Assembly (NCBI GenBank): GCA_021904315.1
Contig: CM038918.1
Coordinates: 16,817,349-16,881,348 of the forward strand
Direction: 5' to 3'
DNA from: Sphagnum magellanicum
Lineage: Eukaryota > Streptophyta > Sphagnopsida > Sphagnales > Sphagnaceae
DNA length: 64,000 nt
Of this stretch, positions 1 to 64,000 are shown piece after piece (within the stretch, counting starts at the first letter, position 1; every line of letters begins with the position of its first letter). Under the pieces are notes generated by a model that was not told the origin of the DNA, did not search any database, and saw only the letters and a list, made by a program, of their open reading frames with translations. The position numbers and the translations under genes are program-made.

Positions 1-740
1 TATACTAATAGAAAAAAAAATTAAGTTCAAATTCTAGCACTATAATTTAGACTTTTAAGGAGGAATAATCAACATCAGAATTGATCCACTCATTCATGTA
101 TTCAACCCAATCATTATGATTAGTCAATCAAAAGCAATCATTTTTTATTATAATATCTCTTGGAGTGCATTGTGTCCAGTGTAGCTTGTGTTTCCTTTTT
201 TGAAAATTTCACTATTTTGCAAAAAAAAAATAAATTTAAAGAATAGTGGTCTGTCTGTCAAAAAGAAAATTCTGTTGTTTTGAAAAAACTTGCCAAAAAA
301 ACCAAAAAAATTGCCACACTTGCTTACAACATGAAAGGGTGCTTAAGATTTTCTACTTTCATATTCAGAATGTCACCAAACTTGGCTAAATATACTTATG
401 GACAATCCACCAATTGAGAAGCATAACATAACCGAAAAAAAAGCAAGGGGTTTGTCACATTGTGGCCTTGCCATTTACATTAAAAAATATCTTAAGGCAA
501 AAAAAGAAGAACTATGAAAACTCAAATATTTCACCACACAAAAAATATAATCTTCAAAAAATTATAACTCTATAACTAATCTCAAGCCTCAACACAAGCC
601 AAAATATCATCTTTCAAAAATCCTCATATAGAAAATAGACCTATTATTATTACCTAGTAGGGGCCAAAATCCCTTAAAGCTACTATAATACTCTATAATG
701 AATCTAAACACCAATATCCTTGCCTTGGTAGGCAAAGCCA
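1..740. repeat. dispersed repeat copy (long form) at the left edge
   Basis: Roughly 300-735 is a copy of an interspersed repeat that recurs at about 55975-56365 in the same orientation. The shared stretch includes the phrase TGGCCTTGCCATTTACATTA, then CTCAAATATTTCACCA, CAACACAAGCCAAAATATC and GACCTATTATT...GGGGCCAAAATCCCTT. Its left part (about 310-440) holds a diverged version of the AGCCAAATTTGGCTA core found in several other copies in the window. No open frame or terminal inverted repeat was identified, so the element class is unknown. The first 300 bases are AT-rich with no recognisable gene. Confidence 0.6.
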
Positions 741-1894
741 AAAAAAAAAACGCTTTTTTACTTTGAAGTTTGAACTTTAAACCTCAAAGGGGAAGGAAGA
801 GTGATTACACGATGAGTTGCTTGTTTTTTAAAATTTATTCTGGATCACAAAATACCCATCAAAAGAATGATCTTTGAAGGGGTCTGTTAAAACATGAATC
901 ATACTTCACACCTTCTGATGAGTGCAAATGAATTCTCATCCAACAAACCCTAAAGTTCAGAAATCACAATTTTCTGAAACAATTGAACTAATTATGAATG
1001 TTGGAGGAGTCTTGCAGTAACCTAGAATTTGTGTTGCTGGGAGGATCTTGTATAATTTGCAGATCCGGCACCAACAACTAGACTCTAGTCTTGCCCCCCC
1101 CCCCAGGCAGCTACCTATAGCTACTCATGCAGACAATCACTAGGGCAAGCTATCTGCACTCCTGCAGTTCTAAAGAACCTTTTCTGCTGCAAATCAATAT
1201 GAGATTATAATAATATTGGCTAGGATACTAGTACTGATCTTTGGAGCTGATCCCAGTAACATGTGCGCGATTTTATTTATAAAACCTGGCAACTGGATTC
1301 AATTATGGTTGCCAAGCACTAGAACTTTAGTCTAGATCCGCATTAAATTAATTGCATGATATTGATCCACAGCTGACCGATCTGCACATCCATGCATGCA
1401 TGCATCCATGCGTGCGTGCTTGCACTTTGATCAATCTTTGCTGTTTTTATTATGCTTTTTGTTTAATAGTCATGTTTTTATTACTGTTTTTCTCATAGGC
1501 ATTGACCACACACGAAGATTATGCATGGGATCGATCTATGTGTGGTCAGAGGCTATGAAAACTCCCCCAAAGAGTAGTCGTTGATCGAAAGATCACACGT
1601 ACTCATATTGCTCCAGCTGCATGTATATATAAATGCAGCGGCAAGGTCGATCAGGGAGCATACAAGAATCAATTGAATCTTTTTGTTTTTATCGTTCTTC
1701 AGACTTGAGTATACGGGCGAAAGACTAATCGAAGCATCTAGTATCTACTTCCGTCCCAAATTTCGAGATATCCTGATCATAATGGCATACTAACTGCATG
1801 CATGATGTGATCCAGTGTTGGAAACTATGATAAGGACGTCGACTAGCTTAGCTGCTGTTGCTGCAGAAGTTGGTACCTGATTTAGATGCGAAAG
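741..1894. other. gene-free stretch downstream of the zinc-finger gene
   Basis: No supported coding exon. It holds a C-run near 1095-1104, a palindromic GCATGCATGCATGC tract near 1390-1405, and the presumed 3' untranslated region of the minus-strand zinc-finger gene next to 1895. The short open frame near 1396-1584 has no recognisable features. Confidence 0.5.
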
Positions 1895-4619
1895 TTATGA
1901 TGAAGAGCAGCTGTTAATGTAGCTGGTCAATGGAATTTGGTGCTGCAAGTGATCTGAAAAAGAAGAACCTGAAGAATCGTTGTAAAAACTGCAACCTGCA
2001 GCAGCAGCAGAAGACATAGAACTGCTGTTGCTGATGCAGATCATCTGTTGAATATGGTCATGGTCTGATCCAATTACATCAAAGCTGCAGGGCTGATCAT
2101 CCGAATTGCACATGATCTGCATTGAGCTATTGTAGTACTGTTTGGTAGAAAAGAGTTGATCATGGCCGGAGGACGCAGCGGAATACAGTTGGTGATCAGT
2201 GAAAGAAGAGGGAAGATTGGGAATAGTTGCTGCTGTGTTCGACATCAGCGACATCTGTCCACTAGGGTAATGCAAGTTGCTGGACCACATGGACTCTCCA
2301 CTGGTGCAGTATTGCGTACCCGAGAATTCGTATCGTGCTCTCTTGAAGCTGTGATGAGCCTCAGGATGTTGATGATGATCAACTACTGTGCCTCCACTAG
2401 TGATGCAGCTCATCATGCACTGGTCAAGATGCTGCATAGGGTTTGAGGCATGATGAGCTTCTACTTCGTGGGTGCTGCGCGTGACGGGGTTGCAGCTTGA
2501 TGTCGATGCAGCTCGGCCTCGAGTAGGTCCCGCAGGTGCAGATCTGTGTTGTGATCCGCGACTGGTGCAGAGGTCGACGAAGTCGTCGGAAGTAGCTGAC
2601 GAGGTGGACTGATCACAGTTGGTGTCTTGGCAGGAACTAGAGTGATTGATATCCGCGCCGTTATCCTCCACGTCGTCGCGCCTGTTATTCGACCTCTTCA
2701 GCTTCTTGTTGGTGCTACTGGTGTTGTTGGTGATCACAGCACTAGTACTCTGCATGTTGTTGTTGCTGTGATCTTGGCATGCTGGGTGAGCCTTCTTGTG
2801 CGCCACCAAGTTGCACTTGAAGGCGAATTTCAGACCGCACTTGCACTCGATTGGCTCTCCACACAGTTTCTCATGATCTCGAACGTCCACCTGCACCGCA
2901 ATCCATGATTCCAGCTTTAGGATAATGAGACAAGCTGTGAGGAACTACTGCATGATCATCATCTTTCTCCAAGATTATCGATCTTCACACCAGCAAAAGA
3001 AGAAAGGAAAGTCAGTACTACTCATGTACAGCTGCTGCTGCTACTGATTCAGAATCAGTTGTAGATGGAGTCGCGGGATCTCTTGCTTTGTACCTCGATG
3101 TAGAATTTCTTGCCACACTTGCGGCAGCCGAACGGTTTCTCGCCCTCCGAATGCTTGCGCCCGTAATGGCGTCGAAGCTCGTACAAGCCCACAAATGTCT
3201 TCTTGCACTTGGGGCAGCGCGATGGGATCTTCTTGTTGTGGCCGGCCTTGAGCGACGAGGACGTCATGAGCGCCGGCGTACTGGTTGCAGGCGCCGCCGA
3301 CGCACTGCTCCTCCCCCGTGAGTCCGCGTTGTTTGCATGCGTCTTGTTGTGCATCTTCATGGTCTGCGGGTTCTTGAACGTCTTGCTGCAGCCAGCGTGG
3401 GCGCACAGGAACGGCCGTCGGTTCTGAATGAGGTCCACAGAGACTAACGCGGCCTCGTTCGGATCCGGTACCGCCTGGCGCTGATCCGTGAACTCTGCAA
3501 GCTGCTGTGACTTCGCTTCGGCGTCGATGACATCCTCCTCCTGCACCAACACTAGCATGCAAGTCATCAGAAACAGCAGCTGCTGGCGCCGACGTTTAGA
3601 TCGTCAGAGATCTCTGATTCCGACTTCGGAATCCTGCATGAATATTCATCAGCAGTATGTAGAGCCAGATCTAAATGTAGTCATGGATCGGCAAGATTGC
3701 GCATGCTACATTTTGCTCAAACTCCACCTGAGGCGAGATTTTAAACAGCTAGCTAGGTGTTGATCAGAAGACTAGTACAGTATCTTGAATGTGTACAAGT
3801 GCGCACCTGCTTTATAGGCACGGTTTGAATATGGGTAGTTATCTGCTCATCAGCTGCAGTAGACAGCAATGATGCTCTAGTGCACATTCCGTCGAAATCT
3901 TCCCCGGGGTATACGTTTGATTGCAGAAGGATATTGTGGTTGGAATCGACTGGATTCTGAGAGTGCAGTCCGCCGCGAAGGAACGCAGTAGTTGCAGTAA
4001 TCTGGAAATCAGATTGCTGGTCGAAGAAGCTCGGCAGCTGTGAGACCGAGCTGTTCATGTACCTTGTTGCGCTACAGCTACTAGGATGATAAGCTGTACT
4101 CGACGGAGATGATCCCAGAGATCCGGGAGTCACCATATTCTTCAGTGTGCTCACCAGGTTCGGATGCATAACGGGAGTTGCAGCAGCGCTACTGATCATG
4201 CTGGTGCTGCTGCTCGTCGTCGAACCTGCATTGATCTGTTGCAGAAACTCCGAGTCGTTTCCGAGAAGAAAGAGCTGGTCGACTGCATCGTCTGAGGGAT
4301 ATGAGAAAACCGGGTCTGTGATCATGCCGGATTGCTGCATCGACGGATTCGGAAAGTTGAAAAGCGTTGACCCAAATGCCGTCGAAGCGCCGTGTAAATC
4401 CCAGCAGCAGCTGTCGGATCCATAGCTGTTGAAGCTGAGGGACTGACTAGTAAAAGATGGCGCGCCCACCGAGACCATACCGGAGGCGTTGAAGTCGTTG
4501 AGCTGGGGCAAAGGATTGCCGGATATGATGAGCGACTCAGGGAAACCGTACGAAATTACTGTTGCTGCCGGAGGACCCACTGCCATTGCAACAGAGCTAA
4601 CAACTCCAAACAATCCCAA
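1895..4619 (-). CDS. plant C2H2 zinc-finger transcription factor, four-finger WIP/STOP1-like class
   Basis: Three exons on the minus strand: 4619-3807, 3540-3094 and 2890-1895. Junctions are CAG|GTGCGC, GTGCAG|GAGGAG, GAG|GTACAA and GTGCAG|GTGGAC, all phase 0, giving about 751 residues if the first ATG (4619) is used; a second ATG lies 10 codons later. Four fingers lie at about residues 317-339 (C-x4-C...H-x3-H), 380-401 (C-x2-C...H-x4-H), 410-430 (C-x2-C...H-x3-C, a C2HC finger) and 436-455 (C-x-C...H-x3-H). The C2HC finger followed by a CxC finger is the arrangement of the plant WIP, STOP1 and IDD groups. Finger 3 spans the exon 2/3 junction. Flanking regions are Ser/Asn/Gln-rich and disordered, with His repeats, as in plant transcription factors. 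Likely a nuclear DNA-binding protein; I cannot place it in a named orthogroup. Confidence 0.85.
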
Positions 4620-5340
4620 TCAACTCTAGTCTGACGACGCACTCATCATGTGATACAAATCGCAACTACGATCCTTCACGAAAGCGTAATGCGATGATCG
4701 CGAATCCAGTAGGTTTCTTCAGCTATAAATGACTGGATCAGAAGTAAGCTTCTCTCTGGAGGAGCACCAGCTGAATATCTGCAAAAACCGGATTACCAAA
4801 ATCACAGCAACCTGCACGATCATCTCTCTAGGTCTTCTACCAACTTCTTCTTCACCCATTTGTTGCTTCAGTATCATGAGTGCCATACCGCGGGAGGTGG
4901 GACATGACTCCAGGGCCGTGATCTCTCCTATATATCATGCATGTGACGCTACCAGACTCTTAAGCTGGCAACCTGAAGCTCAACATTTTCCTTGGCAACT
5001 GCTAGTCAATCTTCTTGGCACTAGAACTACAGATCTCTAAACACTCCTCAATGCAGCAGCTCGACGAGTATATATCCAAGTTCCCCATAAACTTCCTGAA
5101 CTACTGATTGACATTCTATGATCATTCTACTAATTCCTCAGCTACTGATCGTTCATTCTATGATCATTCTACTAATTCCTCAGCTACTGATTGACATTCT
5201 ATGATCATTCTACTAATTCCTCAGCTGTTGATCATTCTATGGTCATTCAATAAACATGAAACTGCGAACAATTCAAACACTCTGGGAAGAACTTGTGAAT
5301 GGGTACCTAGCTGACAATCAAATGCTCCACCATTAGCACG
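4620..5340 (-). promoter_or_regulatory. upstream region of the zinc-finger gene with 41-bp tandem repeats
   Basis: This is the 5' flank of the minus-strand zinc-finger gene. About 480 bases upstream of the ATG, 5101-5224 contains three head-to-tail copies of a 41-42-bp unit (CTACTGATTGACATTCTATG plus a second half ending in AATTCCTCAG), followed by a broken fourth copy. No TATA box was assigned with confidence. The open frame at 4729-5040 has no recognisable features. Confidence 0.5.
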
Positions 5341-6790
5341 ATCTCAGTGGCGAGGAATGGAATGGAAGCTGGTGATCTCCTAGTCGACGACGATGCTGGA
5401 GTTTTCCCGGGCTGTCAACACTAGTAGTGCAGCCAAGAATAAAAAGTCTGGCAAACATGACCCGACAAAACTGATCTTTTTTTGGGGTGACTTTTCTCTA
5501 GAATCAAACCTTAATGCAACAGAATAATATTCTCTTTTTTTCTAACCCAAAAAGAAGAAAAAAAAATTGCACAAAAACAAACTCTGATGTAAATAAACAA
5601 CATAAAATAGACAAAAATTTTGGTGACTAAATATAGAATCGGTGCAAAAAACAACATACAGTATTTAACAAAATTGCCTTAATAATAATATAGACTTACT
5701 GCTCCAGTGGTACTAATAATCCCTCCCCTCCCCCCCCCCCCGCCCCCAAAAAAAAAAGGTAAGATGAAAATAAATGTAAATTTTCATCCGTACAACAAAA
5801 GAAATCACTGAATTTTGAATGAATTCACTGGTTATAATGAACATCACTGAATTTTGAGTGAATTCACTAGTTGTAATGAACAAGGATCGCTAATTTTGAG
5901 TGAATTTTGAGTGAATTCACTAGTTGTAATGAACGAGGACCAATGCAAAATGACTGAATTCACTAGTCTAATGAACAAGGATTAATGAAGTGCACCCACA
6001 TTTTGTAGTAGTGCATCTTCAATAAAATAAAGTTTAAAATTTCAAGCATGATTCATGCAATAATTTAGACCTTGCAAAATCAATAAACAAAATTAATTTA
6101 TGATGATGAAACCGGCATTGCAACACAGGAAGCGAGTCTAGACTTACAGTAAGTAAAGTTTAAACTAGTGTTCACAAAACATACAATCCTAACTAATTAT
6201 TACTGTTAATAAAATTATATAAAAATATGATATGAGATCTACTACTAGTACTATTATTATTATTATTATTATTATTATGTAGTAACATTGTTAATTATGG
6301 GAAACGACAAAATTAATCCTGTATATGTAGTAGCTAGCTCTGCTACAGCTCCAGTCTCCACATTACCGTTGCTACAGGCTATGTATATGTAAAGCCCATA
6401 ATTATATAGTTTCCAACAAGGGCAGGATCTTAAGATTGTTTGGAGATTGTTTGTTTGGGTGGTGTGTGTGTGGTTTTATGAGCAAAAACAAGTCGTAGAA
6501 CCTGCCATTATTAGAGAGCTGGTGTGCGTTGTGAGATTGTTCTACAAAAAGCTTCAAACTTCATGATCAGTTATAGTTGGTTTCATTGAGAACAACATTG
6601 TAATATGGCCTATAGTTTCCAGCAGAATCCACATTCATGGGTTTTCATCAAATCCCAACAACATATTAAGAGCCAGATCCACTCACTCACTCATAGCTGC
6701 TATAATTTGAGCCTTTTACTCTAGTGGTCCTACCACACACATCCAAAGGCAGCAGCAACAAAAGGACAAAATTTCAACTCCCGCCAAGTT
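5341..6790. other. gene-free AT-rich stretch with short repeats
   Basis: No coding feature. A G/C-poor stretch is broken by a C-run near 5725-5741. At about 5805-5985 there are four to five degenerate copies of a 40-50-bp unit containing TTTTGAGTGAATTCACTAGT and TAATGAAC. A pure (ATT)n microsatellite spans 6251-6278. Confidence 0.5.
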
Positions 6791-9700
6791 CAAATCACAG
6801 CTAAATTTTGGCAGACCTGGAAGCCCTTCCTTCCAGCCATTTTGCTGGAGGAACAATGGTGTTGGCATTTGAACAACTATTATAATTTGGTGAATTTAGT
6901 CATCTCTAGTTTGGCATTGCCACCCAAAGATATGCCCTCTTTACTTGGACTCTTTCTCATTTTGGGTCCCCTGGAGAAGGGAAAAATTGTCTGGCAATTC
7001 TTATCTGGAAGAAAACAACAAACAAAGTCTTACAAAAATTTTAGTAATCTAATGAACTATGTGGGGGGGATGATCTCATTTGTCCTCTTCCAAAATTGAC
7101 CCAACATAATATTATGGTAATTAATAGATTTTAAAAATAGTTTCACATGGGGGATCACATTGTCCTCTATCAAAATTTGCCCAAGCAGAGTTTTTTTTTT
7201 TTTTTTTTGTGGGTAATTTTTGTCGAAATTTGGTGAATTTTTTTTTCCCAAAAACAATAATATTCCTCTTATAAAAAGTCTAGAAGATTGCCATGTTTCT
7301 ACACATTGTTCAAAGCAAGTAGCTAGGATATAAAATGACTTTAATAAATTTCTATTTTCATAGGTGGTCTATAGCCAAATGTGGCTAAATCTCCTTGTGG
7401 ATGATCACCACTATTATGGCAACATCACAAAATTGGGGAAACATTAGGCCCAACACAACAATTGAAAAACACTAAATTTTATAGCCTTTGGAGCAACAAA
7501 ATGTTGCTTGGGATTGTATTGCATTCTTCAAGGCCAAAAGCTCTAGGTGTTGATTATTATAAATTGTTTGATTTTTATTGTATTTCTCTTGGAGACTAGA
7601 CATGGGAATGCTGTATGATATACACTTTCTAGTGCTATTTCCTTAATGAAAAAAGAAGTCTAAGGCTCTAGATAAGCAATACAACCCTTTCATTACTCAT
7701 GTCAATTCTCAAAATTTTCAGATAAAATGACCCCTTTGAAATGCACACCAAGAACATCAGAACTTGCAACTTCAACCATGGTTTTTTTAATAGTCAACAA
7801 AGTTCATTAAATATTTGCGATTTTTGTTTAGAGTTTCAGGAATTAGGGTTCAGAGAACCCACTGAATTGATTAAATTTCCAACAATTTTTGTCAATTTCT
7901 TGGAAAAGAGATTTGGGAAATTTTTGAGCGAAGGAAGTAGGAATTAGCAAAAGGGACTTGCTTTAGACAGAGATTGCATTCAATTCTGAAAAGCTGAGAA
8001 GCAAATTGTTTGAGTCCAGTTGTGATCAGTTTGTCCATATCCCGTGCTTGGGCAACATGAGGTGGTTGATTCTTGCTTACAAATGGCCATGACTCCCCAT
8101 GATGAATCAAAAGGAAACACATCAAGCCCCCCAAAAATACTAGTTGATCAAATTTGCTCACAAAAATCTTTGTGAATCTTCTTCTTCTTCTTAATAGCCC
8201 CCTCCCTTCGCCCATGTCTTCAACCATACCCCCAATCAAGCAAGAAAATGCAACTCATCAAGTTCTTGTAAGATCTGTCCCACTCTTAAGGAGAAGGCAT
8301 AAGAACCCTACCCCTCTTACTACTTATAGGTATAGGACCCATCTCACTCTTAAGGAGTAGGTTTAAGAACCCTACCTCTCTTACACATTGTGATCAATGT
8401 ATGTTTAGGAACCGTAGGGAGCATTCCAAGGTGAGAGTGTTCTTAAACTAAGGGACCTAACACAAGGCAATAGTTGGCCCCACATTTTGAGGATGTTCCC
8501 CGTCGTAAAGGATGAGGTAAATTTCATTATGAACCTAAAGATACAGAAATCACGAGGCATAGGAGGGGGCGGGTTCTTACACCTACTTCCTAAAGAGTGG
8601 GACGGATCCTATACCTATAAGTAGGCATAAGTTTCTTTCCACTCTGAAGGAGTAGGCATAACATACCTTCTCGTTTCTAGGAGGGATATTATTCATAGAT
8701 ATAAGGTACCTTACAAATACACTAGGGGTTTTTCTTTAGGTGTAGGCTCAAGGCTTGTGGGCTTTACAGGGCATAAAAAGATTTGTGTTGATTGTTTGAT
8801 CTGTTTTAGGGTTTAGGGTTTTAGAAAAAATGCAAGTCTCTAGAAAAAGGCACTTATACTTAAACTATAGGTGGGGTTTTTTTGGGGAGGGGGAGAGGGG
8901 ACTAATGACCCCAAAGTTAGGCACCCATGATGTATTTTGCCCCTCCAAAGAAGGGCCCACATCTTTGCCTCTATGTATAATAGTCCAAAATGCAGTTAAT
9001 ATTGTGTTCAAGTGGGGGCCAAAGAGGGGTTTCCAGAATTTATATTCTTAAGTCTTTTACTATACCTAGGTGGTCAAGTGGTCTCTAGCATGTGACTAGG
9101 AATTTTCCTTTTTCCATTTTTCTAATTGGGAATTAGCCTAAAATCCCCATTTGTTCTACCAATGCCAGAAAAAGACAATCTATTTTGGTTTATCCAAACC
9201 AACCCTCTCTCCTAACCCCATCTCTAGTCATATACTATGGTTTGTCTTCATAAAGTTTCTCATAAGTCTAGAAAGTTCTTCAACTCTAACTAATGTATTG
9301 TAATATAATTCAAAATCATTTGTAAAATATAGGGTCCAGGTAGGACTGTAAAGAGGGATAGTAAAATTGCTATAGGTAATATTTTGAAGATTGTAGGCTT
9401 AGGAATTTTTTGGTGTAATATTTTATTTTTCTTTAAGAATTCTTTCATGTTCCCAAAACCCATCATGTGTTTAATAGTATGTATTTCCTAGATCAAGTTT
9501 GACTCACAATATATGTGAAATTAGGGATAATATGAGTGAAAACTTGTGAAAGCCTAATTTTTTTATTGCTAGTTCAAGGCTTAATTTCAATGAAATATAA
9601 GTTTGAAACTCTTTTATTTTAGAACTTTGATTTGTTCTTTCAAGCTCAACTTAAATTTTTATCCAAACACCAAGGGTCCCCAATAAATTAAGATCAAGAA

Positions 9701-12480
9701 TGCTTAAGTATGCAATATGCAATGTACATGTCCCTTATTCACATTCATTGTTTTTTATGGTGTATTTGTATTATTTGAGAAATGGAACCTGAGACGATTT
9801 CATTTGACTTAATTTTTTAAATTACATGTATTTAGGACCTTAGATAAGAAGGTGCAAAATGCATTGATAGTCTTTACATAATTACTATCCAAGGCCTTTA
9901 CATTCAAATATTAAACTTAGAAGTACAATATAAATTAGGAGTTGTAAAAAGGCCCAATCTACTTGTAAGTTTATTACCAAATACGTAGCTTGAATCATTT
10001 TGTTGGAAATAATTCCACCCATTGGCATCGAACCTACATTTATGATTTAAATATTAGATAGATGTTGAATAGAACTATATCACTAATCACAAGTTCTCTT
10101 TCATAATTTTTCTCGGGAATAAAAGTAGTTTTAATTCTATCGTTTAAAGCCACTTTAACATCAATTTTCATCCAAAAAATGGACCTTATAGAAACTTTTT
10201 TAGTGAATTGGACTTGAAAAGATATAAATAGAGCTAGTTCCATGGGCTAATTATCATTGTAATCACCAACAATTTGAAGCACAACCTTGTATCATGGTTT
10301 TGTTCATTCCCTTTCATGTTTTCACTTTCATTATCATTAGTTTAGAAATGATGTGATTTTTCTAAGATTCATTTTAGCTTGATGAGCATGCCCAAGAATA
10401 TGGGGATGCAACTCTTGTAGATTTAAGTCCTCATAGAACTTTGGAGGTGATAAGTCTTACATTTCGTTGATCAAGAACATTATGACCAAATGGTCATTAT
10501 TGTGGCACAACACCTTATTCAAGAAATTGCAACAATTTATGGATGAAACCTAATCTTTTGAACATAGTAAGAGTATGGGGATGCAACTCTTGCATATTCA
10601 AGTCACCATTGAGCTTTAATGATCACTTATCCACGATTGATTGGCAATAAAAGTTGAGAGTAACTATTGTGACATGCCTAATTTAGCTTCATCCTTTTTT
10701 TATGCATCATGCTCAATTCAATTTGAGCATTGAGTGGTGTGTGCACTCCATGGCAATGGGTTCAAAGGATTCTTTCATTGTGCAACAACATTGGTCATAA
10801 AAGAAATGACTTTTGAGACTTTTCTTGTAGCACAAGAGAATTGAACAATTACCACTAGAGACCCTAATGTCAAGTGTGATTGTATCTTAAGGTGCCAAAT
10901 CTTCATAATTCAAATGAGATTTAATGTGTTCAAATCTCAATGAAAGGATTTTTTAGTCCATATTTGTAAAATTTTGTGTTGATTTATTTTTAAAATTTTC
11001 ACAAAATGTTTTTACAAACTATAGGTTTTCAAATACAAATATTATAAACTAAAGTGATTAAATATCATAGGTTTTTTTAATGAACATTGAATATTGCATC
11101 CATATGTTGCCCACAATGTTTTTTTAAAATTTTGGTGAATCTTTGCAATTTGTTGAATTTTATTTTTTCAGGAAACGAAAAGAAAAAAGAAAAAAGGTGG
11201 ATTTTAGGGATTTTTTTCACCATTTTTCCAAATAAAATTAACTAAATTAGCCACATCTAGACCTAGGTGCTTCCTAGGTTGCCACTTGTAGCAGCACTTT
11301 TGTAAAAATGCTACAACCCACCAAGGACAATTACCATTTCATGCTAATTTATGCTAAGGATCCTCACCAGTTGTTGACCTACTTCAAGAATTTGGGAGAA
11401 AAAACCCTTGTTGCCAATCAACCTAAGGACTTGAATAGAGACACTTGATTAACTATGGGGGTATGAAATACCCACTCACTAATTAACCTATGAAAAGTTA
11501 ATGGCGATGAGTAAAGGAATTTATTGTTCCAAATTGGGCCATTTGATCTTGTCAGTAGAAAGGATGGCTCATGCCCAATTTATTTGCTTTAGATGCCCCC
11601 ATCCAACCTCAACATTTGCAAATTGCTCTACCACCATTATAAATAACCATACAAACCAACCAAGTGAGGCACCCTTGTTCCATGGAACTTAAAATCAACT
11701 TTTGGAGGGGGCAACACAATGTGCCAAATGCCCTAGATGAGCATAAGATTTTACCTTGATACGCTCTTATGATTTCTATTAAACAAAATGTGGCTTTGGT
11801 CTCATATTTTTGAAGAAATGAAGGAACCCAAGTTTCACATCTTCCTAAATCCAAGTCTAGCTTCGCTCATTCACTCTTCCACTAATGGAGTGATTAATAA
11901 CTTTGGGAACCCAACTGCAGACAAACATTCAAATCTTATTGGGAGCTTTGAACAAGGAGTTACAAGAAATCCTATCCACAACCACTACAACCTTCAACCC
12001 TTATATTTGGAATCAGTAAACCCTAAAACTAACTTAAGATGTTCCATGGCTTGTCCAACATGTTCCCCCAAGTGCACTTGTACATCCTTGATCTACCAAA
12101 GCCCATTCCTAAATCTCCCAATGCGATTTGTTACTTCAGTGACAATGAAACCTGTTTTCCTTGAGATCAAAACCACCCTAAAGATCCATGGCATGAAAAC
12201 AGCCGCAAGCTCTCATGTACACCAATCCTTCCAAGAGCTCTCTACTGGACTTGTCGTACAACAGTATCACCCACAAGTTCATGGTGATGCCACATTACAG
12301 TTTCAGAGATTAGTGGCATTTCAAATTTAATGCAAGAGAATCCAAAAAAACGTTTCTATAGAACGCAACGGAGTGAAACAACAAAAAATGTGGGACTGAA
12401 TGAAAACTAAATCATTTCTGTATTCTCTCCCTTACAGGCCAAGCCAATAATAATAAACCCAATTCTCCTACCGACAGTTT
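6791..12480. other. gene-free region with dispersed-repeat and LTR-like debris
   Basis: No gene was supported. About 7290-7450 is a copy of the AGCCAAATTTGGCTA repeat family (TATAGCCAAATGTGGCTAAA followed by CATCACAAAATTG). About 8270-8725 has an inverted arrangement of phrases around CACTCTTAAGGAG and CCTATACCTATAAGTAGG and resembles, in degraded form, 57003-57260. A telomere-like TTTAGGGTTTAGGG tract lies at 8804-8824. From 9 to 11.5 kb the sequence is AT-rich without structure I can name. The longest open frame, 11788-12330 (plus), has no recognisable domain. Confidence 0.45.
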
Positions 12481-12521
12481 ACTGTGTGGTCTGAGTGTCT
12501 AGAGAAGCACCCATGTGAAGA

Positions 12522-15500
12522 CTATGTGAGCAAGTCATCCAACGTAACATCAGACTCCTCCCTTGTGTTCAGATCCTTCACTCGCAAAGTCCCTCGGTTC
12601 CATTCTGTCGCCCCTAATAACACCAAGCGCTTTGCATGCAATCGCTCCGTGTGCTTGAACACCCTGTCCATGTATCATCCATTCTTTTCCTTCAGACAAA
12701 AAGAAATCCTCTTCACAGAAAAAACACTAGAGAAGTCTTGTTACACATCCACCTGCCATGAACTGAATTAAGTATTTATGATCAGAGGTGTGGACTGGTG
12801 GGTCCTTCAGCCATTTTGTTCCTCATTGATCATGAAGTTGGACCAAATATTCTGGATGCATTAGAATAGCAAAAGACTGAGCAAACCTCAATGGTTTTTT
12901 GCATTGATTTTGCAAAACAAAACCATATACACTTGATTTCCTTCCTCCAAAACAAAAGACACTAGGAAAGATTTGGTAAGAAACCATGCACACACCACTT
13001 GAGACGTTTAGTTTCCAGAACAAGGTCAACAACACGTCCAGCATTCCGCAAGTGAGCAGCCACCATTGCTGCTGGTGCCTTCAGATGGTCCTCCAATGCC
13101 AAGACCACATCATCCACCACATGCCCCAATTCGGGCATCAAATTCCGCTCCTTCAGTAGCTGGCTCCATCACAAAGTGAAAAACACAAAAAAGAGTGTTC
13201 CCCAATGTCAAAAGCACCACCCATAAGACACTTTTTCACTCACAAATTGTCAATATGAAAACTTCTGAATTGGAGGCAAATGGATAGGACCTCAATAATG
13301 ACAGCATCACCGAATCCAAATCCACAAGCTGGTGTGTCAGCACCTCCATAAGTCGAAAGAAGCCGGTCGTAACGCCCTCCTCCACATATTGCCCGCAATT
13401 TACGTTCTCTATCAAACGCCTGGAATATCATCATTATGTCACAGTTATGCAAGTAGCTTGCGTGAACTTTGAAGGATTACGAATACAAACAAGGAAAGTC
13501 ATTCTAGAATTGGACCATGCAATGAGAGCTTGAAAACCAGGATACTGGTCTGAGGTTCTGAAGATCTTGCAGCATGAAGGCTTTAGGGTTTAGGGTTTAG
13601 GCAAATGAAATCTCACAAGTCTTCTTGTACAAAATCCTGAAAATATGATGTCAAGGAGTCACCTCAAACACTGTTCCCGTATAATATGCTAGTCCCCGAA
13701 CAACTGAGGCATCAAAATTTAGCCAATCAGAGAAGCCATAACCGTCTGCTAATGCAAACAGCTGCTTCAGTTCCGCCACTGCCCCACTCTCTGCACCTAC
13801 CAAATCTGCAGAATCAATAAACCCACTACTCAATCAGAACAGTAGAGACTGCCTTCAAGAGCTTAGATCAGTTGGGTCTTAATGCAGCCCATCCAAAACA
13901 TGATCAATGCACTTTGTCTTCCTTTTACAAATTTTTTCTCTTCCCACCAATACTAAAATCACACTAATATTTCACATATGTTTGAGAGTTGCCAAAAACA
14001 ACTTGTGGTTAGATTGCGGGCGAGCCAGATACACACTTTATAAAGAGACAGAAAATGTTCAGTGACTATTCTTTTGTTCTCTATTGAGCACCTCCTCAGA
14101 TAGCAACAGGTGCATTACCTTCAAGGTCATCCAAAGATTTCAAAGTCAGAGCTTCCAAAATTCCATCAATGGCGTCACTTGGAACTTGGAGGGCAGCTAA
14201 CTCATTCTCAATCTCCGATCGTGGAAGCTTTTCAATCTGTCAACAGACTAACCCATGTCAATGAGACCTGTTGGAATCTGTTAAGAAGGCGGGTACCCAC
14301 AAACTACAATTTCCACCCAGTGTGACTATTTTGATGCACTTTTTTCTTTGAATATGGAAGAACCAAAAAGAAAGTACTGATTTGTTGTTACTGTGACAAC
14401 ACATCAAATCAAGAGGCTGGGTGCACTGACCTTATCTACAATCACACAAACTGCAGCAAAAGACTCATCTGGGATTGAATAACGTGCCAACACCGCTTGC
14501 AACACCTGCCCATTAGCACAATTTTAGAGCTCACTTACACTGATGCTTGCTTCATTTTTACACACCTTAACGGAAAAAAACATGCTGCTTGTGTGTAAGC
14601 CTGATGAGCCACAAGAATCAGACAACTGCAAAAGAATGCAAGACTTTGAAACCTTGCGATTTGAGATTTTGATTCCAACATCACTAGCAGTGATTCCAAG
14701 CCTGGTAAAAAATGTCACAATAGCTGATAAAAGCTCTGCTTCTGCCTGCAAAGATATCACATTGAAATACAATTAACATTTGCATCAAAAGAAAGAAAAC
14801 CCTAAAAGTCTTTCAACTTCAGGATTTCTTCCAACCATAGATAAAAAACAAACATGCACAAGGTTCATGCACCTACTACTACAGTTAATCCTTTACTTTC
14901 ACTCAATGGCAAAAGGCCAATTTCTCTAGGTGTATGCATGAGAAGTGAAGGCGTGATCTTTTCTTTTTGTACCTCAACACCAGATATGCCAATAATATCC
15001 ATATTCCATTGGTAGTGCTCCCGCCGACGTCCACGTGTCATACGCTCATAACGCCAGCACTGCCCTATTGCAAACCATTTCAATGGCAATGACAAGCTCT
15101 TCCTGCCCATGTTCCAAAAACCAAACAACATGAACATCTTGTGAAAGATCATACCCTTCTTGTGACCTTGTAATAACATGAACATTCACTCTGTAATACC
15201 TACTGTTACTTGCCCACACATGAAGAATAAACTAGAAAACTCACCTGGATTGAAATTTACATTCTGTAACAGCTATCATTCACTTATGCCCAAGAGGTAA
15301 ATTTCAATCTCTGCCAAGGAGATAGGGCTTAGGGTTTAGGGTTTAGAGTAAAGACAAAAGACTAACCCTTTCTGAAGAACAAGGCGAGCAAGAGAGGGTG
15401 TGAGCTCTGGACGCAGTGCCACCCGCCGTCCACCCTTGTCTTCAAAATTGTAAAGCTGAAATTTCAGAATTGCCATCAGTGTCAATATCACCAATCCAGG

Positions 15501-17027
15501 TGACACCATCATATGCTCTTCCATCAAATAAATGTGTACCAACTTCAGACTCTAAAATCACAAAAGGGTTTCGAGTTCATCTATTGTCTATTCCATCTGT
15601 CTTTGACTTGAGGTTCAAAACTTCATTGAAAAAAAACCATTCAAAGTTCTTCCTGCTGCACACCTGTTGAGTGATTTCTTCCCCTGCCTTCCGCACAAAA
15701 AGCTCCTCTGACTCCAGTACTGGAAAATCGATCTCCTCAAAAGCAAATAACCTGGAAACCTTCATCTCCAGGACTGCAAAAAGCTTAAACGCTGTTTGAA
15801 GTTTGTTGTGTCGTGGTTTTGCTAAGAGTCTTCTAATCACAAAGAAACTGAACAAACCCAATTCATTCACAAACAAACAAGGTGCTCTTACAAAACAGCA
15901 CACACACAAGTGCAACAAGTGAACAAGGTTGTAAACTTTGCACCTCTCTGAAGTGCTGGAAAAGCCATGAGCGGAGTCGCATATCTTCAGGGGGAAAATC
16001 TCGGGTTCCACGTGGTGGGTCAACACTAATGAGTGATGTGAGGGTGGTTGAATCTGTCTGAATTCCTTCATTTGCTGTTGTTGTTACTTGCCCACCCACC
16101 ATCCCTCTTGCTTGCCTGTTCCTTCTCAGAACCCGTATTTCTACAGACAGAAAATGAAGAATCTCAACACAAAAATCCTCCAACAGGGAAAATCAGAATG
16201 ATGGTGAACCCAACAGATTGGCCTTATTTTATACTACAAAAAATGGTAACTGTAATAATGGGTATCATATTTGTGAGAAAATGTGATTCGGGAAATCATG
16301 TTTGTATTGAGAATGAATGCCTTCTCATTGTCATCAATGCACAACCATTTTTTATCAGAACTTGAGAGGAAGGCTTTTGCTGAAGATGGCTTTGAGGATC
16401 CACAAAGAAGAAAAGGTGCAGAGATGTCAAGGTTTTGTATATTTTATCACTTTTCCTCTAATATCCAACAAATGTCAAACCCTAAAACTCTAAAGGAACC
16501 ATAGTTTCCCCCTACGTGGCAGCAAAACCCTAAACCCTAAACCAGAAAGGGAGAAAAAAAAAGCCAGAGGGCAGAAGGAACTCAACACAATCATTTGAGG
16601 AAAGAAAGAAAATATCACCAAAACACACACTAAGAAAACATTCAAATCTAAAAGCTTCACAGAGAAGATTACAGAGAAAACCAACAAAGGGGGCATACCT
16701 TTTGCATGGAAAGGAGTTGAAATCTTTCAAGAAAAGAAAAGCAAAAAAATATCATCAAAAAAAACATAAAAAACACACTAGTAGAACATTCAAAATCTAG
16801 AGCCTCACAGAGAGATGACAGAGAGAGAAGCAATAAAGGGGGAGCACATACATACCATTTTGATGGAAATTGTAGTTAGGGTTCCGGATGATGGGTGTCC
16901 CCAAAAAGAAATTGTTGCTGAAGTCCAGTGCTTGCACCATAATAGGAGCAAGAATCCTTCCTGCCAAGTTGCTACTACTAGTGCAAAATTGAGAATGACA
17001 AAAGCTCGACGGCATCTTCATGGTCAT
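12522..17027 (-). CDS. HRS1: histidyl-tRNA synthetase, organellar type
   Basis: Class II aminoacyl-tRNA synthetase that charges tRNA-His; in plants this form is sent to chloroplast and mitochondrion. Twelve exons, all in phase: 17027-16856, 16140-15944, 15759-15664, 15455-15367, 15102-14973, 14745-14653, 14505-14431, 14236-14119, 13805-13663, 13419-13291, 13159-12996 and 12663-12522. Together they encode 515 residues. Exon 1 gives a Ser/Asn-rich, basic leader typical of a transit peptide. Motif 1 begins at [13 protein letters not shown]; motif 2 includes [11 protein letters not shown] (about 170) and [11 protein letters not shown] (about 210). The two histidine signatures are GLAYYTG (about 361) and CGGGRYDRL (about 383), and motif 3 is ACGFGFGD (about 402). 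The C-terminal anticodon-binding domain ends in exon 12. All key motifs are intact. The start could be any of three ATGs at 17027, 17021 or 17015. Introns 4 and 9 carry TTTAGGG repeats. Confidence 0.95.
13582..13601. repeat. telomere-like (TTTAGGG)n in histidyl-tRNA synthetase intron 9
   Basis: About two and a half units of TTTAGGG lie in the intron between exons 9 and 10. A second tract lies at 15324-15346 in intron 4. On the transcribed (minus) strand they read as AAACCCTAA-type motifs in reverse complement. Confidence 0.8.
15324..15346. repeat. telomere-like (TTTAGGG)n in histidyl-tRNA synthetase intron 4
   Basis: The tract reads GGGCTTAGGGTTTAGGGTTTAG on the plus strand, about three units, between exons 4 and 5. 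It is the same motif as at 13582-13601. Confidence 0.8.
16477..16543. promoter_or_regulatory. telo-box motifs in histidyl-tRNA synthetase intron 1
   Basis: AACCCTAAA occurs at about 16480, and a tandem AAACCCTAAACCCTAAACC sits at 16525-16543, inside the long first intron. The telo-box (AAACCCTAA) is an established plant cis-element in promoters and 5' introns of translation-related genes, bound by TRB-type and other telo-box proteins. A regulatory role here is inference. Confidence 0.5.
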
Positions 17028-18681
17028 CCGCAAAGGGCAGCTCAAGGTAATCATCACTCCTTCAACAACAACCCACCAATGTAACCCCAAAATACACTTG
17101 ATGGGTGTATTTTGTTTTCACTCTTGTGCTCTGCAATTCGTAGTTTGTATACTTCTCCTCCGACTGCTGCTGCTGCTGCTGCTGCTGCTCCCACACCACA
17201 TCTTTGAGCTTGTCAATTAGGTCATGAAGAAGAGGGAGAAGTTCTTGTAAAACTGTGTTTTTTTTTTTTTTTCCCCTTCCTTCTGATGAAAACTAGAAAC
17301 ACCCAAAAAACCCAAATTGCAAAACTCTCTATGATTGTTCAAACCTAGATTACAATCACAAACACACACAAATCTCTGTCAAAAGTTTATAGCCAAGATC
17401 ATGGATGCAAGATCTTTCTTACAAAAGTACGATCTTTAATCTAATTTTGGCTAAATTGATTTTGGTTGCTTCTACCCAATTGGTCAAACACTAGTATTAC
17501 AAAAGCTTGAGGGCTTGTGTATGGGTATTTGATGAATAGGTTTAGTATAGGAGAAGGGTTTATCAACATACCCTTTTCATAAATTTGAGATCCTCAAAGT
17601 TTGACCCATGGGGTCGAAAATTCAAAAGGGTATATTGATATACCCTTTTCTCATATATAAAGGGTGGTTGTGACAATTGACATTCCTAAAGGATAGCACT
17701 ATAATGACACAAATAATGAAGAGGGACAAAGTTAATGAGGAACTTTCATTTGGTGAGAGTTGCACCTTTCGAATTGTGTAAATTATTGTCCATGCAACAT
17801 CGTTGCAATGTTAACAAGCAAGATCTCTTGATTTTGAAATCAAAGAATCAAAATATACATATGAAAAAAAATTTGATGATGATGCTTTTTATGTTTAAAG
17901 ATCACTTGTTAATTGTAAAATTTCAATAAGGGAAAGGAATTGTGAACTAGAGTTTGTGGATTAGAGTTTGGTCTCACGAGATGGTTTGAGTGAAATTTGG
18001 TGAATTGGTCCTTTTCTTCAATGAATCAATCAAGTAAAGCACAAAATCTTGATTCAACACACAAAGCCCATGTTGAAATTCGGTTTGAAGTGGAGTTGTG
18101 GAGGCATCTTGTTAAATATACTTCAATGTCATGTTGTTCAAGGTCTCTTATGAACTCAAGGGTGATTATGGACTTGTTGTTTGATTTTAGATGTAAGGTT
18201 GCTTAATAACTTGGTTTTGGTGGCTTCTAGCTAATGTTTTAGGGTTTTGAAGATTAGGTGTAGTTTTGCATGATGGTGAAATATTTGAGTTTCCATAATT
18301 CTTCTTTTGCCTTAAGATATTTTTTCATGATATATTTGACACATTAATTATCATGTAAACACATTACAAACTTACAAACAATTTTTTTTTTCTCTCCTTC
18401 TTGATCTTTCCATTTCTCTCCTCAAAACGAGCTTTGATTGAAATTGGGTCTGAAGAGATTCATGGTTTTGTCAGCTGGAAACAGTTGCAGTGAGCCAGAG
18501 AGGAAGGAAGGAAGAAAGGAAGGAGGATTTTTGAGGACTTGAGTGCAAAGATATGCACAGATATGGAGTTGGTTTGAACCAGAGAGACCCACAGGAAGAG
18601 GGAAGAAGAAGTAGAGGAAGAGGAGGAACAATCCATTGCTAAACATCCTCTGGAAGTCCCTGCGAAGAGAAGGAAGAATGC

Positions 18682-18715
<34 letters not shown>
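18682..18715. repeat. (CA)n microsatellite
   Basis: An uninterrupted AC dinucleotide run of about 17 units lies roughly 640 bases upstream of the dCMP deaminase start. Confidence 0.9.
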
Positions 18716-18719
<4 letters not shown>

Positions 18720-18796
18720 CAAGCACAAATGTTGTTGTTTCACAGTTTCTCTGCACCTGCTTTTTAAGGACCTGCACAACCCTTGGTTGCTTGTAT

Positions 18797-19110
18797 GATG
18801 GATATTTAGGGTTTAGGGTTTAGTGTCTCTTTGGTTTCTTGTGCACTGTGGATCTTGTTAGAATCCGTGTTTGTGTTTTCAGGGACTCAAGAATGGGGTG
18901 ATGATTCTTGATTCCTAGTTTGCAAGAAATCCGTTCAGGAGAAAGTTCATTGCTAAATTACAAGAAATCCCTATGATGGGTGTTTAGGGTTTAGGGTTTA
19001 GTATCTCTTTGGTTTCTTGTGCACCATGGGAGCTTGTTGGAATCCTTGTTTGTGTCTTCAGGGACTCGAGAATGGGTTGATGATGCTTGATTCCTAATTT
19101 GCAGAAAATC
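18797..19110. repeat. 178-bp-period duplication carrying telo-boxes
   Basis: Two direct copies lie at 18797-18932 and 18975-19110. Each begins with TTTAGGGTTTAGGGTTTAG, then TCTCTTTGGTTTCTTGTGCA, TTGTGT...TTCAGGGACTC and GATTCCTA...TTTGCA. They are in the promoter or leader region of the plus-strand dCMP deaminase, whose ATG is at 19351. Confidence 0.75.
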
Positions 19111-19350
19111 TCCATTCTCGGAAATCCTGCTCGAGGAGATTAGAGATTTGCTTCTCCAAGACGAGATCCAGTATCTCCTCTCAAGGCAATGAATGCACAA
19201 TGTTGGATTAGACTTTTAGCACATTTTTTCAGAGAGAACCGAACAACTACTGTTGTTTCTTTGAGCATTTCCAAGGGTTTCAGAGCGTAATCATCATCGT
19301 TGCTGAGGTTTTAAGGTTTTGGGAAAAAAGTGCGAGGAGAGGGGAAAGTC

Positions 19351-22096
19351 ATGGGGATGGTGAGCAGGCAGGATCTAGTGACATTATCAGCTGCTGCTGC
19401 TCTTGGTGGAGGCTTGATGGCCATTGCTTTCTCAGCTGGAGCTCATTGGAACCAACTGCAGAGCTTAGGACCAGTAGCAGTAGTTTCTGAGATTGCTGGT
19501 GGGGAAGAAGAAGCAGCTGCCAGGCAAAAGAAATTCGCATTGCAGAAATGGTTTAGGAGCATGTTCAATCTTCCTCCACCAAGATTGGTAGGTCTTCTTT
19601 CTCGTGCAGGAATCTATGTATGTTCAATCTTCCACCACCCAAGATTGGGGAGTTTTCAGGTTTAGGGTTTAGGGCTTAGTGTGCATCAAGTGCAGGATGG
19701 AAGGAATCTATGCTTTCCTGCTTGCTTTTTTCTGATGAGAACCATGCACCTCAACTGTGTTCTCCATCAGGAGATGAGGGCAAACCCACCCACACACTTC
19801 ATTGCTGTGTTCTTGATTGGGAGATTAAGCTTACACCCTTGTTTTTCAGGTACAGGCCACTGCCACTGTAATTGACCAAAACGCAAGCTTCTTGAAAGTT
19901 TCAGGAGGTCAACAATGTGAGATTGAGGAGCCGGAAATGAGCTTGGGAGTGGGAGAAGAATTGAGTTATCAGAATGGGAATGGTGCAGTGTGCTTGTCCA
20001 AGGTTTCAAGTACACACAAGCCTGATCCATTCAACCCATCAAAACGCGAGGGGTCAGTGTACTGCAATTTCTTCTTCAATTTTACAAAAAAAATCATGCT
20101 TCAACTCCATTCCTGCAATGAATCAAAACTTTGATGCTTCGACAACTGTTTGCTCAATGCATCAAAACTTTGATGCTTCAACATTGTTTGCTCAAAGCAT
20201 CAACACAAAGGTGGAAAGATTGGATACAACAGAGGATGCTAAGGTGTGTGTTTCATTGGGTGTGGAGCAGGTACTTGTCATGGGATGATTATTTTATGTC
20301 AATTGCTTTTCTTTCTGCCAAACGCTCCAAAGACCCAAATCGTCAGGTAAGTTAAGCTTTGAAATACACAATGTGTGACTCAAGAGGAAGGTGTTTGCAT
20401 TTAAGTACAAGAACTTCACAAGAGAAGGTGCTTGCATAAAGTACAAAACCTTTCCAAGTTTTGTCTTCCTCATCACAGACTACTTTCTTTGAAGAACAGA
20501 TGACAGTCTTATTGCTCATAAAATATTTCAGATTGAAATATTGTCAGTGAGTGAGTATCTCATCTGTGCTCTCCATGTGAGTGATCCACTTTGGTGACCC
20601 ATCTAAATGTGTTTGTGATACGGGAGGGTCTGGAAGGACCCAGTGGAAGATTGGTGCTCCTTTTGGTATTGATTGGATCTCTTTTCCATTTTGGTTGAAG
20701 GTAGGGGCATGCATCGTGAGCCAGGACCGTGTCATCCTTGGTAAGGTCACACAAAACTCATGATTTTTGCACAAAGTTTGTAACTGCACAAAATATTATC
20801 ATGTATCTTACAACACTTGCAACCAGTAGTTGGTTATGAAAATTGCAAGAAGTTCTCAAGGTTTAGATTTGGGGTTTTCTTTTTTTGGGGCTGGAACTGG
20901 TACATCTTTATTCAGAATTTTTTTGCTGCTTAGAAATTGGTCCATGTGATTGAGAATTGGTTGCTGGAATGCTCATTATTATGTGTTGCAGGAATTGGGT
21001 ACAATGGATTTCCCAGGGGTTGCTCAGATGACGAATTACCTTGGGCAAAGGTCTATTGCCATGGATCCATTTTGCTTTCCTGATGCAACCTTTCCACTTG
21101 ACTAGTGTACACAGTGTGTGACACTGATGTTGCTCTCACAATCACTCTTTGCAAGCATTGTTTTTACCTTCCAGATTGCATATCTTTTTGCAGGTGTCAG
21201 TGCATGGGGATCCATTAGAAACCAAGTATCCGTAAGCTCAACAAAAAAACAAGATTCTTGCCCCCCTTGAATATTTCTTTTTATACTCTTTAAGGTGATT
21301 AGATACTTTGCCATTTTCCAGTTTGCTCTATGTTCCTCTACTATGAACCCATTGTACATAATGTATGCAGTTTGTCATGCAGATATGTCTGTCATGCAGA
21401 GGTGAATGCAATCTTGAACAAAAACCATGCCTCAGCTGCTGGTCAGGTTAGCTAATTCAAGACCTTTTGTGCTTATTGATTGACTAAGCGCAGACATTGG
21501 TTCAGGAGCAATGTTCTCATCTTGGCATTACATCTGTTGTGTGGAGGGTTGCAGAGGCTGTATGTGACCCTGTTCCCATGCAATGAGTGTGCCAAAGTGA
21601 TCATACAGGTATGGGCTTTCCTTCCACATACATCATCTTTTCTTTTGCATGGAAACCAACCTTGTTATACATATTTTAATGGATTTTTTCCACATTGTAG
21701 GAACTCAGTTTTTTTCCTTTTGGCAGGCTGGGATAGCAGAGGTGGTGTACTTTGCAGATAAAGGGGTGCACACTGACAATAAAATAGGAGGCAATGAAAC
21801 AGCATATGTGGCCTCACGAAAACTTCTGGCCATGGCTGGTGTCAAAGTAAGCCTCCCCGGTTACCCTCTCCTGCTTCACTGCGTGCACTTCAAATGTCAC
21901 TTATAGGGCTCCTGTCAATTGATTGCTGTGTTTTGCTAGATACCCACCACACATAAAATTGACTCTTTTCAAATGGGTGTGTTTTGCTAGATACCCACCA
22001 GCCATAGAAAATTGACTACTGTATTATGAATTTTACCATTGGCAGGTGTGGCAACATCAGCCAGTAGCCAAGATGCTGGTTCTTGAGTTTAAATAG
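19351..22096 (+). CDS. deoxycytidylate (dCMP) deaminase
   Basis: Zinc enzyme that converts dCMP to dUMP, feeding thymidylate synthesis. Ten exons, all in phase: 19351-19587, 19850-20052, 20271-20346, 20701-20740, 20992-21050, 21194-21231, 21383-21446, 21555-21608, 21727-21846 and 22046-22096, giving 313 residues. The catalytic motifs are intact: HAE at about 222-224 (zinc histidine and proton-shuttle glutamate) and PCNEC at about 247-251 (two zinc cysteines). SWDDYFM, RSKDPNRQVGA and GYNGFPRGCSD are family hallmarks. The N-terminus has a hydrophobic helix (about residues 9-27) followed by a long non-conserved linker to about residue 140. Plant homologues have a similar but shorter hydrophobic N-terminus, so membrane anchoring or organelle targeting is possible. 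The ATG at 19351 is the first in frame. The end of exon 1 is echoed in intron 1 (see 19562-19647). Confidence 0.95.
19562..19680. repeat. duplicated exon 1/intron 1 boundary and telo-like tract in the dCMP deaminase gene
   Basis: TGTTCAATCTTCC...CCAAGATTGG occurs at the 3' end of exon 1 (19563-19588) and again about 58 bp later in intron 1 (19621-19648). In the second copy the donor GT is GG. A TTTAGGGTTTAGGGCTTAG tract follows at 19661-19679. Confidence 0.7.
20116..20205. repeat. palindromic direct repeat in dCMP deaminase intron 2
   Basis: Two copies of a unit of about 40 bp read ATCAAAACTTTGATGCTTC then AACTGTTTGCTCAATGC (second copy slightly changed). The core GCATCAAAACTTTGATGC is close to a perfect palindrome. 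Confidence 0.7.
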
Positions 22097-22894
22097 CAAA
22101 GGTAGTAGACCCTTTACATGATGGATCATGTGCGGAGGTGCTATCTTCACACAATTGAGGTTGGTGCTATCATTTGTATCTTGCAGAGTTTGTCATCTCA
22201 GGCTCCAAGAATGTCTAGAACTAATGTTTTGCACTGTAAAGCAGGTCCACCCTGATAGTAGAGAAGATACCTGTCAATTCTTATTTCATTACATTGCATG
22301 ACAAAGGGGAAGTGGACAAACAATCCTCATCCACTCTCGGGGATTACAGGAGCGTAAATTCGTCTCCTGTACCCTAGTTGCTGCTTCACAAAGCACATCA
22401 CCTAACAGAGTTTCCTTGATTTATTGATTGTCTATTATTGGGTGGATAGAAAAGCTCTTTGCTCTGCTGTTGTTGCTAAATTTCTCTCAATTTTGGAACC
22501 AATATGTGTGGGTGACAGCTCGAGACCTAGCTGTACTCTCTGTGCTACTTTTCATTTTTAGGGTTTGGGGTTTTGGTTAAAGATTGATATATTCCTTAAT
22601 AATACAATGTAACATGATCTCACACTTAGCTGCATGAAGAAGAAAAGAAAAAGGCAAGGATGAAAACCCTCTCAAATATGTTCATTATTATTATGTTGGA
22701 ACATGATCTTACATTTGCAAATAATCCATATCCGTCAAATTCAAACTTAATTGTTTTCAAATGGGATTTGATGAAACTCTTAACTTTATCGTTGTCGGAT
22801 TGTCAAAAAAGAAGTTTCTCAGGTTTTCTTCTGACCAAATTTCTAAAAAGAATTTGAATTTTTCTTTTTAAATTTCCAGATTCTACAAAAAAAT

Positions 22895-23000
22895 CTCCAG
22901 TCAGCAGCCGAAAGTATAGAAAGGTGCTTAAGTTATTTACCTTCAGATTTGGCTATATCCTCTTATAGAAGATTGCCACTTTAGTTACATCACAAAATTG
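22895..23000. repeat. dispersed AGCCAAATTTGGCTA-family repeat copy
   Basis: It contains GGTGCTTAAGTTATTTACCTTC, CAGATTTGGCTATATCCTCT and TTACATCACAAAATTG in the same order as other copies (7290-7450, 59600-59770). It is diverged; the palindromic core is half lost. Confidence 0.55.
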
Positions 23001-23321
23001 TGGAAAACAAATTTAAATGAAGAAACCACTGAACTCAGGTGATGGGAGTTGTGAAAGACTAATGACCCAACTGCACCACTTGTTAAAATAAAGTTCTTAA
23101 GACCTCTCAAATTTTATAATGCCTACTAATCAATTCTTATGGATACTTATAACACACCATGATTTCGACATTAATAGGCACAAGAACTCAATGTTGACTA
23201 TTCACTCTTTTCCTTATTAATGTACATATGCAATTGAATCTAGCACTTCCCTTATTTTGGCACATCAGGTAGATCATCCTTCTTTCCCTCTAAACGTTAA
23301 TTTTGAACCTTGAAACTCAAA

Positions 23322-23500
23322 ACCTTGCAAACACATTTGTGTGCAGTGCAACCTTCCTACTCATCTCATGAACAATTCGAAGGAAACCTTGCAAACACGT
23401 TTGTGTGCAGTGCAACCTTCCTACTCATCTCATGAACAATTCAAAGGAAACCTTACAAACACATTTCTATGCAATGCAACCTTCCTACTCATCTCGTTGA
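23322..23500. repeat. 64-bp tandem repeat, two and a half copies
   Basis: Units start at 23341, 23405 and 23469. Each reads GTGCAGTGCAACCTTCCTAC, then TCATCTCATGAACAATT and AAGGAAACCTT. The central phrase recurs in reverse orientation at 27815-27856. Confidence 0.8.
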
Positions 23501-26500
23501 AACTCTTGAAACTCACAAGTTGAAACTCTTGCTCAAAGGTTTATTTTTAAAAAAAATTTGAATTTTTTGACATTGGATAAATTTTAAAAAATTATTCGTG
23601 ATATCCAATGAATTTCCAAAAAAATCCACATACCCCAAAATGGCATTTTTTTTCATGTTTCCATGTGACAGGTTAGAAAAAAATATAAAATTTGATCTTT
23701 AGTAATTTATCAAAGTATTTGGTCATACAACTTGGAATTTTTAATATTTTATATTAAATCACATTTAATGAATTGAAAAGAAAATTACAAGTAAGATTAA
23801 AATTTACTACTCACAATAAAATTTGATAAAAAAATATGACAATTTAAATACTTTTAATACTTTTTATAAAATTTGAAAATTTTGAAAATAATATTATATG
23901 TTACATAGATAACATATTTTATTTTTAAATATTTTTTATAATTACAAATAAATATAACACAACATCTAAACCATTTTTATTGATTTAGTAATTTTTAAAA
24001 GGTGGGGAAATATTACACACACACGCACACACATATATACCATGTTGATTTAAATATGTTTATAAACATATTTTAAATCAACAAATTGTTATATGAAAAA
24101 GGGAAAAGGAAAATCTTCAAGATATCATTGTTGTTCAAATGTATGAAATAGTGAGGATTCAAATGCATTTTCAGTCAAATTACTTGATATTTTGATTAAT
24201 GTTTTTTTATAGATCTGTAGATCTTGGAAAAATCTTCAAGGATGATTTTTTATTTTTTTTTCATTTGGACAAAATATGAAAAAGATAATAATGGTCAAAG
24301 TTGGGTACTTTTGTATGGGACAAAGGATGATGTGAAATAATTTTGTATATTTATCCCATATACTTTGTCAACAAGTTCAACTTTGGAAACTATATAAGTA
24401 AGTGAAAAAATATTAAATCTATTTACAATACATGCATTACATACATTCAAAGTACAAATATTACTTGTGATGGGCCAATAAAAAAGGCTTGTCACCAAAA
24501 GATAAATAGGATCCTACTTACCTACCTATTTAGGCCTACCTACCTACCTTACCTACAAGATGGCCATATATAAATATATTTCAATTTATAAATATATAAT
24601 ATACTCAATGGGATTTACAACTAAGACAAAAATACAATTAGTGGATAAACGATGTGTCCATGTGGATTACATCACTACAACATAATCATGGGTGTAATCA
24701 TATTTGCCATGTTTTGGCATAATGAAATGAAAAAATCATAATGTGAATAGGTTTATGATGTCCTAACCATACTTAGCAAGTATATTTGAATAAAGGATAT
24801 ATTCACAATTGCATTGATCACAACCCAACCATAATGATGATAGTTAGTATACTTTGACTTAAACCTTACATGATATGTAGCATATGTGAAATTGGAGACC
24901 AACTAGAATGATAAAAGTTGAAAGACAAAATGATCACAACCTTTCTAATTCTAGTACTTGCTAAATACTTGGTTTGGAAGAGTGCACAAATGATCCTTGA
25001 ATGTTTTATGTTGCATAAGGAGTAGTATGTCTTGGTAGGTTTTGAATTTAGTTAGGTTTAGGTCTCAATTATAGGTCATGTTCAAAGGTTTATAGACTAG
25101 AGGTTTTGAGTTTTGTTGGAACCACCCTTGAAACATAACTAGACAATTGACCTTTTTTCAAAATTGAATTAGAACTTGAACCAAGTTGGGCGTTATCTAA
25201 TTTTAAACAAGTTCAGGTTCTTTAGGTAAATAAATACAAAGTTATAAAAAAATGTATAATCTTAGTCCTACATTTAGACAAGTTATTAATTTGATTAATT
25301 GTACATAATTAATATTACATAATCTCTACCTTCAATTTGAAGACTCAATTTTGGTATAGAATCATAGTCCCCAAAATTTTGAAAAAATCGAATAACAAGC
25401 CATAAAATTATGAGTTCATTGATGGTTTTCTTGTGAAAACACCAATTCATTAAAGCTTTTGACTTTAAGTAAGTTTAATTCCCAAATAGTTAAGGGAATA
25501 TAAGTTGTCACAAAAAGGAATTAGACATTCATCTCAAGGTTGCTAATGTTTTGAATAAGGTTGGTAATTTTTAGCTTTAACAAATCTTTTTTTACGTTCA
25601 ATGGTGTCTTGTCTAAGCTTGGGGGATGACAATGGGAAAGTGATGAGGAATCAAGGATGGCAAGAAGATAGCAAGGGAGTTGAAATTTTTATTTTCTTTT
25701 TGAGTGACAAGTTCTACATTTGGCAACCAAGGAGATATTAAGAACACTAAGCAATGTCAAGATGTCAAAGGATGTTGTGTAGCGTTGGCAAAACATCAAA
25801 GGACATTGAGATTTTTTGTTTTGGGTGATGAAGGGATGTTGGGAATATGTTTGAAGATGACAAGGATGATGGTTAGTGCTAGAGGCTATTGAAAAACATT
25901 ATAGAGAGACCAAGGGATGCCAAATAATGTTGAGGAGATGTGAAGGATGTTGAACAAAATTAAAGATTATTATTATTATTATTGGGTGGTAATGGATCTT
26001 GAAAAGATAATAGGGGCATTGGGGCATAGCGTTGAAGGGATTCCAAGAAATGTTTGATAATGTTGAAAAAACTTTGGGTGATGATCAAATTTTATTTTAT
26101 TTATTTATTTCAGGTGAAAGGGGTTGTGCTAAGAAAATGCCAAAGGATGGTAAGGTTGTTAAGAAAATGTGGGATGACACCAAGAATACATTAAACAACA
26201 TTAGGAAAATGTTGGGCAATGTGGGGAATGCCAATAAAACGTTGAAGGATGCTAAGAAAAGGTCATTTCAAACCAGAAAAGTACATTTTAATAATTTTCA
26301 AAAAGTATTGCTGGTATATGGATGCTATGAAGGATGTTAAGGAGACCCCTATTGCATTTCCATAGGCAAAACCCAAGGTTTAACTAACACACCACACCTT
26401 CATCTTATGACAAATAAGATTAACAAATATTTTTCCATTTTTCCATTTTAAATCCTTTTACATATTTTGAGATGTAGTGTTTTTTCATAATTTTGTTCAA

Positions 26501-27814
26501 AGGAACATTTTCTTTTAAGAACATTAACAAATGAGTTAATTATTTTATAAAATTCTCAATTATTCATGAGGAAAACCATTTTGAAATTCAACTATATTTC
26601 ATGAATTAAACTTCTACTAAATTTTTTTGAAATTGACATGTTAAATTGAAGAAAAAAAATTATTATTTTTTAATCTTTTTTAATCTTCTAAGATGTGTTT
26701 TTTATGGAATTGAAACCAAGGAAATCTTTTTAAAAATTTTGTATTCCAAAAAACAATTTGAAAGAAAATATGTTGTAATGATGCAATTTATAATGTGCCT
26801 TTTTAAAATTGAACTTTGAAAATTATATTTGCTTTGGTTATACAAAATGTTCAATAGCTAACAAGTATGTTTAAAAATTGTGTGATTTATGAAAATCACA
26901 TATTGACCCAATTCTATGATCTTATTTTTTTCTTTAAACTAGTTTGCAATTGCATCCAACATTTTTATCATTTAATACAATAACCAATTTTTTTATATTG
27001 AGTGAAAGTACAATTGGGTGGTATCACAAAGAATTTCACACTTTCATTTTACTAAACCCATCAAATTTTTCAAGAAAAGAAACATTTAAAGAAAGTTTAT
27101 TATTATTATTTTTTGATAAAAACATTAACTTAGGTTGTATAAAATTTGAAACTTTAATGACATAAAACAATATTTTCAATTTTAATATTTGTAATCATTT
27201 TTAAACCAAAAAAATTTAGGAAAGTAACAATGGTTATTTTTATTTTGGGGTTCTTTTTTTTAAATAATATTTTCAAAGTTTAAGTTTGTGATTTTTAAAG
27301 GGGCCACAAAAATTAGAAACACAAATTTGTAACAAATCTCATTTATTTTGATTCCAATGAAAATTTAAGACCATATACTTTGACATGAGAAAAAAATAAA
27401 TTATAATATTAAAAAACTCAAAAGAAATGGCCCAAAATATTATTTCATTTATTTTAACTCCTTAATCATTTTTTGTGACAATTCCTTGTGTTATTGCCCA
27501 ATCATAGTTTCACCTTATTAGCTGTAAATAGTTAGCTCAAAATATTAAAAACTTCTTATATTTATTTTTTTATATTTAAAATTGGCTAATACAATGTTTA
27601 GGGATGATCAACACTTTGGCTACGTTGCAAATTTTGAGATGGAGGGGAAAACAAAATAGAAAAATACCATTTGTGTACGTCACAAAATTGAAGATTTTTA
27701 TAAAAACTTGTGTATTGGGACAATTGTGTTGTTGTGGTCATGTGGAAAATTATTTGTGTCATTTTCATTAAATGAAAGCATGGATTAAAATTGTGCGTTT
27801 TTTTAAATCTCATA

Positions 27815-27856
27815 TTTCCTTCAATTTGTTCATGAGATGAGTAGGAAGGTTGCATT
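27815..27856. repeat. inverted single copy of the 64-bp repeat core
   Basis: TTGTTCATGAGATGAGTAGG followed by AAGGTTGCA is the reverse complement of the core of the tandem array at 23341-23498, about 4.4 kb away. Confidence 0.65.
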
Positions 27857-28538
27857 CCCCATGTATGTGTTTACGAATGAAGGCTCTAGAAGTGGCTAAG
27901 GGTGTGATAACATCAATAGATATTGCTCATGGCATTTACTTTTTATAAATTACAAGTAAAAGGAAATCATGACTTCATAAAAGAAGTAACATTTTAGAAA
28001 GCAATGCACAAGGGCATTATTAACACACATGGATGGTAGGACTATAGAAAAATGGGGAAAATATTTAAGAATGTCAATCACACAATGTACAAAGCCAACT
28101 AAGCCTTGTTACTACTAGTTGGTAGTGGGACCACACCACTGATTGTGCAACATACAACATAGTTTTAAAGGTTTAGATAAATACACGGGCAATGGGTGTT
28201 AGGAATCCCAAGTTTTTAAAAGAACTCCTAATAACAAGACATTGAACAACATTATTTTTTAATTAACACCAAAAGATGGAAATGATGATGGTGGTAAAAA
28301 CTAATTTAAAAAATTGTTAATTAGTTATTTATTTAACAATTCATGCAATTGAACAATTCCATTTCCATTGGTAAAAGAACCAAAGTAAATTCCAGAAACA
28401 AATCATGTTGGGTTTAAAATAAGATGGGGTTAAGCTATTCACTAAAACTTTGATTTCAATCATAGTGTAAGTTTCGATCTTTGCATAATTTAGGATTGGG
28501 TAGTGGTAGGAACACTTACACAACACATGTAGTAAAAG

Positions 28539-29436
28539 ATAATTGTCGCAACCCTAGCCTTGGGCTCCGATCAAGGTAAGGGTTTGAAAAGGTGCGGGTC
28601 AAGACTGAGCTTAAGAATCACATTTCATGCTCTTAAGAGTGCAAAAGAATGTGAGGGAATGAACCCTCACATTCCCAAGTGAACTCCCATTTTGGGAGTT
28701 GGAGTTCCAATGGACTCTCAAATTTTTAGAGGGCGATTGCAAGGGTCAAAACTCATTGGATTGAAACATTCCTTATATCATTGGAAAGCTCTTGGAATGT
28801 AGATGTTTGAAATGGGCTTGCATGACCCATTTGGACACCCGAAACACAAGTTATTGCCAAAAGAAATGTCAGAAGTCAAATTGGTAATTTGATTCCCGAC
28901 CACCAAAAGTCAGGAATCACCCCAATTTTCTTGCGTGTAGGTGGTGTGCAATATACCTTTGGAAAGCTCTCGACAAGGGTTATAATTTTACCTCAGACCT
29001 CATTTCAATTGGAGGTCTGTAGACAAAGTTATGGGCCCCCAAACTTGCGGGAGTCCCAATTTTGGGAATTTTGGGAAAATGCCATTTGGATGCTAATCCC
29101 ATGGTTAGGCACAAAGTATATTATAAGGGGGAAGGTGGTGGCTTCCCTCAAGTTCGGGCTGTGATGAATCTTGTGAATCTGAATTTGTTTGTGTTTCGTC
29201 CTAGCACCAAAAGTGTTCCAACTATGCATTAACCAACTTGTTGTTTGGTTTGTGTAGGTCTGTGTGAGTGATTGATCACTTATCATTATTCTTAGTCCCA
29301 TCCCGAAACTCCAGCACACCCTTCTAACCCCAAAGTGCTGCGAGCCAGGGAGCGTGCCCAACTCCTTATTCTTCCGTTGTTTTCATTTCAGACTCACATT
29401 TGAGTTTATCAAAGAATTTGGGAGCGCATCAATAAT
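28539..29436. mobile_element. solo LTR of a probable Ty3/gypsy-type retrotransposon with 5-bp target duplication
   Basis: An 888-bp block from 28544 to 29431 begins TGTCGCAACCCTAGCC and ends GGAGCGCATCA, the usual TG...CA limits of an LTR. It is flanked on both sides by the same 5 bases, ATAAT (28539-28543 and 29432-29436), as expected for an integrase-made target duplication. It is richer in G and C than its surroundings. No internal gag-pol and no second LTR were found, so recombination between LTRs is the likely history. The TGTCGCAACCC start is common among plant gypsy LTRs; the superfamily assignment is inference. Confidence 0.7.
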
Positions 29437-29722
29437 GAGAAAGGCCATAATTATGATTATGATCTTGACTACTTTATATTTGAAATTCAAACACCCAAAC
29501 ATGTTTACAATTTATAAAAATGTAGATATGCATGTTGAATCTTGTTAGTTTGTCCATTTCAATATAATTCTTAATAGAAAAAAAACTTGAATTATTGATT
29601 AAATTTTTTTGTTCCATGATACTATAACTTGATAATTATGTAATTATTTAGGGGTTAATTTAAATAATTTATTAGGTTTGAAATTTTATAATTTAATAAT
29701 GGTATGAAAAATCATCACTAAT
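29437..29722. other. AT-rich spacer
   Basis: No feature was seen between the solo LTR and the minisatellite. Confidence 0.4.
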
Positions 29723-30205
29723 TAGTCATGGTCTCAATTAATATGCATGATTCAAAAATGGTGATTCATTAAAAAAATTTGGCTTCAATTAATGTGCATG
29801 ATTCAAAAATGGTGATTCATTAAAAAAATTTGGCTTCAATTAATGTGCATGATTCAAAAATGATGATTCATTAAAAAAATTTGACTTCAATTAATGTGCA
29901 TGATTCAAAAATGATGGCACAAATTAATATGCATGATACAAAGATGATGATTCATTAAAAAAATGATAACACAAATTAATGTGCATAATTCAAAGATGAT
30001 GATTCATTAAAAAAATCATGATTCAAATTAATGTGCATCATTCAAGTATGGTGATTCACTAAAAAAATCATGGCACAAATTAATGTGCATCATTCAAGTA
30101 TGGTGATTCACTAAAAAAATCATGGCACAAATTAATGTGCACCATTAAATATGGTGATTCACTAAAAAAATCATGGCACACAAATTAATGTGCATATTGA
30201 ATGAC
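29723..30205. repeat. minisatellite of about 50-bp units
   Basis: About nine head-to-tail copies of a unit reading AATTAATGTGCATGATTCAA, then a(G/A)ATG(G/A)TGATTCA(T/C)TAAAAAAAT and a variable TTTGGCTTC or CATGGCACA end. The left copies share the TTTGGCTTC end and the right copies share CATGGCACA, so the array has two subfamilies and appears to have grown in blocks. Confidence 0.85.
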
Positions 30206-33200
30206 ATGATGAATTATATGAAGTGTAAAACTTTAAGAACTTTCTTGTATAATTTTTTTTTTGTTTAGTATACAAGTGTGTGTTTAAAGCCTTTTGAAAC
30301 ACCTTCATTTGAAACGAGAACAACTTGCTACAAAAAGTTGAAACTTTTATAAAGTACATTTGTGAAAAAGAATTGAAATATTGATCTTCAAAGGTTTTGG
30401 CATAGCTTGTGAATATGTAAAATATATGATACAAAAAATGGTTATGACATAATAATTATACATAAATATTTATGAAAATAAAAACATAAATTTTCATAAC
30501 TATGTAATAAAAATACATAGTTTCGATTTGATATTCGATTCTCTTTTACAATACAACACTTTGTTTGTTGAAATATTTTTTCAAGCTTTAATATTTGTTG
30601 CATTGTTATGAAAAAACACCTTATTGCCTTCCTTGACAAAATTCACTAGCTAGAAGGAACTTTTCTGAAGGACTTTCCCTATGTCTCTCATAGTTCATCC
30701 CTCTGCCATTAGCTTAGGTCAAAAATGGTAAATGATAGTGGTAGGCAGCAAAATTCTTGGCAGCCAATGAGGTGAGCCAACACGCACCCAAAGGGCACAG
30801 GGTTTTATTTTAGGGAGGGTAGGTGGGTGCTGAATTTTTTGGATGCTATCATCATTTGAAATTTGGGCAATGCCCATAACTAAATAGTATCATAGTACAT
30901 GAATAGTTTCGGCATAAATTAAATTATTTTTTATTTGGCAAATTTTTGAAAAATCATTTATTACTTGTGCTCAAAAAATTATAATTGGTATAAGATAAAG
31001 AATCTGCAAGTTTTCGACTGTTAGGAACTTTTCAAGAACTTATGGGTTTGAACTTCAGACTTTAAAGTTTAAAGAGACAGTCTAGACACACTAAATTGTC
31101 CCAAAAATATAACAAGATTGTGTTTATTATGTTTTATAACCATTACTTGCTGAAGATTTCAGAATTAAAAAATCAAGTGCCAAAGTTAAGATTTGAAATT
31201 TAATTAATTATTTGACAGTTTGTTGCTGAATTCAATCAGTCACACTATACTATACTACAATGTATGCCTTCTTCCTAGCAAGGTCATAAGATGGTAAATA
31301 ATGGTAAGGAGCTACAAGACTTAATGAAAATGAAAAACAAACTTGGACAAATCAAATGGTACATGAATCATCACAAAATTCCAAACACTTCAGACCTTAC
31401 GGGCCAAGAACAATTCTGTGGCTCTTGTCATCAAGAACAGGATCAAAGAAGGGACACACCAACCAGCCTCACAGAGCTAAGTTGTCGTCATATCAAAATA
31501 CCTGAAGAGGTATTTTCTGCCACATCAAGTCTGTAGGGTACTACAAAAGAATTTGTTGTACAGCAGTTGCATCTGCATAGAGAGAGAATGCTTTTTCACA
31601 GAGTTGAATTACACTCATTGTGATAAGGGACATGAAGTTGGATGAAATGGAAGTTCAGACCAAGGTGCAACCCTCCAGAGATCAATGCAAATCAAAGTTA
31701 CAAGCAAAACCCACCAAAACCCACCATGCCTAATAACCCTGAAATGCCACTACAGCCAAACAAGCATCAAAAACATCCAAAATCCACCATATATGTTGAT
31801 GTCATGTCTTCAACTTGCGGCATATATTAAGGTCTGAGAGGTGATTGCAGATCACAACAGAAACCACAATGTCAGGTGGTGAAAGACAAGAGAAAAAGAC
31901 TCCAAACGAATGCGAAGTATGGATTTTAGGGTAAGACTTGAATGCCAAGGCATTGGACATTGCAATGTATTTTAGAGCCCAAATAACTTCATCATTGTTA
32001 AAAAACATACCCCAGGCCTTACTTATCAAGACAGATGAAAAAATTGTTGACAAATGGCTTGATGGGAGGCGCAACTAACATGAAGATGATAACGTGCACC
32101 AGCCACACAATTGATTCAACAATCCTACCATAGTCTACATACGGAGAAAAACATGATTGAAGGGTTACAAAACTAGTCACTCAAGCTGTATGAAACTCAA
32201 GGTGAAGGAGATATTGGTTGTACTATTTAGATCCAGTTGATCTTTGTACAACACATATGGAGGTAAAAGTGGTTCATCATTGGTCACATTACATATATGC
32301 AACTTCAGACCAAACACATCAGAGCTTTCCTTCTGTGCAACTAAAAGTGATTAAATTTTATAACTTTTGCATCTTCAATACATTTTTCTTCCCTTTACAC
32401 CCCTTGTTGCTGCCTGCTCTTTCTTTACACTACAACCCCAGGAGGACCTCCTTTATATCCTTTCCAAGCTTCAATATATATAAATTGCCTCCTGCCAAGA
32501 ACTTGTCTAGCGACCACTACATGATTTATCCTTCACACCCATGCCAAACAATGACTAAAACCGTACAGAAAGGGGGCAAAGTGGAAACCAATCAACCAAA
32601 AACAATTACGAAAGAAACAGAGAAAGAGAGAGATGATGGCAAGGATCTCTTATAGCCACCTTGATATACTGGGCATGTGAAAAAATCCTGCCTATAATTC
32701 ATGGATGCCATGTTTTGGCACAGTGATAGTTTTAGGTCAAAGATCTGAACTGGTTTGAAATAGAAGATGCCAAAGCAGCAGCAAGGAGAGCTCAACAGTG
32801 GAAGAACCCTCTTGCTCAAGAATTCTTGGTGATGGCTATGGTAGTGGGATTTGAGATAGAGCCATTCAATGCCTTTGCAGTTTGCCAAAGAGCATGGAAG
32901 ATTTACGGTGGTGGGATTTGAGATACAGCCATTCAATTCCTTTGCAGTTTGCCAAAGAGCATGCAATAGTCTTCTGTGAGTTGTTCAGCTTAAGTTGGTC
33001 TTGACTATTGCTGAACAAAATCTTAGATTAACTTATAGCAACAATACCCATTTTGAACTGCAGCTCTTCTGGGCTGTTCAAGTGATATGCACAGCTAAAT
33101 TTTCTAACATGCTCATGTATCTATGATTGCATCATGGTCTAGCAGATGATGCACAGCATTTTTTGGTTAAGCAATATGTAGTAGATGGGATCAATAGAGC

Positions 33201-35121
33201 ACATTGTTCTTAGTTGTGTTTCAGTTGTGGTTGACAACATTGATCACACAAGCAAGTTCAAACTTTAGACTTGTATGTTTCTGTGAGAAGATCTAACAAA
33301 CATGGAGCTCTTAATTTGAGAGTCCTGGCTATCTTGAGGTCTACTTAACAACTAATGAGACCAGACCTACTTCCATCTCTGGTCTCAGTCTCTGGGTGAA
33401 CCATTAAGAATTTTCTGTCTCTCTTGCATTGTGCAGATGAGCTTTTCTGAAATGTGCCCCAATTTCCAAACTGTAAAATGCAGATCCCTCCCAGGCATCA
33501 TTTGTGTGTAATCACACCCCTTTTATTTTCCAGTGTCTCTCTTAAGCTTGAAGCTGTTGTTTGCATGTTCCCAGATATCGTCACTCTGCATGGCTTTCTC
33601 AGGCCCTTTGGACAATCTCAAACCCAAACTGAGTAGCTAGTGAGGACATGTGTGAGATTAAGAACACAAATCTCATCTCTGATTTGCTCAGGAAGACAGA
33701 AAATGTGTAACCCATTGAATCCTGGTTCAATCAAAAGCCTACTAATGTGTCCACCAAATAATCCTACACAGTCTAACAACAAAAGCAAAAACTAGCTCAC
33801 TTGAACTATAAGACATGACCAACCTGTGTGAATTCCTGCATGTGGAAATGGCCCAGTACCAAGGATTCTACCATACCTCTTCTGCAGTTTTTGATGTGAA
33901 ACTCTCAGCAAATCATCATTCTATCAGCTAAATTGGTGCGATAACACAGCAACAGATAATGACTTCTGTTCAAGAGACGCATCTTCCTTTTACTCAAAAG
34001 AGAAGAAACGCTCTTAGTAACCATCTGCATTCTCACCATCTCATTTTTTCTTCTTTTGAAATCCTTCTCTGTGAACAGCTCCTTCATGTCATTGAGTCAA
34101 CCTTGCCATCACATGCATACTCTACAATATATTACCATTCAAAACAAGTCTTAATGTCACAATTCATAAAGCCTAAAAATTCAAGCACCCTTTCTTTGAG
34201 AAAAATTTGCAAGTCTACATTGATCCAACAAAGGATATGATTTCTTGAAATGCGGTGAACATTTTAAGGCCATTTTCTGAGGATTATTTCCCAAAATTTT
34301 GGGAGTTTTACCCCTTTTGCTGCTCTGTAATTTGTGGGAATAATGTCTGTTTATAAAGGTTTAGTTTACACTGAATCCATCATGAGTTGTGGCTTCGCTT
34401 GTTGGCTCAAATCATCTTAAAGACCCTTTTCTTGTTTGTTTGTATTCTCTACTTGTGAGTGAGGTGGTGAAAGGAGCTTTAGCAAAGTTCTATGTCATTT
34501 ATGCATTGCAGAGAACTCTCTAATTGCTTGAACATTTTGTATGACCAGTACTAGTATATGCACTCATTGCTCAAGCTGAGAAGAAAAAAGCAACATGGTC
34601 TGAACAATTTTACAATTGCAAACACAAGATTTTAGCAAGCTCTTGCTTTAGAAGTCATATACTTCCTTTATTTATCTCAAAGTGCGGTTACATATTCCGA
34701 CAGGCCTGGATTTCTAAGTCAGAGAGATTCTGCACTTAAAAGCTATGAACATCTTCATGAGAGACTTTGGACAAGACAGACATAGCCCTTGAGCTCATAA
34801 TGCAAACATTTGGCTGTCTACACAATGAAACTCATTTGGGGTTTTATGTACAATGACAGACATCACAGACCTAACACAAGCCATGAAGAAATCCCTCATT
34901 ATTTCAGGATGTGAGATTTTCTCCACAAAATAGTATATTCTCATCTTTAGACCAGATCACATTTTGTTCAAAAATACCGCACAAGGATCCTCTACACTCA
35001 CAGACACACTGTGCAACACATGTGTCTCAAAACCCCTGGAGATCATGCACTTCACATTCAGGGATCATGTGAAGCATTTATACAGAACTTGGGTACTAGT
35101 AGTTCCTGTCAATCTCTAACC
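30206..35121. other. gene-free region upstream of the ferritin-like gene's 3' end
   Basis: No supported coding exon. A 67-bp direct duplication lies at 32841-32964 (GTGGGATTTGAGATA...GCCATTCAAT...TTTGCCAAAGAGCATG). The right part, about 34.05-35.06 kb, is the presumed 3' flank of the ferritin-like gene and is the parent of an inverted, degraded copy at about 48.6-49.68 kb. The open frame at 32218-32655 shows no domain. Confidence 0.45.
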
Positions 35122-37387
35122 CTAAGTCACCCTGTTCAAAGTGCGGCGGGCAAGAAGATCATCACAAGGATCCTTTGGTTCACACTCAAACTTCTTGGTC
35201 TCACGACATTCGGCACGGAGCTTCGATCCAATCATCAGCCTAGCACACAACAAAGAGAACAAAATTGTTATTACAAACCCTATCTCCCGAAGGTCCCAAC
35301 AAACAAAAGGCTATTTCTGAAGCTCTCTGGGGTTTCAAACAAACTACATGCATAGCTTGATCATATCATATGGCTGGTGACATAAAATTTGTGAACTCCT
35401 TTCTGCCATGGATGGCTCACCTGGTTTGAATGGCTGCTTCAGTACCAGCAGCAAATGCTAACTCCTCAACTTCAAAAGGCAGGCGTCGATCAAATGTCTT
35501 GATTGCATGAGGATCCTTTTCTGCAGTTCTTAGGTAGGCCACATAGTGGCTTGCACATCGCAGCTTCTCATCCTGTATTCACAAGGTTCAACAAAAATGT
35601 ACAGCTCTGACAAGAATCAAGAGTCTCAATGTTGCAACCAGATACTTGAATGTCAATATTGCAATTATTAGAGTTACAAATCTCCTTAAATATTTTGGGA
35701 AAATGCATGATTTGAATATGAAATCATCTGATTCTTTGGAACAAGAAAAGCACTGCAGGAAACAAGAGTCATGATCATCAAATTTCATGTTGTAAATTAT
35801 CAACAAGAGCTGCTCACCATCTGCTGGATGCATTTCTGGAGGAAGACTATAGCCTGCACATCATTCACTCTTCGAGCAAGTGCCATTGTCTCTGCACTTT
35901 TCTTGGCTGCCACCTGCAGTTGAACATCGTGAAACCTTAAATTTCCAACTCCTCTACATAAAATTTTCCTGGAGATTCTCTCATTGCTGATAGTAGGACG
36001 ATTTTAGTTTTGAGAGAACAGAAACAGGATATAGGAGACCACAGAAAACGTCAGATTGCTAGCAGGCAGCATCACGAAGTTGAATTCCTGATGGTATTTG
36101 CAAGTTCCAGATCTGATTTTACCTTGTACAAGGCTAAGTTCTTGGAAAATGCTGTTGTCACCTCAGAGAATTCCTGATGCGACGTAACCCAATCTGAAGG
36201 AGGCGCAGCAACGGGACCAAATTGAACAACTGCCCCTCGCTTAGCCAAGAAGTCAATGACAAGCCATGAATCATTGATCTCACATTGTGCAAGAACCTGT
36301 TATAAGAAGAAGAAGAAGTTCAGAATCTGAAAGAAGAAAAAACACACAACGCATGTGCACATGGTGAATTCACCATATTGAATTGTACAAAATTTTCCAA
36401 TCAACATTCAAGTTGTCAAACCCAAGACTGAAAATTATGTCAACCAATGTTTTTAGATCCATGATGCATGATCTCGCAAGAAATTGCAGGATTGAACAGA
36501 GATTTTCTTTTAAGAAAAACATCTGCATGCATACATGCATGCATTGTTTCAGAGGTAACTGCAGCTTGACCTTGAAGTAGAAAGCCACGCCGGGGAGTGC
36601 AACATTGTCTCGAGCAAAAAAAGCAGAGGTGGACGTGAAAAGGGCTGCTGCAGTTTGATGAAAACTGTGCAGTACAAACAACAAACCACAGATGCAAGCA
36701 TCCCAAGCTTAAAACAAGAGTAGGAAATCATCACAGATCCTTCTACAGCTGGTCTGACATTACCCATTATGAGATCCAAAGACTCGATCGACACAAGATT
36801 CAAGAAGAAGTGCACAGAGCTCTAGCTTGACTGCCAAAATGATATTTTCTTGAGTTCCTGTGAATTCTTCTTGCAGAAGAATCGAAAGTCTAATTATCTC
36901 TGTTTTGACAATGATTCTGAGCTTGATCAATAGTATAGCCAAGAAACAGAAATCCAATTTTAGTTCAGAAACTGCATATTACGTGATGCATTTGTTGAAG
37001 TTCTCGTCCACCTCGGAGTTGGCGGTCTGGACACGCCCCAGAGGACGTCTCATATCGCCAGGCTTCCATTTAGCGATCGTCTCCATTTCTTGCTTGATCT
37101 GCAACACATTTTTACACGTACGATATAATTATTCCCGTTCCAATAATTTCTCACAACGTCGGAAGAATCGGTACTACTGATCGATCGGCAATTAGCAGGC
37201 TCAAGAACAGAATCTCTTCATGATGAATTTGAAACCCATTTGGTTGCCTGCTGGGAACTAGTTAGACTGGAACTACAACAGCGGCGAGAATCACTACTTT
37301 GGCTTGCATTCTTCATATGTTTGAGAGAATGGGTCACATCATCACCTCCTCAATGCAGGGGCATTTCTCCATGTGCTGCGCTGCCAT
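35122..37387 (-). CDS. divergent ferritin-like protein with degenerate ferroxidase centre
   Basis: Seven exons on the minus strand, all in phase: 37387-37346, 37098-36983, 36664-36571, 36296-36123, 35913-35818, 35572-35421 and 35239-35122, giving 263 residues. Ferritin hallmarks: RDNVALPG...FYFK (about 71-84) matches plant RDNVALKG..KFFK, AKRGA follows at the NKRGG position, and NDVQ and HYVAYLR match the third and fourth helices. EEIKQEM near residue 13 matches the plant extension peptide. By hand alignment the ferroxidase ligands (human H-chain numbers) become E27 to H55, Y34 to F62, E61 to C89 and H65 to D93; E107 and Q141 also appear lost, and only E62 (E90) remains. A 38-residue tail with three cysteines (exon 7) extends past normal ferritin. 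No transit peptide is visible from the first in-frame ATG. It may be structural, regulatory or non-iron-oxidising; function is unknown. Confidence 0.75.
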
Positions 37388-38300
37388 TGTTGCTGCTCTT
37401 GAGATCGTAAGTACTGGTACTTTCCGTAACTGCTGTGAGCGAGGAAGCGAGCGAGAGAGTTCACAGAAATCTCTGCAGGCAGCCGCCAGATCCACGATTA
37501 ATGATACAATTCAAATGAAGACTACTGACTAGTGCCGACGGATCGAGTGTTACAGTTTGCAGTTCGAAGCTCACCTGGCTAGCTACGGAGCTGGAGACGA
37601 TCAAGAAACGAGATGAAGCAGCTGGTACTGATATGTGCAGGAAAGCTCAAGCTGGAAATAAAACCCAAGGCAATAAACTGCTGCAAGAACACAAAAAAGC
37701 CAAGGCCGTATCACTCACTGCTTTAATTCAAAACTCTCACGATCACACCAAAAGCCGCCAGGCGCAATTTATACAAGAAAGTACCGGGAGCTTGACCATC
37801 AGACTCAGCTACTTGATCACTGAGGTGGCGAGCAAGAGCAGTGGGCATGAACGTGATCACTCTACTGCACGCGGGATCAGTATGTACTCGGCGGCAGAAA
37901 TGGATGATTTCAGTTTGCATGTCCAAGTCGTTGACATAGCTAAAAGTTGATATACTTGCACACCCACCACCAGGTGGCTTCCCCCGGATCATTACGTAAC
38001 GCTGCATGCATGCGTGCATGCAAGCATGCAAAAGACATTCACAAGTTGTGGATCCCCGTAAGTGGCGGCTCGATGCTGCATGAAGTCTAGTACTAGACGA
38101 TGATGCAGATCCTGATCCTCCTGCTGCTGCTGCTGTAACTAGAGAAACAGCATTCTTGCACATGATCATGAAGCAGCTGGAACTCTAGAGAAACAGCATT
38201 CTTGCACATGATCATGAAGCAGCTGGAACTCTAGTAGCAAGCAATCCCACGATCCATCTCAACTCAGTTCAGTCTACTCATACTGCATGATCGATCCGGG
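37388..38300. promoter_or_regulatory. upstream region of the ferritin-like gene
   Basis: 5' flank of the minus-strand ferritin-like gene. It holds a GCATGCATGCATGC-type palindromic tract near 38002-38030 and a near-perfect 46-bp tandem duplication at 38139-38230 (CTAGAGAAACAGCATTCTTG, then CACATGATCATGAAGCAGC). An open frame on the minus strand (38169-37723, 148 codons) spans low-complexity GCTGCT and GCATGC tracts; it may be a real short protein or leader but shows no domain. Confidence 0.45.
38139..38230. repeat. 46-bp tandem duplication
   Basis: Two essentially identical head-to-tail copies start with CTAGAGAAACAGCATTCTTG at 38139 and 38185. The near identity suggests a recent event. It lies about 0.75 kb upstream of the ferritin-like start codon. 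Confidence 0.9.
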
Positions 38301-41300
38301 AGCTCACAATTTAATAATCGATGCTGCAGGCATTTAAGTTGATCAAATGTCCATGCAAAATTCCAGCCTTTTTAAAAAAAAGCTAGCTAGCTAGCTAGCT
38401 ATAATATAGCCAAAATGCAATATAGTAAAACAATTGAAAGTGCTAATTTTACATCTCATGTGCAAGCGTTTGTATTAAATTGACATTTTCAATAGCCAGA
38501 ATTCAAAGTTACCAAATTTTAAAGAAAAATCGCCTTCTGGATTTCTATACATGATGGTTCCCAAGTGGGTAGCCAAAAAATTTATGGAAGGATGCAGCAG
38601 TGTTGTAAGAAAGAAAAATTACTTTCTTATAATTTAGCTTACAGTAAGCTAAATTAATTATTTATTTGATTTATAAATTTAGTAATTATAAATATAGCTT
38701 ATATTTAGCTTACAGTATTTGATGATTTTAGTCACATAAATTGGTTATAAATAAAAAAATAATGTACAAATGTTGACTGATCCTTCTATATTATGTTTGG
38801 CATAATATAACCTCCAAGAACACTTATTTTAATTTGTGAATTTTTTATTTTTAATTCCGTGAGAATTGGCCGTATAAAAATCTTCATCCCTAATCAAGAT
38901 TGCCAATGGTTTAGTGGAAATGGGATATCTTATTGTGCTAGTATATGTATACTTGTATTTGTAACTATAACCCAACATCAACAAGACCAATATATTTGTG
39001 TGATTAGAAACAATTTTTAAAAATATCTCAATTTCTATTAATTGCACTTAATATGTAAATTATAACTACAAAATCAACTATTGAATGTGTCAAGGAGAGG
39101 TTCTTTTTCTTGTTACCATAAGTTCAACACGGTTGTGCAAGCAAATTGGTAGAAAGTTAAAGCATTTTCATATTTGTATTTTCACCACAAGTTATAGATG
39201 AATGAACACCATGATGCCAAATTTGGTACTATGAAAAATAACATAGTTTATTGTGGTGCAAAACACTTGTTTCATAAACATTAAATGTTGGACTGAAAAA
39301 ATACAAATTGCCCCCTATTGATATTTGAAATGTATCCCCCAAAGTTGCAAAAATTGATAAAACAAAAACAACCAAAAAAAATCTATGTATGAAGCAATGT
39401 AGTTTGTTTTGTTTTGTTACATTGAGATCTCCCAAGCATTGACAATGCTTCATGTTGTGTTCTTGGTATCTTTGGAAGCCCTCGATTTGTAGGGGTGCAT
39501 CAACTTGATTTGAGACTATTTGGAACTATGGTGTGGAAGTTATGAATTATTGAATCATTTTCTCAATGAAAATTAAATAAAATCAAAATTGAAAACAATA
39601 TTGAAATTTGGGGGTGTTATGAGTGTTGTTGGAAAGCTTTTGATGAGTGAGATTTAGAGTCAGAATTAATAGAGTTTAGTTCACACTTTTTAGAACTAAG
39701 TGTGGAAGATATTGATTTTTGAGTGGATTCTGTTGCTGAAAATTCAAACAAATTGCCAAAAATTGGGTTTGGAAGGAAGAATCAGTTGAGCTTTCAATGT
39801 GTTCACACTTGAGCCAATGGCACAAGCTAGACTAATTAGAATTAAGACATAATTTTAAAATGAAATTGGCAAACTTTTTTAAAAATCAAAATAAGTTATA
39901 CAAAACATGAGAGCCTCATATATAATGTTGAAAAAACATTTCATGTTTGTGAATCATTCACTATGAGTATGTGGTTAAATTGTTTTGACACATGGGTGAA
40001 AATATGGTTAAGTGGTTCAAAAGTGATGTTTGAAAGCTCATAATCTAACTTGCAATTTGTTTTGCAATTTTAACAATTTTATCAAACCATAAATTATAAT
40101 TTTTTCAATGCTTTTAATTATAAACATTAATAAGCCAACATATGAATATCCCTAAACATGTGATTGATAAAAAAATACATGCAAAAGATTAAAATTTTTA
40201 ATGTGAAATGGGCTTTCAAAGATAAAAATTCAACAATCACATCATTTTTAAAAAAATTAAATTAAAAATATACATATTAGGAAAGTTTCAATGCACTTCA
40301 TTGATAAATTCTTCATTTGATGATGCTTAATTTTTATTTTAAAAAATTGACACTATTTTGACATATTTTTTGAATGCACATTTTTTTTTTGTGTGTGTGA
40401 TAGATTATTTTAAAAGTCCATTATAAATCCATAATCTTCTTAGAATTCATCCAAATGTTTGTTGATCATTCCTATTAAAGTTTATGACAACATACATAAT
40501 TGAAAGATTGAAAATGCTAATTTTGAACATGGCTTTGAATTTTACGTTTGCAATGTAATCCAAAAAAATTACAAATGTGGCAATCCAAATAGTTCACTTA
40601 TTCATGCTTTCACCCACACCTTGGTTTCAAGTAATATTGATAATCAATAGTAAATTTCTCAGTAATTTATCTAGATCCTATATACCTTTTTTGCACATTT
40701 GGTAATGTTAAATGTTTGAATATATTGATGTTTGAAAAAAAAATTATAATAAATATTTTCAAACATAAAATTTGTATAATATTTAAATATGATTTTTTTT
40801 TCATATTCAAATTCATTGAATATGAATTATTAGTGTGTACTATTAGTAGGTAGTAAGAAGAGTGGCTAGTAATTAGGTGTTATTCTTAGGTATGTGGATC
40901 GATGGCTAGACCTATTTTTATTAGGTAGCTAGGTTAACCTATTATATTTAGGTCTATTAAGTAGTAGGTATTATCTAGCCACTATTAATTATATTTAATA
41001 CCTATTATTACTTACTTAATAATATTTATTTATTAAATTTAGGTACATTCCTAGAAATTTGGAAGGAACAATATAAGTTAAATTTGTGAAAAAAATTGAA
41101 TTTCAAGAAACTTTTTTTCACAAATGATTTAAAATTGTATATATAGAGTTTTGAAAGACCTTGAAATCAAATGTTCGTTTTTTAAATTTGAACAAAAATA
41201 TGAGGAAAAAAATACATTCCAAAGTTTGGACATGTAAGAAAATTTGAAATGAAACACATTAATAACAAAGTTTTACAAATTTACTTACAACATAAAACTG

Positions 41301-41940
41301 TGGAGAGTTGGTTAAAAACTTGATAAATAAGTGGCTAAAGAGGTCAAAAGGTCAATGCTTAGATGATGAACAACCTAGATATTTAGGACTTAGGCTATTG
41401 GATGTACAAACTACCTATCATGATCTAGGTGAGTGTGTAGGTAGGTGATACCTACCTATTTACATACCTACTTATATTTTATTTTTTTGTTTTTGGTTAA
41501 GCATTAAAAAAGTAAAAAATTTGGCCCAAAAAAATTTGTTGTTTAAAACTTTTGTTGTCCAATTTGACGAATCAAATGGTTCACCGCTTAACTAGTCAAA
41601 AAGACACCAATCAAATTCATCATGTAAAAAATCATTTGTCCAATATGACTTAGTGGTCAGTTGGATTGGTGTCCAAAATGCATATTTTAAAATCAAAATT
41701 CCTAGTAAAAAAACCCAAAAATTTGTAATACTGTTCAATGTTGGATAAACTTTGAGTAACCTCTCTAGAGCTAGCAACATAGGCATATCTTGGTTTTGCA
41801 AATTTTCAAAGCTCAAGGTCTTGGAACTTGACTGATACTAGATTTGCAAGACCTTGGGTTTTTTTTTGACAAATCTGACAATGGATTTTGCTTTACCAAG
41901 AATATCTCTCTCACCCATGGTAATCTACTCATGGTAATCT
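38301..41940. other. AT-rich intergenic region without genes
   Basis: No coding feature. It holds a (CTAG)n tract near 38381-38400, palindromic GCTTACAGTAAGC and TAAGCTAAATTA phrases near 38640, a diverged repeat-like stretch at about 39470-39800 with TGGAAAGCTTTTGATGAGTG, and GGTAGGTGATACCTACC-type inverted sequence near 41440-41460. Confidence 0.45.
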
Positions 41941-42270
41941 ACTGATGTCTTCTTTGCCAATGATATCTTCCTAACAGATGGATTGGGGGACTCTGCAGAG
42001 ATCCTTTCTTGACAGGACAGACATTGGCAACTGTTTTTGTGATGAACCTTTTTGTTTTTTGAATCCTGGTTTTGGATGCCTGTTGTTGTTGCAGTAGCAT
42101 CAGGATGAATTCTTGGTCTTCTGTGGCATGTAGGAGGATTTCTGATTGGCTTCGTTTTGTTTGCAACCCGGTGAATTTCCAAGGTCCACCATGAATGAAT
42201 TGCTGCTTGCCATTCCACATAACTAGTGTGGTGCATTCAATGCGGTTACAAATGGTGGGTTTTGCAGCTT
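41941..42270. repeat. duplicated ~330-bp segment, copy 1
   Basis: This segment is a diverged direct copy of 45190-45520. Shared phrases include GATGGATT(G/A)GGGGA, GAGATCCTTTCTT, TTTGTTTTTTGAATCCTGGT, CCACCATGAATGAATTGCTG and AAATGGTGGGTTTTGCAGCT. In one forward frame (DIFLTDGLGDSAEILS) the differences from the other copy are conservative, which hints that the left part derives from a coding exon. A stop follows. Confidence 0.75.
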
Positions 42271-45100
42271 TTGGGTTAATCTGCAAAAATAACCACAAGA
42301 AGTTTTAGAATCTGCAAATTGTCAGCAATTTCTGGGACTAGACTTTTCTACAGTGCCAGATGTAAACATACAGGCTAGATGATTCAAACCATATGTCTAG
42401 ATTGTGTCTCCTTCACTGTACAGTTGCAAAAGTCCACTTGGTTTTTGGTCAAGAATGAAATAGCTGAAAGACATGCTCTAAAGTGTTGCCACAACTGCAA
42501 GAAAAACAAGAAGTCATCTCCTTAGTCTCAAGCTGCTGAATATGACAAGACAACACATGTAATTGACTGCACCTACAATGTCTGCAGACAAGAAAGTCTG
42601 ACAAGTGCTTGACGATCTAATTTTACAGGAAGCAGGAATACATAACAACAACCATATCCATGGATAATGTTGCAGAACACTGCCCTGATGACTCTCAATG
42701 TCCTTTTAGCAAGGAACTACAGAATTGTTTGAACCCTAATCATCAATGGGTGGACTCTGAGTCCACCCCATTGTTCAACATAAACACAACATTGTCCAAC
42801 TACATTCAGGGTTGTACACCTATTGAACTTGAGACTGCAATTTCACATAGCCTTTGCCACCCACTGAAACCAAATGTAAGAGCTGCTGAGTTTTCACTCC
42901 TGCTGCTGCTTTTTGTAGCAGTATGAGGCTGAGAACTGGAAACACAAAAAGAAAAGCTCAGTTTGCTTGTTAGAAGGTCATGCTTGCTTGCTGAATGCTT
43001 CATGTTTCAACAACAATTTGGAGTAGGAGGACAAAACCATTGCCACAATTCTTCTGGCACAACGGTCTGGTTTGAAAGGGGCAACCACATTGCACAGAAA
43101 GAGAAACACTCTTGTATGTATGGAAGAAGGTTCAACCATGAGGTCACTCACATTGCACCACAGCCCAATTCAACAACAGGCCATTCCACCCTGAGAGCAG
43201 AATCCAAACCACCCATTTCTTCAACCTCAGTTGCTCCGATCACAAAGAGAGCTGGGTATGCCAAAGCCAAAGGTGGGGATCTATGCCCTTCATGCCATGC
43301 CATGATACACTGCAGTTTCAAAGCTCACAAGGCCATGTGACCTGTAAGCAGCAATCTGTGTTTTTTCATGGTAATGAATCTTTTGACTAGGTGGTCGATT
43401 GCTTGCGTAGACACTTGCTTACCAAGTTGAGAAAGATCCATTTTGTGATTGTGCCTCACAGATTAGAGATGGATTTCTGTGCAAACTGTAGCTGAGATGG
43501 ATATGATTGACCATCTTCACATGAAGTAAACTCTTACTCTTTGCCATCTGAAAGAAGTTCTTGATTTGCTCCATCCACTCTTTCTCAGCCAAAGTTTGTT
43601 CCATCAGCTCTTCCTCAACTGCTTTGACTTCTTAAAGTGTTCACTGCTTTGCTAGAAAACTGCTTTGCAGATTGAAGTGTGGGAGCTGAAGGCACTTGTT
43701 GCAAATGCTCTTTTCAATGCAGATGCTTTTGTAGTGCGTTATGTTCCTTGCATTTTAAAATGTTGGGAGCTAGACTATCAGCAGCCTATTCACAAGCACA
43801 AGAACATACTTTGATTGAACAGAAGATTCACAGGCAGGGGTTTTTTTTAAAAACTGTGACCCATCATCAGATTGGTGCTTGTCTTTGTGTTGATTGGTGT
43901 ATTGAGGTGCTTCCACCACTGTTGGAAATTCTCTTCTTTTTTGTGCACTTCCTGTTGATGAGAGCTTCTCTTATTTGAAGCATAAAGATCAAAAAGAGAT
44001 GTTCATCAGTAGCTTGCTCTACATGTTTTCCAAAGTTTCAAGCCACGTGATTGATTCATTTCCCAAGGCCATTGTGGAGGTGAATCTTCTCGAGATTCCA
44101 TCAGATGACAGAGAGAAAGAGAGCGGAGCTCTGAAAACGAAAGGAAAGTGTACTCTCAGCCTGGAAGGCAGAACACGAAGGAAAATGGTCTGCCGCACCC
44201 TAGGCTGGGAGGCAAGCTCGAAGAAAAACCTTCTCAGAGCTTGTTAACATGAATATTGCACAGCTATGACTCGAATCCCTTCCATCAATGCTTTCGCATC
44301 CTAGGAAGGCGCTCTTAAGGGCCGTGCTTCTTCGATAACACTGATCTCCTAAATCTCAAGCTCTGGAACCAGAGTAAAAAAACCCAAATGAAACCACTCC
44401 TCCTTTCCCCCGCCCCAGAAAGAACAAACAAACAAACCTCAAAGGACAACAAGCAAGGATCAGTGCAAGGATGAGGCGTCACCGCAGGCGATGGAAATGG
44501 AAAAGGAGCTCTAGAAACGGATGGATAGGAGAGAGACAAGAGTAGGGGATGATGCAGATTGCTGTGAGGAAGAAGTCTAGGCTGCACACCTGATTTCAGG
44601 CCGGCAGTCTTCGCCTTTTTCTTCATCCTACCAAAACCCAAAAAAACATAAAAACATAGGCACCATGCTGCTATGAGATTCATGTGCAAGAGCTTGCGAG
44701 GGAGCATTGCCATATCTCTGGCAAACACCGGGGCACTCTTCTTGTCTCACCCCATCTCTGACTCTTTCCACCCCGTCTCTATCTCTGTCACATGCTCATT
44801 TCCACCCATCTCCCCTGCTCAGACCTTTTACAAATCACCATCATATCCCATGAAATCTTTCTCTGATTCAACCCCACTCTCAACATCTCTAAAACCAACA
44901 AAATCCTTCTCTTCTGTCTCTTCTGTTTCTTCTCCATCACTTCCGATCAACGACAACTTCAACCCACAAAACCAAACCCCATCTATAGAGCTCGACAATA
45001 ATCGCACTTCATCTCCTCAACGACATCAACATCTATAAATCTGACGATGCCAAAACCAAGCTTCCACAGAAGAATCCAACTCACAGAGGAAGAACATTCC
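42271..45100. other. region with uncertain ORFs, no confident gene
   Basis: A forward frame at 42660-42875 starts MDNVAEHCPDDSQCPF and ends at a good donor (AAAT|GTAAG). A same-strand frame ends at 43340 with GGDLCPSCHAMIHC, a possible zinc-knuckle tail, but I could not join them in phase. Other frames (minus 43604-43419, plus 43975-44247, plus 44673-45038, which is Ser/Pro-rich) show no domain. The pyrimidine-rich plus strand at 44700-45000 could be a leader for the gene at 45741. None is called as a CDS. Confidence 0.35.
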
Positions 45101-45122
45101 TGTTCCTGGAACTTTATACTGC

Positions 45123-45163
45123 GCGGAAACCAAGATTAGGGTTTCCGCACAAACCCTAATCTT
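45123..45163. promoter_or_regulatory. perfect telo-box hairpin
   Basis: AAGATTAGGGTTT (45132-45144) and AAACCCTAATCTT (45151-45163) form a perfect 13-bp inverted repeat around CCGCAC. GCGGAAAC (45123-45130) also pairs with GTTTCCGC (45141-45148), giving an overlapping alternative stem. It lies about 0.6 kb upstream of the gene at 45741. Confidence 0.7.
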
Positions 45164-45189
45164 CGTCGATGACGACGGAAATGGGTTGG

Positions 45190-45520
45190 GCGATCGTCTT
45201 TCCCGATGACATCTTCGTAACGGATGGATTAGGGGAATCTTCAGAGATCCTTTCTTCACTGGATAAAAATTGGCGGCTGTTTTCGTAAGGAACTGTTTTT
45301 TGTTTTTTGAATCCTGGTTTTGGGTGCCTGTTGTTGTTCTAATAGCGTCAGGATCAAGTCTTGTGTCTTCTGCTGCGTGCTGGAGGATTTCCGGTCAGCT
45401 TAGTTTTGGTTGCAACCCGGCGAATTTCCGAAGTCCACCATGAATGAATTGCTGCCTGCCATTGCGCATAACAAGGGTAAGATTTCGATGCAATTACAAA
45501 TGGTGGGTTTTGCAGCTTTT
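45190..45520. repeat. duplicated ~330-bp segment, copy 2
   Basis: Direct copy of 41941-42270, offset about 3.2 kb. A short forward frame opens upstream at 45167 (MTTEMGWAIVFPDDIF...) and closes at a stop near 45288, within the copy. It is not recognised as a known protein. It lies just upstream of the gene at 45741 and may be part of its leader. Confidence 0.7.
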
Positions 45521-45740
45521 GGGCTTCGTCAAAGGGTCTCTCTCCACCACCACCAACAACAAGCAGCACAGTTTGTTTTGGAAGGAGATTTGATGGTGGG
45601 TGACCGTCAACCTTCTGAACAGCAGTTATCAGTAGTGTAGAAGGAGCTTGTTGTGCTGCTTCCAGGAGGTTTGAGGAGACAGGAGCCATTTGAGGTTTGG
45701 CAGAGTGTGAGAGAAGAGACAAAGAGAAAAAAAGAAGAGT

Positions 45741-46753
45741 ATGTATCAAGAGCTCAGCAGGAAGGAATTGCAGACTTTATGCAAACAACAGGGCATCCCT
45801 GCTAACAAGAGCAATGCGTTTATGGCACAATCGTTAGCCGCTTTAGCATCGGTAAGCTTTCTGATTTTCTTCTCTTAGGTTCTTTATTTTTCTTTTAGAG
45901 GAGGAGGGAGGAGAGAGCGACGAGGAGTGGTGGGAGAGAGAGAGAGGGAGTGTGTGTGTGTGTGGGACTTATTGCACCAGTTTAGAGTGTAGAGTTTCTG
46001 CGATTCCCTGACGTTGCTTGCATTGCTCACCAACAGCCTCAACTTGCGACTCCTTCGGCAACTGCTCCTACCCCTGCGGCGACGCCAAGACGGCCGAGAG
46101 TTTCAAATGCGAAGGCGAGGAAGGAGACCGACACGATAGACACCTCTCTGGCGAGACTCATCCTGTCGAACGCAAACACCACATTTTCTTCTTCTTCTGC
46201 AAGCTTGAGGCCGATCAGAAAATCCAAAGTAGAGGCTGGAGTGCGATCTGGGTCTTTGCGCCGATCAGTAAAAGAGCTTCCTACAGAGACAAAGGGTCTG
46301 AAGTTAGGTCGCTTGAACCAGGTAGAAGTAGGCTGTGTGGAGGACAAAGCTAAGTTCCTGAACCCTAAACCCATCACAGTGCCACCCATAAAGATAGAAG
46401 GAGGTGTTTCTGGCACTCCAGATGACAGACCTAGGTCTGTTGGATCTGGTACTGAATTCCTTCCAGCTCGTGTAAAGGTAGAAGGTGCTTGTGGAGCTGC
46501 AGAAGAGGACAGAGTTGGGTTTGTTACGGCCGTTGCAGAGGCTACTACAGAACGTTTAAACATAGAAGGGGCAAGTGCTTATGAGGAGGGGCAGGTGTTT
46601 ACAGCAAGTTTGATCCACAAGGAGGACCCACTGCCACAGTTGGACTGGACAAGATTGATAAGAATTGCTCAGAATGTAGAGTTGATATTGACCAAGACCA
46701 CAAACATTGTGGACAAGTACAAGAGTTGGAGGCAGGAGGCATTGCTGGAGTAG
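45741..46753 (+). CDS. unidentified protein with SAP-like N-terminal motif
   Basis: Two exons, 45741-45851 and 46037-46753, joined in phase 0 (GCATCG|GTAAGC and CAACAG|CCTCAA), encode 275 residues. The start is the first ATG in this frame and is followed at once by the conserved-looking part. Residues 4-35 (LSRKELQTLCKQQGIPANKS...) look like a short helix-turn-helix of the SAP or SAP-like kind, usually tied to nucleic-acid or chromatin binding. The middle is basic and Pro/Ser/Ala-rich (PRRPRVSNAKARKE, then RPIRKSKVEAG), probably disordered. The last 40 residues (LDWTRLIRIAQNVELILTK...) are helix-prone. A (GT)n run lies in the intron near 45950. I do not recognise the family; a nuclear role is inference. 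Confidence 0.6.
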
Positions 46754-48223
46754 GAGGAGGTGAAGCAAGGTCATCAACACCAGCTTGTGAAGGAGAAACT
46801 CAGTGACACTTGAATCCAGAAGCATGTGAGGATGATGCTGAATGATGCCCATAACTGCTCACCTCCTGAGACTCAAATCTTACAAATGTCTTGCTAGGCA
46901 AAGCTCAACTCACCATTGTAGCTCTGTCAATCTTGATGACATACCTGAAGGTAAGAACACCTTCTGTAATAATGTTTTCCTTGAAGCAAAGATCAAGTAT
47001 GCATACCTGGTGATGCACCTGTAGCTCACAAAAGAGACATGCTTGGATTCTTGCCAGTGTGGATGTGCTCTGCCAAGTCTTGCATCTCTCTTCTGTGGTT
47101 TATGAGTTGCTTGTGAACATTGAATATGGAGAGCACTTGCGGGATTGCAAATTGGAGTACCATATAATTACCGAACTCTTGGGCACACACTGAGAGTGCT
47201 TACAGCTAGATCACAATAGGAAGATTTGACTTGACACATGATATGTTTAGATGTAGTTCTGATTAATTCAGAAGGTAGCCAACAAGGTTCTTTGTTTGTC
47301 AGACAGCTTAAGAGAAAGCAAGCTTGTAACATGATGTTGTTGCCCCTCAGACAACAGATCATTGCCAATGGCAAAATATACTGAGCCCTCCTAGCAGAGA
47401 AGCTCTACAGGACATGGCACCATTGTTGTTGACAGCAACCATGAGAAAGAAGACTGTGAAAGTATTCCTCTGTGGCAAAATGTATGGTCTGGCACAAAAC
47501 TCCGAAATGGTATCATGAATGAGGATGAACATCAAAGCACTGTGAATCTTTTAAATGCCCAGATGTAACACAGGCTCATCTTTTTGCTTGTGGAACTGGA
47601 GGAGTTGCTGAAACTTCCAGCAGTGAGGGCATCCTCACTATGACAACTTCTGGAGGTGTTTCATCATCTTCTGGAAGTCCAAGCAACCCATTTCTCTGCA
47701 ATTTTGAAAACTCAAGGAATGAAAGCTGCCAGAGAGCAATGACCAAGTGTTGTTTGTCCTTCAGTGATGCTAAATCTTCTGGGTTTAACCTGCTGATCTC
47801 TTTCTTGAATATGGTCATTGAGAACCATGCTTACTGCATCATTGGTGTCCTCTGGAGTAGGGAAATTTCCACCATCTCCTTGGGTCAGAGCAATCTCTAG
47901 GAGATTGCAAAGGGCAGCTTATTGACCATCAGCATCAGGATTGCTTGCAAAAGCTGATTAGTGAGCTGTGGATATCAGCCGTCCTGTGTCTGATTGAACC
48001 TGCAAATTGGAGCCTTAATCTATTTTCCTACAATCACTCCACATAAGAAACCAACAGCCAGAGCTCCACAGGTTTTGGGAAACTGAGCTTTGTGTGTTCA
48101 TGGGTTGTTGCTCCAGCATTGCAGTAACCTAAAATCCCAAGAAGCCAGAAAACTTAGTTTGCATTTCTGGGTGACATTGTGTGAAATTGGAATTTGGGAT
48201 TCATGTAGTAAATTGTGTTGCAG
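46754..48223. other. region with a possible gene fragment
   Basis: No confident gene. On the minus strand 47818-47576 encodes FKKEISRLNPEDLASLKDKQ, then HLVIALWQLSFLEF and LPEDDETPPEVVIV, with protein-like composition and a stop. The preceding minus-strand stretch reads LTQGDGGNFPTPEDTNDA in another frame. This could be two exons of an unidentified gene or a frameshifted remnant. Confidence 0.3.
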
Positions 48224-49680
48224 ATCAAGCAAGAAATGGAGGTCATGGCTAAATGGAAGCCTGGCAATGTGAGACATCCTCTGGGATGCATCCAGACTGC
48301 CAACTCTGAGGTGGACAACAACTTCAACAAATGCATCACATAATATGCAGTTTCTGTACTAAATTTGGATTTCAGATTCTCAGGTACACTATTGATCAAG
48401 ATCTGATCCATTCTCAAAACAGAGATTCTTTCAATGTCTTCTGCAAGACTTGAACTCAGATGTCATTTTTGCAGTTAAGCTGGAACTGCTTGACCTTGAA
48501 GTAGAAAGCTGGGCCGGGGAGTGCAACATTCTATAAAGTGAAAAAAGCAGAGGTGGACATTAAAAGGGCTGCTGTAGTTTGATGTGTTTAGGGTTAGAGA
48601 AGGGTAATGCTTCACATTATCCGTGAATGTGAAGTTGAGATGGATCTCCAGGGGTTTTGAGACACATGTTGTTGCTAGTGTGCTGAGAGTGTAGATGATC
48701 CTTGTGTGGTAGTTTTGAACAAAATGTGATCTGGTCTAAAGATGAGAATTCCAGAAAATCTGACATCCTGAAATGGGTCTTCAAAGCTTGTGTCTAGGTC
48801 TGTGATGTCTGTCATTGTCCATAAAACCCCCATGAGTTTTCATTGTGCAGACAGTCAATGTTTGCATCATGAGCTCGAGGGCTATATGTTTTGTCCAAAG
48901 TCTCTCATGAAGATGTACATAGCTTTAAATGCAGAATCTCTCTGACAAAATCCAGACCTGTCAGAATATGTAACCGCACTTCAAGATAATTAAAGGAAGC
49001 ATATTACTTTTAAAAGCAAGGTGCTAGAATCTTGTGTTTGCAATTGTAGAATTATTCATACAATATTGCTGTTTTCTTCTGAGCTTGAGCAATGAGTGCA
49101 TAGTACGTACTAGTATTGGTCATACAAAATGTTTAAGCAATTAGAGCTTTGCAATGCATAAATGGCATAGAACTTTGCTAAACCTTTGATCATGTCAAAG
49201 AAAAAGAGTTTTTCCTTTAACAAGAAAAGGATGATTTGAACCCAACTCAAATTGAACTCAGTGTGAACTAAACCCTTATAAGCAGACATTACTCCTATAG
49301 TGATGTAGAGCTCTTCCAAAGTATAGAGCAGCAAAGGGTGCAAAAGTCCTAAAATTTTGTTAAAGTTACAGCCTCAGAAAATGTCTTGAAGATGTTCACC
49401 ACATTTCATGAAATGATATCCTTGGTTGCACTCATGTCTTGCAAATTTGTCTCAAAGAAAAGCTCCTTGATTTTGCACACGTTTATGAATTGTGACATTA
49501 TGACAATTTGGATGCAATGATATTGTAGAGTCTGCATGTGATGGCAAGGGGGTGTGAGCACAGAAGAAGACTTTGTTTCGTGATGGTGCTCAGGTCACAA
49601 CAGGTCCTGGATTTAGTAAAGGGATTCTATGATGACTATATGACATGAAGGAGCTGTTCACAGAGAAGGAATTCAAAGCA
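48224..49680 (+). pseudogene. broken, rearranged copy of the ferritin-like locus
   Basis: 48224-48339 matches exon 2 of the ferritin-like gene at 35122-37387 with exactly the same length (116 bp), on the opposite strand, including the TTGTGTTGCAG acceptor. Its donor GT is AT and the reading runs into a stop. About 48340-48465 follows intron 2. 48486-48584 matches exon 3 but in the reverse direction; read on its coding strand it has a TAG where the parent has the RD codons. About 48600-49680 is the reverse complement of the parent's 3' flank (about 34.05-35.06 kb), with an extra stretch of about 100 bp near 49547-49645. Exons 1 and 4-7 are absent. It cannot make a ferritin-like protein. Confidence 0.8.
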
Positions 49681-51058
49681 GTATTTTCAATTACTATGGT
49701 TGTCAAGTGCAACTCAATGTTTAAAGGACTTTTGTGAAAAAAGTTGCTCCAAAGTCAGTACATTTTGAAGGAAAAAAATTCTGAAATCGCCATATTTACT
49801 CTATAGGTTCCAGCAGGTTGCCAAATAGAGCAGGATTACGAAATTTCACTACTTTCCTCTCTAACATGAAGCCAAATTTGGTTAATTCCTTGAGCGGATG
49901 ATCATCAATATGGCTACAGCATAAAATTCGAAGAAGAAAAAAACAAAAACCCAGTTCGCCATATGAAGCCTTAAGTTGAATTTCTAATTGATTATGTCAT
50001 AAGATACAAATGGAAGACAGAGAAGTAAGAAATGTCAAATTTTCAAGCCAAAAATCTGAATTTAGACATTGGAGTTATGCTAACACAAGCAACAAATATT
50101 GGAGAAAAACACCACCCAAATGAGTAAACATTCTTTACAATTGTATTTATGTATATTTTAAAAATCACAACAGAAACATAATAGTTTGAATTGTCATAAA
50201 AAATATTGACTTATTTTTTATTAATTATAAAATTTACATGCTCGAAACTTGACACAACTCAAAAATGTTTTTACATGTTTAAAAGAATTCAAACATAAAA
50301 AGTGAATAGTCTTTTTTCTTTTTTTTAAATCTTTCTTTTTTCCTCAAATGCACTATTTTTTTTGAAATTTTTTTTTAAGAAATTAACATTGATGATTAGA
50401 AGAATAAAAAGATTTGAACTAATAAAAAATATAAGCGAACTAAAATCAAAGAAAAGCTGGTGAAAACGGTTAGAAAACAAGGGCAGCAAAGTTCAAACTG
50501 AAAGAAAGAGGTTTAGAAAACACCAGCCCATACAATTCAATCAATGAAACCATGAAATGTGAAATGAAATGAAATTTGGCAACGGTTCGATTATAGATCC
50601 CTTGCCTGTAGAAAATTACCACATTAATATATGCAGACAAAAGAAGGAGACCAAAAGTTTTTAAGCTACCAGATTTGCTAGGATGGCAGAGCTTTGAACT
50701 TTATTAGCTTCTGCATCTCCCATCACAAAGAATAATTTTAGCACTCACTCCTTGCAATAAAGGGATCAAGGAAATTGCTTGTGATGATTCTACACTGGAG
50801 CATTTGTGTTTGGGGCACAAATGCACAACCTTGGTCACCAGGAGGGATATCAGATGTGATAACCAAGAAGACAAATATTCTTACACCTCTAGAGGCTCAT
50901 GGGTACTAATTCCAGGTCGACAATCCACTGCCAGCTCTGTACATCAGTACCAGGGCCCAGATGAATCTACACTACGCAAAGCTTTGTAGAACTTAGATAA
51001 CACAATCTTGGAGGATTTCATAGTCGTTGAATTTGATCCACAATGCAAAGTAACTATG
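49681..51058. other. gene-free stretch with a dispersed repeat copy
   Basis: About 49785-49940 is a copy of the dispersed repeat: CGCCATATTTACTCTATAGGTTCCAGCAGG, then GAAGCCAAATTTGGTTAATTCC and GGATGATCATCA. The closest relative is 58280-58420. The rest is AT-rich; 50.6-51.05 kb is presumed 3' flank of the pectate lyase. Confidence 0.5.
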
Positions 51059-53827
51059 TCACAGTTTTAACGGACCTGCATCTGCAGTCATAGATGCCAC
51101 CGTGTCGACAGGATGTGCACTGAAGCTGGTGGCTTTCGCATAGAAATCGGCATTGGTAGAGCTGGCTCCTGAGATGGTGAAATAAGCACCATTCAAGAAC
51201 AAGTCACCTGATGATCTCCAATTCCAATTGTCTGTGGTTCCAACATCACCTCCATCATCTTCAATTCGCTTAGTAATCTGCAGTTGTAGGACAATTTCTT
51301 AAGTGTTGGAATGAAAAAAAGAGAGCATACATGTGTGTGGAAGAAACTTTACACTATCCACTGAGTACTCTTTACAGCAGTGCTAGAACCTCTTGTGACA
51401 ACAAGAATCTGCAGAGTGTAATTTACCTCCTTAGCAAATTGAGTATTGGGAGCAAGGTAACGATTTCCTTCACTGTTGATTGTGGGAGCTTCACTCCCCC
51501 CCACTGCATACATCCCCCATGATGTGTAGTCGTTGTTTACAATATGGAAGTTGCCATGCCGGCATCTGCAGCACAGCAAGACATTTTTAGGAGAGAAGGA
51601 TCTCTGTAACAAAAGAATGTGCAGTCATACCTGGCGAATTCTGGGGTTTGAACACAATGTAGATCAACATTGAGACAGCCACAGAAGGACATGGTCTTAT
51701 GGGTGATGTGAAGCAGCCAACCTTGGCATGTTCTTCAGGAGACCAGGTCCAAAATGGTTGAAGGCAACTGTGACATGCATATCCTGCTCGATAATGTCAG
51801 ATGCACGGCCACCAAGCAGCATCACCTGCAATCATGGCAATTCGAATCGAATACTTCAAAGCTCTACTACACAGAGAGATTGCAGATTGACTTCTTAGCA
51901 CCGAGGGTGAGCCCAGGGGATGACAGAACATTGTGCGATGATCAACTGTAGCCATGGATTAATAGTATCTGAATGGCAAGGACTCAATGCCAAATTAGCC
52001 GCAACATAAGGTCAAGAACGTGCTCATCATCCAGCACAGAGAAGAAGAACCGCATCAGGCACAAACAGGGAAAGACAAGGATCAAAACAAAACCCTCAAA
52101 GCTTAAGGTTGAGATCTACACCTCGTCTTGCTTGGTGAAGTAGTTGTTGGAAATGGTGATATCAGTAGAACCCATAACCACATCAACGAGGCTATCCGCA
52201 CAAGTGGAGAAGAAGCAGTGGTCCACCCAGATGTCGTAGGAGCCAAATATCGACACTGCGGTACCAGTGTGCGGTCCTCTTTGCCCGTAATGCGTGGGAG
52301 AGCTTCTGATCACCGCAGGTCCGGAACGATTGCAGTGGTGGATGTGCACGCCATGAATGATGATGTTATGCACATTCAGCACAGTCAGGCAAGCACCGCC
52401 GGCGATATGGACGTTGTGGCCTCTACCATCGATGGTCTTGTAACTGTTGATCATGAGCTCCTGTTTGAGCGAGATCATCATGCTGCGAGAGAAGACGATC
52501 CAGAGCGGCTCTTCCTGCAGAACGCCGTAACGTAATGTGCCTGGAATGGGATTGATGGCATCATTGTCGTTCTCATCGGTGACCACATAGATATGTCCAT
52601 TCTTGCCACCGATGGCGTTTGCGCCGAAACCGACGGCACAGTCTGCCAGGTTCTTGCGGTTCTGTTCCCAGTGCAAATCACATCTCCAGCAGTCGTCGAT
52701 AGGATTGCCAGATTCGCAACTGCCGGCGAGAAGTCTTCTTGTGAAACTGTTGCTGATTACCAGACTTGCCTGCACTCTTCAATATCGACCACGCACATTA
52801 GAAACAGTCAATACAGCTTCATGAAAACTCTATAATACTGTAATCAACTATACGTGCAGAGCATTTGTAATCCATGTTGTAGCGGCCACGGTCGATAGGC
52901 GAACAATCGCTCTAGAATCGCTGGCGCATGATCACAGTGCAAGAGGATTCGTATCAAACAAACATAAGAGTACAGATCTCGAGCATATTTGCTCGTAGAA
53001 TGCAAGGGTTTTTGCAGAAAGAAGTCGTGAAAGAAACATCTTCTCACAAACGACAGACTCTAGAGAAGCAGATAGCAATCAACAATCGCTCTAGAATCGC
53101 TCGCACATAATCACAGTGCAAGATCACTCGTATCCAATCAGCAAAAGAGTACAGATCTCAAGCACAACGCTGCTAGAATGCAAGCGTTTTGCAGAAAGAA
53201 GTCGTGAAAGAAACTTCTCACAAACGGGACTGTAGAGCAGCAGATCGTAATGACTAGCGCAAATTGTTCCAAAATTCCTGGCCATAATATCGCGGCCGGC
53301 CTTTCAAAAGAACGGTATGCGAGTACGCGCGGGTGCTATACCCCTGTCAACAATGCTCTAGACAATGCTCCAACAAACACACGCACATTTAAGATTCGGC
53401 ACATGCTGCAAAACAGCAGCTTATTCTTTCTTGCAATTTGATGCAACTGTAACAACAATTTGCTGCAGGCATCCCACAACAATGCAGTCATGTTCTCTCC
53501 TTTCAATCGCAACAAGTACTTCGCGAAGACTTCACATTAGTGCTCATGAAAAGCAGACTAGAAAAACCTCATGAAGCCCAGTACAACGTCCAGTGCCGCA
53601 GCTGCTATAACTCTAGTTACACTACCGACTGAGGTGCCATACCTGTTATGCAACTTCTCCGCATCGGAAACAGACAAAGTCGTCGTCACAGCTCGCGGGG
53701 CATTCACTGAACGTGCTGCTGTCACATTCACGCTCGCCGCACCATGAGACACCGACACGCGTGCAGCAGATTCACTTAGACTCACCGCTCCACAAAAGTC
53801 TACAGAAAGAAGAAACACCAGGGCCAT
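51059..53827 (-). CDS. pectate lyase (polysaccharide lyase family 1)
   Basis: Secreted calcium-dependent enzyme that cleaves de-esterified pectin by beta-elimination in the cell wall. Five exons on the minus strand: 53827-53643, 52776-52122, 51825-51722, 51565-51427 and 51277-51059, in phase, giving 433 residues. The chosen ATG gives a signal peptide ([14 protein letters not shown]); an open frame continues upstream to 54019 but lacks a better start. [10 protein letters not shown] (about 86) begins the lyase domain, with [22 protein letters not shown], and [17 protein letters not shown] (about 244-260), which carries calcium-site aspartates. MPRCRHG (about 313) holds the catalytic arginine region, followed by [15 protein letters not shown] and SEGNRYLAP. 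All key motifs are intact. The exon 1/2 junction was chosen by phase (AACAG|GTATGG to TTGAAG|AGTGCAG) and is the least certain. Intron 1 holds a tandem duplication (52907-53251). Confidence 0.9.
52907..53251. repeat. ~175-bp tandem duplication in pectate lyase intron 1
   Basis: Two direct copies lie at 52907-53080 and about 53084-53251. Each begins CAATCGCTCTAGAATCGCT and includes AATCACAGTGCAAGA or GATCACAGTGCAAGA, AAGAGTACAGATCTC and GCAGAAAGAAGTCGTGAAAG. The copies have several substitutions and small indels, so the duplication is not very recent. Confidence 0.85.
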
Positions 53828-54325
53828 TAACGCCGCGGCTGCTGCTGGTGAGGCGAATACCGACGTGACTTGGAGTCGAAACCGATCGTATGATGCAGTA
53901 GGAGTCGTAATAGAAGCTTTAAAACTTCGACACAACAAGAAGAAGTTCGTCATGCTGCTGTTGCTGCTGCAATCCGCGACGCAGCAGCTTTCACAGACAC
54001 GCACAAAAGCAAGCCACACGCTACCGTGCGCGCTTCTCGTTCGTTCTTCGACACTCTCTCTTCTGCAGCAGCAGACCTCCGCCGATCCGTGCGCGTCTCA
54101 TCCGTCGACGCCACTCTTGTCTACATCAACAGCTCCTCCTGAAGAAAGAAAGAAAGAAAGAATCCGGAAGGAAGCTCGGTTATGTTCAACAGACCGGGTA
54201 ATTCCCGGGTATATGACCTTCCCAGGAGAGTTTCAGTCTGGATGAAAGGTAAAATCTATTCAAAAAATCTGAGGGACAGGTAAAAATGACCAACAGGTTA
54301 CTCCCCATTTTACTACGGACTAGGT
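53828..54325 (-). promoter_or_regulatory. upstream region of the pectate lyase gene
   Basis: 5' flank of the pectate lyase, GC-richer than the intergenic DNA beyond it. The frame stays open to 54019, with one internal ATG at 53953 that would add 42 residues before the signal peptide. A (GAAA)n run lies near 54140-54160. Confidence 0.45.
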
Positions 54326-54915
54326 AACCGGCCCAGGTTACTTGAATAGTCAAGGCCTGTGAGTGTCCATTATCCATACTATTCATGATAACTTGTGCAC
54401 TCTTGCTGGCTACTGGACATAATGGAATGTATGACATGGTCGAACCGGCCCAGGTTACTTGAATGGTCAAGGCCTGTGAGTGTCCATTATCCATACCATT
54501 CATGATAACTTGTGCACTCTTGCTGGCTACTGGACATAATGGAATGTATGACATGGTCGAGCGTACACATATTATGAGACACATATAACAGTGTGAAGTT
54601 ATGACATTCAGTCGCCCGAACAATCAGGAACTCTCTCCCTGGTTACCGGACATGATCAATTGTATGGCAGGCGTCAAGCTTACGGGTTGTGGGACACATA
54701 ATAGTGTGAAGTTATGAGGTTCAGTCGACCAACAATGGAGAACTCTCTCTGATTTTTAGACATAATCAATTGCATGACATCGTCATGGTTATGGGACCCA
54801 TAACAGTATGAAGTTACATGGACATTATCGATTGTATGACAACGTCAAGCTTACGAGTCATGAGCCACAGAACAATGTCAAGTTACGAGGTTTCAGCCCA
54901 TCGATGGCCAAGAAC
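54326..54915. repeat. satellite-like block: 117-bp tandem pair followed by degenerate units
   Basis: Copies at 54326-54442 and 54443-54559 are nearly identical and share AACCGGCCCAGGTTACTTGA, AAGGCCTGTGAGTGTCCATT and GACATAATGGAATGTATGAC. From 54560 to 54915 three or four diverged units of about 90-110 bp follow, built on GACAT.ATC.ATTG.ATGAC, GTCAAGCTTACG and CATAACAGTGTGAAGTTATG. It lies about 0.5 kb upstream of the pectate lyase start. Confidence 0.8.
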
Positions 54916-55970
54916 GTGCCAAAAGGAATTAGAGAGCTACAAAAATATTAGAAGGCAACAAGATACATGATATATATATATATAACTGTAATGCTGTTCT
55001 CCACTGGCCTGATGCCATGTGAACAAGATGCTAGCTAAGTGAGTTATGGATAGGCAAGTTTAGTCAGAAAGCAGGGAAGTACATACCATAAGATTGAAAG
55101 GGTAAAGTTTGTAAGTAGGTTTGGAAGGAGATAATGTCAGTCAAAAGGTAAAAAAGCAGTCTGAACCAATGTTTGGTGGGTATTTGGTTCTTGTGAAATA
55201 ACCGTCGGGGTTCCCATTTTGTACATATTTCAGACGGTTGCTGAGGTTTTTTTTTTTTTTCAAAAAGAAAAAGCAGAAAATCAGAATCAGAATCAGAATA
55301 TTTTGTGTCATACACAAAATGACAATTCTGTAGACTGATGAAATCATTGCAAAGCATAAATTTTGAGTAATTGAATTTCTTTACTTATATATTTATTTAT
55401 TTATTTATTTATTGGTTGTAAGAAATAATTAATATCCCGACCTCTGGAAAGGATTTATTTTGACTAGTATTCATCTAACTTGAATGATTGGGTTTTTAAT
55501 ACCAAAGTCTTATTGCAGATTTGCCTTCAGGCTTTAGATATAAATTCCCACCAAACATTGATAATGAGAATAATTTTTCAATAATGATTATGAGCAGATT
55601 AATTATTTACATGAGTATTTTATTTTATTTTATTTTTAATGCCACAAACCAAGGATGGTGGTATCTGTCCACCCACTCCAATCAAGGATGCTATCTGTCC
55701 ATCCACTCCATTTCTTGTCAAGGATTGGTTGGTTGAAGAGATGGAGTAGATTTTGTAAGAGGGAAGGGGAGGTTTTTTAGGTAGGTACATACTACATAGA
55801 GAGGGAAGGGGAGGTTTTTTAGGTAGGTACATACTACATAGAGAGGTAGGGTTAGGTTTGCAAGCAGGTGTGTATGAAGGCTTCACTCAAACAAACATCA
55901 TTATTTTTTTATTATATAAATTATAATAACTGCATTTGAACTCCAGTTTTTTTTTTTTTTTTTTTTTCAA
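54916..55970. other. gene-free stretch with simple repeats
   Basis: No coding feature. It holds a (TA)n run near 54972-54985, T-runs near 55246-55260 and 55947-55966, an (ATTT)n run near 55387-55412, and a 46-bp direct repeat near 55758-55848 built on GGGAAGGGGAGGTTTTTTAG and GGTACATACTACATAGAGAG. Confidence 0.5.
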
Positions 55971-55974
55971 TTTT

Positions 55975-56370
55975 TTTCATGTTGCTCCAAAAGTGGCAAT
56001 CAGTCTCAAGAGGATTTAGCCAAATCTGGCTACAAAACAAATAGAGAAACAAGGGATGTGTCACACTATGGCCTTGCCATTTACATTAAAAAGTATTTCA
56101 AGGCAAAAGAAGAAGAATTATGGAAACTCAAATATTTCACCATAGCAAAAATTATATAATCTTCAAAAAAAATCCTCTAACAAGAAACCAAAATCCTTCC
56201 AGATATTATAACTCTATAACTAATCTCCAGTTTCAACACAAGCCAAAATATCATCTTTCAAAATTTCTCATATGAAAATAGACCTATTATTTATTATTAC
56301 CTAGGGGCCAAAATCCCTTAAGCTACTATACTCTATAATGAATCTAAACACTATATGCTTGCCTACCATT
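55975..56370. repeat. dispersed repeat copy (long form), partner of 300-735
   Basis: It shares the order of phrases of the copy at the left edge of the window: TTTAGCCAAATCTGGCTAC, TGGCCTTGCCATTTACATTA, CTCAAATATTTCACCA, TAACTCTATAACTAATCTC, CAACACAAGCCAAAATATC and GGGGCCAAAATCCCTTAAGC. A short insertion (about 30 bp) near 56172-56205 distinguishes it. Confidence 0.8.
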
Positions 56371-58275
56371 GAAAAGTTGTGTAACCTTAACTTCTAGAAT
56401 TTATTAGTTCAATATGATGATTTCAAAAGAAGAAAATGGCTACAAATTTGAACTCTTTTACAAAGCCTGTATACTCAAGTGAATCGGAATGTACCCAATT
56501 GAATCTCAACTTAATTCTTGAGATTTCATGATGAGAAAATATAATAATTTATCTATGAAGGAAAAGTACTTCATTTGTTCATTTTTCATGTTTAGAAGTA
56601 CAGCCCGAGAGTTATTGAATATTGAACAATTTTGTCATTGAATATTCAATAAAATCAATATTGAAACGTTTTATAAAAATGGGGCGGGCTACCTTCTTCA
56701 TATCATTAGAGAAAGCCCTCAATGAGTAGGATTTAATGGACATTTTTTTTGACCTAAAGTGTGAGAGATATTGAAATTTTGAGTAACCTTTTTTTTTTAT
56801 TGAAAATTGAATAGGAACTCAAAATTCAATTTTTAATGAAAAATTAAAAATTCAGACTTAGGTGAATAAAAGTGTACCATTTGCACTTTCAAAGTTCATT
56901 CAATTAAGTCACCTGCACATGCCATACTAGCGTGTTTTGGATAGGATTGTGTGGGATAATGCAAGAGAGTTTTTAATTCTTCACAAACTTACCGACCCCA
57001 AGGTGAGGCATTCCTTAAAATTAAGGACCTACGACAAAAGTGTTGCCAAGTCTAGCCTTGCATTTCAGGAATGACCCCCATCAAAATGGGTGTTGTGATC
57101 TACACATGTTTAGGTGTAAGGGCTCACATTGGTAGCAAGAGACACCTTCCTTAGGCCCGGAAGTGAACTCTTACACCTACTAAGAGGCTTCTTGTAAAGG
57201 TAAGAAGCCTAGAGGCACTAGGGTTTTTATACATATAGAAGGTGCCCTCCAAATATATATATATATATGGGAATTTCTATGAGTGCTTTAAATTTGTATT
57301 TAGCCTGCTATTTTAGCCCTATAACTTTATAAGTAGAGTAGTTTGGTTTCAGTTTTTTGGAATTTGGCATTTTGTTAATAAATGGGAGAGTGGTACTAAT
57401 GTTTTTACAGTTGGATCTTGAATTTCAAGTTTGTCCTTTAGTGGCCAATCATGGGATAATTCTCAAGTCTTGTCGTCACTAAGAGGGAGCCAATGAGCAG
57501 CTCATGGGGCTCCCAAATATTTTTGGCCTTTCTTTGGCTTAAAATGATGAATGGGGGTCAAGCCTTCACTTCGCCTCGGGCGAATGCCTATGCCCCACTC
57601 CTTGGGTGTTGTTACCCGACTCTCAAGGAAACCTTTTAGTTGAGCTCTCTACTTGAAAGGAGAAGATGAGGGTAAATGGTAAGAGACCAGCAAGCTCCCT
57701 CATTGATTGGGGCCATAATAATAAGATCTTCAACCCTAATTTATAACACACCAACTCATTTGAATACTCAACATCTGGGTGCTCCAAAAATGATGGGATT
57801 TGAATAAATCCTTCTGACAAAAACTAGAATTACCCTTCATTGCTATTCATTTCCAAATTAATTAATTTTAGAGTGTTTGAGTGGCAGAGGTGCAAATGTT
57901 TTTTCCATTTTCTCTGGCAAGTATTTTAGGCCATTTAAGATTGCCAACCCCTAAAACCATTAGAAACCCCACTCCCACTTTATGGAGCTCGTCGCATTTG
58001 TATGTGGAATTGGCTCTACACTAACCCCATTCCATACATATAATGAATTAGGTTTGTGAAAGGGGGACTTTTTTTTTCTTTTATAAATTTTGTGATTAAA
58101 AAAATTTTAAAGCAATTAGTCAAGTTTACATTAGGAACAAAAATCCAAAATTCTCCCATTTTTTGTTCTAAAAACACAATTCTTCTCACCACTTGGTGTG
58201 ACAAAGAATAATTCCAATGGCACTCATACAAAGGATTTTGTGAAAACAATGCACCAAAATCACGTGATTTGGAGG
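56371..58275. other. gene-free region with LTR-like debris
   Basis: No gene. About 57003-57260 resembles 8405-8725 in degraded form (CCAAGGTGAG, AAGGACCTA, CTTACACCTACT, then CACTAGGGTTTTTATACATA). A (TA)n tract lies near 57258-57268. The open frame 57820-57623 (minus) shows no domain. Confidence 0.4.
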
Positions 58276-58279
58276 AAAA

Positions 58280-58440
58280 CAATTCTTGAAATCGCCATAT
58301 TTAGATAATAGGTTCTAGCCTGTCGCCAAAACATATTGCAGGAATCTTAAAGTGATTTACTTCCTTCTCTGACCTGTAGCCAAATTTGGCTAATTCCATT
58401 ACCCAATCTGGCTAGATCACAAAATAGAAAATAGAAAAAA
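58280..58440. repeat. dispersed AGCCAAATTTGGCTA-family repeat copy
   Basis: It contains CGCCATATTTAGATAATAGGTTC, then TGTAGCCAAATTTGGCTAATTCC and CTGGCTAGATCACAAAAT. It pairs well with the copy at 49785-49940. Confidence 0.7.
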
Positions 58441-58985
58441 GCTAATAAATATACACAACAATATAAGGGAGTAAATTTTAGCAAATGCAGTTGAAATGGG
58501 TAGTCTAGCTAATTTTCAGTTTCATTAAAAATTTCCCAATTTAATGCTTCTTTTTTTTTTTTTTTTGCCCTTTCTAAAACTGCAATTGGAAACTTTTTTA
58601 GAGACCAAGTGGACTTTTTGCATTAGCCATGATTTCCTTTGCCAGAAAATGGGCCTAGAAACTGAAAGCTGTGAGAACTTAAGCCAATGTGCCCCCCAAA
58701 ACCTAATCCTCTGGGCAGACATACTTTACTTTACTACAAGTCAAACACCTAAACTTCAAGAGCCCATGTGTTTTGCAAACTGACATTGTGCACTTTTGCA
58801 GCTCCCATCATGTGGTTTTTCCCAAAGAGTATTAATGGATTTCTGGCATCTGGATAGGAAGAGCAAAAAATTCATTGCAACTATTGACCCTATTTTGTCC
58901 AGATTCATTTGGACTAAAACTTAGAGTTGTAGTTTTCTTTTTCTTTTTTTTTTAATAAATTTTATTTAGTGGGGGTGAGATCATG

Positions 58986-59335
58986 GTTTTCCAGGTCAAA
59001 AAATGATCTTTTTTTGTTTTTCCTCCTTTTTTTTTCTTTTTTGGGCGAGACCATGTGTTTTTCAGGTCAAAAAATGATGGGTTTTTTTTTTTTTTCTTTT
59101 TTGACAATTTTGTGATGTAGCCAAAGTGATGATCATACATGTGAAGATTTAGCCAAATGGTTTTCCAGGTCAAAAAATGATCTTTTTTTGTTTTTCCTCC
59201 TTTTTTTTCTTTTTTGGGCGAGATCATGTGTTTTTCAGGTCAAAAAATGATTTTTTTATTTTTTTTTTTGGGGACAATTTTGTGATGTAGCCAAAGTGAT
59301 GTTATCATACATGTGAAGATTTAGCCAAATTTTGC
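58986..59335. repeat. ~174-bp tandem duplication containing part of the dispersed repeat
   Basis: Two direct copies start with GGTTTTCCAGGTCAAAAAATGATC at about 58986 and 59159. Each has two T-rich tracts, GGGCGAGA(C/T)CATGTG, GACAATTTTGTGATGTAGCC and CATACATGTGAAGATTTAGCC. The right end of each unit is the reverse of the GGCTA...ACATCACAAAATTG half of the dispersed repeat. Confidence 0.8.
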
Positions 59336-59599
59336 AACAAGCTGAATATGAGAATAGAAAGATTTAAACATCCTTCTATATTTTTGGCTACCTACTTGAA
59401 CCATGTATAGAAATCTGGTGATTATTATTCCTAAATTTTGGTTGAATTTTGGCTATTGAAAATCTCAAAAAACTCTTGAATTAGTCACTTTAAATTTAAG
59501 TTTTTCCTTTTTGACTATATATTGCCAACAAAAATAAAGGCTAGGTCACACATGTAGAGGATTATTTTTTGAAAACATGGCCCTAATTCACCAGATTGT

Positions 59600-59770
59600 T
59601 TTTTTTCTTTAAAACCAAATCACCAGATTTCTACAACAAGTTCCAGCAGAACAACAAAATATAAAAGGATTCTTAAACTCTTTTACTTTCATATCTGGTC
59701 TATAGCCAAATTTGGCTAAACCTTCTTGTCAATGATTTCCAGTTTGACTACATCACAAAATTGAAAAACA
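59600..59770. repeat. dispersed AGCCAAATTTGGCTA-family repeat copy
   Basis: It contains CAAGTTCCAGCAGAACAAC, AAGGATTCTTAAACTC, TATAGCCAAATTTGGCTAAACC and GACTACATCACAAAATTG. It is one of the better-preserved short copies. Confidence 0.7.
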
Positions 59771-60340
59771 AAAAAACACACTAACCAAAAAAAATAAAAT
59801 TGAATTTTAGCATTTTCTGATTTTATTTTTTTGTGTGCTAGACTCGGAGATTCAAAACCAAAGGGATAAAAACTTGAATTGGCCAATGATGTCATGTTAG
59901 GGTAAAAGGGTGGGAAGCAAGGTAAATGTGTAGAGATATCTTAACCTTGAGATTAAATATCTTCATTTTTTCTAGATTTGAGATCAAGTTAGGATAGAAT
60001 AAGAAAGTTATTTTGACTCTTTGATTTCAATGGGTTAAAATACCCCTTTCATGTTCATAAACGCATATAATAGTATTAAACCAAAGATGTTGACTTTCAT
60101 TTTTAAAAGCACACAAAATGTGGGGAAAAAAATAAAAACCAACTTTCATAATCTTCCTCAAATTATATATTAGGGTAGCATAACAATTCCCAAAACTATT
60201 CCAAAAAAAATTTAAATGAGGATTTTTCTCAAATTGCAATAAATAAAAGCTTTGTTCAACCTTAATACGGTGCCCAAAATTATGCCTACTAAGCCTTGGT
60301 GTGAATCTAGCTTTAAGCTTCAATAGATTCTAACCATAAA
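59771..60340. other. AT-rich spacer
   Basis: No feature was seen. The open frame 60323-60027 (minus) has no recognisable domain. Confidence 0.4.
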
Positions 60341-61150
60341 TGAAATATTAAAAAGATTTTAATTGTAAGCTTCAAGTTATGTTGAAAATATTTTAACACA
60401 AAATCAAAAAATAAAAATAAAAATTCTAACCCCAAGCTAAAGTGCTAAATATTTTTAACCCCAAACCAAAGAAAGATTCTAACTTTACACTAGAATAGTA
60501 GCAAGATTTAAACCTTTAACCTAAACTGATTCTAACCTTAAGCCAAAATATTTAATTTTTTAAACTTTGGCATCAATGCTAAAACTATTTTAACCCTAAG
60601 CCAAAATAATAAAAATTTCTAACTCCAAGCCAAAGTGGCAAAAATATTCTACATCTAAGCCAAAATAATTTTTAAAAGTAACCGTAGGCTGAAATATATT
60701 ATAATCATAGGCCTAAGAAGATTTTAAACTTAAGCAAAAAAAAAATTTTAAACCTAAATGTTAAGAAAATTCTAACCCTAAGTCAAAATGGTAAAAAATT
60801 TCTAATCCTGAAAAAAAATAATAAAAGATTTGAACCTTAAGCCTAAATGCTAGAAATGTTTTTAGCCCTATGCCAAAGTATTAACAAAATTTCTAACCAT
60901 AGGTTATATAATTTTTAAAAAATAACCTTAAATCAAATTTCAGCCCAAGGCCAAAGTTTCAAAAGTACTTTAATTGCAAGTCAAAATGTTTAAAAAGCTT
61001 CTAAGTTTATGTAAAATTGCTAAAACGCCACTCATTCTGTCTCAAGATGTATAATGTTTAATCTTGGAAGCACTTTTTCATTATTTTCATATGATAAGAT
61101 GAATACATCTTAGAATACATCCTAAATTTGAACCCTAAGCCAAACAAAAC
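60341..61150. repeat. degenerate ~40-bp tandem array built on AACCCTAAGCCAAAAT
   Basis: About fifteen loosely repeated units alternate a phrase like TTCTAACCCTAAGCCAAA with a TAATAAAAATTT-type spacer. The TAACCCTAAG core resembles the plant telomere complement but the spacing is that of a decayed minisatellite, not a telomere tract. Confidence 0.6.
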
Positions 61151-62392
61151 TCCAAACTTGAATTGCTTTGAATATGGCCCTTTTGGTTTTCCATAGCTAA
61201 ACAACCTAGCCTAAGCTTCCCAAGAGACCTAGCCTTATTTGATTCGCCTTTGACTACCGTATGGTACGACGCTATTGGGCCAAAAAAGTTTCTTATTTCT
61301 TGGTGCCATGTGGCACATTGGATGTGTTTCCATGACTATCCATTACAACTACAAGCATAAGGGGTGCAATTGCAAATGACATTTATGACTATACCACATA
61401 TATGTTTCATGGTAAATATGACATAAATGTTTGGATTACATAATCATGTAGTTATGTCGAGTCATATATGGTGGTTAGGATTACAATGCCAATCATTTTT
61501 CTAGTCTTTTTTTATCATCTTTTGGTGTGTTGTTAGTCCATGCAATCGACATTCTTACCATTAAGGAGTTTTTTTAAATAACATTTTTTTTAACCCACAA
61601 GATTATTTCTTGGGTTAAGAAATCTAGGCAACCAATGACATTTATAAAGTTATTTTTGAAAGCCTCATGACAAGGTGCATTGAGGATTCTTCTTTAGTTG
61701 CATGGGTAAGCTTGGAGTTCCAATTGAACTTATTAATATAACTAAAATTTTGTTTGTGGGAGCCTCATCTAGCATCATGGCTAATGGGAACGTCACAAGG
61801 GAGTTTGCAATTGAATAAAAGGTCCCTCAAAGGTGACCACTAGCCCCTTATTTATCTTTTCTTGTGGGACATGCACTTAACTAAATAAGTGCCATAATCA
61901 TTTTTTGAAAATAATGCATTCATTATCAATAATGGATTTTTGAAGTTCAAAAATATGGACTAGTCAATTGTTTAGATTGTTAAGAAATTTTTAAATTTAT
62001 ATTGAATTCAATTTCAAATTGTCTATAGTGACTAAAAATGGGTTGAAAAATGAAATCATAAACTTAATTGTAAATTGTTTTTTTGTGAAACCCTAACCAA
62101 ATGATAGTTATGAACTTTTGAAGGGTTCAAATTACACCTTATTTTCAAAAGTCCTTTTGAAATGATTTTTTTTGTTTGAAATATCCAAATGGGGTTTTAT
62201 TTTTATGAACATTATTTGTTTTTCTTTTAGGATTTCCAAAGTGGTTTCATCATACCAATTGACAACATTTTTCAATATGGGTTGTGACCTAGTTTTAAAA
62301 GGTTTCATAAATGAATGAAACTTTAATAGTCAAAGATTACACTAATGAAATCTTAAAATTTAAAACCATATCCATATAGATTATTTATAAAG
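61151..62392. other. gene-free AT-rich stretch
   Basis: No coding feature and no clear repeat structure was seen. Confidence 0.4.
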
Positions 62393-62545
62393 CTTGCTAA
62401 GTAATCTAAGGAATGTTATATCTATCTAAAATGAACCATTAAACTTGCTAGGCATTCTAGGGAATGTTATATCTACCTAAAATGAACCATTAAACTTGCT
62501 AGGCATTCTAGGGAATGTTGTATCTACCTAAAATGAGCCACTATA
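62393..62545. repeat. 51-bp tandem repeat, three copies
   Basis: Copies at about 62393-62443, 62444-62494 and 62495-62545 share CTTGCTAGGCATTCTAGGGA, ATGTTATATCTACCTAAAATG and AACCATT. To the right, up to about 63000, short degenerate phrases of the type GCTACCTAAGG and GGCTATGTAA recur without fixed period. Confidence 0.8.
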
Positions 62546-63131
62546 CTATGCATACACCTTTGTAAGTTCTATAGGCTACTTAAAGGCTATGTAAACTACC
62601 TAAAGGGTGATGTAAACTACCCTAAGGGTTGTTGTAAGTTACCTTAAGGGCTATCTAGGTTACATAAGTCCCTACTTAGGGTACATAAGCTACCTAAGGT
62701 GTACCTAGGGAGAACATAAGGTTATATAAAGTTTATATAGCTACTTAAGGTCAACATAACTTTAATTACTTAAAGACCATGTAAAATACTTAGGGTGTAC
62801 ATAGGGGTTACATAATTTACATAAGGCTTACCTCAAGGCTATGAAAGATACTTAAAGACTATGTAAGCTACCTAAGGCTACCTAAAAACTATGTAGGCTA
62901 CCTAGATTACCCAAGGTGTAATGAGGGGCAACATAGCCTACCCATCATCTATTTAGGAACAACAATATAGGTCTACCTAGGGTTTAATTACCTATTTACT
63001 TACGACATAACTAGTTATAGATTTACTTATGTACATACCTACTTATTCACAACAAACCTATTTACCTACCTCTTAATCCCACTTTCTACAACCTATCTAA
63101 CAATGACATCAAAACAAACCTATCTATATAT

Positions 63132-64000
63132 TGTATTGGACTACTTCAACTAGTAATGAAACATGATGATTACATAATGATTGCATAGTGACATAACTTA
63201 GTTAAGGTGAAATGACTAATTAAGGTGGGGTTATTGAAAGTAGTTAGGTTTCATTAATTATTAGAGTAGGAAAGTAACTAGGTTACTTTCACAAGGTTGA
63301 ATTACTTTCTTTACTTATATTAGTTTGGTTATTTGTGGTTTGGTCTTTTAGTTAAATACCTTGATGTTGATGGTTTGGTTCTATTTTCTTCATTACACAA
63401 GTTTGTGTATTTCATGTGATAAGAACCTTAAGGAGTTCGTGATGTTATGTTTCGTGTTATGAGCATCATGTTGTAGTTTCCTTTCAATAAAGATTTATAT
63501 TTGCACTTGAGTAGATCTCCTATTTGTTAACATGGTATCAGAGCTTAGGTTGTTGAATGAAAAAGTTGAAAGAGATTTAGAGCTAGAAAGTCTCTAGAAC
63601 TAAAGCTTGAAAGTCTTTAGTAATATCATAGGAGTTTGTCAAGTGCAAAAAGAAATGGGGAAAGGAAAGAATGTGAAGAGAAAGAAAAGAAAAGAAAAGA
63701 GGTGAGGGGAGATTAACATATCAAGGTTGTGGAAGTAAAATCTTTAAATCTAGATCTAGATCTACTGTGAAAGATCTTGGAATGAAATTTGGAGACATTA
63801 TAAAAGACTATAAGAGGCTTCTATTCTCAAATTTTCAAAAGAAAAGGATATGTTTTGTGAGAGTTATGAGCCTTTGAAAACTCTATGCCAGATCTGGTTT
63901 TTTGGTCATATTTCCTTTTTTTGAGCTTTTTTAGATTTATAGCTTTGGGATCATATAGATCATAAAAGAATATATATGTGAGAGAAATTTCATGTCATTT
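63132..64000 (+). mobile_element. probable Copia-type retrotransposon, 5' LTR and primer-binding site, cut by window end
   Basis: TGGTATCAGAGC at 63533-63544 is the classic plant primer-binding site complementary to the 3' end of initiator tRNA-Met. It directly follows TTAACA, the expected CA end of an LTR at 63532. The upstream sequence includes a poly-A-signal-like CAATAAAG (63485). A TG start near 63132 would give an LTR of about 400 bp, but other starts (for example 63235) are possible. After the site lies a purine-rich leader; no gag frame of useful length is seen before the window ends. Type assignment rests on the primer site. Confidence 0.65.

Follow-up and report, generated by a model that had tools for sequence, protein, structure and literature searches.

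A ferritin-fold protein predicted in Sphagnum magellanicum that lacks most ferroxidase ligands

A gene on contig CM038918.1 of Sphagnum magellanicum encodes a protein which, as shown by alignment and structure prediction, has a ferritin fold and is devoid of the ferroxidase ligands (with a single exception), of Glu134 and of the carboxylates sampled at the cavity face. The gene lies in a stretch of 64,000 nucleotides, which was analysed as a whole and is called the window here; all coordinates refer to it. We tentatively prefer, at somewhat less than even confidence, the reading that the gene, together with one other intact Sphagnum copy found, belongs to a conserved family derived from green ferritin, and that its product is an iron-inert, ferritin-shaped scaffold or binding protein and not an iron store.

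The gene is located on the minus strand, where seven joined exons at 35122–37387 encode 263 residues and a stop codon (Table 1). All six introns have GT-AG borders, and the ATG at 37387 is the earliest Met codon in the frame that is open there. The coordinates and the seven-exon open frame given in an earlier note on this DNA are correct. The gene model contains no plastid transit peptide: only 11 residues precede a predicted helix resembling the extension peptide of plant ferritins, and the open frame has no upstream Met. As this helix starts at residue 12, there is no space for such a peptide in the current model, although an unseen upstream coding exon is possible.

Table 1. Position and content of the exons and of related sequences in the window.
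Feature	Coordinates	Strand	Length	Content
Exon 1	37346..37387	-	42 bases	ATG and residues 1-14; extension-peptide-like helix begins at residue 12
Exon 2	36983..37098	-	116 bases	Remainder of extension-peptide-like helix, linker, start of helix A; ends in codon 53, phase 2
Exon 3	36571..36664	-	94 bases	Most of helix A, AB loop, start of helix B; His55 (=E27), Phe62 (=Y34), RDNVALPG
Exon 4	36123..36296	-	174 bases	Remainder of helix B, BC loop, first part of helix C; Cys89 (=E61), Glu90 (=E62), Asn92 (=E64), Asp93 (=H65), Tyr141 (=E107)
Exon 5	35818..35913	-	96 bases	End of helix C, start of helix D; Gln168 (=E134, three-fold channel), Met174 (=Q141); ends between codons 174 and 175, phase 0
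Exon 6	35421..35572	-	152 bases	Remainder of helix D, helix E (195-208), most of the next helix; Lys177 (=position 144), His183
Exon 7	35122..35239	-	118 bases	C-terminal extension and stop codon
Decayed gene pieces	47393..48609	+	1.2 kb	Exon 2, splice donor AT instead of GT; exon 3 broken and in inverted orientation
Diverged copy of the 3' flank of the gene (34055-35078)	48606..49677	+		78% over the main block; adjoins the decayed pieces

The window protein matches the Pfam Ferritin profile (PF00210) with E = 4.1e-9 and 36.9 bits, the cut-off being 24.5, and no other Pfam family at E ≤ 10. A chance alignment was rejected. A search of NCBIfam gave a single match (E 0.01) far below its cut-off. 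The five top solved structures are plant or green-algal ferritins or chains named ferritin, with E-values from 2.4e-13 to 1.7e-12. The phmmer alignment to soybean ferritin SFER4 (3a68) starts at residue 12, and a helix is predicted for residues 12–23, consistent with an extension peptide. An initial structure model was weak (pLDDT 66.4), although its Foldseek list was already headed by Ulva and soybean ferritin; it was replaced by a final model built from 17 aligned rows. The predicted structure of the window protein superposes on soybean ferritin and shows the four-helix bundle with the short helix E. The extension beyond helix E is poorly modelled, with confidence blocks of 38–62 from residue 221 onward. 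The ferritin fold proposed in the earlier note is thus upheld by profile and structure comparison alike, either of which could have spoken against it.

Protein searches returned 31 proteins. Sixteen full-length or long relatives were aligned with it in alignment A3 (17 rows): one protein from S. jensenii, the S. magellanicum paralogue, two from Asterochloris, four from Myrmecia bisecta, one from Trebouxia and seven from other contigs. Fourteen read-through or short fragments (P0010–P0017, P0025, P0026, P0028–P0031) were excluded, as was P0027, a ferritin with all seven ferroxidase residues, which served as outgroup. All 17 rows match PF00210 at E ≤ 1, and none matches PF13668 at the same threshold. 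The S. jensenii protein, named ‘Ferritin’ in UniRef, is 97% identical to the window protein; some of the family proteins carry the database names ‘Ferritin’ or ‘ferritin heavy chain’. In the read-through fragments, exon parts are better kept than intron parts in nine of ten cases. The opposite was seen for P0012 (exon 52%, intron 56%) because the count included a further alignment of 27.5% identity that overlaps the first; we place no weight on it.

The ferroxidase ligands were assigned by MAFFT alignment against soybean, Setaria and Ulva ferritins. In the window protein, E27 is replaced by His55, Y34 by Phe62, E61 by Cys89, H65 by Asp93, E107 by Tyr141 and Q141 by Met174, so that E62 (Glu90) is the only one of the seven residues retained. 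The replacements at 27, 34, 61 and 65 and the retention of E62 had been read correctly from the sequence before; the losses of E107 and Q141, regarded as doubtful at that time, are both real. The S. jensenii protein and the paralogue have lost the same ligands, and the fifteen relatives beyond the two S. magellanicum copies group with these and have nearly all of the same losses. Across the alignment, E27 is retained in none of 16 readable rows and Y34, E61, H65 and E107 in none of 17, while Q141 is found in one row (P0019) and E62 in 16 of 17. Position 65 is Asp in 15 of 17 rows and position 27 is His in nine of 16 readable rows. His27, Glu62 and Asp65 occur together in nine rows, namely the three Sphagnum rows, P0003–P0007 and P0020.

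The losses extend beyond the ferroxidase site. Columns 57, 60, 61, 64 and 67 at the cavity face are acidic in soybean and Setaria and in none of the 17 family rows. The window protein has Val, Gln, Cys and Asn at 57, 60, 61 and 64, the positions of the nucleation carboxylates at the cavity face of animal-type L chains. In the three-fold channel, E134 is missing from all 17 rows and position 131 is acidic in three; the window protein has the non-acidic Val165 and Gln168 at the positions of D131 and E134. The control P0027 keeps all seven ferroxidase residues yet is non-acidic at 57, 60, 64, 67, 131 and 134, so that losses of channel and cavity acids alone do not prove that iron storage has ended. 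Position 144, which in some animal ferritins contributes to iron site 2, is Lys in 15 and Arg in one of the 16 readable family rows; neither residue is found there in the five ordinary ferritin rows.

An intact second copy of the gene is present on contig C9 of the same genome, and its exons yield the recorded protein P0002 (CY35_09G005400) letter for letter. Over 261 codons compared, 181 residues are identical between the two copies. The estimates of dN and dS were 0.228 and 1.179 (NG86), 0.211 and 1.112 (LWL85) and 0.221 and 1.327 (YN00), giving a dN/dS of about 0.17–0.19, which is approximate since dS exceeds 1 and is partly saturated. The window gene is under purifying selection. Segment dN (NG86) is lowest at residues 195–228 (0.115) and 42–104 (0.145), whereas the tail (229–263) has a laxer ratio of about 0.34 (dN 0.212, dS 0.633; NG86). 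With a ratio far from 1, the view that the gene is maintained and not decayed is borne out, here by comparison of paralogues instead of orthologues. No family member was found in 20 stretches of 10 kb beside the window.

Decayed relatives of the gene do occur in the window (Table 1). The exon 2 piece differs from the window gene in 11 codons, with eight residue changes and three silent ones; either copy may have changed. Copies of the stretch with 89–91% identity are located on C18, C6, C16 and C3 within a larger shared sequence, and the flanking sequence common to these four is missing from the window copy. The stretch has the appearance of a dispersed repeat, its gene pieces having been acquired from a decayed duplicate at the locus. 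The two copies of the 3' flank are in opposite orientation; we read this doubling as a probable trace of an old duplication of the locus. Elsewhere in the window, an open frame on the minus strand (52119–52778) resembles pectate lyase at a level below the Pfam threshold (21.3 bits, cut-off 24), and tandem arrays with units of approximately 46–117 bases are found at 29734–30195, 38139–38234, 54326–54596 and 62388–62547.

The genome also contains four soybean-like ferritin loci, found exon by exon: two on C2, one on C5 and one on C8. A PF00210 family search of the 439-Mb genome gave no match, which reflects a limit of the method, as protein searches do find exons of the family and of ordinary ferritins there. 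Introns of ordinary ferritins were read in parts of two of the four genes. The C5 ferritin has a phase 2 intron within soybean codon 37, the place of window intron 2, and the C8 ferritin has a phase 0 intron after codon 157, the place of window intron 5. Because these two introns agree in place and phase with those of canonical ferritins of the same genome, descent of the window gene from a green-lineage ferritin is shown at the level of gene structure. Window intron 3 lies two codons from a C5 intron and was not counted as shared; no match to window intron 4 is present at the splice sites read in the C5 and C8 genes, and the C5 introns at soybean codons 115 and 134|135 have no counterpart in the window gene. 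The C9 paralogue lacks intron 1, while its other five introns are at identical places. For further relatives, introns were read from proteins and not from DNA. In the environmental fragment P0025 the position of intron 5 is occupied by an intron-like insert, and the ends agree with introns 4 and 6. P0006, a close relative of P0025 and also environmental, has an uninterrupted frame there and looks like a spliced mRNA. P0029–P0031, which are close to P0024 of Asterochloris, have a start that agrees with intron 4 and run without a break through the position of intron 5.

In the tree, a branch with support 100/97 separates the 17 rows from two soybean ferritins, Setaria, Ulva and P0027. Constraining the seven named algal rows to one clade gave a p-AU of 0.048 with all rows included; after removal of the ordinary ferritins, the named algae and Sphagnum separate cleanly. 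The trees are compatible with gene transfer as well as with vertical descent accompanied by losses, and either may account for the distribution in Sphagnum and algae. The search picks up a relative only when short exact words are shared, and ordinary plant ferritins escaped it even though they are true relatives; a lack of family members in other mosses and plants is therefore no more than suggestive. Among viral contigs and GTDB prokaryote genomes, 16 and 13 stretches, respectively, matched a pattern, none of which was confirmed by tblastn.

Helix E (195–208) has the largest share of conserved columns of any segment (8 of 14 at least 90% identical); measured by mean entropy, conservation is slightly higher in the AB loop (0.51 versus 0.59). 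Residues 210–228, past the end of the ordinary rows, have 4 of 19 such columns and a mean entropy of 1.12, similar to helix B (9 of 28 columns, 1.07); by share of conserved columns this extension is no better conserved than helices B or C. Among the residues that the family conserves and that the ordinary rows lack or do not reach are Lys136, Lys177, His183, Lys199, Arg204, Glu210, Glu219, Arg225 and Arg233. An 8-nm cavity has a volume of 268 cubic nm, of which 24 copies of the final 55 residues would, by simple arithmetic, occupy about 176. If the family forms the usual cage with helix E pointing inward, little space would thus be left for mineral.

In the reading that we prefer, Glu90 (position 62) and Lys177 (position 144) would form a buried ion pair that takes the place of the di-iron site and props the four-helix bundle, resembling the Lys62–Glu107 pair of animal L chains. 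With 11 residues before the extension-peptide-like helix and no upstream Met, the protein would probably stay in the cytosol, where it may form a stable oligomer or shell. The working part would be the C-terminal module from helix E on (residues 195–228), which may either fill the cavity or present a binding surface. Glu90 and Asp93, joined in Sphagnum by His55, could hold one metal ion. It is possible, if rather doubtful, that the family is a separate ancient branch of green ferritin which lost iron before the split of peat moss and trebouxialean algae, or was transferred between them, and is now a cytosolic iron-free shell with a function of its own and a new C-terminal module largely filling the cavity.

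Several other explanations were weighed, the strongest being a single-metal site and a partner role beside ordinary ferritin. Binding of a single ion by His55, Glu90 and Asp93 (positions 27, 62 and 65), making the protein a sensor or a new enzyme, is unlikely. The three residues co-occur in nine rows and Glu62 and Asp65 are found in 16 and 15 of 17, but His27 is present in just nine of the 16 readable rows, and Lys or Arg at position 144 would disfavour a metal. We consider it quite unlikely that the protein is a non-catalytic subunit which co-assembles with ordinary Sphagnum ferritins and tunes iron handling, as L chains do with H chains in animals. Animal L chains without a ferroxidase centre provide a precedent, as described in the available parts of PMC8961696 and PMC11396501. 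The ferritin fold with its extension-peptide-like helix and the four soybean-like loci would also fit such a role, but none of the 17 rows has Glu134 or carboxylates at the five sampled cavity-face columns, helices C, D and E hold family-kept residues missing in the ordinary rows, and about 55 additional residues follow helix E. Moreover, plant ferritins are plastid proteins and the window gene model lacks a transit peptide, so that the two may not meet.

A protectant against stress or desiccation, unrelated to metal and retained in organisms that dry out, is very unlikely. The named holders are a peat moss and trebouxialean algae, and according to the accessible portion of PMC9434271 lichen algae have an expansion of a different ferritin-like family, PF13668, which is linked to desiccation. 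However, since no row matches PF13668 at E ≤ 1, the desiccation link is one of habitat only; nor is any other moss among the named matches, a point whose weight depends on the mosses in the database. Finally, it is highly improbable that we are dealing with a pseudogene or an error of the gene model. Decayed pieces occur nearby and on other contigs, but the reading was rejected on the open frame across seven exons, the intact C9 paralogue with its five introns at the same places and its exactly reproduced protein, the near-identical S. jensenii protein, the low dN/dS and the contrast with the nearby decayed exon 2, which carries the 11 codon differences and a lost splice donor.

Among known systems, green-lineage ferritin (soybean SFER4, 3a68; Ulva, 3vnx) is similar in profile, fold, extension-peptide-like N-terminal helix and RDNVALPG-type AB loop, and ferritins of the same genome share the two introns. 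The window protein differs from it by the loss of all ferroxidase ligands except E62, of Glu134 and of the acids at five cavity-face columns, by the missing transit peptide in the gene model, by about 55 extra C-terminal residues and by its position on a branch apart from the ordinary ferritins tested. Animal L chains have likewise lost the ferroxidase site, and in both cases an acid-base pair may replace it. In contrast to the Lys62–Glu107 pair described for the bundle centre of L chains (PMC11396501, available part), that of the window protein would be 62–144 with Glu at 62; the protein also lacks the nucleation carboxylates, and animal L chains score below plant ferritins. Animals are known to have ferritin subunits that lack a ferroxidase centre (PMC8961696, in the sections available). 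The desiccation-related proteins expanded in lichen algae (PMC9434271, accessible portion) have the ferritin-like label in common with the window protein but belong to a different Pfam family. The Trebouxia A48 secretome includes a ‘Ferritin’, and one ferritin is raised in lichen thalli (PMC12712428, in part); the secretome protein may or may not belong to the present family, the available text giving neither sequence nor Pfam number. No description of a green-lineage family lacking the ferroxidase site, the cavity-face acids and Glu134 together was found in the open-licence literature, and the accessible parts of PMC12712428, PMC9434271, PMC6652019, PMC11126685, PMC10619864 and PMC4855317 do not describe the family of the window protein.

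Ferritin is a widespread and well-kept iron protein. A plant and algal branch which has lost the oxidation site, Glu134 and the sampled cavity acids and is nevertheless under purifying selection would show the value of the fold without iron storage. As databases label some of the family proteins as ferritin, gene counts and expression studies could lead astray where they treat them as iron stores. Peatlands are dominated by Sphagnum, and lichen partners are among the named algae; an additional gene shared between them may be relevant to the biology of iron, of drying and of acid bogs.
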